Assembly (NCBI RefSeq): GCF_003019675.1
Contig: NZ_CP028105.1
Span: 62,001-126,000, forward strand
DNA: 64,000 nt
Direction of reading: 5' to 3'
DNA from: Fusobacterium ulcerans
GTDB taxonomy: Bacteria > Fusobacteriota > Fusobacteriia > Fusobacteriales > Fusobacteriaceae
Within the stretch, counting starts at the first letter, position 1, and every line of letters starts with the position of its first letter. The position numbers and the translations under genes were made by a program. This document shows positions 1 to 64,000 of this stretch, one piece after another. Below the pieces are notes generated by a model. That model was not told where the DNA came from. It worked only from the letters and a program-made list of their open reading frames with translations, and searched no databases.

Positions 1-42
1 TAGTTATAAAGCTATGTCTAAAAAGGGTCTAAGGAGGATCAA

Positions 43-1362
43 ATGAACAAAAATGAATTAAAAGAAAGAGTACTTGCAGCTATTGAAGAAAATAAAGCCA
101 CTATCATAACAGCAGGAAGAAAAATATATTCAAATCCTGAATTTGGATATAAAGAATTTGAAACAACAAAAACTGTTAGTGAATTTTTTAAGAATGAACT
201 GGGATTAGAAGTTGAAGATAAAATAGCTTATACAGGATGCAGAGCTAGAATAAACGAAGATAAAAATGGGCCTAAAGTAGCTATACTTGGAGAATTAGAT
301 GGAATATCTTGTTCAGAGCATCCTGATGCCAACAGCATTGGCGCTTCTCATACTTGCGGTCACAATGTGCAGATAGCTGGAATGCTTGGAGCTGCTGTAG
401 GACTTATCAAATCTGGTGTTTTCAAAGACCTTGATGGAAAAATAGATTTCATTGCAACTCCTGCTGAAGAGTTTATCGAACTTGCATACAGAAGCAAACT
501 AAAAGCTGAAGGACATATCAAATATTTTGGTGGAAAACAAGAACTAATCAGAAAAGGTGCTTTCGATGATGTAGACATGAGTATAATGTTCCATGTGCTT
601 GATACTGGAGATAAAAAAGTACTTGTAGGACCTGAAAGCAATGGATTTATAGGTAAAGAAATTAAATTTATAGGAAAAGAGGCTCACGCAGGTTCTGCTC
701 CATATGAAGGAATAAATGCTTTAAATGCAGCTATGCTTGCTATTAATAATGTAAATGCTCAAAGAGAGACTTTCAAAGAAGCTGACAGAGTAAGATTCCA
801 TCCTATTATTACAAAAGGGGGAGACATTGTAAATGTGGTTCCTGCTGATGTAAGAATGGAATCATATGTAAGAGCTAGAACTATTGACAGTATGATAGAT
901 GCTAACAAAAAAGTCAACAGAGCTCTTATTGCTGGAGCTATGGCTGTTGGAGCTGAAATAGAAATAACTGAACTTCCAGGATATCTTCCTATTTTAAAAC
1001 ATGATGATATGGAAAATGTTCTTAGAGAAAATCTTCATTATATAGGATTGACAGATGAAGATATCATAGATGGAGGAGATTTCACTGGATCATTCGATTT
1101 TGGTGATGTATCTCATATCATTCCTACTCTTCACCCTATGTTTGGTGGAGTAAAAGGTGCTCTTCATACTAGAGGATACTCTATTGTAGATGAAGAATAT
1201 GCTTATCTTGCTCCTGCTAAATCTATGGCTCTTACAGTTGTAGATCTTTTATTTGATGAAGCTAAAACAGGAAAAGAAATTCTTAAAAACTTCAAACCTG
1301 TTATGACAAAAGAAGAATATCTTGCTTTCATGGAATCTAATGATAAAACTATAAAAGCATAA
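43..1362 (+). CDS. M20 family amidohydrolase (AbgB-like)
   Basis: A 439-residue metal-dependent amidohydrolase of the M20 peptidase family, expected to cleave an N-acyl or aminobenzoyl-glutamate type amide in the cytoplasm. The metal-binding segment SHTCGHN lies near residue 105 and the general-base segment ATPAEEF near residue 140; length and layout fit the AbgA/AbgB-type branch rather than aminopeptidases. The start is set by a strong AAGGAGG seven bases upstream. A terminator follows directly, and any upstream partner is outside the window. The substrate cannot be told from sequence; no signal peptide is visible. Confidence 0.82.
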   Translation: MNKNELKERVLAAIEENKATIITAGRKIYSNPEFGYKEFETTKTVSEFFKNELGLEVEDKIAYTGCRARINEDKNGPKVAILGELDGISCSEHPDANSIGASHTCGHNVQIAGMLGAAVGLIKSGVFKDLDGKIDFIATPAEEFIELAYRSKLKAEGHIKYFGGKQELIRKGAFDDVDMSIMFHVLDTGDKKVLVGPESNGFIGKEIKFIGKEAHAGSAPYEGINALNAAMLAINNVNAQRETFKEADRVRFHPIITKGGDIVNVVPADVRMESYVRARTIDSMIDANKKVNRALIAGAMAVGAEIEITELPGYLPILKHDDMENVLRENLHYIGLTDEDIIDGGDFTGSFDFGDVSHIIPTLHPMFGGVKGALHTRGYSIVDEEYAYLAPAKSMALTVVDLLFDEAKTGKEILKNFKPVMTKEEYLAFMESNDKTIKA

Positions 1363-1369
1363 TTTAAGA

Positions 1370-1410
1370 AAATGAGGACAAATCAATATATTGATTATCC
1401 TCATTTTTTT
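1370..1410. terminator. Bidirectional terminator
   Basis: AAATGAGGA and TCCTCATTT form a stem, extended by an inner AATCAA/TTGATT pairing, followed by a T run. It lies between the convergent amidohydrolase and LysR genes and could serve both strands. Confidence 0.8.
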
Positions 1411-2287
1411 ATTTCTCAAGTTTTTTACACATATCAATAAAAGACATTGCTGATGAACTTAAATATTTATTTTTATGGTGAATAATATTAAATTTTCTCA
1501 CAAATTTTATATTTTTTATTCTTACTCTTGATACTATTTTTTTCTCAAGCTCCTCTTTTACAAGATAATATGGCAGTACTGCTATTCCTATATTCTGCTG
1601 TACAGCAATTACTAAAGCTCTTGTACTAATACTTTCCCACAGAGGTTCTATAGTTATTCCTCTTGAAAAAAGTATACTGTCAAACAATTCTCTTGTACCG
1701 CTTCCCCTCTCTCTTAAAAGGAAATTCTGGTTTTTTATCTCTTCCAGAGAAACAGTTTCCTTTTCTGCCAAAGGATTTTTAGGACTGCATATTATTACAA
1801 GCTTATCATCTAAGATAGGCTCGCTTATTATATTTTCCGAATGTATTATTCCATCTATTATAGCTAAATCCAGTTCATTTGTCAGAAGTTTATTTTCTAT
1901 TATTTTCGAATTTTCTATATATACATTTATTTTAACTCCAGGACATATTTCAGCAAATTTCTCTACATATTTTGGCATAAAGTATGTTCCTGTTGCAATA
2001 GTTGCTCCTATTTTTAAATTACTGAATGAATCATAACACTTTAATTCCTTTTCCATTTCATCAAAAAGAGAGGTTATATGTGATGCATAACTTAAAAGTT
2101 TTTTCCCAGGCTCTGTAATATACAACCTTTTAGATATTCTGTCAAAAAGTTTTATTCCATAATATTCCTCCAGTTCCTTTATAGCAAGACTTGCAGCTGG
2201 CTGAGCTATAAACAGCTCTTTTGCAGCCATAGTTACATTACTATACTTGCAGACTGCTAAAAATATCTTAATATGTCTCAATGTCAT
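1409..2287 (-). CDS. LysR family transcriptional regulator
   Basis: A 292-residue LysR-type regulator: N-terminal winged helix (MTLRHIKIFLAVCKYSNVT, then AAKELFIAQPAASLAIKEL as recognition region) and a periplasmic-binding-like effector domain from about residue 90. The ATG at 2287 is chosen because AGGAGGG lies just upstream of it; a more upstream ATG would put that ribosome site inside the gene. It is divergent from the chromate transporter pair with a 132-bp shared intergenic region, so it probably controls that pair. The effector is unknown. Confidence 0.85.
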   Translation of the reverse strand: MTLRHIKIFLAVCKYSNVTMAAKELFIAQPAASLAIKELEEYYGIKLFDRISKRLYITEPGKKLLSYASHITSLFDEMEKELKCYDSFSNLKIGATIATGTYFMPKYVEKFAEICPGVKINVYIENSKIIENKLLTNELDLAIIDGIIHSENIISEPILDDKLVIICSPKNPLAEKETVSLEEIKNQNFLLRERGSGTRELFDSILFSRGITIEPLWESISTRALVIAVQQNIGIAVLPYYLVKEELEKKIVSRVRIKNIKFVRKFNIIHHKNKYLSSSAMSFIDMCKKLEK

Positions 2288-2419
2288 ACATAACCCTCCT
2301 ATCATATGAAAAAAATTATATACTTTATAATATTATATTATTTTTTTTATAATTAAACAAGTTATATAATAAGTATATAAAATAAAAAGAAAAAATTTAT
2401 TAAAAGATGGAGGTAAATT
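2288..2419. promoter_or_regulatory. Divergent promoter region, LysR / chromate transporter
   Basis: A 132-bp, almost pure A/T region between divergent genes. A TATAAT hexamer at 2365-2370 on the plus strand is a plausible -10 for the transporter pair; no good -35 is seen. AT-rich dyads around 2325-2345 could be LysR binding sites. This is inference from layout. Confidence 0.4.
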
Positions 2420-2995
2420 ATGGAAAACCTAACTTTACAGAAAAAAAGCTACTGGAAACTTTTTACGACCATGCTTTACCTTAGTGCATTTACATTTGGG
2501 GGCGGATTTGTTATTGTTTCTCTCATGAGAAAGAAATTTGTGAAAGAATATCATTGGATAGAAGAAAAGGAAATCCTAAATCTTATAGCAATTGCTCAAT
2601 CATCTCCTGGTTCGCTATCTATTAATATATCTATATTAGTTGGATATAAATTGGCAGGTATTCCAGGTGCATTGATCTCTATAACAGCTACAGCACTTCC
2701 ACCGCTTATTACATTGTCAATAGTATCATTCTTCTACATCTCTTTTAAAGATAATGTAACTGTAAATGCTCTAATGAAAGGTATGCAGGCTGCCATTGCA
2801 GCAATCATCTTTGATGTTACATTCTCTCTGGCTAAAGATGTAGTCAAAAGAAAAGAATTAATTTTTAGTTTAATGACAATCGTTGTATTTATTGCAGTAT
2901 ATTTCTTTGAAATCAATATTATATTTATAGTTCTTGTTTGTGGAGCCATTGGAGCAATCTCTAGCGGATACAAATTCAAGTCTCAAAACATTTAA
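2420..2995 (+). CDS. Chromate transporter family protein, first half
   Basis: A 191-residue membrane protein of the short-chain CHR family. The signature FGGGFVIVSLMRKKFV occurs near residue 26 and the conserved AQSSPGSLSINIS motif near residue 65; about five to six membrane segments are predicted by eye. It is followed 16 bp later by a homologous second half, the usual paired arrangement in which two short CHR proteins work as a heterodimer. CHR proteins export chromate in some bacteria, but the physiological substrate in anaerobes may be another anion. SD GGAGG precedes the start. Confidence 0.85.
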   Translation: MENLTLQKKSYWKLFTTMLYLSAFTFGGGFVIVSLMRKKFVKEYHWIEEKEILNLIAIAQSSPGSLSINISILVGYKLAGIPGALISITATALPPLITLSIVSFFYISFKDNVTVNALMKGMQAAIAAIIFDVTFSLAKDVVKRKELIFSLMTIVVFIAVYFFEINIIFIVLVCGAIGAISSGYKFKSQNI

Positions 2996-3011
2996 AAAGA
3001 GGTGATAATTT

Positions 3012-3575
3012 ATGATATATTTAAATTTATTTATAAGCTTTTTCAAAATAGGATTATTTAGCATAGGTGGAGGATATGCAGCAATGCCTCTTATTAAATC
3101 ACAAGTGGTTGATCTTCATCAATGGCTTACACTAAAAGAATTTACAGATATTATAACTATTGCTGAAATGACTCCAGGGTCTGTGTCTTTAAATTGCGCT
3201 ACATTTGTAGGAATACAAATAGCAGGAATAAAAGGAGCCTTAGTTGCTACTCTTGGTTGTATTACTCCTTCTTTTATTGTAGTTATGATATTCACATTCC
3301 TTTATTTTAAATATGGAGATCTTAAAGTCATTAAAGGTATATTGAGAGGTTTACGTCCAGCTGTTGTAGGTCTTATAGCTTCTGCTGGAACTACAATTGC
3401 TCTTATTGCTTTCTTTGGTGATAGAATAAATCTAAAAGAAAATCACCTAAATTATATTTCAGTAGCAATTTTTCTTTGTGCTGTTGTAGCTCTTAGAAAA
3501 TTTAAAGTAAATCCAATTTGTGTTATGCTTGCATCTGGAATCTGTGGAATAGGGATATATGAATTTCTAATATAA
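3012..3575 (+). CDS. Chromate transporter family protein, second half
   Basis: A 187-residue CHR-family membrane protein, paralogous to its upstream neighbour. It carries the same signature elements: IGGGYAAMPLIKSQVVD near residue 18 and AEMTPGSVSLNCATFVG near residue 50. The ribosome site is AGAGGTG. The two genes form a two-gene operon ended by a perfect palindromic terminator. The pair is expected to assemble an anion (chromate or sulfate-like) transporter; which anion cannot be read from the sequence. Confidence 0.85.
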   Translation: MIYLNLFISFFKIGLFSIGGGYAAMPLIKSQVVDLHQWLTLKEFTDIITIAEMTPGSVSLNCATFVGIQIAGIKGALVATLGCITPSFIVVMIFTFLYFKYGDLKVIKGILRGLRPAVVGLIASAGTTIALIAFFGDRINLKENHLNYISVAIFLCAVVALRKFKVNPICVMLASGICGIGIYEFLI

Positions 3576-3577
3576 AG

Positions 3578-3611
3578 AAAATGCTGAAAGTAATTACTTT
3601 CAGCATTTTTT
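3578..3611. terminator. Bidirectional terminator (perfect palindrome)
   Basis: A 32-bp perfect palindrome whose arms are AAAATGCTGAAAGTAA and its complement, with T/A runs on both sides. It overlaps the stop codon of the convergent LysR gene and can end transcription from both directions. Confidence 0.88.
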
Positions 3612-4481
3612 CATAAATTCAAACCAGTTTTTATATTCTTCTTTGTGAATACTGTCTTTTAAAAATACAAAATTAAATTCTCTTTCTGCATGGAAGTTTT
3701 TTAAATTTATAATTGCAAGTTCTTTATTATCAACTTCCTTTTCAACTGCTGTTTTGTATATAAAAGTTATTCCTCTCTCTTCTTTTACCATCTCTTTTAT
3801 TACTTTTATATTTTCTATTTCATATTTTTTATTGAAATCATTGACAGATAAATTATTATCATAAAGTATCTTTTCAAAAATATCTCTGCTTCCTGACCCT
3901 TTTTCTCTGACTATTATTCTTTCTCCCAGAAGTTCCTCAAATGTAAATTCTCCTTGAGCGAATCTACTTTTATTTGAGCATACAGCAACAAATTCTTCTT
4001 TAGAAAAAAGGAAAGAATCATATTTAGTTTTTTCAAAAAACCCTTCCACTAAAAGAAAGTCAATATCTCCATTTTCTAATTTTTCAAGAAGCAGCTTTGT
4101 ATCTTTCACTGAAATAGAAACATTTATCTCAGGATAATCAGAAGAAAGTTTTTTTAATACTCTTGGAATTAAATATTCTCCGATTGTAAGAGTTGCTCCA
4201 AAATTCAGAGCATGAATATTTGAAGATAGGTTCAATATTTTTTCTTTTATTTTTTCAGAATCAGAATTCATTGCAACCAAATATCTGTATAATAATTTTC
4301 CATATTCTGTTAATGATAAAGTTCTCCCTGAATATAGAAATAATTTATTTTTATAAAATTCCTCTAAAAATTTTATATGCTGAGTCACAGCTGGCTGTGT
4401 CATATGAAGATTTTCAGCAGTTTTAGTATAACTCAATGTTTTACATAATTCTAAAAATGTATAAATCCTAAAGTCAAGCAT
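3600..4481 (-). CDS. LysR family transcriptional regulator
   Basis: A 293-residue LysR-type regulator, a second one flanking the chromate transporter pair. The N-terminal helix-turn-helix reads MLDFRIYTFLELCKTLSYTK and MTQPAVTQHIKFLEEFY; the effector-binding domain follows from about residue 90. The ATG at 4481 is chosen because GGAAGG lies just upstream; an upstream in-frame GTG would swallow it. It is convergent with the transporter genes and stands alone, so its target is not evident. It shows domain-wide similarity to the LysR protein at 1409-2287. Confidence 0.82.
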   Translation of the reverse strand: MLDFRIYTFLELCKTLSYTKTAENLHMTQPAVTQHIKFLEEFYKNKLFLYSGRTLSLTEYGKLLYRYLVAMNSDSEKIKEKILNLSSNIHALNFGATLTIGEYLIPRVLKKLSSDYPEINVSISVKDTKLLLEKLENGDIDFLLVEGFFEKTKYDSFLFSKEEFVAVCSNKSRFAQGEFTFEELLGERIIVREKGSGSRDIFEKILYDNNLSVNDFNKKYEIENIKVIKEMVKEERGITFIYKTAVEKEVDNKELAIINLKNFHAEREFNFVFLKDSIHKEEYKNWFEFMKKC

Positions 4482-4535
4482 TCTACCCTTCCTTTCTTCT
4501 CTCTTTCGAATCACTTTATATCTATAATATGTTAA

Positions 4536-4997
4536 TTAGAATCCTCTGATTAATATTGTAAGTATTATAGCTATTGCAAATAAAAGCAATATTCCTCCAA
4601 CAGTAGAAAGAAGGCTCAATCCTATTTTTGTTCCCATTGGTTTATCTGTAAGGAAAGTATTTCTTACAAAATAAATATTAGCTACTGCAAATACAGCTCC
4701 TAAAGCTCCCCCTTTTATTAAAAATAAAAAAGAAGGAATTATAAAGAAATAAGCTATTTTAGAATAATTTTCCATCACTTTTATTTTTTCAGTTTTATCA
4801 ATAACTATCATTGGAGAATTAAAAAAATTATCTGATATTTTAACTTCTCTTTCTATTCCATAGTCATCCAGCAGTTTTGTTTTTCCCCATTTTAATTTAA
4901 CTGGATTTCCCTTATACTTAAGTGTACTTTTTAATCCTGAGATTTCCCAAGTTATTTCATTTTCCACAAAATGTGGATGCTCCACTTTAAATTCCAT
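4536..4997 (-). CDS. Hypothetical membrane protein
   Basis: A 153-residue protein of unknown function. The first 75 residues are hydrophilic and beta-rich, followed by three hydrophobic segments (about residues 82-96, 97-112 and 127-150) and a short basic tail. The start has a GGGGGAATA ribosome site. It lies 37 bp downstream of the ClC transporter gene on the same strand and could be cotranscribed with it. I do not recognise a family. Confidence 0.6.
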   Translation of the reverse strand: MEFKVEHPHFVENEITWEISGLKSTLKYKGNPVKLKWGKTKLLDDYGIEREVKISDNFFNSPMIVIDKTEKIKVMENYSKIAYFFIIPSFLFLIKGGALGAVFAVANIYFVRNTFLTDKPMGTKIGLSLLSTVGGILLLFAIAIILTILIRGF

Positions 4998-5034
4998 ATT
5001 TATTCCCCCTATAAGATATTTTATGTAAAGATTA

Positions 5035-6609
5035 TTAACTGCAAGTTCCTAATTTATATAAACTCTCTTTCATAATATGAACTTTTTTCTCTGGAAGAAG
5101 TATTGTTAATCTATCCCCTGCTTCTATCTTTGTATTTCCTTTTGGAATTATTTCGCGTTCATTTCTTATTATAGCTACTACAAGAACATCTTCTGCCCAT
5201 TTTATCTCACATATTCTCTTTCCATCCAGCTCTGATTCACCAGTAACTGGAACGCCTATAATAGTTTTTTTGCTGTCTTCCAATTTTTCATCTGGAGTAT
5301 CTTTTGCCATTCTCTCATAAAGAATTTCATAGATTGGTTCCAATCCCATTAAATCTGTTATATAATATGCTACCACAGAAACAGTTACAAGTGCAAGTAA
5401 ATGATCAAAATTTCCTGTCATTTCTAATATAAGTACTGCCCCAGTAATAGGTGCTCTTACTACTGCCACAAAATATCCAGCCATTCCTAATACCATATAA
5501 TGTGGGATATACTCTGGTCCAACTCCTAATATATTCATTAGTACCATTCCATATATTTTCCCTAAGATAGCTCCTAATACCAGCATTGGTAAAAATATTC
5601 CTCCTGCAAATCCTGTTGCATATGATAAAGCTGTAAATAGTAATTTTACAACAAATATAATTATAAGCAGTTGTATAGTTCTATTTCCTCCTGCCATCTC
5701 TTCTACCAATTCATGTCCTCCACCTGTTACTTCTGGTAAAATGAAACACAAAATAAATGAAGTTGTCATAACAAAAGAAACTTTTGCCCATCTTGGTAAT
5801 TTTGCTCCCTTATATATATCTTGAATTTTTATCAAAGTCATTGTAAATATTTTTCCAAAACATGCAATAATTATACCAAACAAAATGAATAATCCAAATT
5901 GAAAATATGGATTTAAATTTTTAGGATAATTTACAACCAAATTAAAAGCAGTCTCCATACCAAACATTCTTCTTCCAACAAAATCAGAAGCAATACTTGC
6001 TAGGAAAGTACATATTAAAAGCTTTGAAGATATAAATTTATGCAGCTCTTCCAAGCTGAACATAACCCCTGCCAGAGGTGCTCCAAAAGCTCCTGCCAAT
6101 CCTGCACTTGCTCCACTTGTTACAAGATATTTTTTTTCAACAGAATCTCTTTTGAAAATTTTAGTAGCTCCATATCCTATATAAGAACCTAGTTGTACAG
6201 ATGGTCCTTCTCTTCCTAAAGAAAGTCCGCATCCTATTCCAAATAGTCCTCCAATAAATTTGGCAATTAATTCCTGAAACCATTTTACATAATCAAGTTG
6301 TCTCAAAATTATACCTTTTACTTGTGGTATACCACTTCCAGATGTTTTTGGATATTTTTTCGCAATGAGATCCACAAGCAATCCCACTATGATAAATCCT
6401 ATCCATACCATAACAAGAAACATAGGACTTGACATATCTTCATGACTGAAAATACTCTCTCTTATGTGATTAGCATATCCCAGTCCCCATCTATAAATAG
6501 AAACAATGAGACCTGTCAATATCCCTACTCCCAAGCAAAGCATATATAGCTTTCCGCTTCCTTTTTGCAGCAATTTTAAATTGTCTTCCGCAGTTTGTTC
6601 AGAATTCAT
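5035..6609 (-). CDS. ClC family chloride transporter with TrkA-C domain
   Basis: A 524-residue ClC protein. The chloride-selectivity motifs are all visible: GSGIPQVKG (about residue 95), GREGPSVQLGS (about 140) with the gating glutamate intact, and GGIFLPML (about 350). The gating glutamate and a second glutamate in FSLEELHKF suggest a Cl-/H+ antiporter rather than a channel. After about eleven membrane helices, the last 75 residues form a cytoplasmic TrkA-C (RCK-C) like domain that may bind a ligand. The ATG at 6609 is preferred because GGAGGAT sits upstream; an earlier ATG would contain it. Likely role: acid resistance or anion balance. Confidence 0.9.
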   Translation of the reverse strand: MNSEQTAEDNLKLLQKGSGKLYMLCLGVGILTGLIVSIYRWGLGYANHIRESIFSHEDMSSPMFLVMVWIGFIIVGLLVDLIAKKYPKTSGSGIPQVKGIILRQLDYVKWFQELIAKFIGGLFGIGCGLSLGREGPSVQLGSYIGYGATKIFKRDSVEKKYLVTSGASAGLAGAFGAPLAGVMFSLEELHKFISSKLLICTFLASIASDFVGRRMFGMETAFNLVVNYPKNLNPYFQFGLFILFGIIIACFGKIFTMTLIKIQDIYKGAKLPRWAKVSFVMTTSFILCFILPEVTGGGHELVEEMAGGNRTIQLLIIIFVVKLLFTALSYATGFAGGIFLPMLVLGAILGKIYGMVLMNILGVGPEYIPHYMVLGMAGYFVAVVRAPITGAVLILEMTGNFDHLLALVTVSVVAYYITDLMGLEPIYEILYERMAKDTPDEKLEDSKKTIIGVPVTGESELDGKRICEIKWAEDVLVVAIIRNEREIIPKGNTKIEAGDRLTILLPEKKVHIMKESLYKLGTCS

Positions 6610-6711
6610 GATGAAATCCTCCATAATATATTGATTTTCCTTTTTATTTTATCCCTTTTTCCAACATAATACAATAACTTTTTAAATTTTTTGAAAAAAC
6701 TCTAACAAAAT

Positions 6712-6758
6712 AAAAAAAAGTCCATCAGAAATACATATTTCAGTTTTTCCTTTGGACT
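6712..6758 (-). terminator. Terminator of the tyrosine phenol-lyase unit
   Basis: On the minus strand AGTCCA pairs with TGGACT around an inner GAAATA/TATTTC stem, followed by an eight-T run. It lies 36 bp beyond the tpl stop codon. Confidence 0.75.
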
Positions 6759-6794
6759 AATCTTTTATTTTACATTACTTATTTGAATATAGTT

Positions 6795-9787
<2,993 letters not shown>

Positions 9788-10129
9788 CAATGCACCTCCT
9801 GAATCATATATTTATATTTTTCTTTAAAAAAATTTAAATTTATTTTCAAAGCCATTAAGATTAAGATTATATATATTGTTCTCAACATTCTATTTCTTTT
9901 ATAAATATTCCTTTCTTGATATAAGTTTAGTACAATATTCAAACTTAATCAACTAAACTAAAACAAAACTGTTATATTACAACTTAAATTATCTTTTGTT
10001 TTCTTTGTTTCTAAAAACTTTTCACATCAAGCTTTTAAAGACAGCAAATAATGTATGTATTTTATTTTTTCATGTTATTACATATTCTTTCTTTAATTCA
10101 CATATATCTATTTTTTTATATTTCAAAAA
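9788..10129 (-). promoter_or_regulatory. Control region upstream of the AGCS-tpl unit
   Basis: A 340-bp gene-free stretch upstream of the carrier gene. An 8-bp inverted repeat, AGTTTAGT at 9924-9931 and ACTAAACT at 9952-9959, is a candidate operator. A TATAAT-like hexamer occurs on the minus strand near 9870. I find no TyrR-type box, riboswitch or open frame. The regulator of this unit is therefore unknown. Confidence 0.4.
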
Positions 10130-10169
10130 ATAAAAAAGACCTTCAGATAAAGTTTATTATCTAAAGGTC
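10130..10169 (-). terminator. Terminator of the dapF-symporter unit
   Basis: On the minus strand GACCTT.AGATAA pairs with TTATCTGAAGGTC, followed by TTTTTTATTTT. It lies 16 bp past the stop of the dicarboxylate/amino-acid symporter gene and separates it from the tyrosine unit. Confidence 0.85.
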
Positions 10170-10185
10170 AAAGCAGTCAGTTAAA

Positions 10186-11427
10186 TTATCCTAAATTTTT
10201 CTTAATCCAGTCCTTACCTTCTACCATTCTTGTTACAAGCATAGCTGCCACTGTATCTCCAGTTGCATTTATCATTGTAGCTGGTGGATCAACAAGATAT
10301 CCAATTGTTGCTATAATAGGAAAGGCTTCTGCTGGGAATCCATACATAGTAACTATCAGCATCTCTCCAATAAGTCCTCCACCTGGAACTCCAGACATTA
10401 CTACTCCCCCTACTATTGACAGAAGAATAGCACTAATATATGTTCCTGCACCAGTAAATGGAACTCCAAATATACCGAAAAGGAATGAAATTTTAAGTAT
10501 AGAACTAAATACAGTTCCATCCATATGAGCAGTTGCTCCTATAGGAAGAACTATCTCTCTTATATCTTTAGGAACTCCAATTTTTCCAGCTGCTTCCAAG
10601 TTAACTGGAAGAGTAGCTATACTGCTTTGAGTAGCTAAAGAAGTTAAAGCTGGTGAAAGAAGATGTTTTAGTGATCTCAATCCCTCTTTTCCTCCTGCTA
10701 TATAACCATAAACTGGGAACATAAAGATAAAATATGCAAAGCATAGAGGATAATAAATTACCATAGCTCTTGTATATGATCCTATAAGTTCTTTTCCATA
10801 TTCTCCAACAAGTGAAGCAAAATAGGCTCCTAATCCAATTGGTGCATAGTACATTAATAGGTTTATCATTTTCAAAAATACTTCTGCTAAAGCATCCAGT
10901 CCATCAGCAATTTTTCTTCCCTTTTCTCCAACCATATTTACACATAGTCCAAAAACTATTGAGAAAAGAATTAATGGAAGCATATTCTTTCTTGAAATAA
11001 GCTCTGGAAAGTCTGTAACAGTTATAGCTTTTACTATCTGATCTCCAGTTTGGAAAGGTTTTAATGCTTCTGCTGCTGAAATATTAAGATTTACTCCTTG
11101 AGCTGGAGGAAAAATATTTACTATAATTAATATTATTATTGCAGCTACAAATCCTGTTGAAACAAACACAAGTATCAAGTTCTTAAGAATACTTTTCAAT
11201 CTTGTCATATCACTCATACTAGAAATTGAACTACTGATAGTCACCATTACCAATGGTACAACTATTGTAAACATTCCATTAATAAATAAATCTCCAAAAG
11301 GTTTAAATACTTTTGCTTTTTCTCCCATTACAGTTCCAATGATACTTCCTAAAATTATCGCTCCTATTAAAATAATAGAAAAACGATAGGCTTCCCACAC
11401 ACTTTTTTTCTTGTTCAACTCTGCCAT
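10186..11427 (-). CDS. Dicarboxylate/amino acid:cation symporter (DAACS family)
   Basis: A 413-residue carrier of the GltP/SdcS type (DAACS), with about eight helices and the two re-entrant loops. Hairpin 1 shows the serine-rich motif ATQSSIATLP near residue 268. The substrate and sodium motif, NMDGT in most relatives, reads HMDGT here (PIGATAHMDGT, near residue 306), so the asparagine that lines a sodium site is histidine. The C-terminal hairpin GVPGGG is present. It is last in a unit with dapF and a D-cysteine desulfhydrase-like gene (22-bp gaps), so an amino acid or amino-dicarboxylic acid is a likely substrate. Confidence 0.87.
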   Translation of the reverse strand: MAELNKKKSVWEAYRFSIILIGAIILGSIIGTVMGEKAKVFKPFGDLFINGMFTIVVPLVMVTISSSISSMSDMTRLKSILKNLILVFVSTGFVAAIIILIIVNIFPPAQGVNLNISAAEALKPFQTGDQIVKAITVTDFPELISRKNMLPLILFSIVFGLCVNMVGEKGRKIADGLDALAEVFLKMINLLMYYAPIGLGAYFASLVGEYGKELIGSYTRAMVIYYPLCFAYFIFMFPVYGYIAGGKEGLRSLKHLLSPALTSLATQSSIATLPVNLEAAGKIGVPKDIREIVLPIGATAHMDGTVFSSILKISFLFGIFGVPFTGAGTYISAILLSIVGGVVMSGVPGGGLIGEMLIVTMYGFPAEAFPIIATIGYLVDPPATMINATGDTVAAMLVTRMVEGKDWIKKNLG

Positions 11428-11449
11428 TTTAACACCTCACTGTTTTTAT

Positions 11450-12436
11450 TTAGAATTTAAATTCTTCCTGTTTAGGGAATAATCCAAAAAATCCACCTGT
11501 ATGTATAAATAAGATATTTTTACAATCTTTTAGATTGCCTTTTTTAACTTCATTATAGAACCCATACATTGTTTTTCCAGTATATACAGGGTCTAATATT
11601 ATTCCTTCTTCTCTTCCCAATTTTGCTATAAACTCTAATTCTTCTGGTCTGCTGAGAGCATATCCCCTTCCAACATAACCATCTATTATACACATTTCAT
11701 CTTTAGAAAATTCTAATTTCTCTCCAAGATATTCTAAACTTTCATCTACTATATTTTTTACTTTATTCTTAAAAAACTCTGCATCGTCACAGACATTTAC
11801 TCCTACAACTTTTTTCTCCAATCCAAATAGTTTATTTCCTAAGAACAGCCCTCCATAAGTTCCTCCTGAACCTACAGCTGAAAGAATTGTGTCAAAAGTT
11901 ATTCCAAGTTCTTTTTCCTGTTCCTCTATCTCTTTCATACATTTCAAATATCCAAATGTTCCTATTCCATTTGATGCTCCTTCTGGAATTATATATGCTT
12001 TATGTTCAGCAGCATCAGATTCAGCTTTTATCTCTTCCATTATTTTTTGTCTTTTTTCACTGTATTCTTCTGAAGTGATTATTCTCACATCTGCTCCCAA
12101 CAGTTTATCTACAAAATAATTTCCTTCCATAGCTGGTTCCTCATCTGATCTAAGCACCAATATAGCTCTCAGTCCTAATCTTGCAGCAACAGCTGCTGTA
12201 GCTCTTGCATGGTTAGACTGTATTCCTCCACATGTTATAAAAGTGTCACACCCTTGATCTATTCCTTCTTTTATAGAAAACTCAAGTTTTCTGACTTTGT
12301 TTCCTGAAATTTCACATCCTGTAAAATCATCTCTCTTGATGTAGATATTTTTTCCAAGTTTTTTGGAAAGTCTTTCTAATTTTTCAATTCTTGTAGGAAG
12401 ATTAGCTAAACTTATTGATGCTGGCATTTTTAACAT
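11450..12436 (-). CDS. D-cysteine desulfhydrase / ACC deaminase family PLP enzyme
   Basis: A 328-residue fold-type II PLP enzyme. The PLP lysine lies in SGNKVRKLEF (about residue 47); GGIQSNHARATAA is the phosphate-side motif (about 70), and GSGGTYGGLFLG (about 190) is the PLP phosphate loop. This matches DcyD-type D-cysteine desulfhydrases and ACC deaminases, which release ammonia and a keto acid. SD GGGAGGAAT supports the ATG. It sits between dapF and a carrier with gaps of about 22 bp, suggesting use of a D- or meso-amino acid. Exact substrate is uncertain. Confidence 0.8.
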   Translation of the reverse strand: MLKMPASISLANLPTRIEKLERLSKKLGKNIYIKRDDFTGCEISGNKVRKLEFSIKEGIDQGCDTFITCGGIQSNHARATAAVAARLGLRAILVLRSDEEPAMEGNYFVDKLLGADVRIITSEEYSEKRQKIMEEIKAESDAAEHKAYIIPEGASNGIGTFGYLKCMKEIEEQEKELGITFDTILSAVGSGGTYGGLFLGNKLFGLEKKVVGVNVCDDAEFFKNKVKNIVDESLEYLGEKLEFSKDEMCIIDGYVGRGYALSRPEELEFIAKLGREEGIILDPVYTGKTMYGFYNEVKKGNLKDCKNILFIHTGGFFGLFPKQEEFKF

Positions 12437-12458
12437 TTTTATTCCTCCCTGTTCTCTT

Positions 12459-13295
12459 TTATTTTAAAAACTCCCCATGACATATAGTTTCAGCTTTTCC
12501 AGACATAGTTATTTCATAATCTTCTCCTATCTCTATGAAAAGTTCTCCTCCTTCTGCCAGAAGTTTTATTTTATCTTTTTTTATTTTCCCCAATTTATGT
12601 GCAAGAGCTGCTGTAGCACAGCATCCTGTTCCACATCCAAGTGTTCTTCCAGCTCCTCGCTCCCATGTTTTTATCATTATTGTATCATCTGCTGTCACTT
12701 TAGCAAAATTTACATTTGTTTTTTCAGGAAAAATATCTGCTTTTTCCATAAGGCTTCCTGTTTCATTCACATCATACTCATCAAAATCTTCTACAAAGAT
12801 AGTTGTATGAGGAACTCCCATAAGAACACTTGAAAATATTACTTTCTTATTTCCTATCATTATTTCTTCTTCTAAAATATTTTCTTTTTCAATAGTACAT
12901 GGAACATTTTTCCCTTTAAAGTCAACTTTTTCCATATCTACTTTAAGGTATTCTATCGCTCCTAATGCTCCTATGTCAAGTTTTATATATTTTATACCTG
13001 CGTCTGTTTCCACTGAAAACTCATTCTTTTTTACAATTTCATTATCATATACAAATTTAGCAAAGCATCTTATTCCGTTGCCGCACATTTCTCCTCTAGA
13101 GCCATCTGAATTATAGTAATTCATTTTTATATCTGCTTTTAAACTTTCTTCACAGAACATAAGCCCATCAGCACCTATTCCAAAATGTCTGTCACAAACT
13201 TTCTTAGCTGTTTCATTCCAGTTTGAAGATTTTTCTATCATTCCATTCATAAGAATAAAGTCGTTTCCTGCTGCCTGCATTTTAGAAAATTTCAT
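12459..13295 (-). CDS. dapF: Diaminopimelate epimerase
   Basis: A 278-residue cofactor-free epimerase that interconverts LL- and meso-diaminopimelate (EC 5.1.1.7). Both catalytic cysteines are visible: Cys71 in EMCGNGIRC and Cys221 in RTLGCGTGCC. The N-terminal AAGNDFI motif and length fit the family. SD GGAGGAG precedes the start. Unlike a simple biosynthetic set, it is grouped with a desulfhydrase-like PLP enzyme and a carrier, while lysA lies 3 kb away in a separate lysine-controlled operon. DAP is needed for lysine and, in DAP-type fusobacteria, for peptidoglycan. Confidence 0.93.
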   Translation of the reverse strand: MKFSKMQAAGNDFILMNGMIEKSSNWNETAKKVCDRHFGIGADGLMFCEESLKADIKMNYYNSDGSRGEMCGNGIRCFAKFVYDNEIVKKNEFSVETDAGIKYIKLDIGALGAIEYLKVDMEKVDFKGKNVPCTIEKENILEEEIMIGNKKVIFSSVLMGVPHTTIFVEDFDEYDVNETGSLMEKADIFPEKTNVNFAKVTADDTIMIKTWERGAGRTLGCGTGCCATAALAHKLGKIKKDKIKLLAEGGELFIEIGEDYEITMSGKAETICHGEFLK

Positions 13296-13334
13296 TCTCT
13301 CCTCCTCCCTGCTTCCACAGTTTTATAAATACAA

Positions 13335-13405
13335 AAATTGGTAATATAATTTATGATCTTTATTCTGTTATCCCTCAAAGTTGTCTCATCTTATATTACC
13401 AATTT
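13335..13405 (-). terminator. Long-loop inverted repeat between yfcC-like gene and dapF
   Basis: A perfect 15-bp inverted repeat (AAATTGGTAATATAA and its complement) with a 41-nt loop. On the minus strand the right-hand arm is followed by TTTTTG. It lies 22 bp past the carrier stop and 40 bp before the dapF start, so it may be a terminator or an attenuator in the dapF leader. Confidence 0.55.
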
Positions 13406-13426
13406 AAATTTATTTATTTTTTATTT

Positions 13427-14857
13427 TTAATATCCTATTATATGAGCTATTATTACTGCGATAGCACCAATTGATAACCAGATTCCCATTAAAGGCCCCA
13501 TCCATTTTACCCATTTTTCATATGGTATTTTAGCTATAGCTAAGTAACTCATTAATCCACTTGCTGTTGGATTTATATAGTTTGTAAATCCATCTCCATA
13601 TTGAAATGCCAGTACTGTTGTTTGTCTTGAAATTCCTAATAAATCTCCTAAAGGAGCCATTATAGGCATTGTTGTTGCTGCTTGTCCAGAACCAGATGGA
13701 ATAAATACATTTGTAAATATTTGAGTTATATACATCAATACTACTGATATATATCCTGGAAGGTGAGAAATAGCTTGTGATAATGAGTGCAATATCGAAT
13801 CTATTACCTGACCTTGCTGAAGAACTACTAAAACTGCATTTGCTATTCCAATTGATAAAGCCCCAAACAAAACACCTTTAGCTCCCTCTATGAAATTTTC
13901 AGCAGCCTTACTTGGTCCTATACCACATACAAAACTTGAAGACAGTCCCATCAATAAGAATACACTTATCAATTCATCTGTTCCCCATTCATATTTCAAT
14001 ACTCCATAAATAATAGTTCCAAATCCTAGAAAAAATATTCCTAAAACTATTCTTTGAGCTTTTGTAAGTTGTGGAAGAGCGTCAAAGTCAATACTGAAAT
14101 TATCACTTTTTTCTAAGTCTCTTACTACACTTTTCTCTGGATTAGCTTTTACTTTATGAGCATATCTTATAATATATGCACAAGTCACAACATATAAGAT
14201 TACATATACTACAACTCTATATCCCATTCCTGAATATATAGGAAGCTGTGATACCTGCTGTGCTACTCCTACAGTAAAAGGATTTACAAATCCTCCAACA
14301 AATCCAACTCCTGCTCCAAGAGCTACTATTGACATTCCAACCATAGCATCAAAACCTAATGCTCTTGCCATTACTATTCCCAAAGGAACAAAAGCAATAG
14401 CTTCTGTATTCATACCTATTGTAACTCCTCCAATAGAAAATACAAATACTACTATTGGTATAAGAAGCATACTTTTATTTTTTAGAAGAAGAGCTATTCT
14501 TGCTATTCCACCTTCTATAGCACCTGTTTTCTGCATCATATTAAATGAACCACACACTAAGAAAGTAAAAAATACTATTCCTGCTGAGTTTTTCAACCCT
14601 TTAACAAACGCTGTAAAAAGATTAGGCTGAGTCATTGAAAAAAACATTACTGGAGTGTTTTCTACATATTTAAAAGTTGTTGGGTCTATAATGTTTCTTC
14701 CTGATGTTGGATCTAAAACTCTTTGGTACACCCCTGCTGGCACTAGATAAGTAGCTATAAAAGCTAGCAATACTATGCATGAAATTATTACATATGTATG
14801 TGGTATTTTCATTCCTTCAAAATATTTTCTTCTTTTTATCCCTGTCATTTCTGGCAT
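13427..14857 (-). CDS. YfcC family carrier (C4-dicarboxylate/arginine-ornithine type)
   Basis: A 476-residue integral membrane protein with about twelve helices, of the YfcC/DcuC-related family (basic amino acid or dicarboxylate transporters). Typical segments are IPHTYVIISCIVLLAFIATY at residue 19, PAGVYQR near 42, GVTIGMNTEAIAFVPLGIV near 145 and NVFIPSGSGQAATTMPIMAP near 385. The start has GGGAGGAAAT upstream. It is 19 bp downstream of an M20D deacylase, so it may take up the peptide or acyl-amino acid that enzyme acts on, or export a product. Substrate not determinable. Confidence 0.83.
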   Translation of the reverse strand: MPEMTGIKRRKYFEGMKIPHTYVIISCIVLLAFIATYLVPAGVYQRVLDPTSGRNIIDPTTFKYVENTPVMFFSMTQPNLFTAFVKGLKNSAGIVFFTFLVCGSFNMMQKTGAIEGGIARIALLLKNKSMLLIPIVVFVFSIGGVTIGMNTEAIAFVPLGIVMARALGFDAMVGMSIVALGAGVGFVGGFVNPFTVGVAQQVSQLPIYSGMGYRVVVYVILYVVTCAYIIRYAHKVKANPEKSVVRDLEKSDNFSIDFDALPQLTKAQRIVLGIFFLGFGTIIYGVLKYEWGTDELISVFLLMGLSSSFVCGIGPSKAAENFIEGAKGVLFGALSIGIANAVLVVLQQGQVIDSILHSLSQAISHLPGYISVVLMYITQIFTNVFIPSGSGQAATTMPIMAPLGDLLGISRQTTVLAFQYGDGFTNYINPTASGLMSYLAIAKIPYEKWVKWMGPLMGIWLSIGAIAVIIAHIIGY

Positions 14858-14876
14858 TTATTTCCTCCCAAGAATT

Positions 14877-16058
14877 TTATTTTTTATTGAAAGCTGAATA
14901 AATATTTAACAACTGCATTTCTACCCCTACAAGAAGTGCATCTTCATCAATATCAAATAGTCCATTATGTGCAGGAGCATCTATACCTTTTTCTTTATTT
15001 TTTACACCTAGAGTAAAAAATGCTCCTGGAGTATTTTCTATAAAATATGCAAAATCCTCTACTCCCATATTTGCAGTTTTCTTTTCAAAAATATTATCTT
15101 CTCCTAAAAGTTCCACAGCATTTTCTTTTACTATATCTACTTCTTTATCATGATTTATAAGAGCAGTATATCCTTCTTCTCTTATAAACTCCCCACTTCC
15201 TCCAAAAGCTTTTGGTACATTAGTAACTATTTCTTCTATCTTTTCTAACATAGTTTTTCTAACTTCTGGATTTAATGTTCTTAAAGTTCCTACTAATTGA
15301 ACCTTATCTGCTATTATATTTCCTTGTGTTCCTCCATGAATTGTTCCAATAGTAACAACTCCGCTTTCTCTGGCATCTATATTTCTGCTTACTATAGATT
15401 GAAGTGCCACCATTACATGAGAAGCAGCCAATATTGCATCTACTCCTCCACTTGGATAAGCTCCATGACAAGATTTTCCATATATATTTATTTTAAGAGT
15501 ATCTGATGAAGCATTCATTGCTCCATACTTTATTCCAATGTGTCCTGTTGGAAGATATTCATCTACATGAAGTCCAAACACACAGTTAACATTCTCAAGA
15601 GCCCCTTCCTGTATCATTGGTTTCGCTCCTCCTACTGTTTCTTCAGCAGGTTGGAACAGGAATCTTATATTACATGGTGGAACTATTTTATTATCAGAAA
15701 AATATTTTGCAACTCCTAATGCAATAGTCGTGTGAGCATCATGCCCGCAAGCATGACATTTTCCTTCATTAATTGAAGCATAAGAAGTATTTTTTTTATC
15801 TATTATAGGCAATGCATCAATATCAGCTCTCAAAGCTATTGTATAACCTTGATCTTCTCCTTTTATTTCAGCTATTACCCCAGTTTTAAATACTTTATCT
15901 TTATATGATATTCCCATTTCCTGTAAATATTCACATATTTTTTCCATTGTTCTGAACTCTTCCTGCCCTAATTCAGGGTGCTTATGAAGATCTCTTCTAA
16001 CATTTATAAGCCATTCTTTTTCTTTTTCAACTTTTTCTTTGATTGCATTGATATTCAT
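14877..16058 (-). CDS. M20D amidohydrolase (N-acyl-amino acid deacylase)
   Basis: A 393-residue M20D amidohydrolase. The metal site HACGHDAHTTIALG is near residue 100, the catalytic glutamate pair FQPAEE near 135 and GLHVDEY near 163; the dimerisation lid domain occupies about residues 180-290. Family members remove acyl groups from amino acids (hippurate, N-acetyl-cysteine, N-acetyl-DAP). SD GGAGG supports the start. It leads a unit with the YfcC carrier. The neighbouring dapF and lysA make N-acetyl-diaminopimelate an attractive substrate, but this is inference. Confidence 0.85.
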   Translation of the reverse strand: MNINAIKEKVEKEKEWLINVRRDLHKHPELGQEEFRTMEKICEYLQEMGISYKDKVFKTGVIAEIKGEDQGYTIALRADIDALPIIDKKNTSYASINEGKCHACGHDAHTTIALGVAKYFSDNKIVPPCNIRFLFQPAEETVGGAKPMIQEGALENVNCVFGLHVDEYLPTGHIGIKYGAMNASSDTLKINIYGKSCHGAYPSGGVDAILAASHVMVALQSIVSRNIDARESGVVTIGTIHGGTQGNIIADKVQLVGTLRTLNPEVRKTMLEKIEEIVTNVPKAFGGSGEFIREEGYTALINHDKEVDIVKENAVELLGEDNIFEKKTANMGVEDFAYFIENTPGAFFTLGVKNKEKGIDAPAHNGLFDIDEDALLVGVEMQLLNIYSAFNKK

Positions 16059-16249
16059 TATTCCTCCAGATTTCAGGAAATTTTTTATTCCTTAATGATT
16101 TTACCAATTTATTCACTTTTGTTCTATCAATCAAAATAAATAATTTTTTGTTCACTATTTTATATTTTATCTTTTTATTTTCATAAATTATCTTTCTAAA
16201 TAATTCATATTTTTCGAATATGATATTTTATAAAAAAAATAAATTCTTT

Positions 16250-17554
16250 TTATAAATCTATCAACATATCATTTCTAATAAGATCTTCAAAGCTTTCTCT
16301 CTTTATTGATAAAGTACTTTTTCCATCTTTTACAAATACCACTGCTGGTTTTGGAGCTTTATTATAATTATTAGACATTGAATGTCCATAGGCACCTGTA
16401 GTAGCTACTAGTACTAAATCACCAGTTTCAGCCTTTGCAAGTTTACCATCTTTTATTATTAAATCTCCTGATTCACAGCATTTTCCAGCTACTGTTACAA
16501 TCTCTTCTGCTGGAGCATCTACTTTATTTGCTACAATAGATTCATATTCTGCCTGATATAATGCTGGTCTTATATTATCAGTCATTCCTCCATCTATAAA
16601 TATATATTTTACTCCACCATATGTAGTCTTTGTTCCTCCAACTGTATATAGAGTACTTCCAGCATTGGCTACTATACTTCTTCCAGGTTCGATAGTTACT
16701 TTTTTAATTTCTAATTTTTCAGCTTCTATGCTTTTTTCTAAATGTTCTATCATAGATCTCATAAATTGCTCTATATCTATTGCAGTATCTTTTTCTGTAT
16801 AGTAAACTCCAAATCCACCTCCAAGGTTGATTTCTGGAATATATATACCTAAGGCTTCAGATATTTTTTTAGTTTCTTTTACCATTGATTCAATACCTTC
16901 ATGAAATGCTTTTGTATCAAATATTTGAGAACCTATATGGCAATGAAAACCTAAAAATTCCATATTTTCATCTTTCACTATTTTTTCTACTATTTCAGTT
17001 ATTCTTTCATCAAATATTGATTCTCCAAATTTTGATGAATGTTTAGAAGTTTTTATATATTCATGTGTATGAGCATCTATTCCAATATTTATTCTCATCA
17101 TCACTTTAACTTGTTTATCTTTTTCTTTACAGATTTTTGATAATCTTCCTATCTCTTCTTCATTATCTATTATGATACTTCCTATTTCGTAATCCAGGCA
17201 CATTTCCAGTTCTTCATTAGTTTTATTATTTCCATGCATATGTACTTTTTTCATTGGAAGCCCACTTGCTTTTATAGCATATAGTTCTCCTCCAGATACA
17301 GCATCTATATCTATATCATATTTTCCAACCAGCTGACATATAGCTTTTGACAAAAATGCTTTGGAAGCATAAACTATTGATGTATCAAATTTAGTGCTTT
17401 TAAAATTATTTTTATATTTTGTTATATTCTCTTCTATAAGAGCTTGATCCATAATATATAGAGGCGTTCCATATTTTGCTGCTAATTCAGTAACTTTTAC
17501 TCCCCCTATCGCCAGTATCCCATTTTCTGCTTTCATAGTACCAAACAATTTCAT
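16250..17554 (-). CDS. lysA: Diaminopimelate decarboxylase
   Basis: A 434-residue fold-type III PLP decarboxylase that makes L-lysine from meso-DAP (EC 4.1.1.20). Seen: the PLP lysine in VYASKAFLSKA (about residue 66), GFHCHIGSQ (about 200), GGGFGVYY (about 245), EPGRSIVANAG (about 290) and the active-site CCESGD (about 355). AGGAGGG precedes the ATG. It is the last gene of the operon headed by the lysine riboswitch at 21276-21438, 46 bp after the ThrE pair, which fits end-product control. Confidence 0.95.
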   Translation of the reverse strand: MKLFGTMKAENGILAIGGVKVTELAAKYGTPLYIMDQALIEENITKYKNNFKSTKFDTSIVYASKAFLSKAICQLVGKYDIDIDAVSGGELYAIKASGLPMKKVHMHGNNKTNEELEMCLDYEIGSIIIDNEEEIGRLSKICKEKDKQVKVMMRINIGIDAHTHEYIKTSKHSSKFGESIFDERITEIVEKIVKDENMEFLGFHCHIGSQIFDTKAFHEGIESMVKETKKISEALGIYIPEINLGGGFGVYYTEKDTAIDIEQFMRSMIEHLEKSIEAEKLEIKKVTIEPGRSIVANAGSTLYTVGGTKTTYGGVKYIFIDGGMTDNIRPALYQAEYESIVANKVDAPAEEIVTVAGKCCESGDLIIKDGKLAKAETGDLVLVATTGAYGHSMSNNYNKAPKPAVVFVKDGKSTLSIKRESFEDLIRNDMLIDL

Positions 17555-17600
17555 TTTTCCCTCCTGAATTTAAGTTTTTCCTAGTTGTATCATAAATTAT

Positions 17601-18035
17601 TTATTGCGTTCTTTTCTTTTTTGAAAAGTATATCTGACATATTGTTGAACCTAAAAGTATGCCTACAGCTATTGCCCCTGCTACTATAAAGGTTTGTATT
17701 CCTTTTTGCACTGTCATCTGCATATCATTTTTTATAAGTCCATACATGGTATAATAAACACCACTTCCTGGAACTAAGGGTATAAAACCACCTATAAGAA
17801 ATGTTATTGCAGGAGATTTTAATTTTCTAGCCATTACTTCTGAATATATTGTCATTGATAAAGAAGCTGCTAAAAATGCTATTGCTTCTGATAGATTTGC
17901 TTTTAATGAGATTAAATAGAAAAACCATCCTATTCCTCCGCTTATTCCTGCAAAGAACAGTTTTCTTCTATTCAATCCAAAAAGTATCCCAAATCCCAAA
18001 GTTGCGGTTATTGCGGCAGCTATTTGAATAATCAT
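17601..18035 (-). CDS. Threonine/serine exporter family protein, short subunit (ThrE_2)
   Basis: A 144-residue membrane protein of the ThrE_2 (DUF3815) type with about five helices, including FLIGGFIPLVPGSGVYYTMY near residue 80 and GIQTFIVAGAIAVGILLGS near 113. It pairs with the larger ThrE domain protein just upstream; together they correspond to the two halves of a full-length Thr/Ser exporter. I prefer the ATG at 18035, which has GGGGGGAAGG before it; an ATG at 18047, three bases after the upstream stop, is the alternative. Under the lysine riboswitch, so basic amino acid efflux is possible. Confidence 0.8.
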   Translation of the reverse strand: MIIQIAAAITATLGFGILFGLNRRKLFFAGISGGIGWFFYLISLKANLSEAIAFLAASLSMTIYSEVMARKLKSPAITFLIGGFIPLVPGSGVYYTMYGLIKNDMQMTVQKGIQTFIVAGAIAVGILLGSTICQIYFSKKKRTQ

Positions 18036-18050
18036 CCTTCCCCCCATAAA

Positions 18051-18824
18051 TCATAGAAAAATAGAAAGTATCATCCCTGACCCTGAAGCTAGTGCTATTC
18101 CTGTAGTTACAGCTTCCACTCCTCTTGATATCCCTGAAACAAAATCTCCAGCTATAATATCTCTTATTGAATTTGTAAAAGATATTCCAGGAACAAGAAG
18201 CATCAAGGCAGATATTATAGAAATAGATATATCCTCTATAAAGTTAAACTTAAAAAATGTCAATGAAATTATTGCTGCAATTACTCCTCCAATAAAATTA
18301 ACAAAGAAGTTATTTAATTTCAAATCTTTTATAAGTTCATCTGTACATGCAAGAACAAAGGTAGAGATAAGAGCCACAATACTATCTCTTATCCCTCCTC
18401 TGAAAAGTATGGCAAATGCACTTCCAACAAGAACATTCCCCAATACTTTCTTCTTAAAGTCCATTTTATTTTCAGCTTCTATTTCCATTATTTTTTCTTT
18501 TACTTCTGATATCTTATATTCATCAAGATTTCTTGCTATATGATTCAATCTATCTACTTTATCCAAATTTAAAGTTCTCGAATCTATTCTGTCTACCTTT
18601 GAATATCTCTTTCCATCAAAAGAATCTATTGAAGTGATTATAGTATTTAAAGTAGCAAAGCTATTAGCTTTTATTCCATAGTGCTCACAAGTTCTTCTTA
18701 TAGTTTCTTCTGTTCTATAAGTTTCTCCTCCATTTTGCAGTATCAATCTCCCCATATAACATGCTACAAAAAGAACACTATTTTCTTCTATCTTTTCTTT
18801 TAAAATACTATTTTTTTTATTCAT
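18051..18824 (-). CDS. Threonine/serine exporter family protein, large subunit (ThrE)
   Basis: A 257-residue protein of the ThrE (DUF1212) type. The N-terminal cytoplasmic part carries the family sequence MGRLILQNGGETYRTEETI near residue 24 and a VDRIDSRTLNLDKVDRLN segment near 78; about five helices follow, with LMLLVPGISFTNSIRDIIAG near residue 210. It starts three bases after the carboxypeptidase stop codon, so translation is probably coupled. A second copy of this pair lies at 54485-55709. Confidence 0.83.
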   Translation of the reverse strand: MNKKNSILKEKIEENSVLFVACYMGRLILQNGGETYRTEETIRRTCEHYGIKANSFATLNTIITSIDSFDGKRYSKVDRIDSRTLNLDKVDRLNHIARNLDEYKISEVKEKIMEIEAENKMDFKKKVLGNVLVGSAFAILFRGGIRDSIVALISTFVLACTDELIKDLKLNNFFVNFIGGVIAAIISLTFFKFNFIEDISISIISALMLLVPGISFTNSIRDIIAGDFVSGISRGVEAVTTGIALASGSGMILSIFL

Positions 18825-18827
18825 AGA

Positions 18828-19748
18828 TTATCTTACAACCTTTTCTAAGATTTTTATCTCTTTAACTGCTGTGTCTATTCTTACCTTTGCTCCCATAGGC
18901 AATGTAATCATAGGTTCACTGTGGCCAGATTCAAAATCATATACTACTGGCATTTTTAAATCTGAAAGATAATCTTTAAATACATCCATTAAAGACATAT
19001 CATTCTCAGAATCTGCTGGACAGTTTCTGAAATCTCCCAGAATAATTCCACTTATTTTTTCAAAAACCTTAAATTTTTTCAACTGGTTCAGCATTCTATC
19101 AATTTTATATGTTTTTTCACCAATCTCTTCTAAGAAAAGAATTTTTCCATTATAATCTACATCATATTCAGTTCCAAGACTGGCTATCATTGTAGCTAGG
19201 TTTCCTCCTACTATTTCTCCTTCTGCTCTTCCTTCAGAAAGCACTCCTAATTCCTTAGTGAAATTTTTTAATACTATTTCATCGTTATCATTCATAAGTA
19301 CTTCTTCAAAGCTTCTGTAAGTATCTTGATTATATTCTCCTGAGAAATTACTTACAGCCATAGGTCCATGGAATGTTACAAGCCCTGTCTTTTGGAAGAT
19401 CGCCATATGCAGAGTAGTTATATCGCTATATCCAATAAAAACTTTAGGATTTTTTTCAATAACTGAATAATCTACCATTTCAACAAGTCTGTTGCATCCA
19501 TATCCTCCTCTCATACAGATTATTCCATCTATATTAGAATCAGCAAAAAAATCATTTATATCTTTTACTCTCACTTCTTCAGGTCCAGCATATGAATACC
19601 ATCTGCTTTTTGTACTCTCTCCAAGTACAACTTTAAATCCCATTTTTTCAAGATTATTTTTAGCACTTTCTACATTTTCCATAGAAGTAAAACTCGCTGG
19701 TGCTATGATACCTAAAGTATCTCCTTTTTTAAGTTTTTTACCTAACAC
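18828..19748 (-). CDS. ldcA: LD-carboxypeptidase (peptidase S66)
   Basis: A 306-residue serine carboxypeptidase of the S66 family (LdcA/MccF). The nucleophile Ser108 is in FIGYSDIT; GGYGCNR, FHGP, the glutamate in FLEEIGEKTYKIDRML and the histidine in FESGHSEPM complete the site. LdcA removes D-Ala from the L,D bond of the murein tetrapeptide during cell wall recycling; MccF-like members cleave other amides. The start is GTG with GAGGTGG four bases upstream. It is in the lysine-controlled operon, upstream of the exporter pair and lysA. Confidence 0.88.
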   Translation of the reverse strand: MLGKKLKKGDTLGIIAPASFTSMENVESAKNNLEKMGFKVVLGESTKSRWYSYAGPEEVRVKDINDFFADSNIDGIICMRGGYGCNRLVEMVDYSVIEKNPKVFIGYSDITTLHMAIFQKTGLVTFHGPMAVSNFSGEYNQDTYRSFEEVLMNDNDEIVLKNFTKELGVLSEGRAEGEIVGGNLATMIASLGTEYDVDYNGKILFLEEIGEKTYKIDRMLNQLKKFKVFEKISGIILGDFRNCPADSENDMSLMDVFKDYLSDLKMPVVYDFESGHSEPMITLPMGAKVRIDTAVKEIKILEKVVR

Positions 19749-19765
19749 ATTACCACCTCAAAATT

Positions 19766-20305
19766 TTATCTGAACATTATATTACAAATCCATACTGCTG
19801 TTAATAATCCAGCCACATCTGCTAAAAGCCCAGCTGCTACTGCATGTCTTGTTTTTCTTATACTCACTGCTCCAAAATATACTGCAAGTACATAGAATGT
19901 TGTTTCTGTTGATCCCATCATTGTTGAAGCTATTCTTCCTATTAGTGAATCTGGTCCATATGTCAACAGTAAATCATTCATTATTCCTGTTGCTCCTCCC
20001 CCAGATAGTGGTCTCATTATTGCCATTGGCAGTACTTCTCCCGGCATTCCTATCATTGAGAATATTGGATCCAATACTTTCATCATTATATCTATACATC
20101 CTGAGCTTCTGAATATTCCTATTGCTACAAGCATTGCCACTAGAAATGGAATTATTCTTATTGCTGTTGTAAATCCTTCCTTCGCTCCTTCACAGAAAAC
20201 CTCATATACTTTTACCTTCTTCACAAAGAATGCATATCCTACTATTATAAATATTATCATTGGTATTGCAAAAAGTGATATTTGATTCATTATCATTACA
20301 AACAT
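19766..20305 (-). CDS. spmB: SpmB-like nucleoside-recognition domain membrane protein
   Basis: A 179-residue membrane protein matching SpmB: GAKEGFTTAIRIIPFLVAML near residue 40, RPLSGGGATGIMNDLL near 98, and MGSTETTFYVLAVYFGAV near 128. SpmA/SpmB were named for spore core dehydration in Bacillus, but non-sporing bacteria keep them; their gate-like domain is shared with transporters. This cell type does not sporulate, so the spore name is only homology. It follows spmA by 30 bp in the lysine-controlled operon, suggesting a transport role linked to lysine. Confidence 0.87.
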   Translation of the reverse strand: MFVMIMNQISLFAIPMIIFIIVGYAFFVKKVKVYEVFCEGAKEGFTTAIRIIPFLVAMLVAIGIFRSSGCIDIMMKVLDPIFSMIGMPGEVLPMAIMRPLSGGGATGIMNDLLLTYGPDSLIGRIASTMMGSTETTFYVLAVYFGAVSIRKTRHAVAAGLLADVAGLLTAVWICNIMFR

Positions 20306-20335
20306 TTTCTATTCCTCCCTCATCTGTTTTATTTC

Positions 20336-20932
20336 TTAGATTTCTTCTCTTTTAAATGATGGTAACTTTTGCAGAACTTTACAAGCTATTATTCCTACAG
20401 CTGTTGATACTAGTGTTGCCACTATTGTAGGTGCTATAACTTCTGCTGCATTTGCTGAACCTGCTGCCGTTCTGTATGCTATTACACTTGAAGAAATAAG
20501 AGTTACAGATGAAGTATTTATTGCCAAAAACATTACCATTGCATTTGATGCCTCATCTTTATTAGTATTCAAATCCTGTAGTTCCTGCATAGCTTTTATT
20601 CCTAATGGTGTTGCTGCATTTCCTAATCCGAAGAAGTTGGCTGCCATATTCGCTACCATACTTCCCATAGCTGGGTGATCTGCTGGTACCTCTGGGAACA
20701 ATCTTATCATAAGAGGCTTCATCGCTCTTCCCATTGCTCTTACCATTCCTGCTTCTTCAGCTATTTTCATAAGACCTAGCCATAATGCCATTACCCCTAC
20801 CAGCCCTATTGATATCTCTACTGCTGTTCCTGCTGAAGATATCGCCGAATCAGTAACTGCCTGAATCTTTCCAGTAAACATAGAAACTATTACTCCAATA
20901 ACAATAAGTCCACACCAAATTCCATTAATCAT
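20336..20932 (-). CDS. spmA: SpmA-like nucleoside-recognition domain membrane protein
   Basis: A 198-residue membrane protein matching SpmA: GVMALWLGLMKIAEEAGM near residue 45, RLFPEVPADHPAMGSM near 75 and MAANFFGLGNAATPLGIKAM near 92, with four to five helices. It is the first gene of the operon spmA-spmB-ldcA-ThrE pair-lysA. GGGAGG lies ten bases before the ATG. A 343-bp leader with a lysine riboswitch and terminator precedes it. Function in non-sporing bacteria is not established. Confidence 0.87.
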   Translation of the reverse strand: MINGIWCGLIVIGVIVSMFTGKIQAVTDSAISSAGTAVEISIGLVGVMALWLGLMKIAEEAGMVRAMGRAMKPLMIRLFPEVPADHPAMGSMVANMAANFFGLGNAATPLGIKAMQELQDLNTNKDEASNAMVMFLAINTSSVTLISSSVIAYRTAAGSANAAEVIAPTIVATLVSTAVGIIACKVLQKLPSFKREEI

Positions 20933-21177
20933 AATCTTTCTTCCTCCCGTTTTAAAATATTTTTGTATTTTTAATAAAATATTTTATACTTCTTTATATA
21001 CTCCATATTAAAATAAAAAACAAATATTTGTTTTCTATATCTTCAATATCATTCTTATATATACTCCAAAATAAATTTATAGCATATATACAAATAAGAT
21101 ATTGTTATTCATGTGAAAAATCTATATAAACAAAATAAAATATATTCATTTATTTAACTTATGATTCTTTTTTTTAA
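20933..21177 (-). other. Leader between lysine-riboswitch terminator and spmA
   Basis: A 245-bp AT-rich stretch with no gene. It holds an 18-bp perfect palindrome (AAAACAAATATTTGTTTT, 21017-21034) and two near-identical GGAGTATATA copies on the minus strand (near 20992 and 21058). These could be an operator or RNA processing sites between the riboswitch terminator and the first gene. I see no clear second promoter. Confidence 0.35.
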
Positions 21178-21210
21178 ATAAAAAAAATCACAGTTATGCC
21201 AAACTGTGAT
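21178..21210 (-). terminator. Riboswitch-linked terminator
   Basis: On the minus strand ATCACAGTT and AACTGTGAT form a 9-bp stem with a six-base loop and an eight-T run. It lies 66 nt after the riboswitch, in the expression-platform position, before spmA. Confidence 0.85.
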
Positions 21211-21275
21211 AAATGCAATCATAAAAATAATATTATTCATAAATAAAATAATACCATCAAAATTATCTTTCCCAC

Positions 21276-21438
21276 AGATAGCACTCCATTGGTAATCAAT
21301 GACAGTAATATAGATATTCTCTATACTCCCAACAAAAGAGCTCGGCTTCTCTCTCGTTTCGGCAAAATTCCCTTTCTAACTATCTCAAATCGTCTGCCAG
21401 ACTAAATAGTTATACTTTTGTTTTCTGCACCTCTATCT
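21276..21438 (-). ncRNA. Lysine riboswitch (L box)
   Basis: Read on the minus strand, this 163-nt RNA has the L-box layout. AGATAG at the 5' end pairs with CTATCT at the 3' end (P1). It is followed by AGAGGTGC, the AAAGTA loop-E segment, the AACTAT/ATAGTT P2 stem, the conserved TTTTGCCGAAA, then TTGGG, a long P4 hairpin and ACTGTCATTG...CAATGGAG (P5). A terminator follows downstream. Lysine binding is expected to stop transcription of the spmA-spmB-ldcA-ThrE-lysA operon. Confidence 0.93.
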
Positions 21439-21446
21439 AAATCAAT

Positions 21447-21477
21447 ATTATAGGTTTGAGTATACTCTATCCTCCAA
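21447..21477 (-). promoter_or_regulatory. Probable promoter of the lysine-controlled operon
   Basis: A consensus TATAAT on the minus strand at 21447-21452 lies nine bases before the start of riboswitch stem P1. The best -35 is a weak TTGGAG 19 bases further upstream. Confidence 0.5.
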
Positions 21478-21509
21478 ATTTTGTACAATATATTTTATAT
21501 ATATTTTTC

Positions 21510-21563
21510 AATAAAAAAATAAAGATAGAAAAATATATTATTCTTTATTTCTCTATCTTTATT
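21510..21563 (-). terminator. Terminator of the racemase-like gene
   Basis: On the minus strand AATAAAGATAGA pairs with TCTATCTTTATT over a 22-nt loop, followed by TTTTTTATTG. It lies just past the stop codon at 21576. Confidence 0.75.
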
Positions 21564-21575
21564 CTTTATTTTTTA

Positions 21576-22367
21576 TCAATATAATGAAAACATATTTGTT
21601 ATCTCTTCTTTTTCAAATAATTTTTCAGCTACATCTTTGAAAATTTCTTTATCTCCATTAATGTAAAATTCTATCCTTCCTTTTTTATATCCCTCTCTTA
21701 GCAAATCTTCCTGACCTAAAATTCTAAATAATTCTATTGCACTCTCAACAGATGAATCAACTATCTTTTTATTGAAGAATTTTTTTATATCATTTAAAAT
21801 AAAAGGATAATGTGTTCCTCCTAAAATCAATGTATCTGCTGTATCTGGTATCTGGCATAAATAACTTTCAAGTACTTCTATTCTATCAGAATAATTTTCC
21901 CAGCCCTTTTCCAACATTGTACATAATGCTTTACATGAAATTTGATATACTGTTATCTCTGGATTTATTTCTTTTATGCTCTTTTCATATACATTAGATT
22001 TTATTGTAAAAGCTGAACCCATAACAGCTATCTTTTTCTGTTTGCTTTCAAGAATAGCAGACTTCACTCCACCCTCTATCATTCCTATTATTGGGATCTT
22101 GTATTGAGCTTTCAAAAAATCTAAAGAAGCTGCTGAAAATATGCTGCACCCAATAACTACAGCCTTGCAGTTATTTCTGATAAGAAAATCCATTATTTTC
22201 GCACTAAGATTTTGTATATCTTCTTTGCTCTTCTCGCTATATGGATTATTTTTCCAGTCTCCATAATAAATTATATTTTCTCTTGGAAGTAATTCTCTTA
22301 TCTTTTTTAAAATAGTCAATCCACCTATTCCTGAATCAAAAATCCCTATAGATGACTCTTTATTCAT
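21576..22367 (-). CDS. Glutamate racemase family protein lacking the second catalytic cysteine
   Basis: A 263-residue protein with the Asp/Glu racemase fold. It keeps the MurI N-terminus (GIFDSGIGGLTILKKI), YYGDWKNNPYSEKS, and a first cysteine at 74. The usual ACNTAS motif is altered to GCSIFSA, and the second catalytic cysteine is glycine: LILGGTHYP, Gly184 before His186. True glutamate racemases need both cysteines, so this protein is probably not a normal two-base racemase; a specialised or regulatory paralogue is more likely. It stands alone between its own terminator and a small-RNA candidate. Family is clear, activity is not. Confidence 0.8.
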   Translation of the reverse strand: MNKESSIGIFDSGIGGLTILKKIRELLPRENIIYYGDWKNNPYSEKSKEDIQNLSAKIMDFLIRNNCKAVVIGCSIFSAASLDFLKAQYKIPIIGMIEGGVKSAILESKQKKIAVMGSAFTIKSNVYEKSIKEINPEITVYQISCKALCTMLEKGWENYSDRIEVLESYLCQIPDTADTLILGGTHYPFILNDIKKFFNKKIVDSSVESAIELFRILGQEDLLREGYKKGRIEFYINGDKEIFKDVAEKLFEKEEITNMFSLY

Positions 22368-22470
22368 AATTTATGCACCTCTTTCCCAAAACACTATATT
22401 AAATTATACCTTTTTATTTATTTTATGACAACTATAAATTTATTTTTTAATTTGTTTTACAAAATATTTG

Positions 22471-22578
22471 TTGACAGAATAATTATATGTGTTATAATAA
22501 TATTGTCATAGGACATTTCCTTAAATTACATTTTAATTTCTACGAACAAAAGCTCTCACTCTCAAGGGAGCTTTTGTT
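22471..22578 (+). ncRNA. Small RNA candidate A
   Basis: A promoter TTGACA (22471-22476), 16-bp spacer and TATAAT (22493-22498) is followed about 45 nt later by a hairpin with 11-bp arms (AACAAAAGCTC/GAGCTTTTGTT, 22545-22578). No open frame lies between or directly downstream. A transcript of about 75 nt is predicted. The promoter context AAAATATTTGTTGACA and a following TTTCCTT are shared with the candidate at 23915. The T run after the hairpin is weak. The rest of 22368-22737 holds nothing I can identify. Confidence 0.55.
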
Positions 22579-22737
22579 GTATTATAGAGAAAATTGCTAA
22601 ATTAAAAAAGAGAAGTTTGAGCCAGACTTAAGCCAAACCATAAGACATTTTATAATCACTACAAAAATAAAAAATGCTTCTCAAAATATCATATTTTTAA
22701 CTAGACATTTTAGAAACATTTCTTTATTAATATTATA

Positions 22738-23148
22738 TTAAGTCAATTCTCCTGAAATCAATTCCATAATCACCATTATACCAAATAATATAATAGGGAT
22801 TGCTATACTTAATCCCACTCCTAAAAGTAAAGATTTCGCTCTTTTGGGATATTTTTTATAAAAAATAATGAATAGTATAATCCCTATTCCTGAACTTAAA
22901 AGCCCAATTATCAACCACCCAATACCACCTTTGTCATTCAGATTTACATCTTCACCTATTTTTTTATCTGGAACAGATTTTATTTTTTTTTCTTCTTTAA
23001 CTACTTCTTTTCCATTTATTTCTATTCCTCTTTTACTATCTTTTGACAATATATCATAACATTTATTGCAATACTCTTCCCCTCTGTACATATTTACTTC
23101 TTTAAACCAATAAAGTTTTTTATTGCATCTCTTACATCTTCCTTCCAA
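22738..23148 (-). CDS. Zinc-ribbon membrane protein, unknown function
   Basis: A 136-residue protein of unknown role. The N-terminus carries two cysteine pairs (CKRCNKKL at about residue 5 and CNKCYDIL at about 30), a small zinc ribbon. A charged lysine-rich linker follows, then two hydrophobic segments (GWLIIGLLSSGIGIILFIIF and LLLGVGLSIAIPIILFGIMV). The start is taken as TTG at 23148, because AAGAGG sits eight bases upstream; a GTG nine bases earlier overlaps that site. Such proteins are usually membrane-anchored sensors or chaperone-like factors, but no function can be assigned. Confidence 0.6.
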   Translation of the reverse strand: MEGRCKRCNKKLYWFKEVNMYRGEEYCNKCYDILSKDSKRGIEINGKEVVKEEKKIKSVPDKKIGEDVNLNDKGGIGWLIIGLLSSGIGIILFIIFYKKYPKRAKSLLLGVGLSIAIPIILFGIMVIMELISGELT

Positions 23149-23395
23149 AAATAACACCTCTTCTTTCTTCCTAGTAATTCTCGATTGTATCTATAGTTTA
23201 ACAGAAATAGAATTATATTGTCTACCTAAAAACATATAAAATACTTTATAAAATTAGAAATAAAATTCGTTCCAAACAATATTTTCATTTTGTTTTTCAT
23301 TGCTTATATTCTCTATTTCTCTTTAAAGCACATCATTTTTCCTTGTATCCAACTTAAAATTATGATAAAATTTATCATTAATCAGGAGGTCTATT

Positions 23396-23788
23396 ATGGA
23401 TAAAAAAATTGATAAATTTCTTTTTATTCTTGGCATTATATTTACTTTTCTTACTGCAATACTACAAATTTTTATTAATATACATTTATATAATTTAAAA
23501 AAATATATTTACTTTGCTTTTTATTTTATAATTTTTATTTATTGGTTAAAAGATAAAAACTTTAAGTTTAAATATTTTTTGATATATACTCTTATTAGTT
23601 TTTATTTCAATTTTTCTCTTACAACACCTTTTTCTGTGGTATTTACAAGAACATTTTTAGAATTTTTTAGTATTTCTGATCTATCCAGAAATATATTATT
23701 AACACTTGTCATTGGTACTACAAATACCATTATAACCTCTTTTATATATCAATTTTTAAAAATAAAATCACATTCAAATAATCCATAG
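23396..23788 (+). CDS. Small hydrophobic membrane protein, unknown function
   Basis: A 130-residue protein with four hydrophobic segments at about residues 8-28, 35-50, 60-76 and 98-120, rich in Phe, Tyr and Ile. A strong AGGAGGT lies seven bases before the ATG, and a TATGATAAAAT stretch about 25 bases further upstream is a possible -10. No family is recognised. It stands alone, oriented opposite to its neighbours. Confidence 0.6.
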   Translation: MDKKIDKFLFILGIIFTFLTAILQIFINIHLYNLKKYIYFAFYFIIFIYWLKDKNFKFKYFLIYTLISFYFNFSLTTPFSVVFTRTFLEFFSISDLSRNILLTLVIGTTNTIITSFIYQFLKIKSHSNNP

Positions 23789-23914
23789 GTTTTATAACAA
23801 TTATTTCATATTCCAATTCTATTAAAGAAAATATTAAAATTTTATTTTAAAGGATATTTTAAACACAACAGAAAAAGCTTCACAAAAAATTATTTTTGAT
23901 TACCAAAATATTTG

Positions 23915-24038
23915 TTGACAAAATATTAAAGTAATGATACTATAAAGATGACCCTTTCCTTGAAGTGTTACTGTATTTTAAATTTAACCAAATTTAGAAA
24001 TAGGATCTGAGACTCCCAATGTCTTAGATCCTATTTCT
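23915..24038 (+). ncRNA. Small RNA candidate B
   Basis: A promoter TTGACA (23915-23920), 17-bp spacer, TACTAT (23938-23943), then about 50 nt of unstructured sequence and a strong hairpin with perfect 13-bp arms (AGAAATAGGATCT and its complement, 23996-24038). No coding frame. It shares ATATTTGTTGACA, TTTCCTT and TATTTTAAATTT-like segments with the candidate at 22471. The hairpin may also end transcription of the minus-strand gene at 24074; its T run is poor. Confidence 0.55.
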
Positions 24039-24073
24039 AATTTACAGATATTTTATATAAAATAATTTTTTAA

Positions 24074-24394
24074 TTATTCTCTTCTTATTGCTTCTGTTAC
24101 AGTCCAAACTGTTTCTGTTCTTCCAACTAACCTTATTTGAACTAGTCCTTGGCTGCTGTCTACAATTTCAACTTCTAAGCCATCGTCTAATGCTCCACCT
24201 TCACCTGTTGTCTGCAATTCTTTAATATATGTAATAAATTCTTTTTTATTGTTATTTTTTACATATTCCACAAGCTTAACCATTTGTTCTTTGGTTCTTG
24301 CAAAAAGATATCCATTTAATGTTATTCCTTTAGTAGAAGCATAAATATTTAAAGAAAACATAATTAAAATAAAAATCACTGCAATTTTTTTCAT
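24074..24394 (-). CDS. Small exported protein, unknown function
   Basis: A 106-residue protein with a signal peptide (MKKIAVIFILIMFSLNIYAS, cleavage after about residue 20). The mature part of about 85 residues has a helical region (KEQMVKLVEYVKNNNKKEF) and a beta-rich C-terminus. No cysteines for a lipobox. GGAAGGAAG supports the ATG. It follows btuF by 68 bp on the same strand and could be the last gene of the cobalamin-controlled operon, or a separate gene. Not recognised. Confidence 0.6.
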   Translation of the reverse strand: MKKIAVIFILIMFSLNIYASTKGITLNGYLFARTKEQMVKLVEYVKNNNKKEFITYIKELQTTGEGGALDDGLEVEIVDSSQGLVQIRLVGRTETVWTVTEAIRRE

Positions 24395-24462
24395 AGAATC
24401 TTCCTTCCATAAACATTATTTTTTTATTATATCATAAACCAACAATTTCTTTGCTCCTATTT

Positions 24463-25326
24463 TTAATCTACAGCTATTTTTTCTATTTCTTTATAATATT
24501 CTGGGTAACTGATTTCAGCTATTTTTTTTATTACTTCAATTATTTTAATTGATGGCCTCACTGCTTCTTTACTTATTGGATAAATTTTTCCTTCTCTTAC
24601 AGCTTTTATTATATTCCAATTTCCTCTGTCTATAATTTCTTTTACTGGATCATCCACTTGATAAGTGCTGGTAAATATTATATCTGGATTCCTTGCTGCT
24701 ATAACTTCCAGACTTGGTATAAACCATCCGCTTTTATCATTAAATATATTTTCTACCCCTGCAATCTCCAACATCTCATTCATAAATACATTTTTACCAA
24801 ATGTATACATAGAGGGAAATGGTGAAATTTCAAAATATACTTTTTTCTTATTTTTTATATTTTTGCTTATTTCTCTTACTTCATTTATCTCCTTTTCCAT
24901 TTTAGAAATTACTTTTTCTGCTTCAAGTTTTCTCTCTGTTTTTTCTCCTATTTCCATGATACATTTGTAGATATCTTCTACAGTTTTTATATCTGAAATA
25001 TAAATTACATCAGTTCCTTTCTCCTTCATAAACTGAATAAAATCTTCTCTATCTGCTTTATTAAAAGTTGATAAAATTATTAAGTCTGCTTTCAAAGAAA
25101 AAATACTTTCAGTATTCATTTGATAAAAACTGATTTTAGGTATTTTCATTTCATCCAATTCTTTAACATCAGAATTTTTATCCATAGCTATTATTTTATC
25201 TTTCAGCCCTAACTCATAAAGTATTTCAGTTATTGCTGGACTTCCAGAAGCTATTCTATTATATTCTTTAGAAAAAGATACAACAGAAAAAAGGAAGAAA
25301 ATTATTATTGAAATTTTTTTTATCAT
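24463..25326 (-). CDS. btuF: Cobalamin ABC transporter substrate-binding protein (BtuF-like)
   Basis: A 287-residue periplasmic binding protein of the Fe3+/cobalamin (PF01497) family: signal peptide, then RIASGSPAITEILYELGLKDKIIA near residue 25, a long bridging helix in the middle (about 130-155) and PDIIFTSTY in the C-lobe. No lipobox, so it is soluble in the periplasm. It is downstream of btuB under a cobalamin riboswitch, which supports vitamin B12 as ligand. BtuC/BtuD are not in the window. The ATG at 25326 is chosen; a GTG nine bases earlier is closer to GAGG and remains possible. Confidence 0.82.
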   Translation of the reverse strand: MIKKISIIIFFLFSVVSFSKEYNRIASGSPAITEILYELGLKDKIIAMDKNSDVKELDEMKIPKISFYQMNTESIFSLKADLIILSTFNKADREDFIQFMKEKGTDVIYISDIKTVEDIYKCIMEIGEKTERKLEAEKVISKMEKEINEVREISKNIKNKKKVYFEISPFPSMYTFGKNVFMNEMLEIAGVENIFNDKSGWFIPSLEVIAARNPDIIFTSTYQVDDPVKEIIDRGNWNIIKAVREGKIYPISKEAVRPSIKIIEVIKKIAEISYPEYYKEIEKIAVD

Positions 25327-25353
25327 TACTATCACTTATCCTCTTATTTTAAA

Positions 25354-25377
25354 ATAGACAGAGAAATCTCTGTCTAT
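25354..25377 (-). terminator. Hairpin between btuB and btuF
   Basis: Perfect 11-bp arms (ATAGACAGAGA and TCTCTGTCTAT) with a two-base centre, followed on the minus strand by TTTAAAATAAG. It may be a partial terminator or an RNA-stability hairpin that lowers btuF relative to btuB. Confidence 0.6.
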
Positions 25378-25390
25378 CTATTATATCATT

Positions 25391-27361
25391 CTAAAAACTA
25401 TATTTGAATCCTGCATAATAACTTCTTCCATCTGCTGGATAATATACTTTATCCCCAGTCCTACTTGATAAAATTGCATTTGCATATTCTTTATCAAATA
25501 AATTTCTTATTCCACCATATATTTCAAATCCGTTATTAAAATTATATCTAATATTTGTATCAACAGTAATATAGTCATCATTCTTTCCTAATTTATTAGA
25601 AAAATCATCACTATTATATGCTTTTCCAAAATAGTATCCATCTATATTAAAAATCATATTTGATAAAATATTATATGACATTCCTATATTTCCCTGCCAT
25701 CTTGGCACTCCTGCAAATTCTTTTCCATCATATTCCCCACTTGTAACTTTAGGCTGAATATATGAAATATTTTCTCTCAAAGTTAATTTATCAAAATAAT
25801 GCTGTAGAGAAATTTGTCCTCCTATTCTTCTTACTTTTCCATCAAAATTTCTATTAGCCCCATCTCCAAAATTTTCATATTTGTTATAGTAAATTTCATT
25901 ATCTGTATCAATCAAGAATATAGAAGAGGAAATATATGTATTTTTGTACATATCCTTTATTCCAAATTCATATGATCTTGTTTCTTGCACATCAATGTCT
26001 CCATACCATGCTCCTAAATCATCTGTACTTGGAGTTCTAAATCCTTGTGTAAAACTTAAATATATACTTCCTGTATCTGAATACAAATAATTTACTGCTA
26101 ACTCATATGCATCACTTGAAAATTTCTTTTTAAAGTTATTTATGCTTGGAGTAAATGAAGGTCCTGGTCCATATTTTGTAACAAAATAATCAAATTCACT
26201 TCTCTCTTTTCTGTATCCCTGAGTAAATTGGAATTGCCCAACTGTTGTTTTATTTAAAATATATCCTCCATATGATTCTTTTTCTTTATCAGGATTTCCA
26301 GAAGTTTTATCTTCTACTTTTCCATTTTTGTAATCTCCACCAAAAATCACATAACTATCTTCTCCATAAGTATATTTTAATTGTGGTTTTATATAATATT
26401 GAGTTATTATATTTCTTTTATTTTCATTGTATGCACTTGGATAATATGTTGCTTTATATCTATAATCATTCTCTGTATATCCTCCATAAATCAGAAAAGA
26501 TAATTTATCAGATAATTTTTTATTATATGTCAAAGTATATTCATTTGATATATTTTTATATTTTCCTCCTGATGCTCCATGTTGTTTTATACTGTCATCA
26601 AATTTTTCTTTTGTTAAATAATCACTGTAGCTATCCTCTACTTTGTTATAATTATATCTCATTTCCAAATAACCATCATCAAGCAGATATCTACCTCTTA
26701 ACCAAAGTGATTTTTTGGTATCTCCATCTTTATAGTCAGGATGTGGAGTTCTATATCCATCCCCTTCAGTATATGTATATGAAGTATCCAATAGAAATTT
26801 ATTCCCTATTTTAGTTCCATAATTTACAGTTCCTTTTCTTGTATTCCACGACCCTGCTTCCATATTCACACTACCATAATTTTTCTTATCTTGAGGAAGT
26901 TTTGTAATAATATTTATCACTCCTCCAGTAGCTCCATCTCCATACATTACAGCTCCCCCTGAAGGAATTATCTCTATTTTGTCTATTTGGTCAACAGGAA
27001 TCTGACTTGTAAAATATCTTCCTTCTATATTATTCAAAGGAACTCCATCTAAAAGTACAAGAGTATTGCTTCCTGCTGTAGCTCCTGAACCTCTCATATC
27101 AAATACTGGATCAGAACCATCCATTAATCTTATATCTAACCCCGGAACTCCTCTAAGAGCTTCTTCCACTGTGCTGGCTCCCTTATTTTGAATATCCTCC
27201 TGAGTTACAATAGTTACATTTTTAGCAGTATCCAACACACTTGTTTCAAAATTCTCTGTAGAAATAACTGATTCAGTTAATCTTCGACTGGCGATATTTT
27301 CCTCTGCCATTATTGTTGTGCTCACTGTTAGTATTGCTGCTACCATTAAAGCTTTTTTCAT
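25391..27361 (-). CDS. btuB: TonB-dependent outer membrane receptor, probable cobalamin receptor
   Basis: A 656-residue TonB-dependent receptor. After a 22-residue signal peptide, a plug domain spans about residues 40-150 (TIVEALRG-like VEEALRGVPGLDIRL, DGVPLNNIEG, IPSGGAVMYGDGATGGVINI), followed by a 22-strand barrel ending in the outer membrane signature YYAGFKYSF with terminal Phe. GGGAGG places the start at the ATG at 27361. The cobalamin riboswitch upstream and btuF downstream identify vitamin B12 or another cobamide as the cargo. No TonB/ExbB gene is in the window. Confidence 0.88.
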   Translation of the reverse strand: MKKALMVAAILTVSTTIMAEENIASRRLTESVISTENFETSVLDTAKNVTIVTQEDIQNKGASTVEEALRGVPGLDIRLMDGSDPVFDMRGSGATAGSNTLVLLDGVPLNNIEGRYFTSQIPVDQIDKIEIIPSGGAVMYGDGATGGVINIITKLPQDKKNYGSVNMEAGSWNTRKGTVNYGTKIGNKFLLDTSYTYTEGDGYRTPHPDYKDGDTKKSLWLRGRYLLDDGYLEMRYNYNKVEDSYSDYLTKEKFDDSIKQHGASGGKYKNISNEYTLTYNKKLSDKLSFLIYGGYTENDYRYKATYYPSAYNENKRNIITQYYIKPQLKYTYGEDSYVIFGGDYKNGKVEDKTSGNPDKEKESYGGYILNKTTVGQFQFTQGYRKERSEFDYFVTKYGPGPSFTPSINNFKKKFSSDAYELAVNYLYSDTGSIYLSFTQGFRTPSTDDLGAWYGDIDVQETRSYEFGIKDMYKNTYISSSIFLIDTDNEIYYNKYENFGDGANRNFDGKVRRIGGQISLQHYFDKLTLRENISYIQPKVTSGEYDGKEFAGVPRWQGNIGMSYNILSNMIFNIDGYYFGKAYNSDDFSNKLGKNDDYITVDTNIRYNFNNGFEIYGGIRNLFDKEYANAILSSRTGDKVYYPADGRSYYAGFKYSF

Positions 27362-27376
27362 TTCTCCTCCCAAAGT

Positions 27377-28345
27377 TTATTTAAAATTTAATTTCTTTAA
27401 TATCCTATCCTGACGTTTTACCTTTTTTTCCAAATCATCAGTGCCATAATATATAAATTCATATACCACCCAATCCAATGGTAAGCTTTCTAATATTCCT
27501 ATTATTCTTTCATCTTCAAAAGGAAGATGTTGATCTATCTGGCTTACATGACTGTATATATTTTTCAAAGTTTTCTCTCTCTCAGCTTCTGAATTTTTAT
27601 GCTTTTCTACTGCTTCTGTAAGATATTTTCCTGAAAGAGAAAAGTTCAGATGAACTCCCTTTATATACTTTTTCAATTCTCCCATTTCAGCAATATTTTT
27701 CTCAATATACTCTATTCCTTCATCAACTGTTCTAAGCTTAGGTTCATTATTCAGCATATGCCCTGTATCAAGCATGAAGCCAATATTTTTATAGTTTATA
27801 TTTTCAACCAGAAATTCTATCTCTTCTTTTGAAGTCAATCTAAGTCCTGGCCACCATAAATTTTCTAATAGAAGTTTAAACTTATATTTTTTCTCTCCAA
27901 AAACTTCATTCACTAACTCAACAACATTTTGAAGAACCTCTTTATCTGAATATTGAAATTCATATATTAAACTTCCTTCATCATCTACATAGCAAGCATG
28001 AAATACAACATATTCTGCTTCAAGTTTTTCTGCTGTTTCTAGTTCTTTTTTATAGTATTCAATTAATTCCTCTCTGGTAGTTCCACCACACCAGTAAAAT
28101 ATTTCCTGATTCTCTTTAAATTTTTCTTTGAGCATCTCATATTTTCCCTGATATAGATCCAGCCACATTGGAAAAAATCTCATATGATAACCTCTTATCA
28201 ATTTTTTCAATGGAGCATTGTCCTTTTCTAGGTCGAATTTTATAAGCTCAAAGCCATTAAAATTATACTTATCACAATAATATTTCATCATTTTTTCATT
28301 TTCTTCATTAGTATAAAAATCTGTTATATTAAGAATTTTCCTCAT
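27377..28345 (-). CDS. Xylose isomerase-like TIM-barrel protein in B12 operon
   Basis: A 322-residue protein of the sugar phosphate isomerase / AP-endonuclease-2 TIM-barrel type. Metal-ligand-like positions are visible: EYVVFHACYVDD (about residue 118), KLLLENLWWPG (about 175), FMLDTGHMLN (about 205) and KGVHLNFSLSG (about 240). It is the first gene after the cobalamin riboswitch, 16 bp before btuB, so a job in cobamide uptake or processing is likely although no such function is known to me. GGAGGT supports the ATG at 28345; a TTG directly before it is the alternative. Confidence 0.72.
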   Translation of the reverse strand: MRKILNITDFYTNEENEKMMKYYCDKYNFNGFELIKFDLEKDNAPLKKLIRGYHMRFFPMWLDLYQGKYEMLKEKFKENQEIFYWCGGTTREELIEYYKKELETAEKLEAEYVVFHACYVDDEGSLIYEFQYSDKEVLQNVVELVNEVFGEKKYKFKLLLENLWWPGLRLTSKEEIEFLVENINYKNIGFMLDTGHMLNNEPKLRTVDEGIEYIEKNIAEMGELKKYIKGVHLNFSLSGKYLTEAVEKHKNSEAEREKTLKNIYSHVSQIDQHLPFEDERIIGILESLPLDWVVYEFIYYGTDDLEKKVKRQDRILKKLNFK

Positions 28346-28429
28346 CAAAAACCTCCAAATAAAAAATCCAATAAAATAGTCTGCCTACCTTACTGGATAA
28401 ATATATTAAAATATACTTTTATCTATTGG

Positions 28430-28575
28430 TAAGTCTCCTGACTCAGAATCTTTCTACTTTCACACCTTCCCAGTTTCCCAGTGGCATACATGATTTCGTC
28501 CTCTATACAGTAGCTTTCGCTGTGTGGGGTTCGCACCCATCTTCCTCTATTAAGCTTAAACAAGCACCTTACTTT
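28430..28575 (-). ncRNA. Cobalamin riboswitch
   Basis: On the minus strand the RNA contains the B12 box GAGTCAGGAGACTTACC (ends at 28431) and, upstream, AAGGTGCTTG, GAAGATGGGTGCGAACCCC, CAGCGAAAGCTACTG, GAGGACGAA and GCCACTGGGAA, all standard elements of the cobalamin aptamer in the right order. Downstream, CCAATA can pair with TATTGGATTTTTT over an inner GATAAA/TTTATC stem near 28360-28432, a possible terminator. It controls the TIM-barrel gene, btuB and btuF. Confidence 0.93.
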
Positions 28576-28755
28576 CACTTTTCTGTTTGTTTATCAACTT
28601 TATGATATAATTTTTAGACATTTTTGTCAATAATTTTAGATATACATTCAAATAATAAAAGTTTTATTTCGAATCTATATATTTTTTAGCTGTTGAAATT
28701 ATACACAAAACTATGATACCATCTAATTGAAAGAAAATAATAATAGAGGTGTATT

Positions 28756-30249
28756 ATGCATAAAAAAATTATGATACAAGGAACTGGTTCTTCTGTTGGA
28801 AAGAGCATTATAACTGCTGGATTATGCAGAATATTTGCCCAAGACGGATACAGAGTTTCTCCTTTTAAATCTCAAAATATGGCTCTCAACTCATTTGTAG
28901 ATATAGACGGATTAGAAATGGGAAGAGCTCAGGTAGTACAAGCTGAAGCTGCTATGGAACTTCCTAGAGTTTTTATGAATCCAATACTCTTAAAACCAAA
29001 CTCAGATAATAATTCTCAAATTATTATTGAAGGAATCCCAAATACAAATATGAATGCTATAGACTATTTTTCAAATTCTAAAGAATTGAAAGTTATAGCA
29101 AAAAGAAATTATGACATAATAGAAAATAATTTTGATATTGGAGTGTTAGAAGGAGGAGGAAGTCCTGCTGAAATCAATCTTAGAGAATGGGATCTGGTAA
29201 ATATGGGAATGGCTGAACTTGTAGATGCTCCTGTTGTTCTAGTAGGAAATATTGAGACTGGAGGAGTTTTTGCTTCTCTTTATGGAAACATAGCTCTTCT
29301 TGATGAAAATGACAGAAAGAGAATAAAAGGGGTTATAATAAATAAATTTAGAGGTGATCTGGAACTTTTAAAACCTGGTATAGAGATGTTTGAGAAGAAA
29401 TTAAAAGATGAAGGGTTAGATATAAAAGTATTAGGTGTAGTTCCATATGAAAAGCTGGATATTGAAGAAGAGGATGTTCTGGCTAAAAAATTAACTACTA
29501 ACACAAATGAAAAAAGAGATATAAACATCAGTGTAATAAGAACTAATAAAATGTCTAACTACACTGACTTTGATGCTTTAAGTCAATATCCTGATGTAGC
29601 TCTGAATTATGTATATAGTCCTGAACAGCTGGGAGACGAGGATATAATTATTCTTCCAGGAAGTAAAAATACTCTTTCTGATCTTGAACTGCTGAAAGCT
29701 AATGGTATTTTTGATAAAATAAAAAAACTATATTCTGCTGGAACTACTGTAATAGGTATATGCGGTGGATTTCAAATGATGGGAAAAGAGATATTTGATC
29801 CTCACCATATTGAAAGCGACATCGAGAAAACTGAAGGTTTTGGAATAATGGATACTGTTACTACAATGGAAAAAATGAAATATACAAAACAGGTAGAAAA
29901 AACTCTTTCTGATTCTAAGTGTGACCTACTAGCTGATTGTGAAGGGCTTCATATAAAAGGTTATGAAATTCATCAGGGAATTACACATGGAAGTGAAAAA
30001 AATCTTACTTTGGAAAACGACTACACTGTCCTTGCAAAAGATAATGCCTTTGGAACATACATCCATGGAATCTTTGACAACAGCAAATTCACCAGAATAT
30101 TTTTAAATAACATCAGAAAGAAAAAAGGGTTGAAACCAGTTGAAGAACTTTTTAATTTTTCTGAATTCAAAGAAAATGAATATAATAAATTAGCTGATTT
30201 ACTTAGAAATAATTTAGATATAGATGCAATATACAACATTCTAAAATAA
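28756..30249 (+). CDS. cobQ: Cobyric acid synthase
   Basis: A 497-residue amidotransferase (CobQ/CbiP) that amidates adenosyl-cobyrinic acid a,c-diamide at four carboxylates using glutamine and ATP. N-terminal P-loop GTGSSVGKSIITAGLCRIF and SPFKSQNMALNSFV are typical; the class I glutaminase domain has its cysteine in IGICGGFQMMG (about residue 334) and its histidine in YIHGIFDN (about 433). The ribosome site is AGAGGTG. It is divergent from the B12 uptake operon, so cobamide synthesis or remodelling is encoded next to uptake. Other cob genes are not in the window. Confidence 0.94.
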   Translation: MHKKIMIQGTGSSVGKSIITAGLCRIFAQDGYRVSPFKSQNMALNSFVDIDGLEMGRAQVVQAEAAMELPRVFMNPILLKPNSDNNSQIIIEGIPNTNMNAIDYFSNSKELKVIAKRNYDIIENNFDIGVLEGGGSPAEINLREWDLVNMGMAELVDAPVVLVGNIETGGVFASLYGNIALLDENDRKRIKGVIINKFRGDLELLKPGIEMFEKKLKDEGLDIKVLGVVPYEKLDIEEEDVLAKKLTTNTNEKRDINISVIRTNKMSNYTDFDALSQYPDVALNYVYSPEQLGDEDIIILPGSKNTLSDLELLKANGIFDKIKKLYSAGTTVIGICGGFQMMGKEIFDPHHIESDIEKTEGFGIMDTVTTMEKMKYTKQVEKTLSDSKCDLLADCEGLHIKGYEIHQGITHGSEKNLTLENDYTVLAKDNAFGTYIHGIFDNSKFTRIFLNNIRKKKGLKPVEELFNFSEFKENEYNKLADLLRNNLDIDAIYNILK

Positions 30250-30257
30250 ATTTTTTA

Positions 30258-30286
30258 TTGACATATGAGTTTTTTTTTAGTAGTAT
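30258..30286 (+). promoter_or_regulatory. Promoter of the NhaC-argH leader
   Basis: Consensus TTGACA (30258-30263), 17-bp spacer and TAGTAT (30281-30286). It begins a leader of about 270 nt before the carrier gene. Confidence 0.65.
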
Positions 30287-30320
30287 AACTTAGATAAAAA
30301 ATAAAACTGGGGGAAATAAA

Positions 30321-30362
30321 ATGTTATTGAGGCGTGAAAGGCAAGGTATATCTAAATTATAA
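30321..30362 (+). CDS. Arg-rich leader peptide (candidate attenuator)
   Basis: A 13-codon frame reading MLLRRERQGISKL. GGGGG lies seven bases before the ATG, and the promoter is about 30 nt upstream. Three of its codons are arginine, written AGG, CGT and AGG, whereas arginine in neighbouring genes is almost always AGA. Terminator-type hairpins follow at 30462 and 30500, before the NhaC and argH genes. This is the layout of ribosome-mediated attenuation sensing arginyl-tRNA. The coding status is inferred. Confidence 0.5.
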   Translation: MLLRRERQGISKL

Positions 30363-30461
30363 AACTAATATTCCACTTTCAATGGCTGATTGATTATATT
30401 TCTTTTGGAAAAGATTAAAGATGGCATTTATATCTTTATAAGCATAAAAAAGTTTTTGTTT

Positions 30462-30490
30462 AGCCAATAGTACGTCTATTGGCTTTTTTA
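30462..30490 (+). terminator. Leader terminator 1 before NhaC-argH
   Basis: AGCCAATAG and CTATTGGCT form a 9-bp stem with a five-base loop followed by TTTTTTATTT. It lies inside the leader, 70 bp before the carrier gene. AATGGCT near 30381 could pair with its left arm as an antiterminator. Confidence 0.8.
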
Positions 30491-30499
30491 TTTAAAATC

Positions 30500-30527
30500 A
30501 AGCTGGTCATTTATATGGCTGGCTTTT
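30500..30527 (+). terminator. Leader hairpin 2 before NhaC-argH
   Basis: AGCTGGTCA pairs with TGGCTGGCT (some G-T pairs) and is followed by TTTTTAT. It forms a tandem with the terminator at 30462. Confidence 0.55.
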
Positions 30528-30561
30528 TATATTAAAAATTAATTTTAAGGGGGAATTTTTT

Positions 30562-32040
30562 ATGGAAAACTATGGGTTTTTGTCTATATTGCCTATCATA
30601 ATAGCAGTTGCTATGGCAATAAAAACTAAAAATGTAATTTTGTCACTTTTCACAAGTGTATTTCTAGGGGCTCTTATACTGCTGAATTATAATCCTCTTC
30701 TTACTACAAAAACATTGATGACAGATTATTTTGTAAAACAGCTTACTGACAGCTATAATGCTGGTGTTATTGTCTTGATGGTATTCATAGGTGGATTTAT
30801 AGAACTGATGATGAGATCAGGAGGAGCTTATGCCTTTGCTCAAAGTGTTGGTAAATATATCAACTCTAAAACTAAGGCCCAGCTTTCAGCCTACCTTGCA
30901 GGAATAGTTATTTTTTTCTCTGACTTAGGTACTCCATTGATTGTTGGACCAATCTTTGCTCCATTTTTCAAAAAATTAAAAATATCTAAAGAAAAGCTTG
31001 CTTTTATTCTTGATACTACTTCATCACCAGTAGCAGTATTAGTTCCATTTATTGGATGGGGAGTTTTCATCATTGGACTTCTTCAAAAAGAATTTGAAAA
31101 TTTAAATCTAAATCTTTCTGACTATGAAAGTTTTGTAAAAGCAATACCATTTAATACGTATCCACTTCTTGCCCTTACTATTGTTCCTACTTTAGCAATT
31201 ATGAAGCTGGATTTTGGACCTATGAAAAAAGTTGAAGATGATATATTCAACGATACAGAACTTGAAGTTTTAGAGAAAAAAGAGTATATTGTAGAAAATG
31301 CCAAGCCTATCTATGTATGGCTTCCAATTTTGGTTCTTTTAATCACATTATTCTCTATGCTTGGATTTGATTTCATGTTCAGAAGATTTTCTGGAAGTGA
31401 ATTCAGAGCAGCATTGAGCAGTGGATATTTATATGCAGCTATTGTTCTTTCTGTCATGATGTTGATAAATAAGAGCAAAACTTTTAATGAGATATTTTCA
31501 ATATACCTAAATGGTATAAATAAAATGACTCAAATATCTATAATCCTTATACTTGCATGGTCTTTAGGAACTATTAATAAAAATCTTGGTTCTGCTGACT
31601 ACATAGTCCACTTTATAAAAAGTATAAATCTTAATTCTGGATTTATCCCAATGATCGCTTTCTTACTTGGATGTATAATATCATTTTCTACTGGAAGTTC
31701 TTGGGGAACATACAGTATAATGATTCCAATAGTTATTCCTATGGCAGTAGCTCTTAACGCTCCTTTGTATGTTACTATTGGTTCTATACTTTCTGGAGGA
31801 TTATTCGGAGATCACGTTTCACCAATATCAGATACTACTATACTGGCTTCTGCTGGTTCTGGATGCAGTCATATTGAACACGTAAAAACTCAATTCTACT
31901 ATGCATCTATCAATGGAGTAATCTCTATGGGAACTTTCCTTATAGGTGGATTCTTCCAGAGTTATCTTGTTCTTGCAGCTGCTATTGTTTTACAGCTTAC
32001 AATTTTAACAGTTATAAAAATAAAACAGGGAAATAAATAA
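30562..32040 (+). CDS. NhaC family Na+/H+ antiporter-type carrier
   Basis: A 492-residue membrane protein of the NhaC family (PF03553) with about twelve helices. Family segments: VFIGGFIELMMRSGGAYAFA near residue 75, FFSDLGTPLIVGPIFAPFF near 118, FSTGSSWGTYSIMIPIVIPM near 375 and GDHVSPISDTTILASAGSG near 415. NhaC relatives exchange protons or sodium for sodium or for organic ions such as malate or amino acids. Strong AAGGGGG ribosome site. It is followed 34 bp later by argH and preceded by the Arg-rich leader, so an amino acid such as argininosuccinate or arginine may be the cargo. Confidence 0.85.
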   Translation: MENYGFLSILPIIIAVAMAIKTKNVILSLFTSVFLGALILLNYNPLLTTKTLMTDYFVKQLTDSYNAGVIVLMVFIGGFIELMMRSGGAYAFAQSVGKYINSKTKAQLSAYLAGIVIFFSDLGTPLIVGPIFAPFFKKLKISKEKLAFILDTTSSPVAVLVPFIGWGVFIIGLLQKEFENLNLNLSDYESFVKAIPFNTYPLLALTIVPTLAIMKLDFGPMKKVEDDIFNDTELEVLEKKEYIVENAKPIYVWLPILVLLITLFSMLGFDFMFRRFSGSEFRAALSSGYLYAAIVLSVMMLINKSKTFNEIFSIYLNGINKMTQISIILILAWSLGTINKNLGSADYIVHFIKSINLNSGFIPMIAFLLGCIISFSTGSSWGTYSIMIPIVIPMAVALNAPLYVTIGSILSGGLFGDHVSPISDTTILASAGSGCSHIEHVKTQFYYASINGVISMGTFLIGGFFQSYLVLAAAIVLQLTILTVIKIKQGNK

Positions 32041-32074
32041 TTTTGAAATAAATAATTTTTAAGGAGATGTTATA

Positions 32075-33490
32075 ATGCAATTTTTTTCAGGAAGATTTAA
32101 AGAAAAGGCAAGTCATCTTATTCTTGACTTTCATTCATCAATAAACTTTGATAAGAGACTTTACAAATATGATATTATGGGAAGCATTGCTCATGTGAGA
32201 GGGCTTGGTAAACAAGGAATAATACCTGTTTCAGACTGTGAACTTATAGAAAAAACACTTAGAGAAATATTAAATGACATTGAAGAGGGAAAAATTATTT
32301 TCTCAATAGAATATGAAGATATTCATATGAATATTGAAAAAATCCTTATAGATAGAATTGGAGATATAGGAAAAAAGCTTCATACTGGAAGAAGCAGAAA
32401 CGACCAAGTTGCTTTAGATATGAAATTATTTACAAAAGATGAAATAGTAAAAGTACAGGCACAGCTTCTTGATCTGCTTGAAATAATAAATGAAATTGCT
32501 AAAGAAAATATATCTACATATATGCCCGGATTCACTCATCTGCAAAAAGCTCAGCCAGTTTCTTTTTCTCACTATATTTTAGCTTATGCTGAAATGTTCA
32601 GAAGAGATTTTATCAGACTTAAAAATGCTGCTGCTTTAGCTGATACATCACCACTTGGATCTGCTGCTCTGGCTGGAACTACTTATCCTTTGGACAGAAA
32701 TTTCACAAGTTCTATACTTGGGTTCTCTTCTCCTACTTGGAACAGTATGGACAGTGTAAGCGACAGAGATTATCTTATTGAAATAATGAATGCTTTTGCA
32801 CTTATTATGGTGCATCTTTCTCGTTTCTGTGAAGAAATAATAATCTATAGTTCCAATGACTTTGGATATATAGAATTAAGTGATTCTTTCTCTACTGGAA
32901 GCAGTATAATGCCTCAAAAGAAAAATCCTGATGCTGCTGAACTTATAAGAGGAAAAAGCGGAAGAGTTTTTGGAGATTTAATGGCTCTACTTACAACTAT
33001 GAAAGGAATCCCTCTTGCATATAACAAAGATATGCAGGAAGATAAGGAAAACTTCTTTGACAGCCTTGATACAGTAAAAGGATGTCTGGCTGTATTCAAT
33101 GGAATGATTCATACTATGACTGTAAAAAAAGAGAGACTTCTGGCAGCTGCTGCTCAAGGATTTATCAATGCAACAGATGTAGCTGATTATCTGACTGAAA
33201 AGGGAATGAGCTTCAGAGATGCCTATAAAATAGTTGGAGGTATGGTTGCTTACTGTATTGACAACAATACTACTTTCGAAGAAATTTCAATAGAAACTTA
33301 CAAAGAATTTTCTCCTTTATTTGACAAAGATATCTATGAAATGATTTCTATCAAAAACTGTGTGGAAAAACGTTGTACTCTTGGAGGGCCTGGAAAAGAA
33401 AGCATCAATGCACATATAAAATTCCTAGATGAATTTATTAATGAATCTGAAAGTATAGTTACAGATTATAAATTAAACGATATATTATAA
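32075..33490 (+). CDS. argH: Argininosuccinate lyase
   Basis: A 471-residue fumarase/aspartase superfamily enzyme that splits argininosuccinate into arginine and fumarate. Diagnostic segments: GRFKEKAS at the start, LHTGRSRNDQVALDM near residue 105, PGFTHLQKAQPVSFSHY near 150, SPLGSAALAGTTYPLDR near 198, and the lyase signature GSSIMPQKKNPDAAELIRG near 278. No argG or other arg biosynthetic gene is present, only the carrier upstream, so the enzyme may work on imported substrate. GGAGATG supports the ATG. Confidence 0.92.
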   Translation: MQFFSGRFKEKASHLILDFHSSINFDKRLYKYDIMGSIAHVRGLGKQGIIPVSDCELIEKTLREILNDIEEGKIIFSIEYEDIHMNIEKILIDRIGDIGKKLHTGRSRNDQVALDMKLFTKDEIVKVQAQLLDLLEIINEIAKENISTYMPGFTHLQKAQPVSFSHYILAYAEMFRRDFIRLKNAAALADTSPLGSAALAGTTYPLDRNFTSSILGFSSPTWNSMDSVSDRDYLIEIMNAFALIMVHLSRFCEEIIIYSSNDFGYIELSDSFSTGSSIMPQKKNPDAAELIRGKSGRVFGDLMALLTTMKGIPLAYNKDMQEDKENFFDSLDTVKGCLAVFNGMIHTMTVKKERLLAAAAQGFINATDVADYLTEKGMSFRDAYKIVGGMVAYCIDNNTTFEEISIETYKEFSPLFDKDIYEMISIKNCVEKRCTLGGPGKESINAHIKFLDEFINESESIVTDYKLNDIL

Positions 33491-33496
33491 AATAAT

Positions 33497-33559
33497 AAAG
33501 AGGTTGACTCATTAAAAAAAGTATAATTTTAACTTTTTACTTAGTCACCCTCTTTTTCT
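33497..33559. terminator. Bidirectional terminator
   Basis: AAAGAGG.GACT (33497-33509) pairs with AGTCA.CCTCTTT (33543-33555), followed by T runs. It lies between the convergent argH and EamA genes; the loop is long (33 nt). Confidence 0.7.
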
Positions 33560-33560
33560 A

Positions 33561-33974
33561 TTACAATATCATAATAAATGTTCCTATTGTTATAAACACT
33601 CCACCTAAAACAGTTTTTAATGTAACTGCCTCTTTCAATATCACAAAAGCCATTATCATAGTTATAACCACGCTGAATTTATCCACTGGAACAACTTTTG
33701 AAGCTTCCCCTATCTGTAGAGCCTTGTAATAAAACAGCCATGAAAATCCTGTTGCCATTCCTGACAATACCAAAAATATCCAGCTTTTCTGCCCTATATT
33801 TCCTATCTGATTTTGAGTCCCAGTAACAAATACCATTCCCCATGCCATAAACAATACCACAACTGTCCTTATAGCTGTTGCCAGATTAGAATTTATTCCC
33901 TCTATCCCTATCTTTGCAAAAATAGATGTAAGTGCTGCAAATACTGCTGACAGCAATGCAAATATAAACCACAT
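33561..33974 (-). CDS. EamA family membrane protein (single repeat)
   Basis: A 137-residue membrane protein with four helices, matching one EamA half of the drug/metabolite transporter superfamily: WFIFALLSAVFAALTSIFAK at the start, FSWLFYYKALQIGEASKVVP near residue 78 and FVILKEAVTLKTVLGGVFIT near 110. Full DMT carriers have two such repeats; single-repeat forms act as dimers. AGGAGG precedes the ATG. Stand-alone gene. Substrate unknown. Confidence 0.8.
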   Translation of the reverse strand: MWFIFALLSAVFAALTSIFAKIGIEGINSNLATAIRTVVVLFMAWGMVFVTGTQNQIGNIGQKSWIFLVLSGMATGFSWLFYYKALQIGEASKVVPVDKFSVVITMIMAFVILKEAVTLKTVLGGVFITIGTFIMIL

Positions 33975-34170
33975 TTCCTTTCCTCCTGTATAATTTTTTA
34001 ATATACCTTTTAATTCTATTCTTTATATATAAAAAAATCAATAGTTTTGTGTAAATACAGTGTTAATTCCCTTTTCACTTTTTTTTTACTTCAAATTAAA
34101 ACTTTATTAACATCTCTGTCTTAAACTAGAAAAAACATAAAAATACAAATTAAACATATGGAGGAAAAAA

Positions 34171-35202
34171 ATGAAAAAATTTTTAACTATTCTCTTTGCA
34201 GGACTTTTATTGACAAGCTGTCAGTCTAAAGAAAGCAGTTCTTCTCAAAAACCAAAAGAAATCAATGTCTACACTGCTCTTGAAAATGAACAAATACCTG
34301 TATTCCTTGAAAATTTTAAAAAACATCATCCTGATATCAAATTAAATATAACTCGTGATTCAACTGGTGTCCTTATCACAAAAATCTTGGCTGAAAAGGA
34401 TAATCCACAAGCAGATGTAGTATGGGGAACTGCTGCTACTGGACTTCTAATGCTAGACAAAGAAAATCTTTTAAAACCTTATGCTCCAAAAGGACTTGAA
34501 AAAGTTGATCCTAAATTTAAAGACTCTGCTGAAGAACCTGTATGGGTAGGAAATAATGCTTGGATGGCAACTTTTGCAGTAAATAAAACTGAACTTGAAA
34601 AACTTGGGCTTCCTATTCCCAGAACTTATGAAGATCTTCTGAATCCAGGATATAAAGGGCTAATTTCTATGCCCCACCCTACTTCATCAGGTACCGGATT
34701 TCTTGCCATAGCAGGATTTATGCAGGTAATGGGAGAAAAAGAAGCATGGGAGTATATGGAAAAACTTCATGAAAATATGGGGGTATATACTCATTCTGGT
34801 TCAAAGCCTGCTAAACAGGCTGCCAGCGGAGAATATCCAATTGGAATATCTTATGATTATCCTAGCGTAAAACTTATGAATGAAGGAAATCCTATTGAAG
34901 TAGTCTTTCCAGCTGAGGGTTCTGGATGGGATTCAGAAGCCAATGCCCTTATCAACAAAAAAGATATAAAAGAGGAATCAAAAGTATTTCTGGACTGGGC
35001 TATCTCAGAAGAAATGATGAAGCTCTATGGTACTCAATATGCTATAACAAGCATTGATATCAACAACCCTATTCCAAATGGCTACCCTTCTGACCCTGTA
35101 AGCCATCTGGTAAAAAATGATTTTAAATGGCTTGCAGAAAACAAAAATACTATTTTAGATAAATGGAGTGAAAAATTTGGTGCAAAAGCTGAACAAAAAT
35201 AG
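34171..35202 (+). CDS. phnS: 2-aminoethylphosphonate ABC transporter substrate-binding lipoprotein
   Basis: A 343-residue solute-binding lipoprotein: signal peptide with lipobox LLTSC (Cys17), then a type 2 binding fold of the iron/AEP group (VYTALENEQIPVFLENFKK near residue 36, DVVWGTAATGLLMLDKENLL near 87, GLISMPHPTSSGTGFLAIAG near 165, ISYDYPSVKLMNEGNPIEVV near 225). It begins an operon with ATPase, permease, phnX and phnW, which identifies 2-aminoethylphosphonate as the ligand. SD GGAGGAAA. Confidence 0.88.
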   Translation: MKKFLTILFAGLLLTSCQSKESSSSQKPKEINVYTALENEQIPVFLENFKKHHPDIKLNITRDSTGVLITKILAEKDNPQADVVWGTAATGLLMLDKENLLKPYAPKGLEKVDPKFKDSAEEPVWVGNNAWMATFAVNKTELEKLGLPIPRTYEDLLNPGYKGLISMPHPTSSGTGFLAIAGFMQVMGEKEAWEYMEKLHENMGVYTHSGSKPAKQAASGEYPIGISYDYPSVKLMNEGNPIEVVFPAEGSGWDSEANALINKKDIKEESKVFLDWAISEEMMKLYGTQYAITSIDINNPIPNGYPSDPVSHLVKNDFKWLAENKNTILDKWSEKFGAKAEQK

Positions 35203-35226
35203 AAATATCCTGATTCTGGAGGAAAT

Positions 35227-36210
35227 ATGAGTTATTTAGAAGTAAAAAATGTAAATAAATATTATGGAAAATTTCATGCTTTAAAAAATATAAGCTTATC
35301 TATTGAGAAAGGGGAGTTTATCTCCTTTCTCGGCCCCAGCGGCTGTGGAAAAACTACTTTGCTGAGAGTTATATCTGGACTGGAAGAACTTAATTCTGGA
35401 AATCTTTTTCTAAAGGGAAAGGATATCTCTTCACTTCATCCATCGAAAAGAAACTTCTCTATAGTTTTTCAGTCATATGCCCTTTTCCCAAATATGACAA
35501 CATGGGAAAATATAGCTTATGGACTAAAAAATAAAAAAATGCCTAAAGATTTAATAGAAAAGAAAGTTAAAAGTGTATTGGAGATGGTAGGACTTTTTTC
35601 TATCAGCAATAAATATCCCAATGAAATGAGCGGAGGACAGCAGCAGAGAGTGGCTCTTGCCAGAGCAGTTGCCCTTGAACCAGATATACTTCTGTTAGAT
35701 GAGCCTCTTTCTGCACTGGATGCAAAGGTAAGAGAAAAATTAAGAAATGATATCAAGTCCCTGCAAAAGAGGCTTGGACTTACTACTATTATGGTAACTC
35801 ATGATCAAGAGGAAGCGTTATCTATGTCAGATAAAATTATGGTCATGAAAGATGGAGAAATAATGCAGTGGGGAAGTCCAAGAGAGATATATGAGAATCC
35901 CAACTCATTTTTCACAGCAGATTTCATAGGTAAAATAAATTTTCTGGAAAATGGAAAGGCTATACGTCCAGAACATGTAAAAATAGTGTCTGATGTATTG
36001 AGTAATAAAAATAAATTTATAATGAGAGAAATAGAAAGCTGGGAATACTTAGGCCCGTCTTACAGGCTTTTTTTCAAAAATAGAGATAGAATATTGAAAG
36101 TTGAAGTTCCTTGTAATTTTATAAATGAACAAACTTTGAAACAGGGAAATAAATTTTTTCTTGAATTTGATGAAAGCTTCTATCTCGATTTCAGAGATGA
36201 GGTATCATAA
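35227..36210 (+). CDS. phnT: 2-aminoethylphosphonate ABC transporter ATPase
   Basis: A 327-residue ABC ATPase. Walker A GPSGCGKTTLLRVISG is near residue 37, Q-loop VFQSYALFPNMT near 83, signature MSGGQQQRVALARAV near 136 and Walker B ILLLDEPLSALD near 156, with the H-loop in MVTHDQEEALSMSDKI. The C-terminal 90 residues resemble the TOBE-type regulatory extension. The stop overlaps the permease start by one base, so the two are translationally coupled. It powers uptake with the lipoprotein and permease. Confidence 0.92.
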   Translation: MSYLEVKNVNKYYGKFHALKNISLSIEKGEFISFLGPSGCGKTTLLRVISGLEELNSGNLFLKGKDISSLHPSKRNFSIVFQSYALFPNMTTWENIAYGLKNKKMPKDLIEKKVKSVLEMVGLFSISNKYPNEMSGGQQQRVALARAVALEPDILLLDEPLSALDAKVREKLRNDIKSLQKRLGLTTIMVTHDQEEALSMSDKIMVMKDGEIMQWGSPREIYENPNSFFTADFIGKINFLENGKAIRPEHVKIVSDVLSNKNKFIMREIESWEYLGPSYRLFFKNRDRILKVEVPCNFINEQTLKQGNKFFLEFDESFYLDFRDEVS

Positions 36211-37934
36211 TGGAAAAAACTAAAGATGAAGTAATCAGAGAAATACTCACTTGGTTTATCCTTATTTTTTTGATAGTTGCCATAGTTTTTCCTCTGGGGC
36301 TTTTACTGACGAAATCCTTTGAAAACAACTCTGGAGAATTTATTGGACTCAGCAACTTCAAAGAATATTTCTCAAATAAAAATCTTCTTATCTCATTAAA
36401 AAATACATTTACTATCTCAATAGCTTCAAGCGTCATATCTCTGGTACTAGCTTTTATCTATGCCTATGGTGTACAGAGAACTACAATCAGATTTAAAAAT
36501 ATATTCAAATATATAGCCCTCATGCCTCTCTTTGCTCCTACAATGATGCATGGAATATCTCTTGTGTATCTCTTTGGGAGAAAAGGGGCTGTAACTACTG
36601 GTTTTTTTGATAAACTTCCTCAGCTTGCTTTTGATATCAATCTCTATGGTGCTACTGGAATCATAATAGCTGAGGTTTTATATATTTTTCCACAGATATT
36701 TCTGGTATTGAATATTGCTCTTTCTACAACTGACTACAGACTTTATGAAGCTGCTGATATGCTGGGAACAAGTAATTTCAGAAAATTTTTTACTATCACT
36801 CTTCCAAATATGAAATATGGAATGATATCCTCTTTTATTATAGCATTCATACTTTCATTTACAGATTTTGGTGCTCCGAAAGTAGTAGGAGGAAATTTCA
36901 GTGTTCTGGCTACAGATGTATATATTAAAGTAGTTGGGCAGAACAATATGTCTATGGGAGCTGTTGTCAGTATCATTCTCCTGATTCCTTCTGTAGCAGC
37001 ATTCTTTATTGATCAGAAGATACAGAAAAAACAGGGGGTAGTCCTCAATGCAAAATCTATTCCCTATACTGCAAAGGAAAATAAGGCAAGAGATATATTT
37101 TTCTACATTTATACTATATTGATTTGTTTATTTATCATATCAATTTTTGTCACAATATTTGTTTCAGCTTTTTCTAAGCTATGGCCCTATGATCTTAGTT
37201 TCAGTTTTAATAATTTTAAATTTTATGACTATAACGGCGGTATTGAGATATTCTTTAAAAACTCTTTTATTCTTGCAGTTCTTTCTGGAATATTTGGAAC
37301 TTTTATGACATTTATGAGTGCTTACCTTATTGAGAAAAAAGAAAAGAAAACCATAAAGGATAAAGTGATATATTTTCTTTCTCTTGTTCCTCTAGCACTT
37401 CCGGGAATGGTAATAGGTATTTCATATATATTCTTTTTTAATAAAAGCTATTTCACAATACCTTTTTTAAATATAAGTATAATGAACCCTTTTAATTCAT
37501 TGTATAAGACTATCTGGATAATGGTACTGGCAAATGTGATACATTTTTACTCAATATCTTTTTTAACTGCCAACACAGCTTTGAAAAAACTGGACAAAGA
37601 ATTTGAAAGAGTTTCTCTCTCAATGGGAATACCTTGGTACAAAACATTTTCCAATGTAACCTTCCCAATGTGTCTCGAATCAATATTAGAGATATTCTTC
37701 TATTACTTTGTAAATTCTATGGTAACTATTTCAGCTCTTGTATTCCTTTATACATCAAGTCTGAATCTCCTTTCCATAGCAGTAATCAATCTGGATGATA
37801 CAGGGGAGATAGCAAAAGCTTCTGCAATGTCCATAGTAATACTTCTTACAAATATAATAATTAAAATAATATATCAGATAATTTTAAAATTTTTACAAAA
37901 AAGAAAAAATAAAATGAAAGAGGAGAATGTTTAA
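36210..37934 (+). CDS. 2-aminoethylphosphonate ABC transporter permease (fused PhnU/PhnV type)
   Basis: A 574-residue permease with twelve helices and two copies of the binding-protein-dependent transport domain. EAA-like loops appear twice: YEAADMLGTSNFRKFFTITLPN near residue 178 and ERVSLSMGIPWYKTFSNVTFP near 470. Both halves are one polypeptide, as in FbpB-type iron permeases; in proteobacterial AEP systems the two halves are separate proteins. It begins at the ATG overlapping the ATPase stop. Confidence 0.88.
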   Translation: MEKTKDEVIREILTWFILIFLIVAIVFPLGLLLTKSFENNSGEFIGLSNFKEYFSNKNLLISLKNTFTISIASSVISLVLAFIYAYGVQRTTIRFKNIFKYIALMPLFAPTMMHGISLVYLFGRKGAVTTGFFDKLPQLAFDINLYGATGIIIAEVLYIFPQIFLVLNIALSTTDYRLYEAADMLGTSNFRKFFTITLPNMKYGMISSFIIAFILSFTDFGAPKVVGGNFSVLATDVYIKVVGQNNMSMGAVVSIILLIPSVAAFFIDQKIQKKQGVVLNAKSIPYTAKENKARDIFFYIYTILICLFIISIFVTIFVSAFSKLWPYDLSFSFNNFKFYDYNGGIEIFFKNSFILAVLSGIFGTFMTFMSAYLIEKKEKKTIKDKVIYFLSLVPLALPGMVIGISYIFFFNKSYFTIPFLNISIMNPFNSLYKTIWIMVLANVIHFYSISFLTANTALKKLDKEFERVSLSMGIPWYKTFSNVTFPMCLESILEIFFYYFVNSMVTISALVFLYTSSLNLLSIAVINLDDTGEIAKASAMSIVILLTNIIIKIIYQIILKFLQKRKNKMKEENV

Positions 37935-37936
37935 TT

Positions 37937-38740
37937 ATGAAAAAAATAAATCTTGTAATTTTTGACTGGGCTGGAACTGCTGTTGATTATGGGTGCTTTG
38001 CTCCTGTACAGGTCTTTCTTGAAATATTCAAAGAAAAAAATATAGATGTAACACTGGAAGAAGCAAGAGGCCCTATGGGAATGCTGAAAATAGATCATAT
38101 CAAAGCTATGCTGTCACTTGACAGAGTTACTGCTCTATGGAATGAAAAATATAATAGAATGTGGAATGAAAATGACATAGAAGAGCTTTATAAAAATTTT
38201 GAAAACAAGCTTTTTAAAATACTCGCTGACTATACTGAACCTGTTCCACACTGCATAGAAACTGTAAATATTTTGAGGGAAAGAGGATTGAAAATAGGTT
38301 CAACAACAGGATACACACAGGAAATGATGGACATTGTCACTGCTGGGGCAAAATCTCAGGGATATTCTCCAGATTACTATACTACTCCTAATGCTGTTCC
38401 AGCTGGAAGACCTGCTCCATATATGATATATCAGAATATGCTTACTCTTGGAGAAGAGGACACAGACTGCGTTATAAAAATCGGAGATACAATCTCTGAC
38501 ATTAAAGAGGGAAGAAATACGAAAGTGTGGACAGTTGGAATATTAAAAGGAAGCAGTGAACTAGGATTATCCCTTGAAGAAGTAAACTCTCTTTCTGAAA
38601 AAGACTTGAAAGAAAAGATGGAAAAAACAGCTGAAAAAATGCTTTCAGCAGGAGCTCATTTTATAATAGAAGACATTTCAAAAGTTCCATATATTATAGA
38701 TATTATCAACAACAAATTAAAAAACGGCGAAAGAGCCTAA
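37937..38740 (+). CDS. phnX: Phosphonoacetaldehyde hydrolase
   Basis: A 267-residue HAD-superfamily enzyme that hydrolyses phosphonoacetaldehyde to acetaldehyde and phosphate (EC 3.11.1.1). The nucleophile Asp10 lies in VIFDWAGTAVDYG, and Lys51 in GPMGMLKIDHIK is the Schiff-base lysine unique to this family. GSTTGYTQEMMD and KIGDTISDIKEG are HAD motifs II and IV. It starts two bases after the permease stop and works with phnW in a two-step route from 2-aminoethylphosphonate. Confidence 0.96.
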   Translation: MKKINLVIFDWAGTAVDYGCFAPVQVFLEIFKEKNIDVTLEEARGPMGMLKIDHIKAMLSLDRVTALWNEKYNRMWNENDIEELYKNFENKLFKILADYTEPVPHCIETVNILRERGLKIGSTTGYTQEMMDIVTAGAKSQGYSPDYYTTPNAVPAGRPAPYMIYQNMLTLGEEDTDCVIKIGDTISDIKEGRNTKVWTVGILKGSSELGLSLEEVNSLSEKDLKEKMEKTAEKMLSAGAHFIIEDISKVPYIIDIINNKLKNGERA

Positions 38741-38765
38741 AACAGTTAAGCTGGAGGAATTAAAC

Positions 38766-39884
38766 ATGCATACTTTAGAAGAATATTTAGAAAAACCATA
38801 TCTGCTTTTAACACCAGGACCATTAACTACAAGCAACGGAGTGAGAATGGCTATGCTTAAAGACTGGTGCACATGGGATAAAGAATATAATAATATAGTT
38901 CAGGAAATAAGAGAAAAATTAGTAAGATTAGCTGTTCCATCAGGAAATTATCATAAATATACTTCTGTTCTTATGCAGGGAAGCGGTTCTTTTGGAGTAG
39001 AATCTGTTATAGGAACTGCTCTTCCTGAAAATGGGAAGTTATTAATTTTATCAAATGGAGCTTATGGAAACAGAATGGGAGAAATTGCTCAGGTTTTAAA
39101 AATAAATAATATCATAGAAAAATTTGGCGATAAAGATATTATAGATATCAACAGAGTGAGAGAAATCCTTGAATCTAATCCAGATATCACTCATGTATCT
39201 GTAGTACATAGTGAAACTACAAGCGGAATTTTAAATCCTATTGAAAAGATAGGAGAATTAGTTAAAGAATTTAATAAGATATATATTGTTGATGCTATGT
39301 CAAGTTTTGGTGGCATTGAAATAGATATTGAAGAGGTAAAAGCAGATTTTATAATCAGTTCTTCAAATAAATGTATACAAGGTGTTCCGGGTTTTTCTTT
39401 CATCATATGCAGAAAAGAAGTTTTAGAAAACTGTTCAGGGCAGGCTCGTTCTCTTTCTCTTGATCTATACAGTCAATGGAAAGTCATGGAGGAAAATAAT
39501 GGAAAATGGAGATTCACTTCCCCTACTCATACTGTAAGAGCTTTTTATCAGGCTCTTTTGGAATTAGAAAAGGAAGGGGGCGTGATAGAAAGAGAAAAAA
39601 GATACAGAAAAAATAATACCATTTTGAGAGAGGGAATGAAAAATCTAGGCTTCAAATCACTTATTCCTGAAGAGTATCAATCCCCAATAATAACTACTTT
39701 CTTTGCACCTGAAAATCCAGATTATAATTTTGAGAAATTCTATTATAAGTTAAAGAAAGAGGGATTCGTCATCTATCCCGGAAAAGTTACTGACATGGAA
39801 AGTTTTAGAATAGGAAATATTGGTGAAGTATATCCAGATGATATTTATGCACTGCTGAAAGCTATAGAAAAGGCTGCATGGTAA
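38766..39884 (+). CDS. phnW: 2-aminoethylphosphonate-pyruvate transaminase
   Basis: A 372-residue class V PLP aminotransferase that moves the amino group of 2-aminoethylphosphonate to pyruvate, giving phosphonoacetaldehyde and alanine (EC 2.6.1.37). LLTPGPLTTSNGVRMAMLKDW is the family N-terminus; GSGSFGVESVIG (about residue 72) binds the cofactor phosphate, VDAMSSFGGIEID (about 178) holds the PLP aspartate and SSSNKCIQGVPG (about 199) the PLP lysine. SD GGAGG. Last gene of the operon, followed by a terminator. Confidence 0.96.
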   Translation: MHTLEEYLEKPYLLLTPGPLTTSNGVRMAMLKDWCTWDKEYNNIVQEIREKLVRLAVPSGNYHKYTSVLMQGSGSFGVESVIGTALPENGKLLILSNGAYGNRMGEIAQVLKINNIIEKFGDKDIIDINRVREILESNPDITHVSVVHSETTSGILNPIEKIGELVKEFNKIYIVDAMSSFGGIEIDIEEVKADFIISSSNKCIQGVPGFSFIICRKEVLENCSGQARSLSLDLYSQWKVMEENNGKWRFTSPTHTVRAFYQALLELEKEGGVIEREKRYRKNNTILREGMKNLGFKSLIPEEYQSPIITTFFAPENPDYNFEKFYYKLKKEGFVIYPGKVTDMESFRIGNIGEVYPDDIYALLKAIEKAAW

Positions 39885-39891
39885 TGTAAAA

Positions 39892-39930
39892 AGACCAGCT
39901 TGAAATTAACAGGCTGGTCTGATTTTTTTA
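39892..39930. terminator. Bidirectional terminator
   Basis: AGACCAGC (39892-39899) pairs with GCTGGTCT (39913-39920), followed by GATTTTTTTA. It ends the phosphonate operon and may also serve the convergent rubrerythrin gene. Confidence 0.87.
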
Positions 39931-39935
39931 TTTAA

Positions 39936-40475
39936 TTAGAAATTTTTAGGCTGAATCATGAAGTAAGCTTGTGGATGAGCACATACTGGACAAACTTCTG
40001 GAGCTTTCTTTCCATAGTGAATATGTCCACAGTTCATACATTCCCATGCTACTTCTTCTTCTCTTGCGAATACCATTTCTTCTTTGATATTAGCTAATAA
40101 TTTTCTATATCTTTCTTCATGTTCTTTTTCTACTTTTGCTACACCTTCAAATAATCTAGCAATTTCAGTGAACCCTTCTTCTTTTGCTACTTTTGCAAAT
40201 TCAGCATACATGTCAGTCCACTCATAGTTTTCTCCCTCAGCAGCATCTAAAAGATTGTCAATAGTTGAAGGAATATTTCCACCTTTTAATAGTTTGAACC
40301 AAAGTTTTGCATGTTCTTTCTCATTGTTAGCAGTTGCTTCAAATAATTTTGACACTTGCTCAAATCCATCTTTTTTAGCTTTTGATGCATAATATGTATA
40401 TTTATTTCTTGCTTCTGATTCCCCAGCAAATGCAGTCATTAAGTTTTTTTCTGTTTTAGATCCTTTTAATTCCAT
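39936..40475 (-). CDS. rbr: Rubrerythrin
   Basis: A 179-residue rubrerythrin, which reduces hydrogen peroxide in anaerobes. The diiron four-helix bundle carries [16 protein letters not shown] (residue 15), [10 protein letters not shown] (about 50), [24 protein letters not shown] (about 105). The C-terminal rubredoxin domain has [12 protein letters not shown] and [14 protein letters not shown], two CxxC pairs for one Fe. The ATG at 40475 is chosen: AAGGAG would overlap an ATG nine bases earlier. Probably monocistronic. Confidence 0.95.
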
Positions 40476-40827
40476 TAAAACCATCTCCTTGTTTTCTTTT
40501 TACATTTTTGTAATCTCTACAAATAAGATAACATATCACCCAAATATTGTCAAATAAATTTTTGAAATATTTTGTATTTGGTTCATTAGATAAGAGGCGG
40601 TTCTTCCCATACAAGCGATACAATAAATTTCCTATCCGGTTAATTATTTTAAAATAAAAAAAGCTGAATCCATATTTTTCTAGTTTGTATAAAATCTCTT
40701 CTAATAAAACTTTCAATATTTACAATTTATTTTTTAAGTTGTTCTGCCTTTAATTCTAAACAATATTAAAGATGTAGAAGATGAAAATTAAAAAAAGTGT
40801 ATTTATTTTTAATATAAATATTTTAAT
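40476..40827. other. Gene-free region upstream of rubrerythrin
   Basis: About 350 bp of AT-rich DNA between the rubrerythrin start and the autotransporter terminator. It must hold the rubrerythrin promoter, but no convincing hexamer pair, riboswitch or frame is visible. The frames that cross it lack ribosome sites and family similarity. Confidence 0.35.
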
Positions 40828-40866
40828 TAAAAAAGCCCAGTCTATTTATAGCAGTACTAGGCCTTT
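40828..40866 (-). terminator. Terminator of the autotransporter gene
   Basis: On the minus strand AAGGCCTAGT pairs with ACTGGGCTT (one bulge, one G-T pair) and runs into TTTTTT. A wider AATAAGATT/AATCTTATT pairing lies between it and the gene end at 40973. Confidence 0.6.
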
Positions 40867-40972
40867 ATAAAATAAGATTATTTATAGATTGTTAATAAAG
40901 AGTAGTTGAACAAGTAGTCAATCTTATTTTTTTATTTGAATTCATTTTTTACAATATTATCCTTTATAAATA

Positions 40973-43714
40973 TTAAAAGTTTATTCTAAACCCAATTGTT
41001 CCCTCCCAATTAGTTTCATAATCACTTCCTAAGCTTTTTGTTATTTCATAATAAATATTTGTTGTTTCACTTATATTAAAATCTCCTCCTAATCCTACTT
41101 CTATCCAACTATCATTTCCATTTACTTTCTTAGTATATGTAGTATCTTTTCCTTTAGCATTAACTCTATAGTCCCCATTTACTTCTCCAAGTATATCAAA
41201 TTTCATAAAATGGCTGTTTTTTTCAAAAGTTTTTCCTATATTAATTCCCGTCTTTCCTATCAAACTGTGTATACTATTTTGTTCAACTTTAATTCCACCA
41301 TTTGTTGTATAATCTAAATTACTAACATAAGTATAATTTAATTGAATCTTAGGTATCAAAAAATATGAATTATAATCAATTTTTTTTCCAACTTCAATAC
41401 TTAATGTTTTAGCCCAAGTCTTATAATCTCCTTTACTTTCTTGAATTTCATTATTAAAAAAATTGTAAGTTTTATATGATGTATCTATATGACTAAATTT
41501 CCCTATCAAATCAATATATGTATCTGTATCTCCTACATATGAAGCATATAATGAAAATCCTATATTTTCAGAATCTCCCTTACCATTATCTCTAAAATCA
41601 ATATTACTATTTCTTTTACTTACAGCAAAACCTGTAAATATTTTACTTCCCTCTAAGTTGTGTTTTCTATCATATCCTACTTGTAGCATATTATAATCAT
41701 TTTTAAATCTATTTATAGAAGACTTATCATATTCCATTTCACCACTTAATAATCTTACCCATACTCCATTATTTTTTTCATAATTTCTAATTTCACCAAG
41801 CCTTTTATGAATAGAATCCACTTCCATTCTAGCCACTGCTGAATTATAAAGAAAAGTTGCACTATCTATAATAGTTTTAGTTGTTTCTCCTATCTCAGTT
41901 TTTTCAATTCCTGTAACAAACCAATCCTCTTTATTTCCATTAGTTCCATTTTCAACCTTTACATTATAATTAAAAACATTACTTATATTAGATACGTTTC
42001 CTCCTTCAAAAGTTACTTCTCCACTTTTATCATTAGCAAAATGAATAGCACCATTATTAAAATCATAGCTAGTTAGTAAAGGTATTGAATTATCACTTAC
42101 ATCTAAAATATGATTTTGTTTTTTATCAGCGCTATTTAGTTGCAAAAAATCTGTTTCTAAATCATTTCCTGATATATCCATAATTATTCTTCCATTATTC
42201 CCTGATATATTCTCAATAGTCAATATCTGTTTTCCTTCCTGAGACATATCAACAATACTATTCTTAAGTGTCAAATTAGTTACTTGGCTATCATATTTAT
42301 TTTTCCAAAGAGCTCCATCTAAAAATGATAAATTAGATTCTCCTTTTGCACTAGTTGTCTTCTGTCCAATAAAAATAGAATTATTCCCTTTAAAATTAAT
42401 AGTTGTTTTTCCTTTGGCAGAAGTAACAATATGTCCTGTTATATCTACAGGTACATTTTCTAATTCATTATTAATTTGAATTATTCCCTTTTTATTATAA
42501 ATAGCAAAATGATAGTCTGTATGTGGTTTATTATCTTTAATAACAACCCCACCTTTTAAATTAACAGAACTATTATTATCTGCATATATTCCTGTAGAAG
42601 CTCTATAATGTGGATTGTTACTACTTGTTTCTATATAAATAGTTTGAGCTTTTAAATCAACTGTACTCTCTTTATCTGCTTTAATTCCATATGCAGAATG
42701 CTGATCAGCTTTAGATATTATATTTATATTTTTAGTATTTTCTATTGAAATATTTGCTTTCTCTATTGCTTCTATTCCAACTGCTTTTGATATACTTGCA
42801 GTTGAATTTTTATCTAAAATATCAATGACTGTATTTTCTCCTTTTAGAATAATATTTGAATTTATTCCTGAGCCTAATATTCCAACAGCATTAAGTTCAC
42901 TTTCAGCTTTTATAATATTATTTTTACTTCTTATATCTATTTTAGCTCCAGCATCAGCTTGAATTCCTACAGCTCCATTAAGTTGTTGAGTATTATTTTT
43001 AGAAGTAATATTAACTAATAAATTCTCTGCCAAATTATTATCATTATTAATTCTTATTTGACCATATTCTCCTGCATATAATCCTTTTCCTTCAGTTTGA
43101 GTATTTAAAACTTGTATTTCAATATCTTTCCCATTAAGATTTATAAGATTTTTATCTGCATCATTGTAATTATTCCCTAAAGAATAAACTGCAAAGGCTT
43201 TTTCTTTTATATTAGCTGCATTAAAAGTTAAAACTAATGTATTATCAGCATTTATATGAACTTTATTATTTGCTGTTCCTTTCCCTTCATTCCAAATTAA
43301 ATAAGCTCTCTTTGCAAAAGAGTTCTCTGCAAAAGCTAACTTAAGATTATTTCCATAGAGTTCAAATGATTCTTTTCCTTGTCTTGCACTGGCATCTACT
43401 AATACAATTGGATCAGTTACTATTTGATTTTCTGAATTATCTAGTCCCTTAGTACCTATAAATTCTAAATCATATTTTTTATTTTGGTTTCCTATACTAA
43501 AACTTCCACTTCTGATTTGAAAATTAGACATTTCTATTTTCATATTATCAGTTATATTTGATAAATCATAATTACTCCCTGTATTTCTATCTTGAACTTG
43601 AGTATAATTATTTTTAGAAATTACTCCAGTTTCTATTTCTGTTAAAGAATATGAAGGCTGTTCAATTAAAAGAAATACTATCAAGCTCAAATATAAATAT
43701 TTTTTTATTTTCAT
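40973..43714 (-). CDS. Type V autotransporter (outer membrane)
   Basis: A 913-residue autotransporter. Signal peptide MKIKKYLYLSLIVFLLIEQP (cleavage near 23); passenger of about 600 residues rich in Asn, Lys and Ile with repeats of beta-helix character; C-terminal barrel of about 270 residues from WVRLLSGEMEYD (about 645) to EGTIGFRINF with terminal Phe. Passenger repeats such as VDLKAQTIYIET and VNLKGGVVIKDN suggest a parallel beta-helix adhesin or surface factor. GGAGGAT lies about 12 bases before the ATG, an unusually long spacing. Target ligand unknown. Confidence 0.87.
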   Translation of the reverse strand: MKIKKYLYLSLIVFLLIEQPSYSLTEIETGVISKNNYTQVQDRNTGSNYDLSNITDNMKIEMSNFQIRSGSFSIGNQNKKYDLEFIGTKGLDNSENQIVTDPIVLVDASARQGKESFELYGNNLKLAFAENSFAKRAYLIWNEGKGTANNKVHINADNTLVLTFNAANIKEKAFAVYSLGNNYNDADKNLINLNGKDIEIQVLNTQTEGKGLYAGEYGQIRINNDNNLAENLLVNITSKNNTQQLNGAVGIQADAGAKIDIRSKNNIIKAESELNAVGILGSGINSNIILKGENTVIDILDKNSTASISKAVGIEAIEKANISIENTKNINIISKADQHSAYGIKADKESTVDLKAQTIYIETSSNNPHYRASTGIYADNNSSVNLKGGVVIKDNKPHTDYHFAIYNKKGIIQINNELENVPVDITGHIVTSAKGKTTINFKGNNSIFIGQKTTSAKGESNLSFLDGALWKNKYDSQVTNLTLKNSIVDMSQEGKQILTIENISGNNGRIIMDISGNDLETDFLQLNSADKKQNHILDVSDNSIPLLTSYDFNNGAIHFANDKSGEVTFEGGNVSNISNVFNYNVKVENGTNGNKEDWFVTGIEKTEIGETTKTIIDSATFLYNSAVARMEVDSIHKRLGEIRNYEKNNGVWVRLLSGEMEYDKSSINRFKNDYNMLQVGYDRKHNLEGSKIFTGFAVSKRNSNIDFRDNGKGDSENIGFSLYASYVGDTDTYIDLIGKFSHIDTSYKTYNFFNNEIQESKGDYKTWAKTLSIEVGKKIDYNSYFLIPKIQLNYTYVSNLDYTTNGGIKVEQNSIHSLIGKTGINIGKTFEKNSHFMKFDILGEVNGDYRVNAKGKDTTYTKKVNGNDSWIEVGLGGDFNISETTNIYYEITKSLGSDYETNWEGTIGFRINF

Positions 43715-44128
43715 AATATATTATGTATCCTCCTACAAGCAAAAAATATATATGAGTAATATAATAAAAATATTTTATTTTGTAAAATATATTTTTTTAA
43801 TATTTATTAAGTGATTAATTTTTAAATAAACAGCATTATTTTTTTACAATAAATATTATAATGCATAATTATATAATACATCACTATTTTAATTTATAAA
43901 TTTATTTTTTTACCATAAAATTTAAGTTTATTAATTTAAAATCAAATTAAAAATAAAAAAAACTGCTCCAATTAAAAAAAATATTATTCAATATATAAAG
44001 TTAATCTTCTTAAACCTCATGACAAATTTTATATTTTAATTATATATCTAATTATAAATGTAAAATAATTAATATTTTTTATTTTTTCAACAAATTTATC
44101 AAATCATAATTTCCTAAGAAATAAAACT
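43715..44128. other. AT-rich intergenic region upstream of autotransporter
   Basis: About 410 bp of roughly 85 percent A/T sequence with no gene. It should contain the promoter of the autotransporter; several TATAAT-like hexamers occur (for example near 43855-43885) but none can be singled out. I found no clear inverted repeat of the kind seen before the second autotransporter. Confidence 0.35.
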
Positions 44129-44160
44129 AATTAAAAAAGCAGGGAGTAATCCCTGCTCTC
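44129..44160 (-). terminator. Terminator of the gene at 44161
   Basis: AGCAGGGA and TCCCTGCT form an 8-bp stem with a four-base loop, followed on the minus strand by TTTTTTAATT. Confidence 0.87.
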
Positions 44161-44595
44161 TTAATTTTCATTATCAGCTGCTACAAAATAATATCGTGAG
44201 TTTGCACTTTGTTTAACTTCTTCCATAGAACGCTTTAAGGCATTTACTAAATTGTCTGCTAAATTTTTTAAAACTTGACTGCTAAAAGGGTTTGCTAAAT
44301 ATTCAGCTTCTGCTCCCAGTGTGATAAAAGCTTCCCCAATAGTAGTAATTGTCCCTGTTTTACGCTGAACATCTACCTTATACAGATTAGCTCCCGGAAG
44401 ATTAGAATTATTAGCAATAATTCTCACATCAATGTGTAAAGTATGATTGCGGTCAGGGAAAATATCATTCTTTTCTCCAAAGACATGGCTTATTTTCTGT
44501 GCAGTAACCATATCTATCATTTCTTGAATCTCACTGTCTTTTATATTTTGACCAAAACGAGCTGGAAGTAAATTGTTTCTAACAACTGTATGCAT
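44161..44595 (-). CDS. Hypothetical protein, conserved-looking
   Basis: A 144-residue soluble protein of unknown function. No signal peptide, membrane segment or cysteine. It is predicted as mixed alpha/beta, with a beta-rich middle (HTLHIDVRIIANN, LYKVDVQRKTGTITTIGEAF) and a C-terminal helix (LKNLADNLVNALKRSMEEV). AGGAGG precedes the start and a strong terminator follows, so it is its own transcription unit. Base composition is less AT-rich than neighbours. No family recognised. Confidence 0.6.
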   Translation of the reverse strand: MHTVVRNNLLPARFGQNIKDSEIQEMIDMVTAQKISHVFGEKNDIFPDRNHTLHIDVRIIANNSNLPGANLYKVDVQRKTGTITTIGEAFITLGAEAEYLANPFSSQVLKNLADNLVNALKRSMEEVKQSANSRYYFVAADNEN

Positions 44596-44781
44596 AAGAT
44601 TTCCTCCTATAATATTTATTTTCTCTAGAGATAATTTATCATAACACTCAAAAGATAATATACCAAATAAGTAAATTTATTTTATCTGCTCTAGTCTGCT
44701 GTAAAAAAGAATTTGAATTTCTCTAAGTTCACAGGTATAATCTAAGGAGAAATATTAAATAATAACAGGAGGAAACAACCT

Positions 44782-45234
44782 ATGAAATTTTCTATAAAAT
44801 CATTTGATGAATTAACTGCAAGAGAGCTCTATGAAATTGGAAAAATCAGACAAGAAGTATTTGTAGTGGAGCAAAACTGCCCTTATTTAGATTTTGATGA
44901 AAAGGACTTTGATTCTCTCCATGTCTATTCAAAAGATGAGGATACTGATAAGATCATATGTTATGCTAGAGTTTTAGCCCCGGGATTATCTTATGATACT
45001 GCATCTATCGGTAGAGTTATGGTTTTAAGCAATTACAGAAAATATGGATATGCCAGAAAATTAGTACTGCAATGTATAGATTGTGTAAAAAATATCATGG
45101 GAAAAAATGAAATTACTATTGGTGCCCAATCTTATTTAAAAGATTTTTATTCTTCTGTAGGATTTACAGCTGTATCTGATGTATATGATGAAGATGGAAT
45201 CCCTCATATTGATATGTATATGAAACTTTCGTAA
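44782..45234 (+). CDS. GNAT family N-acetyltransferase (ElaA-like)
   Basis: A 150-residue GNAT acetyltransferase of the ElaA type. The start carries the ElaA signature ELYEIGKIRQEVFVVEQNCPYLDFD; the acetyl-CoA loop is YRKYGYARKLVLQC (about residue 92), after IGRVMVL, and the end is SVGFTAVSDVYDEDGIPHIDM. ElaA proteins acetylate an unknown amine substrate. GGAGG supports the start. Followed by a strong terminator; no operon partner. Confidence 0.88.
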   Translation: MKFSIKSFDELTARELYEIGKIRQEVFVVEQNCPYLDFDEKDFDSLHVYSKDEDTDKIICYARVLAPGLSYDTASIGRVMVLSNYRKYGYARKLVLQCIDCVKNIMGKNEITIGAQSYLKDFYSSVGFTAVSDVYDEDGIPHIDMYMKLS

Positions 45235-45296
45235 ACCATTCGCCAATTAAAATTGCTTTGTAATTTTTTCATGTGTTAAGAAATTTTAAAAAAATC

Positions 45297-45336
45297 ATCA
45301 CCCATGAGGTAATTCTACCTTGTGGGTGATTTTTTG
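45297..45336 (+). terminator. Terminator of the GNAT gene
   Basis: ATCACCCA.GAGGT (45297-45310) pairs with ACCTTGTGGGTGAT (45317-45330), followed by a T run. One of the strongest terminators in the window. Confidence 0.87.
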
Positions 45337-45660
45337 TTTTGGTAGTTTATTTCTTGAAATTGTGATGAAAATGATAAACTTTTTGAAATGAAAAAAACAA
45401 AAAAAATTTATTAAAAAATTGCCTTGAAAAACACTAAAAGAATAAATTGATTAAGAGCAATGTTAGAAGAATTTCAGAATTTTTTTTATTTGTATCTTTA
45501 TTTCAGATTTTATTTTTTTGATATACAAAAATAGAATGTTATGCTAGTATATGAATCGTTATATTTATGAAAAATTTAAATAACTTTAAAAAATATTAAA
45601 AAAAAGGTATTAGATATAAATAAGTTAGTATATATTACTATGAAATTGAAGGAGTGAACA
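45337..45660 (+). other. AT-rich region before the replication module
   Basis: 324 bp without a gene, very A/T-rich with long A and T runs, marking the left edge of the accessory block. It presumably contains the promoter of the module; TATATTACTATG near 45632 is a weak -10 candidate. No attachment site, tRNA or integrase is visible here. Confidence 0.35.
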
Positions 45661-46518
45661 ATGGAGAACAAAAGAAACACAAAGAATCAACCATTCTGCT
45701 GGCAGGAAAAAAAGATACTGCGATTATTGAGATGTCAATATGATGGAAAGGAACATGACAAGCTTAGAAACTTGTATTTAACTCTTACTGAAATCTACAG
45801 TGATTTTAATGGGAGAGATATCAAATACTACACTCAGACAATAGCCAAATACAGTAGTTTAAGCAAGGATTGGATTCCTAAAGGATTAAAAATATTTGAA
45901 AAGTTAAAAGTGATACAGCTGGTGGAGGAAAGAAGCAAGGGAAAGTTTAAAGGGAAAAGATTAATATTCACTCCTGAAAATATCATTCCTGATAAAACCA
46001 TTACTGAATTTTTAGAGCCATCAGAAGATAGTTCTTATTTAGAAGATATTAAAAGAGTAAAAGATATAAATAATACACACACAGGGGAAGAGGAAAAAGT
46101 GAGTGATAATCTAAAACAGGAAAAAGAAAAACTCAGTGATGCACCTATGGAGATACAGGACATATTAAAAAAATATAAGGAGCTGAATCTGCCAGAATAT
46201 AACTATCGCCCAGACAACTATGTACTCTTGGGAGTGTGGAGAGAACTTGGCGCTGTAAAACTTTTTGAAGCACTGACATTGATGTCAAAGTCAGAGTTTG
46301 TTAAAAACAATATGAGCATCAACAGCATATTCAAGATAGAGAACTTAAAGAAAGCCTTGAATGGAAACTTCAAAGACAAAGAAAAAAAGAGCAAAGAGAA
46401 AAAGGAACCTAAGAAAAAATTCGTGAGACCAGTATATGAGGATTCTACAGGGAACTTTATCAAGGAGCTTTTAAATAAAATAGCAAAAGAGGATGGAATT
46501 GAAGATGAAGAAGTGTGA
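45661..46518 (+). CDS. Replication protein, DnaD/replisome-organiser-like
   Basis: A 285-residue protein typical of phage or plasmid replication modules. The N-terminal 110 residues look like a winged helix (LYLTLTEIYSDFNGRD, IAKYSSLSKDWIPKGLKIFEK, VIQLVEERSKG). A charged linker leads to a helical domain (LKKYKELNLPEYNYRPDNYV, about 170-230) and a lysine-rich stretch near 240. It overlaps the DnaC-like gene by 17 bp, an arrangement usual for initiator plus helicase loader. Family assignment is by overall pattern and context. GGAGTGAA supports the ATG. Confidence 0.6.
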   Translation: MENKRNTKNQPFCWQEKKILRLLRCQYDGKEHDKLRNLYLTLTEIYSDFNGRDIKYYTQTIAKYSSLSKDWIPKGLKIFEKLKVIQLVEERSKGKFKGKRLIFTPENIIPDKTITEFLEPSEDSSYLEDIKRVKDINNTHTGEEEKVSDNLKQEKEKLSDAPMEIQDILKKYKELNLPEYNYRPDNYVLLGVWRELGAVKLFEALTLMSKSEFVKNNMSINSIFKIENLKKALNGNFKDKEKKSKEKKEPKKKFVRPVYEDSTGNFIKELLNKIAKEDGIEDEEV

Positions 46519-47311
46519 ATACTGCGGAAAAGAATATGTGAAAAATGAGAGTGATTATCTTAAAAACCTTTCTGAAACTTTTAGAAAAAATTTAGAGTAT
46601 CTTCCAACATGCGACTGTCTGGAAAAGAAAAAAGAAAGAGAACTGGAAGAGTTGGAAAGAAAAAGAACCAGAGAAAATATAGAGAAAAAAATGCAGAAAT
46701 GCAAGGATATCTCTGTAATAGACAAGAAATTTCAAAACAGCAGATTTGAAAATGCTGATATAAAGTGCGAACAAATGCAGCTGGCACAGCAGTATGTAAA
46801 AAGCTTTATGAAAAAAGAGAAGCAGGAAGGGCTGTTGTTCTATGGAGGGGTGGGAACAGGAAAGACTTTCACTACTGCCTGTATAGCAAACTACCTCATG
46901 GAGAGAGGAAAGACAGTACTGGTAATGAATCTGGGGCTGTATCTCAATAAGCTCACAATAGAGTGGGGAGCAGCTGAAAGAGATATTCTGAAGCAGGTGG
47001 AAAAATGCGATCTTCTGGTGATAGATGATTTTGGTGGAGAAAAGGGATTGGATAAAAATCAAACTGGATGGAGAGGAGAAAAAATATATAATCTCATAGA
47101 CGCAAGATACAGAAGTGAAAAACCTTTGATAATATCTACAAATTTGAATTTCAGCAAAGATGAGGAAAAGTGCGAGATAAGCGAGAAGTTTTCAAGTCAT
47201 GGACAGAACAGAATAAGAGACAGGATAATTGACATGTGCTTTCCTGTACAGGTAACAGGGAAGAGCAAAAGAGGGATGACAAAGCAGAAGTTTTTTGAAT
47301 TTATGTATTAA
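46502..47311 (+). CDS. DnaC-like helicase loader ATPase
   Basis: A 269-residue AAA+ ATPase of the DnaC/IstB type. N-terminal zinc-binding cysteines (KCEYCGKEY and CDCLEKK) precede a coiled-coil region. Walker A GGVGTGKTFTTACIANYL is near residue 117, Walker B LLVIDDFGGEK near 175 and sensor-1 KPLIISTNL near 210, with an arginine finger region NRIRDRIIDMC. It would load the replicative helicase at an element origin. The ATG at 46502 is preferred to one nine bases earlier, which has its ribosome site directly abutting. No transposase partner, so IstB is unlikely. Confidence 0.82.
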   Translation, partial: KMKKCEYCGKEYVKNESDYLKNLSETFRKNLEYLPTCDCLEKKKERELEELERKRTRENIEKKMQKCKDISVIDKKFQNSRFENADIKCEQMQLAQQYVKSFMKKEKQEGLLFYGGVGTGKTFTTACIANYLMERGKTVLVMNLGLYLNKLTIEWGAAERDILKQVEKCDLLVIDDFGGEKGLDKNQTGWRGEKIYNLIDARYRSEKPLIISTNLNFSKDEEKCEISEKFSSHGQNRIRDRIIDMCFPVQVTGKSKRGMTKQKFFEFMY

Positions 47312-47333
47312 AACTAAAAAGGGAGACTGATGT

Positions 47334-47573
47334 ATGGAGAGAGAGGAATATATTTTTAAAAAACTTGGAAATCTATCCCCAATGAATAAAACTTTAGCAG
47401 ATGAAATAGTAAAAGAACTGGGAGAGTGGGCAACAATAAACGAGGTGGCAAAGTATTTTAAAAAGCATAGAAATACTATTTACAACAAAGTGGAAGAAGG
47501 AGACATTCTCCACAGAAAAATGGGAACAAGTATTTTAATCTACACAAGGAGCCTGATTTTTTTACTGGAATAA
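47334..47573 (+). CDS. Small helix-turn-helix protein (excisionase-like)
   Basis: A 79-residue DNA-binding protein. WATINEVAKYFKKHRNTIYNKVEEGDILHRKMG is the pattern of a MerR/excisionase-type winged helix: helix-turn-helix followed by a basic wing. It lies 22 bp after the DnaC-like gene, in the same orientation, and is likely to regulate the module or act as an excision factor. GGGAGA precedes the start. It is upstream of the autotransporter and its inverted repeats, so it could also bind there. Confidence 0.72.
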   Translation: MEREEYIFKKLGNLSPMNKTLADEIVKELGEWATINEVAKYFKKHRNTIYNKVEEGDILHRKMGTSILIYTRSLIFLLE

Positions 47574-47665
47574 ATAACTGGTATAATGGCATACTGAATT
47601 ATTTTTTCCAAAAAGAGTATCATATCCTATGGAAAAAATAAAAAAATTTTTCGTAAAAAAGGAAT

Positions 47666-47706
47666 AAATTAAAAAAGTCCTCAGTATAAATTTGCTGGGG
47701 ATTTTT
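47666..47706 (+). repeat. Direct repeat copy 1 (terminator-like hairpin)
   Basis: A 40-bp element whose core is TCCTCAG...CTGGGGA followed by TTTTTATTTT, so it also works as a terminator for the replication module. It is 36/40 identical to 52394-52433, in the same orientation. The two copies bracket the autotransporter and HU genes. Confidence 0.75.
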
Positions 47707-47820
47707 ATTTTGAAAACTGATTTAGAAAAATCTTTTTTTAAATCAACTGGTAAAAGACAGCAAAGGAATATAGTTTAAAGCGAACTGGAAAATTTCTATA
47801 AAACTAAACAACTCATCATT

Positions 47821-47988
47821 GTTCGCATTTATGTATAAAAGCGAACTTTTTTCTTATACGATTATAATCTTTAAATTTAAAAAAGTCAAGAAAAAATTTG
47901 ATTAAAAAAATAAAGATTAAAAAAATGAGATTAGGAAAATTGCCTAAAGTAAGGCTGTTACTATTCGCTTTTATACATAAATAAGAAC
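47821..47988. repeat. Inverted-repeat segment, candidate invertible promoter
   Basis: ATTTATGTATAAAAGCGAA at 47827-47845 recurs as a perfect 19-bp inverted copy at 47964-47982; extended outward, the arms match at 23 of 25 positions (47821-47845 and 47964-47988). The 118 bp between holds a consensus promoter on the minus strand. A partial third copy, AAAGCGAACT, lies at 47777-47786. The left arm also folds as GTTCGC/GCGAAC plus a T run, a possible plus-strand terminator. The segment ends 58 bp before the autotransporter start. Confidence 0.75.
47861..47889 (-). promoter_or_regulatory. Consensus promoter inside the inverted repeats, facing away from the autotransporter
   Basis: On the minus strand: TTGACT (47884-47889), exactly 17 bp, TATAAT (47861-47866). 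It is among the best sigma-70 matches in the window and reads leftward, with no minus-strand gene to serve. If the segment flipped, it would read into the autotransporter with a leader of about 90 nt. Confidence 0.7.
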
Positions 47989-48045
47989 ACTTATTTTTTT
48001 CTGAACTAAAAAATATAATAAAAATAAAATTAAGGGGAGAGAAAT

Positions 48046-51000
48046 ATGATTAAAGAGCTAATGAAGGAAATAAAAAATAGAAATAAGAAAAAAAGTATCA
48101 ATATAACATTAGGGGTTATCATAGGGTATATCTTAACTGGTGGAATAGTATATTCAGAAGAAATTCCACTGAAAAAGAAAGCAATCTATGATGAAGAAAT
48201 AAAATGGTTGTGGCCATTTGAAAAGGGGAGTGGAAAGAAAAAATTAGGTGAAAACATTAATGGAGAAGAATTACCTCCAGAGCCAGAAGTGATACCACCT
48301 AAAAAAGATGAAATACCATGGGAACATGACCCAGATGGAATAGTAGAAGATGGGTTAGAGCAAGATTCAATAGATATGTATACTGGAATATTAAAAAGAG
48401 AATGGAATAAAGAAGAAAAAAAATGGAAAGTAGTAGGTCTACAAGATGAAAATGGAGATGGAATAGCAGATATATATAATCCAGATGGAGATTTTGATGG
48501 AGATGGGATAGAAAATAAGTATGATAAAAATTGGGCATTGAATGATGGAAAGCAAAATGACCATTTTATATCAAGTAATGGATTAGGATATGTAGATTCT
48601 GGGAATATAATTAAAATATTAAATAAAAATGATTGGAATTCAGATGAAATAAAAAGCCATTTATATAGTGAAGGACAACAGAATTTATATAAAAATGGAA
48701 TGAAAAATTTAGAAGATATAGATATAAAAACTGTTACAAAACTTAACAAGTATAATGAAGAATATAACAAAGAAAATAAAATAGTTAATTCAAGTGATAA
48801 TGTTGGAAATTTTGAAAATAAATTAAAAGAAATAGGGCAGAATAAGCTGGATGAATATAATAATTTTACTGGAGGAGAAGATAATTTATTATTTAATAAC
48901 GTTTTAAATGAAACTACAGAGCAAAACCTAAGAGAAAAGGACAATATACAAACTGTAAATAAAGGAAAGATTAATTTTACAAGAGTTAATCCAGGTCAAT
49001 TAGGAGCTAAGTCAAATAACTTTAAAGCTTATAATTATGGAGAAATAATAGGAAGAATAGATATGGATAGTAGCGGAATACCTGTAAGTAATGATTCAAT
49101 AGGACAGAAAGGAATGGCAGAAAGCAATTATTTATATAATTATGGCTTAATAGATGTAGAAATAAAAAAAGAGGGTGGATATATAGGAAGTGTAGGTCAA
49201 ATAATAGATAACAATATGTCATATTCTAAAAGTATAGATAATGAAATTATAAATTATGGATATATTAAAAGTGTTAATACAGGGGGAGGAGTAGCAACAG
49301 GACAAGATGCATTAGCAATGGATGGATTAAAAATAGCACTGATAAATTCTGGGAAAATATATGCAGAAGTTAACGGAGATAAATCAGGAAGCAATGGACA
49401 GACAATAACAGGACAAGGAGTTCATGGGTCTGCTACAAAATTAAATGGTATTTTAGATATAAATGCAGATATTTATAACTATAATGACATTAAACTAGTA
49501 TTAAAACAAGGAGATGATGGAATCAATCGAACTCATTATTTATATGGACAGAAAGCAACCATAGCATTGGTCCCACCACAAAATGAAACTGCTTATATGA
49601 ATACTCAGTTATATAATTATGGCAATATAAAAATAGAAGATTTAGATGGAAAATTAGGGGAAAGTGGAATTTTATGTGGACAATATGCAGAAACTTTAAA
49701 TCAAGGGGTAGATGCTGAAAATAGAACTGCCCAAAACAATATTTATAATTATGGAAATATAGATATTATTTCTAAAGGAGTGACAATTTCATATGGGCAA
49801 AGAACTTCAATAAAATATAATTCAATAAATATTAAAGAAAATCAATTATATAATTATGGAAAAATTAATATTTTTTCTAATAATAAAAATTATGGACAAA
49901 TTTTAACAACTTGGTCAAGTAAGGAATATTTTAAATCTGATATATATAATTATGGAGTAATAGTTAGTGAAGGAAAAGAAACAATTGGGCAATCAATAAA
50001 AGGATATAAAGGAACTACCAATAACTATGGGCAGATAAGAGTAAAAGGCGAAACACAAGATACAGCAGGAATGAAAATAACAGATGGAGCAAAAGGGTTT
50101 AATTATGGAATAATAGAAGTTGATAATAAAGATCTTACAATTGAAAATATGGGAACAGGAATGTGGGCAGATGGAAAAGATTCAGAGGCATTTAACTATG
50201 GAAGCATTGTAGTTACTGGGTTAACAGGAACTGTTGAAAATGGAATGGATACAGCATATATGAGAGCCACTAATGGAGGGAAAGTATATAATTATGGGTG
50301 GCTTGAATTAAAAGACTCACTAGAGGCATTAACTATTGGTGAGGGAGTGAATTCATCTACTAAAGCAGGCTATAGATCAGCAGGAGATTTTGACCTTAAA
50401 GGTGAAATGAAGATAATGGCAGAAACAGGAAAGGGAGATATCTATTCTAAAGAAAATTTCATTACAGCAGGAGGAAATGGCAAAGAAGGAAATATATCAG
50501 GACTTGAAAATCTTACATCTTCAGGTGTATATGAAATTTCTACAATAGAAAGAAAAGGAGATAATGGAGAAAATGTAATTGACCTTGTAATGAATAAAAC
50601 TAAAAATATAGAAAATTTAGAAAAAGACAGTAATACAAGAAGAATGATAAAAGAGTTAAAACTTGATAATGCTGTATATGGAAAAGATTCAGAATTTGCA
50701 AAGAGCAATAAGGAGTTTTCAGAAATGATATCAAGGAAAGTATCAGAGGGAGAATCACTTGAAAATTTACTTGGGTTTGAATATGCAAATCTTAATGGAC
50801 AAATAGTTGAATCAGGAAAAGTACTGTTGGAAAATCAAGAAAAAGTTATGAATGCAGATAGAACATATCTAAGCGGACAGTTTAATAAGGAAAATAATTT
50901 TGACGCAGTGATAATCAACCCACAAAATGAAAGTAAAATAGGTATATTTCATTTAAATTCAGATAAAGACCTTGACTCGCATGCTTCAGGAACATACAGA

Positions 51001-51735
51001 TATGATTTGGAAAGCACTACTCTTATACTTCAAAATAATAAAAACTATATGATCGGGATGAATTATTCAAAATTAGACTATAAAAATAGAAATAGTAATA
51101 TGAAGAAAACAAGTGTATTTGCAGGTCACAATTATACAAAATCATTGGGTGATATATCAGAATATAGAAATTATCTAAATGGTACGCTTACATTTAACTC
51201 TATGGATAGAAATGGAAAAAGAGATAATTTTAAATCATATACTTTAAATATGAGAAATGAATATGTAAGAGAATTAGATATAAAAGGATTGACATATTCA
51301 GAGTTTACAGCTGGTTTGAAGACAACAGTATTTGGTCATGAAAAGATAAAGGAACATGGAGCAGATTTAACTTCAGATAGAAATATAGAAGTAAAAGAAA
51401 AAATAGGAATATCAAATGAAGTAAATTTAGGAGTCCTTATGAATAAGAGTTATGAACTAGGAAAAAATAAAGGGAAAAATAATTTTGGTATAAGTACATA
51501 CTTAGAATATAAAAAAGAACTGATGCCTATTGAAGATTGGAGAGATGAATTCACAATAGGAACAGGAAGTTATACAAAATATAATAAACCAGTAAAAGAA
51601 CATGATTTAGGAGTAGGATTGGTAGTAATCTCAGCAAGATATGAAATTAAAGATGAATTATCAGGAACACTAAGTTTTTCAGCAGACACATTAGGAGATA
51701 CAATGACTACATTTAAGATAGAATATAAGTTCTAG
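48046..51735 (+). CDS. Large type V autotransporter with calcium-binding-like repeat
   Basis: A 1229-residue autotransporter. An extended basic signal sequence (KELMKEIKNRNKKKSINITL, then GVIIGYILTGGIVYSEE) leads to a proline-rich segment and an acidic motif DENGDGIADIYNPDGDFDGD (about residue 135), like calcium-binding thrombospondin type 3 repeats. The passenger has more than ten YNYG.I-type repeats (about residues 330-760), consistent with a beta-helix. The barrel runs from about 955 to the C-terminal FKIEYKF. GGGGAGAG precedes the ATG. Likely a surface adhesin. Possibly phase-variable through the inverted repeats upstream. Confidence 0.88.
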   Translation: MIKELMKEIKNRNKKKSINITLGVIIGYILTGGIVYSEEIPLKKKAIYDEEIKWLWPFEKGSGKKKLGENINGEELPPEPEVIPPKKDEIPWEHDPDGIVEDGLEQDSIDMYTGILKREWNKEEKKWKVVGLQDENGDGIADIYNPDGDFDGDGIENKYDKNWALNDGKQNDHFISSNGLGYVDSGNIIKILNKNDWNSDEIKSHLYSEGQQNLYKNGMKNLEDIDIKTVTKLNKYNEEYNKENKIVNSSDNVGNFENKLKEIGQNKLDEYNNFTGGEDNLLFNNVLNETTEQNLREKDNIQTVNKGKINFTRVNPGQLGAKSNNFKAYNYGEIIGRIDMDSSGIPVSNDSIGQKGMAESNYLYNYGLIDVEIKKEGGYIGSVGQIIDNNMSYSKSIDNEIINYGYIKSVNTGGGVATGQDALAMDGLKIALINSGKIYAEVNGDKSGSNGQTITGQGVHGSATKLNGILDINADIYNYNDIKLVLKQGDDGINRTHYLYGQKATIALVPPQNETAYMNTQLYNYGNIKIEDLDGKLGESGILCGQYAETLNQGVDAENRTAQNNIYNYGNIDIISKGVTISYGQRTSIKYNSINIKENQLYNYGKINIFSNNKNYGQILTTWSSKEYFKSDIYNYGVIVSEGKETIGQSIKGYKGTTNNYGQIRVKGETQDTAGMKITDGAKGFNYGIIEVDNKDLTIENMGTGMWADGKDSEAFNYGSIVVTGLTGTVENGMDTAYMRATNGGKVYNYGWLELKDSLEALTIGEGVNSSTKAGYRSAGDFDLKGEMKIMAETGKGDIYSKENFITAGGNGKEGNISGLENLTSSGVYEISTIERKGDNGENVIDLVMNKTKNIENLEKDSNTRRMIKELKLDNAVYGKDSEFAKSNKEFSEMISRKVSEGESLENLLGFEYANLNGQIVESGKVLLENQEKVMNADRTYLSGQFNKENNFDAVIINPQNESKIGIFHLNSDKDLDSHASGTYRYDLESTTLILQNNKNYMIGMNYSKLDYKNRNSNMKKTSVFAGHNYTKSLGDISEYRNYLNGTLTFNSMDRNGKRDNFKSYTLNMRNEYVRELDIKGLTYSEFTAGLKTTVFGHEKIKEHGADLTSDRNIEVKEKIGISNEVNLGVLMNKSYELGKNKGKNNFGISTYLEYKKELMPIEDWRDEFTIGTGSYTKYNKPVKEHDLGVGLVVISARYEIKDELSGTLSFSADTLGDTMTTFKIEYKF

Positions 51736-51836
51736 AAGCAAATAATATAAAAATAGTAATTGAAATATTATTATAATATCTAAAGCAAAGTTAGATTTAG
51801 GATAAAATTTTAAATATAAATAACAAGGAGAAAATT

Positions 51837-52127
51837 ATGACAGAAGGCGAATTTATAAGATTTTACAAGAAGAGAAATAATTCTAAAAGTCATAAAGAAG
51901 TAAGAGAAAAGATAGACTTATTTTGGAACGTACTACTGAAAGCTTTAGATGAAGATAAAAAAGTAATATTGAAAAACTGGGGAGTTTTTGAGAAAAGAGA
52001 GAGGAAAGTTAGAAAAGTATTAGTTCCAACATGGGAAAAGGCACAATATATTAAACCTAAGGAAATAGTAAAATTCAGAACAGGAAAAAGCCTTATAAAA
52101 ATAGCCAATGGTGATACAGATGAATAA
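51837..52127 (+). CDS. HU/IHF-like DNA-binding protein
   Basis: A 96-residue HU-family histone-like protein, about the usual length. The N-terminal helices read MTEGEFIRFYKKRNNSKSHK and VREKIDLFWNVLLKALDEDKK, followed by the beta hairpin VILKNWGVFEKRERKVRK and the arm region, with IKPKEIVKFRTGKSL at the end. The usual RNP arm motif is altered to VPTWEKAQYIKP. AAGGAG supports the ATG. It sits 100 bp after the autotransporter; two relatives lie downstream. Divergent, so an accessory paralogue. Confidence 0.8.
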   Translation: MTEGEFIRFYKKRNNSKSHKEVREKIDLFWNVLLKALDEDKKVILKNWGVFEKRERKVRKVLVPTWEKAQYIKPKEIVKFRTGKSLIKIANGDTDE

Positions 52128-52346
52128 AAAAGAACTGACAAAACTATATAGAGAAAAGAGTTCATATCCTATTTCACAAAATAAGGCAAAAGAAGAAATA
52201 ATGGTAAGGTGAAATTTCCAAAAATAGGAACATTTGAAATACTTTCAAAACAGCCAAGAGTGATATCTAATCCAGTAACAAGAGAGCTGATGACAATTTA
52301 TCCTAAGAAAATAATAAAATTCAGAGCATCTAAAAAAATAAAATAG
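52120..52346 (+). pseudogene. Broken HU-like gene
   Basis: The ATG at 52120 overlaps the upstream HU stop by eight bases and opens MNKKELTKLYREKSSYPISQ, which then ends at a stop at 52210. In another frame, from about 52209 to a stop at 52346, the HU C-terminal half reads VKFPKIGTFEILSKQPR and YPKKIIKFRASKK. The segment that should join them (equivalent to DLFWNVLLKALDEDKK in the neighbour) is missing. An out-of-frame deletion of about 50 bp fits best. Confidence 0.75.
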
Positions 52347-52351
52347 TTAGC

Positions 52352-52386
52352 TGAAAGGCAGAGAGAAATTTCTGTCTTTTTTTCTT
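52352..52386 (+). terminator. Terminator of the autotransporter-HU block
   Basis: AAAGGCAGA pairs with TCTGTCTTT (one G-T pair), followed by a T run. Confidence 0.75.
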
Positions 52387-52393
52387 TAATAAA

Positions 52394-52433
52394 AAATTAA
52401 AAAAATCCTCAGTATAAGTTTGCAGAGGATTTT
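52394..52433 (+). repeat. Direct repeat copy 2 (terminator-like hairpin)
   Basis: Same 40-bp element as 47666-47706 with four differences. The core AATCCTC...GAGGATT forms a hairpin. Two of the changes fall in the right arm of the stem, yet pairing is kept. Confidence 0.75.
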
Positions 52434-52531
52434 CAAATTTAAGAGAAGTCTGTAAGAGAGTGTTTTAAAAAAGTTATCTATACAGCTAATGCCATAGAAA
52501 AAAATTTTTCACACTCCCTTGATTTCCTATT

Positions 52532-53950
52532 TTAATATTTTTTAGGTATATTAAATTCATCTAAAACATTTATCCCATTCCAGAAATCACTGAGATAAAT
52601 TTTTAAAACTGGTATTCCATGAGGTTCATCATCTAAATTTGCAAGAGATATGATGAGGTCTATATCTTCATTTTCTGAAAGAAAATATTCTATTCTATAG
52701 TCTGGAATCACTTCTACAATCTCTATCTTATATGTACACTGCAATTTTTTTATAACTGCTTCTGTTGCTCTCTGTTCAAAAGTATTATCCACCACAAGTA
52801 TTCTTTTGGGTTTACTTTCAGCATATTTTTCTTTTTCTATATTTTCTTGAATAATTATTGCCAACAGTATATAATCTTCCATAACAAATTCCATAAAATA
52901 TTTTGGCACAAGTTCATGTATTGTATTAAATATTTTTGAGCAATATTTAGGTATATCTGTAAAATCGAGATTTTTCTGTACTATATTAAATTTAGATTTA
53001 TATATTGATATTTTGATAACAGAAGAAATTTTATTAATAAATTCTTCTGTTAAATTCAATTCCTTATTAGATCTTTCATTTAATTCCTTCAAAAAATCCT
53101 CTATATACCTATGTAAATTTTCATCTAAATCTGATGAATAAACTCCTGTGAGTATAAGTGTTAAAACATGAACAGAAAAATTGCTCAGCTCTATGTTTCC
53201 TTTTATAAACTCCCTCACAATATTAAAATACTCATAATATCCCTGAGAAGAGTGCTGGTATATATAATTATCTTCAAATTCTTTTCTTTTCAAATGAGAA
53301 TCTACAAATACAGCTACCATTGTATAAAAACTGTAAGTTTGAATATTTTTGTCTGCCTTTTTAAGAAGTCTATTCCCTTTTAATATATATTCATTCAGCT
53401 CCTCTTCTGTAACTATAGAATAGAGAAGCTCTTTAAATACATTTTTCAGCTTTTTCCCTTTTGAAATAAATTTAGCAAGGAAAGAAAGCAGCAGTATTTT
53501 TTGATGCCTCTCATCTCCATGTAAAGTAATTCCCTTTCCATGTATGACTTCAACAGTTATAGAATAGGGGATTAGAAACTTTTTTATTTCTACCAGATCA
53601 TAATTTAAGGTTCTTCTTGTTACATCTAATATTCTGCTTTCATGACTTAATATTATTTTGTCATCTATTAAAAGTTTAGTTATTAAATAATCTCTTCTAT
53701 CAATAAAAGTAAGCGAAGAAAATTCAGAAATTAGCTTTTTTATTTTAGGCATTTCTTTTTTTTCAAGAAAATATTTATCTTTATTTTTTAATATTCCATT
53801 TAAATTACATTTATTTAACACTGTATTTATATCTTTAATGTTATAACGTATAGTCCTCGAATTGAGATTTAAAACAGAAGATAAATCCTCAACAGTGTAT
53901 TTATTCTGAAATAAAAGCTCTAGAATATTCAGATTTTTCCCATTAAGCAT
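52532..53950 (-). CDS. PRD-containing BglG/MtlR-type transcriptional regulator
   Basis: A 472-residue regulator. Two N-terminal helix-turn-helix regions (YTVEDLSSVLNLNSRTIRYN at about residue 17, and HESRILDVTRRTLNYDLVEI near 102) are followed by helical PRD-type domains (about 165-380) and a C-terminal EIIB-like fold (KRILVVDNTFEQRATEAVIK, near 388) that lacks the usual phospho-cysteine. Such proteins switch genes on sugar or PTS signals. No PTS genes are nearby. It is divergent from an HU-like gene, with a palindrome between them. AAAGGAG supports the start. Confidence 0.8.
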   Translation of the reverse strand: MLNGKNLNILELLFQNKYTVEDLSSVLNLNSRTIRYNIKDINTVLNKCNLNGILKNKDKYFLEKKEMPKIKKLISEFSSLTFIDRRDYLITKLLIDDKIILSHESRILDVTRRTLNYDLVEIKKFLIPYSITVEVIHGKGITLHGDERHQKILLLSFLAKFISKGKKLKNVFKELLYSIVTEEELNEYILKGNRLLKKADKNIQTYSFYTMVAVFVDSHLKRKEFEDNYIYQHSSQGYYEYFNIVREFIKGNIELSNFSVHVLTLILTGVYSSDLDENLHRYIEDFLKELNERSNKELNLTEEFINKISSVIKISIYKSKFNIVQKNLDFTDIPKYCSKIFNTIHELVPKYFMEFVMEDYILLAIIIQENIEKEKYAESKPKRILVVDNTFEQRATEAVIKKLQCTYKIEIVEVIPDYRIEYFLSENEDIDLIISLANLDDEPHGIPVLKIYLSDFWNGINVLDEFNIPKKY

Positions 53951-54055
53951 CTTTAACTCCTTTCAAATTTTGTATACAACCTTATCAAAAAGTGACATAT
54001 GAAATTTTTTTCATTATTTTTGAAAAAAAATTCGAATTTTATATTAATCAAAACA

Positions 54056-54080
54056 ATGTTAATATAGGTTATATTAACAT
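54056..54080. promoter_or_regulatory. 25-bp palindrome, candidate operator
   Basis: Two perfect 11-bp arms, ATGTTAATATA and TATATTAACAT, around GGT, in the intergenic space between the divergent PRD regulator and HU-like gene. Size and position fit a dimeric repressor site. Confidence 0.6.
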
Positions 54081-54166
54081 GAATATACTAATAGTATACT
54101 TCATTTTAAGAAAAAAAAGAACCATCTTTAAAAATAAAAATGGAACAAGTAAGGAGGCACACAAAA

Positions 54167-54460
54167 ATGACTGAAAAAGAATTTATGAAAAAATATCTGG
54201 AATCTTTCAAGTTAGATGGAAGACTAAAAAATATAGGTGAAGCTAAAAAAAGAGTAAAAGTTTTTTTTGACACTTTAAAACAGGTTATTGATAAAGATGA
54301 AAAAGTTATTTTTAAAGATTGGGGTAAATTCGAAATAGAGCACAGAGAGCAAAGAACTTATGGTAACCCTAGAACTAAAGAAAGAATAATTATTCCAGCT
54401 AAAAAAGTTTTAAAATTCACAGTTGGAAAGAAATTTGCTGACAGAGTAAAAAACAGTTAA
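54167..54460 (+). CDS. HU/IHF-like DNA-binding protein
   Basis: A 97-residue HU-family protein. MTEKEFMKKYLESFKLDGRL and GEAKKRVKVFFDTLKQVIDK form the helices, and VIFKDWGKFEIEHREQRTYG leads to the arm GNPRTKERIIIPAKKVLKFT, a recognisable form of the RNP-containing arm. The ATG at 54167 is chosen because AAGGAGG lies before it; an earlier in-frame ATG would contain this site. A third relative of the HU genes at 51837 and 52120. It ends in a palindromic terminator. Confidence 0.82.
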   Translation: MTEKEFMKKYLESFKLDGRLKNIGEAKKRVKVFFDTLKQVIDKDEKVIFKDWGKFEIEHREQRTYGNPRTKERIIIPAKKVLKFTVGKKFADRVKNS

Positions 54461-54461
54461 A

Positions 54462-54481
54462 AAGGGGAAAAAATTCCCCTT
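54462..54481. terminator. Bidirectional terminator
   Basis: AAGGGGAA and TTCCCCTT with a four-base loop, just past the HU-like stop and four bases before the convergent exporter gene end. Confidence 0.75.
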
Positions 54482-54484
54482 AAT

Positions 54485-54943
54485 CTAAGTGTTCTTATTA
54501 ACTCTGGACTTTATCTCATCATAAAGTCTAAAGACAGTTGATGCTGAAAAGATTCCTACAGCCATTGCTCCTGCTATAATAAAAGTCTGGATACCTTTTT
54601 GGACTGCCATGGGATAATTTTTATCGATCAGGTTATACATTGTATAGTAGATCCCTCCTCCAGGTGCCAAAGGTATCAATGCAGCTATCAATATTGTTGT
54701 TACAGGTGTGTATATTATTCTGGAAACTGCTTCTGAATATAGTGCAAGTGCAAATGTTGCTATGAAGAAGGTCAATCCTTCAGAATAGTTTAAATGCTGT
54801 CCTAAAAGATATACTGCCCAGCTCAATCCACCAGCTATACTGGTATGAAAGAGATTTTTGTGTTTGATATTAAACATCAATCCAAATCCAAAGGTAGTAA
54901 ATATAGCAGCTGCAATTTGAAATATTATTTTTTCTACTGACAT
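54485..54943 (-). CDS. Threonine/serine exporter family protein, short subunit (ThrE_2), copy 2
   Basis: A 152-residue ThrE_2-type membrane protein with about five helices, paralogous to the one at 17601 (shared LIPLAPGGGIYYTMYNLI and GIQTFIIAGAMAVGIFSA). The ATG at 54943 is chosen with AGGTGG upstream; it starts one base after the stop of its partner, so translation is coupled. Together the two proteins equal a full ThrE exporter. No riboswitch is seen upstream of this copy. Confidence 0.82.
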   Translation of the reverse strand: MSVEKIIFQIAAAIFTTFGFGLMFNIKHKNLFHTSIAGGLSWAVYLLGQHLNYSEGLTFFIATFALALYSEAVSRIIYTPVTTILIAALIPLAPGGGIYYTMYNLIDKNYPMAVQKGIQTFIIAGAMAVGIFSASTVFRLYDEIKSRVNKNT

Positions 54944-54944
54944 A

Positions 54945-55709
54945 TTATACACCACCTAAATTTAGAAGTAATTTTAATGCTATACCTGAACCTACCGCTA
55001 TAGAAGTTCCTATCATCGCTACTTCTCCTAGTCTGGAAAGTCCTGTAACAAGATCCCCAGAGAATATATCTCTCATGGAATTAATAAAAGCAACTCCCGG
55101 AACCAATATCATTAATGTTGAAATTATTGGAATGGAAACATCTGTTATAAATCCTAAATGAAGGAATAAACATGCTGTTCCTGAAGATATTCCACCACAG
55201 AGGAGATTGGTAAAGAACGTTCCTAATTTCAGTGCATCTGTAATTTTAGATGCTGTTGCAATAAGTATTCCGCATAAAAAGGCAGCTATAAATTCTCTTA
55301 TATTCCCTGAAAAAAGGAAAGTAAAAAATCCAGCTCCTATGCAGTTTCCTGCTGCATTTATAAGAAAAGGATATGGTTTTTCATTTTCAATATTGAGGAG
55401 TTTTTCTCTAAGTTCATCACAGTTGTAGTCACTTATATTTCTTATAAGAGAATAGACTTGATAAACTTTATCTAAATTGGTAGTTCTAGATGTCACTCTT
55501 TCTACAAGGGAGATCACTTCTCCTTCAGAATTTTTAAGAGTTATTATTATACAAGTGAGCGTAGCAAAACATTGAGGAGTCATTCCATAGTATTCAGCTA
55601 CCTGGCAAATATGATTTTCTACTCTGTATACTTCAGAGCCGTTCTGCAACATGATTTTTCCTGTAAGGCAGGCAAGTGAAAGAATCTTATATTCGGTTTT
55701 TTTATCCAT
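54945..55709 (-). CDS. Threonine/serine exporter family protein, large subunit (ThrE), copy 2
   Basis: A 254-residue ThrE-type protein, paralogous to 18051-18824: TGKIMLQNGSEVYRVENHI near residue 17, ERVTSRTTNLDKVYQVYSLI near 80 and LMILVPGVAFINSMRDIFSG near 208. About five helices follow the cytoplasmic N-terminal part. GGGAGA supports the start. Exports hydroxy or neutral amino acids in family members; this copy forms a free-standing two-gene operon. Confidence 0.84.
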   Translation of the reverse strand: MDKKTEYKILSLACLTGKIMLQNGSEVYRVENHICQVAEYYGMTPQCFATLTCIIITLKNSEGEVISLVERVTSRTTNLDKVYQVYSLIRNISDYNCDELREKLLNIENEKPYPFLINAAGNCIGAGFFTFLFSGNIREFIAAFLCGILIATASKITDALKLGTFFTNLLCGGISSGTACLFLHLGFITDVSIPIISTLMILVPGVAFINSMRDIFSGDLVTGLSRLGEVAMIGTSIAVGSGIALKLLLNLGGV

Positions 55710-55825
55710 TAAAATCTCCCAGATATGATTTATATTTGCCTAAATTATAGCATAAAATACAAAAAATAGAATATATAAAAATACAATTTTATAAAACAAT
55801 TTAATTAAACAAGGAGTGATACATA

Positions 55826-56236
55826 ATGAAAATAACACAAGAAAGCGATTACGCAATAAAGATAGTACTATATTTATCAAAACTAGATAAAGGTGAAATA
55901 GCAAATGCAAGAGAGATCAGTGAAGCTGAACAAATGTCTATGAAATTTGCTCTTAAAATATTAAGAAGACTTTGCAAAGTTAAACTTGTTGAATCTTTTA
56001 GAGGAATCAAAGGAGGATACAAATTAAAAAAGTCTGCAAACGATATAAGCTTGAGAAGTGTAATAGAAGTTATTCAAGGTGATCTTTTTATCAACACAAG
56101 TTTAAAGAATGTAAATTCCGCTAAAAAAGTTGAAGCTGACCCAGTAAACTCTTTACTTTATTCTATACAGGAAGAAGTTAAGGCGAAATTGAGCAACACA
56201 AGCTTCAAAGATTTAAAAGACGCTTCAGCTGAATAA
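55826..56236 (+). CDS. Rrf2 family transcriptional regulator
   Basis: A 136-residue Rrf2-type winged-helix protein. MKITQESDYAIKIVLYLSKL is the family start; the recognition helix lies in MSMKFALKILRRLCKVKLVE and the wing in FRGIKGGYKLKKS. The three cysteines that bind an Fe-S cluster in IscR and NsrR are absent (its only Cys, at about residue 50, is in the DNA-binding part), so redox sensing through a cluster is unlikely. AAGGAG supports the start. No clear partner gene; convergent with the AGCS gene. Confidence 0.85.
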   Translation: MKITQESDYAIKIVLYLSKLDKGEIANAREISEAEQMSMKFALKILRRLCKVKLVESFRGIKGGYKLKKSANDISLRSVIEVIQGDLFINTSLKNVNSAKKVEADPVNSLLYSIQEEVKAKLSNTSFKDLKDASAE

Positions 56237-56257
56237 TAGTAATTAATATAATAATAT

Positions 56258-56471
56258 AAAAGTAGATATCTCAAAAGAAAATTGAATAAGTTTTAGAGCT
56301 TTGGAAATTAGAGAGATTTGCGTAATTAATGATGCAAGTAAAATGTAAAAAATAGTATGTTTGAGTGAAACGAGTTTACTATTTTTAATTTTATGAGCAA
56401 GATTAATAGGAAATCTTTCTACTGGAAAAGCTCTAAAATTATATTTTGACTAATGAGATACCTACTTTTTT
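56258..56471. repeat. Imperfect 212-bp palindrome (MITE-like element)
   Basis: The outer arms AAAAGTAGATATCTCA (56258) and the complement of 56454-56469 match at 15 of 16 positions. Inner pairs TTTTAGAGCTTT (56291-56302) with 56427-56438, and TAAAAATAGTA with 56377-56387, continue the fold to a centre near 56365. The right arm overlaps the stop codon of the AGCS gene. No open frame. It could be a folded RNA, a terminator or a non-autonomous mobile element. Confidence 0.7.
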
Positions 56472-57801
56472 ATTTTCTTATATATTCTTTTTCATATTCT
56501 TTCAGTGATTCAACCGCCTTGTAAGTCAATGGATAAACTCCCATAAGATTGACTATTGTCATAAGTCCCAATCCCAAATCAGCCAGATTCCACACTAAAA
56601 AGTTTTGTCTCACTCCTCCAACAAAAAGCATTACCAAAGTAAAAACTTTAAAGGCTTCCTGAAGCCATGGTTTATCATATAAAAAGGCCAGATTAGGTTT
56701 AGCATAGAAACTTACACCTAGTATAGTACTAAAGGAAAATAGGAATAATATGACTGCTGTGAATATAACTCCCCAATTTCCCACCTGATATCTAAATGAT
56801 TCCTGTAGAAGCGTCATTCCTCCAAGTCCTTCTGGAATATCTCCTCTTGATAAAAGTATAACAAAAGCTGTTGCACTGCATATTAATATAGTATCTACAA
56901 ATACTCCCAAAGCCTGTACCAGCCCCTGCTTCACTGGATGATCTATATCAGCCGCCGCTGCTGCACAAGGAGCAGATCCTGATCCTGCCTCATTAGAAAA
57001 CAATCCTCTTTTTACTCCCTGCATTACTACAGTTCCAAATGTTCCACCTAAAAATTGTTTTATACCAAAAGCATGTTCAAAAATATCTTTGAGTGTTGCT
57101 GGAATCAAAATTATATTTTTCACTATAATGAAAATAACTACAATAAGGTAGATAGCAGCCATTGCTGGAACCATTTTATCCAAGACCTTTACTATCTTAT
57201 CTCTTCTCCCAAAAAGAACTGCTGCTGCCAATACTACAATCACTATAGATGTAGTTTTTGTGTTTATTCCAAAGGCAGTATTGAAAGATTCTGTTACAGA
57301 GTTAGATATTATTTGAAAAACTCCTGCCCAGCATATAAGAGCAAATATTACAAAGAGAACTCCCAGCCATCTTTTATTCAATCCTTTTGTAAGAAAATAT
57401 GGAGCTCCTCCTCTATATCCACCTTGAGGATCTTTTTCTCTGTATATTAAAGCTATTGTTGACTCTACAAATGCAGTGGCTGAACTCAAAAGAGCAACTA
57501 TCCACATCCAGAAAACCGACCCCGGTCCTCCTACTGAAACTGCTGCCACTACTCCAGCCAGATTTCCTACTCCTACTCTTGAAGCTGTACTTATACAAAA
57601 AGCCTGAAATGAACTTATCCCTTCTCTATTTTTTTTCGTTTTTTTCGTTATGAGAGATATCATATGTCCAAATAATCTGAACTGTACTCCTTTTGTTTTT
57701 ACAGTAAATATTATTCCACTCACTACTAATATTACTACCAACAAATTTTTATTCCACATAATATTATTCACAAAATTAACTATTGACTCAAAAGAATTCA
57801 T
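56470..57801 (-). CDS. Sodium:alanine symporter family (AGCS)
   Basis: A 443-residue AGCS carrier with about eleven helices. FQAFCISTASRVGVGNLAG (about residue 68), TAFVESTIALIYREKD, and QGVKRGLFSNEAGSGSAP near 258 are the family signatures. It is the shorter, standard-length form compared with the tyrosine-linked AGCS protein at 8249. The ATG at 57801 follows TTGGAGG; an earlier in-frame start would include that site. Likely carries alanine or glycine with sodium. Convergent with rrf2 across the 212-bp palindrome. Confidence 0.9.
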   Translation of the reverse strand: MNSFESIVNFVNNIMWNKNLLVVILVVSGIIFTVKTKGVQFRLFGHMISLITKKTKKNREGISSFQAFCISTASRVGVGNLAGVVAAVSVGGPGSVFWMWIVALLSSATAFVESTIALIYREKDPQGGYRGGAPYFLTKGLNKRWLGVLFVIFALICWAGVFQIISNSVTESFNTAFGINTKTTSIVIVVLAAAVLFGRRDKIVKVLDKMVPAMAAIYLIVVIFIIVKNIILIPATLKDIFEHAFGIKQFLGGTFGTVVMQGVKRGLFSNEAGSGSAPCAAAAADIDHPVKQGLVQALGVFVDTILICSATAFVILLSRGDIPEGLGGMTLLQESFRYQVGNWGVIFTAVILFLFSFSTILGVSFYAKPNLAFLYDKPWLQEAFKVFTLVMLFVGGVRQNFLVWNLADLGLGLMTIVNLMGVYPLTYKAVESLKEYEKEYIRK

Positions 57802-57823
57802 TTTTCCTCCAATTTTTAAATAC

Positions 57824-57902
57824 AAAAAGAGCCTGATACAAAAATACTTTATATACCTCTGATGTGAATAGATATAAGTAATTTTTGAATTAGACTCTTT
57901 TA
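57824..57902 (-). terminator. Long terminator of the pgcA-sepF operon
   Basis: AAAAAGAG with CTCTTTTA at the outer ends and a further CAAAAAT/ATTTTTG and ACTT/AAGT pairing give a stem of about 27 bp with small bulges. It lies 29 bp beyond the last gene of the operon and before the AGCS start. Confidence 0.65.
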
Positions 57903-57930
57903 ATTTTTTTACTTTATATTCTCTATTCTA

Positions 57931-58932
57931 CTATCCTACTATTTGAAACTCTTTTATCTTTTCTTCTACTTTTTCAATATCTACTGGGAGAACTTTTACT
58001 ATATTACCATTTACTCTAACTTCTATCTCTGTTTTCCCTTTTACTTTAGAATATCTTGAAAATAAATCTACTGCAAACTGTTTTTCCTCTTCTGTAAGCT
58101 CACCATAACCGAGTATATGAGGCCCTGCTATCTGGCATCCAGTTACATGAAGACTTCCTAGTTCTTTATATTGATCTATCTTATTATTTCCTTCTTCATC
58201 TCTTCCAATAAAGAAATATTTTCCCTTATCCAGTCTATAGAATCTCCCTACTTTTAACAAATGGAACAGATATGAATTTTCCTCTTCAAGAAGTCCATCC
58301 TTTTCTAATATTTCCAGTCTGTCTGAATAAGCTGGATCTGTCAGAAGACATCCACCACCTGGCGAAGGGTAATCCTCAATTCCATAATATTTCATAAGAT
58401 CCATCTGTCTTCCTCTGCCTCTTCCTTGAATATCCAGAAGTTGTTCTCTGTCTACCCATCCTTCCAGTTCTGCCTTGCTTGGAGGAAGAAGTTTAGCTGA
58501 TAATGGTCTTAATACTAAATCATCCATTCCTGAAAGTTTCTTTACTTTTTCTAATGCAGCTGCATTCTGCGACATTGGTCTTTGACCAAGTACTTCTCCA
58601 GATATTACAAATTGAGCTCCATATTCTTCTAAAAGCTCCCCTGCTATTTTAAACATCAGAGAATGACAGTCAATACATGGATTCATATTTTTTCCTCTTC
58701 CATATACTGGGTTTTTTAATATTTCTGTATGTCTGCTTTTAAAATCTATATATTCTAATTTTATTCCAAGCTGCTCTGCCATTTTTTCTGCTTTTTCATT
58801 TTTACCGCCAAAAAAATGCGAAACAAAGTTCAGGGCTACAACCTCTACTCCCTGATCTTTTACAACTTTTACAGCAAGTGCACTATCCAGCCCTCCTGAA
58901 AAAAGAGCCAATGCCTTTATCTTTTTTTCCAC
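57931..58932 (-). CDS. PP-loop ATPase, tRNA-thiolation type (ThiI/MnmA-like), unknown target
   Basis: A 333-residue adenine nucleotide alpha-hydrolase. The ATP loop ALFSGGLDSALAVKVV is at residue 10; a conserved NPCIDCHSLMF (about residue 84) and PSPGGGCLLTD (about 190) provide cysteines for thiolation chemistry. These are features of tRNA 2- or 4-thiouridine enzymes, but neither the THUMP domain of ThiI nor a full MnmA layout is present. Start is GTG, with AGAGG upstream. It begins two bases after sepF, the last gene of the operon. Molecular target uncertain. Confidence 0.75.
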   Translation of the reverse strand: MEKKIKALALFSGGLDSALAVKVVKDQGVEVVALNFVSHFFGGKNEKAEKMAEQLGIKLEYIDFKSRHTEILKNPVYGRGKNMNPCIDCHSLMFKIAGELLEEYGAQFVISGEVLGQRPMSQNAAALEKVKKLSGMDDLVLRPLSAKLLPPSKAELEGWVDREQLLDIQGRGRGRQMDLMKYYGIEDYPSPGGGCLLTDPAYSDRLEILEKDGLLEEENSYLFHLLKVGRFYRLDKGKYFFIGRDEEGNNKIDQYKELGSLHVTGCQIAGPHILGYGELTEEEKQFAVDLFSRYSKVKGKTEIEVRVNGNIVKVLPVDIEKVEEKIKEFQIVG

Positions 58933-58934
58933 TT

Positions 58935-59483
58935 CTATTTTTCCTCTCTTCCAAAATCTAAAATTGTTCTTCCTTTACTGTCCTTTTTCCCTTCATAGTA
59001 TACTTTCATACTTTTAGGAACAGCAGTATATACTTTTTTACTAATCTCAATAAAGCTGGCACCTTTTATGCTCATAGCCCCTGCTAGGAAATCCATCAAT
59101 CTTTGAGCTGTAGGAAGATCAAGATATTCAAGATTTAAAGTTACCATTTTATCACTTTTTATGTATGTAGCTATTTTTTTACAATCAGCAAAAGTCTTAG
59201 GATCCACGAATATAGTCTGATAGTTTCCACTTGCATTCAATTCTGCTTCAAGACTTGAAGATGACTTCCCATATCCACCTAAATTTAATGGAGTGCTTTC
59301 TTTTGGAGTAGATGTTTCAACTTCCTTTCCATTAGAATTTACTTCAATTATTCCAGTTTCATCTAAACCTTCTAATCCTTCCATATCGTCTATTTCATTT
59401 GTTTCAGGATTATCTATCCCTAAAAGTTCTTTTAAGTCCTGAAAAACTTTAAAAGAGTTTTTTCCGCCTTCTTTTTTCTTCAT
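58935..59483 (-). CDS. sepF: Cell division protein SepF
   Basis: A 182-residue SepF homologue. The C-terminal SepF domain (DUF552) runs from about residue 90: IFVDPKTFADCKKIATYIKS, MVTLNLEYLDLPTAQRLMDF, and GASFIEISKKVYTAVPKSM. The acidic 85-residue N-terminal region carries no membrane helix, though an amphipathic start is possible. SepF aligns FtsZ at the division septum in Firmicutes; finding it next to yggS is the classic arrangement (yggS-sepF). Confidence 0.92.
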   Translation of the reverse strand: MKKKEGGKNSFKVFQDLKELLGIDNPETNEIDDMEGLEGLDETGIIEVNSNGKEVETSTPKESTPLNLGGYGKSSSSLEAELNASGNYQTIFVDPKTFADCKKIATYIKSDKMVTLNLEYLDLPTAQRLMDFLAGAMSIKGASFIEISKKVYTAVPKSMKVYYEGKKDSKGRTILDFGREEK

Positions 59484-59497
59484 TATATTAAAACCTC

Positions 59498-60175
59498 CTA
59501 TTGAAAAATCTTTCTGCCTACTCTTATCAATGTTGCCCCTTCTTCTAATGCTATCTTGTAGTCGTTAGTCATTCCCATAGAAAGTTCAACCAATTTTCCT
59601 TTAAACCATTTTTCATTCAATTCATCTTTTATTTCTCTTAATCTTTTAAATACACTTCTCAACAGCTCTTCATCTTCAACAAATGGAGCCATAGTCATAA
59701 GTCCAATTATATTTATATTTTTCAGTTCCATCAACTGAGGAAGTTCTTTGTACAGCTCTTCCAAATCATATCCTTCCTTGCTCTCTTCTCCAGCTATATT
59801 TATTTCAAGAAGAACATCAATGACCCTGTTATACTGCTCTGCTCTCTTATCTATCTCCTGAGCAAGAGAGAGTTTATTTACTGAATGTATCATTTTTACA
59901 TACTCAGCAATATACTTAACTTTATTTTTTTGAAGATTTCCAATGAAATGCCATTCTACATCTTTTATTCCCATTTCATTAAATTTTTCCTGTTTATCCT
60001 TCATAACCTGAGCTTTGTTTTCTCCAAAAACTTTTACTCCGCAATCTATTATTGGAAGCATCTCTTCTGGCCCTACATATTTTGTAACAGCTATAAATCT
60101 TGACTTTTCAGGATTTAATGAGTGCTTTTTTATATCCTCTTCTATTTCTGAAATATTCTTTTTTATGTCACCCAT
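59498..60175 (-). CDS. yggS: YggS family PLP homeostasis protein
   Basis: A 225-residue PLP-binding TIM-barrel protein of the YggS/PLPBP family, which buffers free PLP and affects amino acid and keto acid pools. The PLP lysine is in RFIAVTKYVGPEEM (about residue 31), VFGENKAQ follows near 50, and LSMGMTNDYKIALEEGATLI and RVGRKIF close the protein. It lies 14 bp before sepF in the operon. No independent enzymatic activity is known for the family. Confidence 0.93.
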   Translation of the reverse strand: MGDIKKNISEIEEDIKKHSLNPEKSRFIAVTKYVGPEEMLPIIDCGVKVFGENKAQVMKDKQEKFNEMGIKDVEWHFIGNLQKNKVKYIAEYVKMIHSVNKLSLAQEIDKRAEQYNRVIDVLLEINIAGEESKEGYDLEELYKELPQLMELKNINIIGLMTMAPFVEDEELLRSVFKRLREIKDELNEKWFKGKLVELSMGMTNDYKIALEEGATLIRVGRKIFQ

Positions 60176-60190
60176 TATTTTTTCAACTCC

Positions 60191-61267
60191 TTATATAAAT
60201 TCATCTAATACATCATTTGCAACCATAAGTCCTTTTCTGGTCAAAATGAAATATTCACCTTTTTTTGTAAGATAACCTCGTTTTTCAAGAGATACACACT
60301 TCTCTATATACTCCCCTTCTGGCTTAACTCCTTTTTTTAAAAGTCTAAACCCAAGAATATATTTATATTCCTCTCTTTCTTTTAAAGTTACCATTTCTTT
60401 TTCCATAATAGGTTTTACTCTACTTTCTATACTATCATAATATTCTAAAAATTTCATCTGATTTTTATATCTTATATCATTAATATATCCAGAAGCTCCT
60501 AATCCTATTCCTAGATACTCTTTATTTTCCCAGTATTTTGTGTTATGGACAGCTTCTTTTTCAGGCAGAGAAAAATTAGATATTTCATAATGAATATATC
60601 CTGCCTCTTCAGCTGTATCTATTATTTTTTCAAACATATCTGCTTCTATTTCATTTTCAGTTTCTCTTAGAAGCCCTTTCTTCAGTTTTTCAAAAAATAC
60701 AGTTCCTTCCTCCCAGATAAGTGAATAAATAGAAAAATGTTCTGGCTTCATACTTAATAGTTTTTTCAAATCATTTTCTACTTCTTCCACACTCTGACCT
60801 GGCAATGAAAACATCAGATCGAGACTTATATTTTCAAAACCTGCTTTTCTTGCATTGTAATAGGTTTCTATTCCTTCTTCTGAAGAATGCATCCTTCCAA
60901 GTATTCTCAAATATTTTTCATCAAATGACTGTATTCCTATACTCAGTCTGTTTATTCCGATTTTTTTTAATTGGACAAGTTTATCATAATCTACAGTCTT
61001 AGGATTTACTTCAAGAGTTACCTCTGCTCCCTCTTCTATATCCAGTTTTTCCAATATTCTTTCTATATCTTCCAAATCTAAAAGAGAGGGGGTACCACCC
61101 CCGAAATAAACTGTATTGTATTTATATGAAGGATATAGTTCCATCTCCTTCAGCAAATAATCTACATATTTTTTTCTGCTCTCTTTATCAGATTTGAATG
61201 ATAGGAAATCGCAGTAATTACATTTGTTTAAACAGAAAGGAATATGTATATATATCCCATCTACCAT
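60191..61267 (-). CDS. hemW: Radical SAM protein HemW (coproporphyrinogen-III oxidase-like)
   Basis: A 358-residue radical SAM protein. The cluster motif CLNKCNYCD lies in IPFCLNKCNYCDFLSF near residue 11; GGGTPSLLDL binds SAM near 60. The C-terminal HemW domain is present, but the second cysteine cluster of true HemN is not. HemW is a heme chaperone in other bacteria. TGGAGG supports the ATG. Gene order pgcA-hemW-yggS-sepF suggests a housekeeping operon. Confidence 0.92.
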   Translation of the reverse strand: MVDGIYIHIPFCLNKCNYCDFLSFKSDKESRKKYVDYLLKEMELYPSYKYNTVYFGGGTPSLLDLEDIERILEKLDIEEGAEVTLEVNPKTVDYDKLVQLKKIGINRLSIGIQSFDEKYLRILGRMHSSEEGIETYYNARKAGFENISLDLMFSLPGQSVEEVENDLKKLLSMKPEHFSIYSLIWEEGTVFFEKLKKGLLRETENEIEADMFEKIIDTAEEAGYIHYEISNFSLPEKEAVHNTKYWENKEYLGIGLGASGYINDIRYKNQMKFLEYYDSIESRVKPIMEKEMVTLKEREEYKYILGFRLLKKGVKPEGEYIEKCVSLEKRGYLTKKGEYFILTRKGLMVANDVLDEFI

Positions 61268-61292
61268 TGATTTTCCTCCATTTACATTATAA

Positions 61293-63023
61293 TTATAGTG
61301 AATCTACATAAGCTTGGAATCCAGCTTTTACCTCTTCAAGCTTAGCTAATGATTTTTCTTTAGTTGAATCTACAACACAGATATAATATTTGATTTTTGG
61401 TTCAGTTCCAGAAGGTCTTGCTGTTACACAAGTTCCGTCTTCAAGTATGAATTGGATAACATCTGATTTAGGCAGATCTATTTTTGAAGTTTCTCCAGTT
61501 TTCATATTTTTTTCTACTTGAAGTTTAAAATCTTTGTAGCATTCAACTTTTCTTCCAGCTACTTCTGTATGTTCATGTGTTCTTAGGTTCTCCATTATTC
61601 TTCCGATTTCTTCCAATCCATCTTTACCTTGTTTAGTGATAGCAACTGTTTCTTCAACAAACCATCCATATTTATCATATAGTTTATTTAATTCTTTATA
61701 TACAGTTGTCCCAATACTATTATAGTAAGCAGCCATTTCAGATATCATCAAAGTAGCTACTACAGCATCTTTATCTCTTACATGTGTACCAACTAAATAT
61801 CCTATAGACTCTTCAAATCCAAACAGGAAAGTTCCATCTAATTCTTTAGTTTCAAACTGTCTGATTTTTTCTCCTATGTATTTGAATCCAGTAAGTGTTC
61901 TGTATAGTTTTATTCCTTTGTCTTTAGCTATTACATCAAGCATAGGAGTAGAAACTATTGTAGATATTACAGCTCCATTAGCTGGTATATTCTTATTCAT
62001 CTCTAATAGATAGTTCATTAAAAGAACCCCTATTTGATTTCCATTAGGATATACCCAGTTTCCTTCATTATCTCTAATTGCCATACCAGTTCTGTCAGCA
62101 TCAGGATCGTTAGCAAGACAGATATCTGCTCCTATTTTATCAGCAAGCTCTGTACTTAATTTAAATACTGCTTTATCTTCTGGATTGGCATATGGACAAG
62201 TTGAGAACAGTCCATCAGGCATTTCCTGCTCAGGTACTGTATATACAGAATCAAATCCCATTTCTTTCAATACTCTCTGCACTGCCACTCTACCAGTTCC
62301 ATGAAGTGGAGAATAAACTATTTTAAAGTCTTTCTTTCCAGGAATATCTCTGTTGATAGCTTGTTTTTCTACCTCTTCAACAAATCTGTCATCTATTTCT
62401 TTACCTATATATTCCAGCAACCCTTTAGCTTTTGCCTCATCTTCTGAGATCATTTTTATATCTTTAAATATATCTACATTATTTACTTCATTTACTATAC
62501 CGCTTGCCTGAGGTTCTACTATTTGTGCTCCATCTTCCCAGTATACTTTATATCCATTATATTCCTGTGGATTATGAGAAGCTGTTACCATTACCCCTGC
62601 CTGAGCTTTTAATTCTCTTGTAGCAAATGAAAGTTCTGGTGTTGATCTCAATGATGTGAAAAGATAAGCTTTTATTCCATTTCCTGCCAAAACAAGTGCT
62701 GTATTTAATGCATACTCAACAGAACCTATTCTACAATCATAAGCTATGGCAACTCCTTTTTTCTTTCCAGTTTCTCCTGTACTTTCTATTATATAATTAG
62801 CAAGCCCCTGAGTTGCTTTTCTTATATTATATTTATTAATTCTGTTTTTCCCTATTCCTCTTACTCCTCTCATTCCAGCAGTACCAAAGCTTAGGTCAGT
62901 ATAGAATCTGCTTTCTATTTCTATATCATTTCCTTTTATGCTCATCAATTCCTCTCTATCTTCTTTATCAAGATAGTCCGAAGCCATCCACATTTCATAT
63001 CTTTCTAAAATTTCTTTTTCCAT
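61293..63023 (-). CDS. pgcA: Phosphoglucomutase/phosphomannomutase
   Basis: A 576-residue alpha-phosphohexomutase that interconverts glucose-1- and glucose-6-phosphate (or mannose equivalents). The phosphoserine loop is MVTASHNPQEYNGYKVYW (about residue 136), the metal loop DPDADRTGMAI (about 300), the sugar loop FGFEESIGYLVG (about 398) and the phosphate loop ARPSGTEPKIKYY (about 535). The ATG at 63023 is chosen with GGAGGG six bases upstream. First gene of the operon ending with the PP-loop protein. Confidence 0.94.
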   Translation of the reverse strand: MEKEILERYEMWMASDYLDKEDREELMSIKGNDIEIESRFYTDLSFGTAGMRGVRGIGKNRINKYNIRKATQGLANYIIESTGETGKKKGVAIAYDCRIGSVEYALNTALVLAGNGIKAYLFTSLRSTPELSFATRELKAQAGVMVTASHNPQEYNGYKVYWEDGAQIVEPQASGIVNEVNNVDIFKDIKMISEDEAKAKGLLEYIGKEIDDRFVEEVEKQAINRDIPGKKDFKIVYSPLHGTGRVAVQRVLKEMGFDSVYTVPEQEMPDGLFSTCPYANPEDKAVFKLSTELADKIGADICLANDPDADRTGMAIRDNEGNWVYPNGNQIGVLLMNYLLEMNKNIPANGAVISTIVSTPMLDVIAKDKGIKLYRTLTGFKYIGEKIRQFETKELDGTFLFGFEESIGYLVGTHVRDKDAVVATLMISEMAAYYNSIGTTVYKELNKLYDKYGWFVEETVAITKQGKDGLEEIGRIMENLRTHEHTEVAGRKVECYKDFKLQVEKNMKTGETSKIDLPKSDVIQFILEDGTCVTARPSGTEPKIKYYICVVDSTKEKSLAKLEEVKAGFQAYVDSL

Positions 63024-63365
63024 ACCCATCCCTCCAAATATCTTAAATTTTTCATTCTATTTAAAAAGTATTCTATAATTACATATTATACCTCATTTGA
63101 ACCTTATTTAGAAAATATTTTTAAAATATTTTAAAAAATATTTTCTTTTTTCTCTTCTTTGGTGTTTCATTTTTTTAGACAAATGACTTATAAATATACA
63201 AAACATTTATAAAATTTAACTTTATTTAAAATTAATATATTTTATATATTTGAAGTATATATAAAATTTGTGGTATATTAATTCTTGTAGTATATTTTAT
63301 ATATGATTAGAATATAATTTTTTTTACGGTATAAAATAATGAATATTTTCAAGGAGGACACAAAA
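63024..63365. other. Divergent promoter region, pgcA / gltS
   Basis: 342 bp, very A/T-rich, between divergent genes. On the plus strand GAATATAATTT near 63310 resembles a -10 element for gltS. No gene, riboswitch or clear operator is seen. Confidence 0.4.
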
Positions 63366-64000
63366 ATGATATTAAATCTTACCACTATTCAGACTATGGC
63401 ATTAGCTGTCTTAGTTCTTTATTTGGGAAAATTTATCAACAACACTTTCAAATTTCTAAAAGAAAACTGTATCCCTGATGCAGTTACAGGAGGGACTATA
63501 TTCTCTATACTGACTTTGATAGGACATGAAACTGGTATTTTTTCTTTTATATTTGAAGATACATTGAGAGAAGTTTTCATGATAGCTTTCTTTACAACAG
63601 TTGGTTTTTCTGCAAGTATAAAGTTATTGAAAAAAGCTGGAATCCCTGTTCTAATGTTCCTGCTGGCAGCTGTAGGACTTGCTGTTCTGCAAAATGTCTT
63701 TGGAGTAGCAATGGCTAAATTCCTTCACATAAATCTTCTTATCGGACTTGCTACTGGTTCACTTGCTACTACTGGAGGTCCTGGTACTGCTGGAGCTTTT
63801 GGTCCTATCATAGAACAGTTTGGTGCTCAGGGAGCAACTATGGTAGCTATGGCAACTGCTACTTACGCCCTTATTGCAGGAAGCATAATTGCTGGTCCTA
63901 TATGTAAAAGACTTATAAAGAAGCATGAGCTGCTTGAAAAGAAAAATGGTAACTCTACATTTGAAAATTCTGGAAGCAAAAGTGAGTTTCTTTCAGCTAA
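63366..64000 (+). CDS. gltS: Sodium/glutamate symporter GltS (5' part, runs off the window)
   Basis: The first 211 codons of a GltS-type carrier that imports glutamate with sodium. The start MILNLTTIQTMALAVLVLYL follows AAGGAGG; then INNTFKFLKENCIPDAVTGG, typical of GltS, the helix pair around residues 75-130, and ATGSLATTGGPGTAGAFGP near residue 140, the conserved re-entrant loop. The gene is cut by the window end, so the second half is not seen. It fits the glutamate-fermenting lifestyle. Confidence 0.9.
   Translation, partial: MILNLTTIQTMALAVLVLYLGKFINNTFKFLKENCIPDAVTGGTIFSILTLIGHETGIFSFIFEDTLREVFMIAFFTTVGFSASIKLLKKAGIPVLMFLLAAVGLAVLQNVFGVAMAKFLHINLLIGLATGSLATTGGPGTAGAFGPIIEQFGAQGATMVAMATATYALIAGSIIAGPICKRLIKKHELLEKKNGNSTFENSGSKSEFLSA

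Follow-up and report, generated by a model that had tools for sequence, protein, structure and literature searches.

Predicted invertible promoter upstream of an autotransporter-type gene in Fusobacterium ulcerans and its genome-wide family of recombination sites

The window comprises 64,000 nucleotides of Fusobacterium ulcerans (C1:62001-126000, closed genome of 3,537,675 bp) and carries, in front of a gene for a large protein, an intergenic segment bordered by short inverted repeats, as in an inverton (Table 1). These repeats had been reported as 25-bp arms, and re-measurement returned the same values: 47821-47845 and 47964-47988 are identical at 23 of 25 positions, contain a perfect 19-nt core, and lie 118 nt apart. 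They are recast here as two near-palindromic sites of 26 bp (47821-47846 and 47963-47988) that belong to one genome-wide family, which corrects the 25-bp description. Each site consists of a 10-bp arm, a 6-bp core, and a second 10-bp arm (GTTCKC...GMGAAC), and the centers of the two sites are 142 bp apart. The right site is diverged at its outer positions (GTTCTT; A at one end). The predicted promoter TTGACT-17-TATAAT was confirmed within the segment; it matches the consensus at 11 of 12 positions, runs on the minus strand from 47889 to 47861, and points away from the gene, so the assignment of the sequenced orientation to the OFF state stands. In this orientation, its transcript would run antisense to the 79-aa helix-turn-helix (HTH)-like ORF upstream. 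At the other end, the HU-family gene may be cotranscribed with the controlled gene.

Table 1. Positions of the promoter element, its neighboring genes, and related recombinase genes of genome G028 (window coordinates unless a locus is named)
Feature	Position	Strand	Remark
Left recombination site, GTTCGCATTT-ATGTAT-AAAAGCGAAC	47821..47846	+	6-bp overlap 47831-47836
Right recombination site, reverse complement GTTCTTATTT-ATGTAT-AAAAGCGAAT	47963..47988	-	6-bp overlap 47973-47978
Invertible segment, 116 bp between sites	47847..47962	.	
Promoter: -35 TTGACT 47889-47884, 17-nt spacer, -10 TATAAT 47866-47861	47861..47889	-	OFF orientation
Ribosome-binding site AGGGGAG, 6 nt 5' of start codon	48033..48039	+	Direct sequence reading
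Controlled gene, 1229 aa	48046..51735	+	ORF; autotransporter-type N-terminus, NYG repeats, FKIEYKF end
79-aa HTH-like ORF upstream of the window switch	47334..47573	+	Found again upstream of other switches
HU-family protein gene just 3' of controlled gene	51837..52127	+	
Diverged L047-type recombinases of G028	L133:10357-10953, L133:12618-13202, L134:10036-11004		

The product of the controlled gene is likely an autotransporter, as judged by its sequence. The preliminary description had called it one, and this designation holds in part: the N-terminal signal region resembles that of the switched autotransporters (approximately 50% identity over 31 residues) and the C-terminal FKIEYKF fits an outer-membrane β-signal, but the autotransporter β-domain of Pfam (PF03797) found no match in the protein. 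The Asn/Gly-rich NYG repeats are a further feature of the sequence. The structure model of the C-terminus (mean pLDDT 27) is uninformative, and so is the profile comparison.

Searched with the window element, the genome returns 26 DNA matches to itself. The site pattern GTTCKCNTTTRTRTAWAWANGMGAAC, at up to three mismatches, yields 75 strand-hits in this genome versus 0 for the reversed control pattern, and chance is therefore excluded. Across 98 Fusobacteriota genomes, the family occurs in four only—this genome, G026, G027, and G028—with 75 to 103 strand-hits each; the remaining 94 hold zero or one to two stray matches, which is the control level. The sites assemble into approximately 24 inverted pairs in this genome and 81 across the four, the latter total being based on samples of G026, G027, and G028. 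A promoter score of at least 10 is reached by 84% of the enclosed segments and by 10% of shuffled segments. A plasmid collection contained no match. The site search of a phage collection turned up a single Fusobacterium-like contig, L132 (IMGVR_UViG_2806310933_000001), on which an OFF switch lies together with a DnaC-type gene and the 5' end of an autotransporter-type gene; although filed as viral, this contig probably stems from the chromosome of a related Fusobacterium strain. Two further matches from that collection (L140 and L141) were dismissed as unrelated and due to chance.

Tyrosine recombinases exchange strands over a 6-bp overlap between their binding arms. A pair of such sites consists of arms around an overlap of 6 to 8 bp that is necessarily identical between the partners. 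The sites of this family have such arms, and the partner-identical overlap maps to positions 11-16. In 56 distinct pairs picked by arms and spacing alone, with the core not used, the central 6 nt are the same in inverted orientation in 55; shuffled partners give an expectation of 24% (maximum 48% over 2000 shuffles), and a match in direct orientation occurs in 1.8% of pairs. At the single positions of the core, agreement between partners is 98-100% versus 48-100% by chance, two of the six core positions being invariant in the shuffles too. In the arms, identity between partners is approximately that of chance, with a marginal excess at a handful of positions, 17 and 22 among them. This restriction of identity to the core fits a signature of strand exchange across a 6-bp overlap in the manner of tyrosine recombinases. 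The near-palindromic form of the sites also raised the option of a serine invertase acting on a 2-bp core. This option was dropped: the partners share an overlap of 6 bp, and the genome encodes no small serine recombinase, its only PF00239 match lying in a 504-aa frame, as long as that of a large serine integrase.

The window itself contains neither a tyrosine nor a serine recombinase, as noted earlier: the nearest PF00589 match ends at C1:58926, and the window begins at C1:62001. The enzyme had been expected elsewhere in the genome, where nine tyrosine recombinases are indeed encoded, three of them the size of a catalytic domain (L046, L047, and L048; 189-198 aa). In the site-bearing genomes, the surroundings of the small recombinase genes were searched for inverted repeats; none was convincing, and adjacency therefore cannot pick the enzyme. 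L047 and L048, both of 198 aa and with a mutual identity of 75%, represent a type that, at 73% identity or more, is confined to the four site-bearing genomes among 12 searched in the genus; all four have an intact copy. An enzyme of this type is, with modest confidence, the favored candidate for the window switch. The 189-aa L046 (C1:3006125) is an unlikely yet serious contender. Its catalytic residues are intact, it too has the size of a catalytic domain only, and it is present in all four site-bearing genomes at 91-92% identity, but relatives that lack the sites have orthologs as well, at 58-65%, and the L047/L048 type follows the sites more closely. The wider distribution of L046 could be explained by a divergence of its specificity. 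A recombinase other than these three is improbable.

The L046-type copy of the present genome reads in frame. In the orthologs from relatives resembling Fusobacterium mortiferum (L059-L063), the start—ribosome-binding site, ATG, and MxTR...—is out of frame with the remainder in five of five genomes. The break coincides with a run of approximately 8-10 T near codon 17, and the downstream part is conserved with its catalytic residues intact, which suggests that this recombinase may be slippage-controlled or phase-variable. Diverged L047-type recombinases are found on the smaller, plasmid-sized contigs C2 and C3 of G028 (90 and 68 kb; Table 1), the one on C3 adjoining a resolvase-like ORF, and no sites were found in the regions examined around these genes.

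Past inversion can be read from homologous loci within the family. Loci L037 (C1:284-292 kb) and L038 (C1:909-917 kb) carry their segments in opposite orientation between unchanged flanks, and L042 is likewise opposite to L038 with conserved flanks. Flipping L038 in silico at the site centers restores a near-perfect alignment. L013 and L040 form a second homologous pair with the segment flipped between conserved flanks. A further flip at L084 is the weaker case because its flanks align poorly, and it is kept out of the key evidence. As the flipped loci are paralogs, the proof concerns inversion in the past of the family and not flipping within one culture. In L019, the segment is missing exactly: the outer-left half, the core, and the outer-right half are joined to a single site (L019:3751-3776, C1:2753750) in front of an intact autotransporter gene, and the 170-bp unit is kept in L043 and L044. 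We read this scar as a deletion by the same recombination machinery acting on near-palindromic sites; the alternative is that the empty site arose by another route of loss or is the ancestral state.

At the window locus itself, the switch is preserved in relatives. The controlled gene has orthologs in G028 (L118, 84% identical) and in G027 (L111, 63%), both behind the same kind of switch. The cores differ between these loci—ATGTAT in the window, ATATAT at L118, and ATCTAT at L111—and the partners agree at each. The predicted promoter within the segment is kept in eight related switches from four species, with the -10 and most of the -35 element conserved and much of the other segment sequence diverged. 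The opposite orientation, sought in the related genomes at this locus, was not found: L118, L111, and the paralog L009 are all OFF. The same holds for all copies of the window locus and of its promoter class (-10 approximately 14 nt from the site), among which no flipped copy occurs. Both orientations are present among other members of the family, and OFF alone is present at the window locus.

We consider it very probable that the element is a promoter switch inverted by a small tyrosine recombinase that is encoded elsewhere and likely shared by approximately 24 switches. The earlier reading as an invertible promoter is supported by the site family, the identity of the cores within pairs, the flipped homologs, the excision scar, and the conserved switch with its co-varying core. 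The recombinase would bind the 10-bp arms of both inverted 26-bp sites and exchange strands across the identical overlap ATGTAT, which would invert the 142 bp between the site centers. The sequenced state, with its single strong promoter directed away from the gene of the 1229-aa surface protein, would be OFF; in the inverted state, transcription would start near 47955, approximately 90 nt 5' of the ATG, and the gene would be ON. Present-day flipping of the window switch and its effect on expression are predicted from the sequence. One recombinase most likely operates all of the approximately 24 switches of this genome, which precede autotransporters, polysaccharide genes, O-acyltransferases, and HU genes, and the surface mix would differ from cell to cell.

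Two other readings of the window element were weighed. It could be a genuine member of the family that is now locked as an OFF fossil, which we regard as unlikely: the exclusive observation of OFF copies, the diverged outer positions of the right site, and the locked scar at L019 speak for it, but the core is still identical between the partners and co-varies in the relatives, and the ORF, the promoter, and the ribosome-binding site are intact. Hardly credible is a fixed operator, with the repeats as binding sites of a regulator and the promoter permanently directed outward, for example, for an antisense or small RNA; the common orientation of all orthologs and paralogs of this switch class suits it, but an operator needs no cores that are identical within a pair yet different between loci, homologous switches are flipped, the excision of one segment follows the cores precisely, and no gene recurs as a target on the outward side.

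For the promoter switch, the closest precedents come from other phyla. Bacteroides fragilis has at least 13 invertible promoter regions under the master recombinase Mpi (PMC5903667); the Fusobacterium system is alike in its many promoter switches with one common repeat, its surface-molecule targets, and its proposed control in trans. Mpi is a serine recombinase, whereas the 6-bp overlap and the gene content of the Fusobacterium genome point to a tyrosine recombinase, and the two systems also differ in repeat sequence, phylum, and main targets, which here are autotransporters. In uropathogenic Escherichia coli, the promoter element ipuS drives the autotransporter UpaE and is inverted by FimB-like tyrosine recombinases (PMC6083910). 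This system, like fimS, resembles the one proposed here in that a tyrosine recombinase would invert a promoter element, which in ipuS and here lies in front of an autotransporter-type gene, but the ipuS element spans 260 bp, has 7-bp repeats, and adjoins two of its recombinases, whereas Fusobacterium has approximately 24 copies with 26-bp sites and no adjacent enzyme. In Clostridioides difficile, the tyrosine recombinase RecV acts on several distant switches (PMC5903667), as is proposed here; the seven switches of strain R20291 have mostly unrelated repeats, in contrast to the common arms of all Fusobacterium switches. Also comparable are the inverton groups that Jiang et al. described for Bacteroidota and Akkermansia (according to PMC11892184), in which a promoter close to surface genes is enclosed by short inverted repeats that share a motif. 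The published motifs mentioned in PMC11892184 are from Bacteroidota, Akkermansia, and Firmicutes, and Fusobacterium does not occur in its main text. A search of the open-access literature found no report of such switches in Fusobacterium. We file the system under the multi-locus invertible promoters already known from Bacteroides, Akkermansia, and C. difficile, in a new phylum and with a new site sequence.

The network as a whole is strongly biased toward the OFF state. Of 65 callable switches, 59 have the promoter directed away from the gene and six toward it, as judged by a simple rule (the best consensus promoter, and the largest ORF in the vicinity that has a ribosome-binding site). Many of the switches are recent paralogs, so the counts are not independent. 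For large genes, the ratio is 45 OFF versus 1 ON, which could mean that switches seldom flip under growth conditions or that some of them are locked. In culture, switches of this kind are commonly biased strongly toward OFF. The genome encodes 32 autotransporters with PF03797, approximately 14 of which lie behind a switch by position; the window gene and the gene of L043, which have no Pfam hit, lie behind a switch as well. None of the ten giant autotransporters (open frames of approximately 3,100-3,600 aa) lies behind a switch. Further targets include an MBOAT acyltransferase and a sugar transferase; reading of the sequences adds HU genes, a dTDP-glucose dehydratase-like gene, and genes for an O-antigen-type membrane protein and a chain-length-type protein. 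Somewhat more probably than otherwise, these loci form one inversion regulon in which a single small tyrosine recombinase would randomize approximately 16 autotransporter-type genes together with polysaccharide and O-acylation genes, nearly all of them OFF, such that each cell would display one or few. The locus-specific 6-bp overlaps would favor the right partners, and the near-palindromic sites would occasionally delete a promoter permanently.

Fusobacterium varium Fv113-g1, an isolate from a colitis patient, has 44 autotransporters, only a few of which were singled out as highly expressed (PMC5720691). An OFF-biased network fits this observation, and a common inversion system that is mostly OFF would directly explain it. 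If true, neither genome content nor bulk culture would predict the adhesins displayed by gut Fusobacterium.

Further elements accompany the switches. A phage-replication-like cassette (window 45661-47573; also at L009, L019, L020, L021, L036, L044, and L139) encodes a 276-291-aa protein without a Pfam hit, a DnaC-type ATPase, and the 79-aa HTH-like protein, and many switched autotransporters have this cassette upstream, as though the unit had spread through the genome by copying. HU-family genes (window 51837-52127 and 54140-54460; L013, L015, L016, L017, L040, L047, and L137) often lie beside or inside switched operons and also adjoin the L046 and L047 recombinase genes; their products could be accessory DNA-bending factors. 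At L011:4130-5031, an IS200-like transposase ORF lies within an invertible segment whose sites are 876 bp apart, and at L045:2859-4127, a transposase-like ORF separates a switch from its autotransporter.
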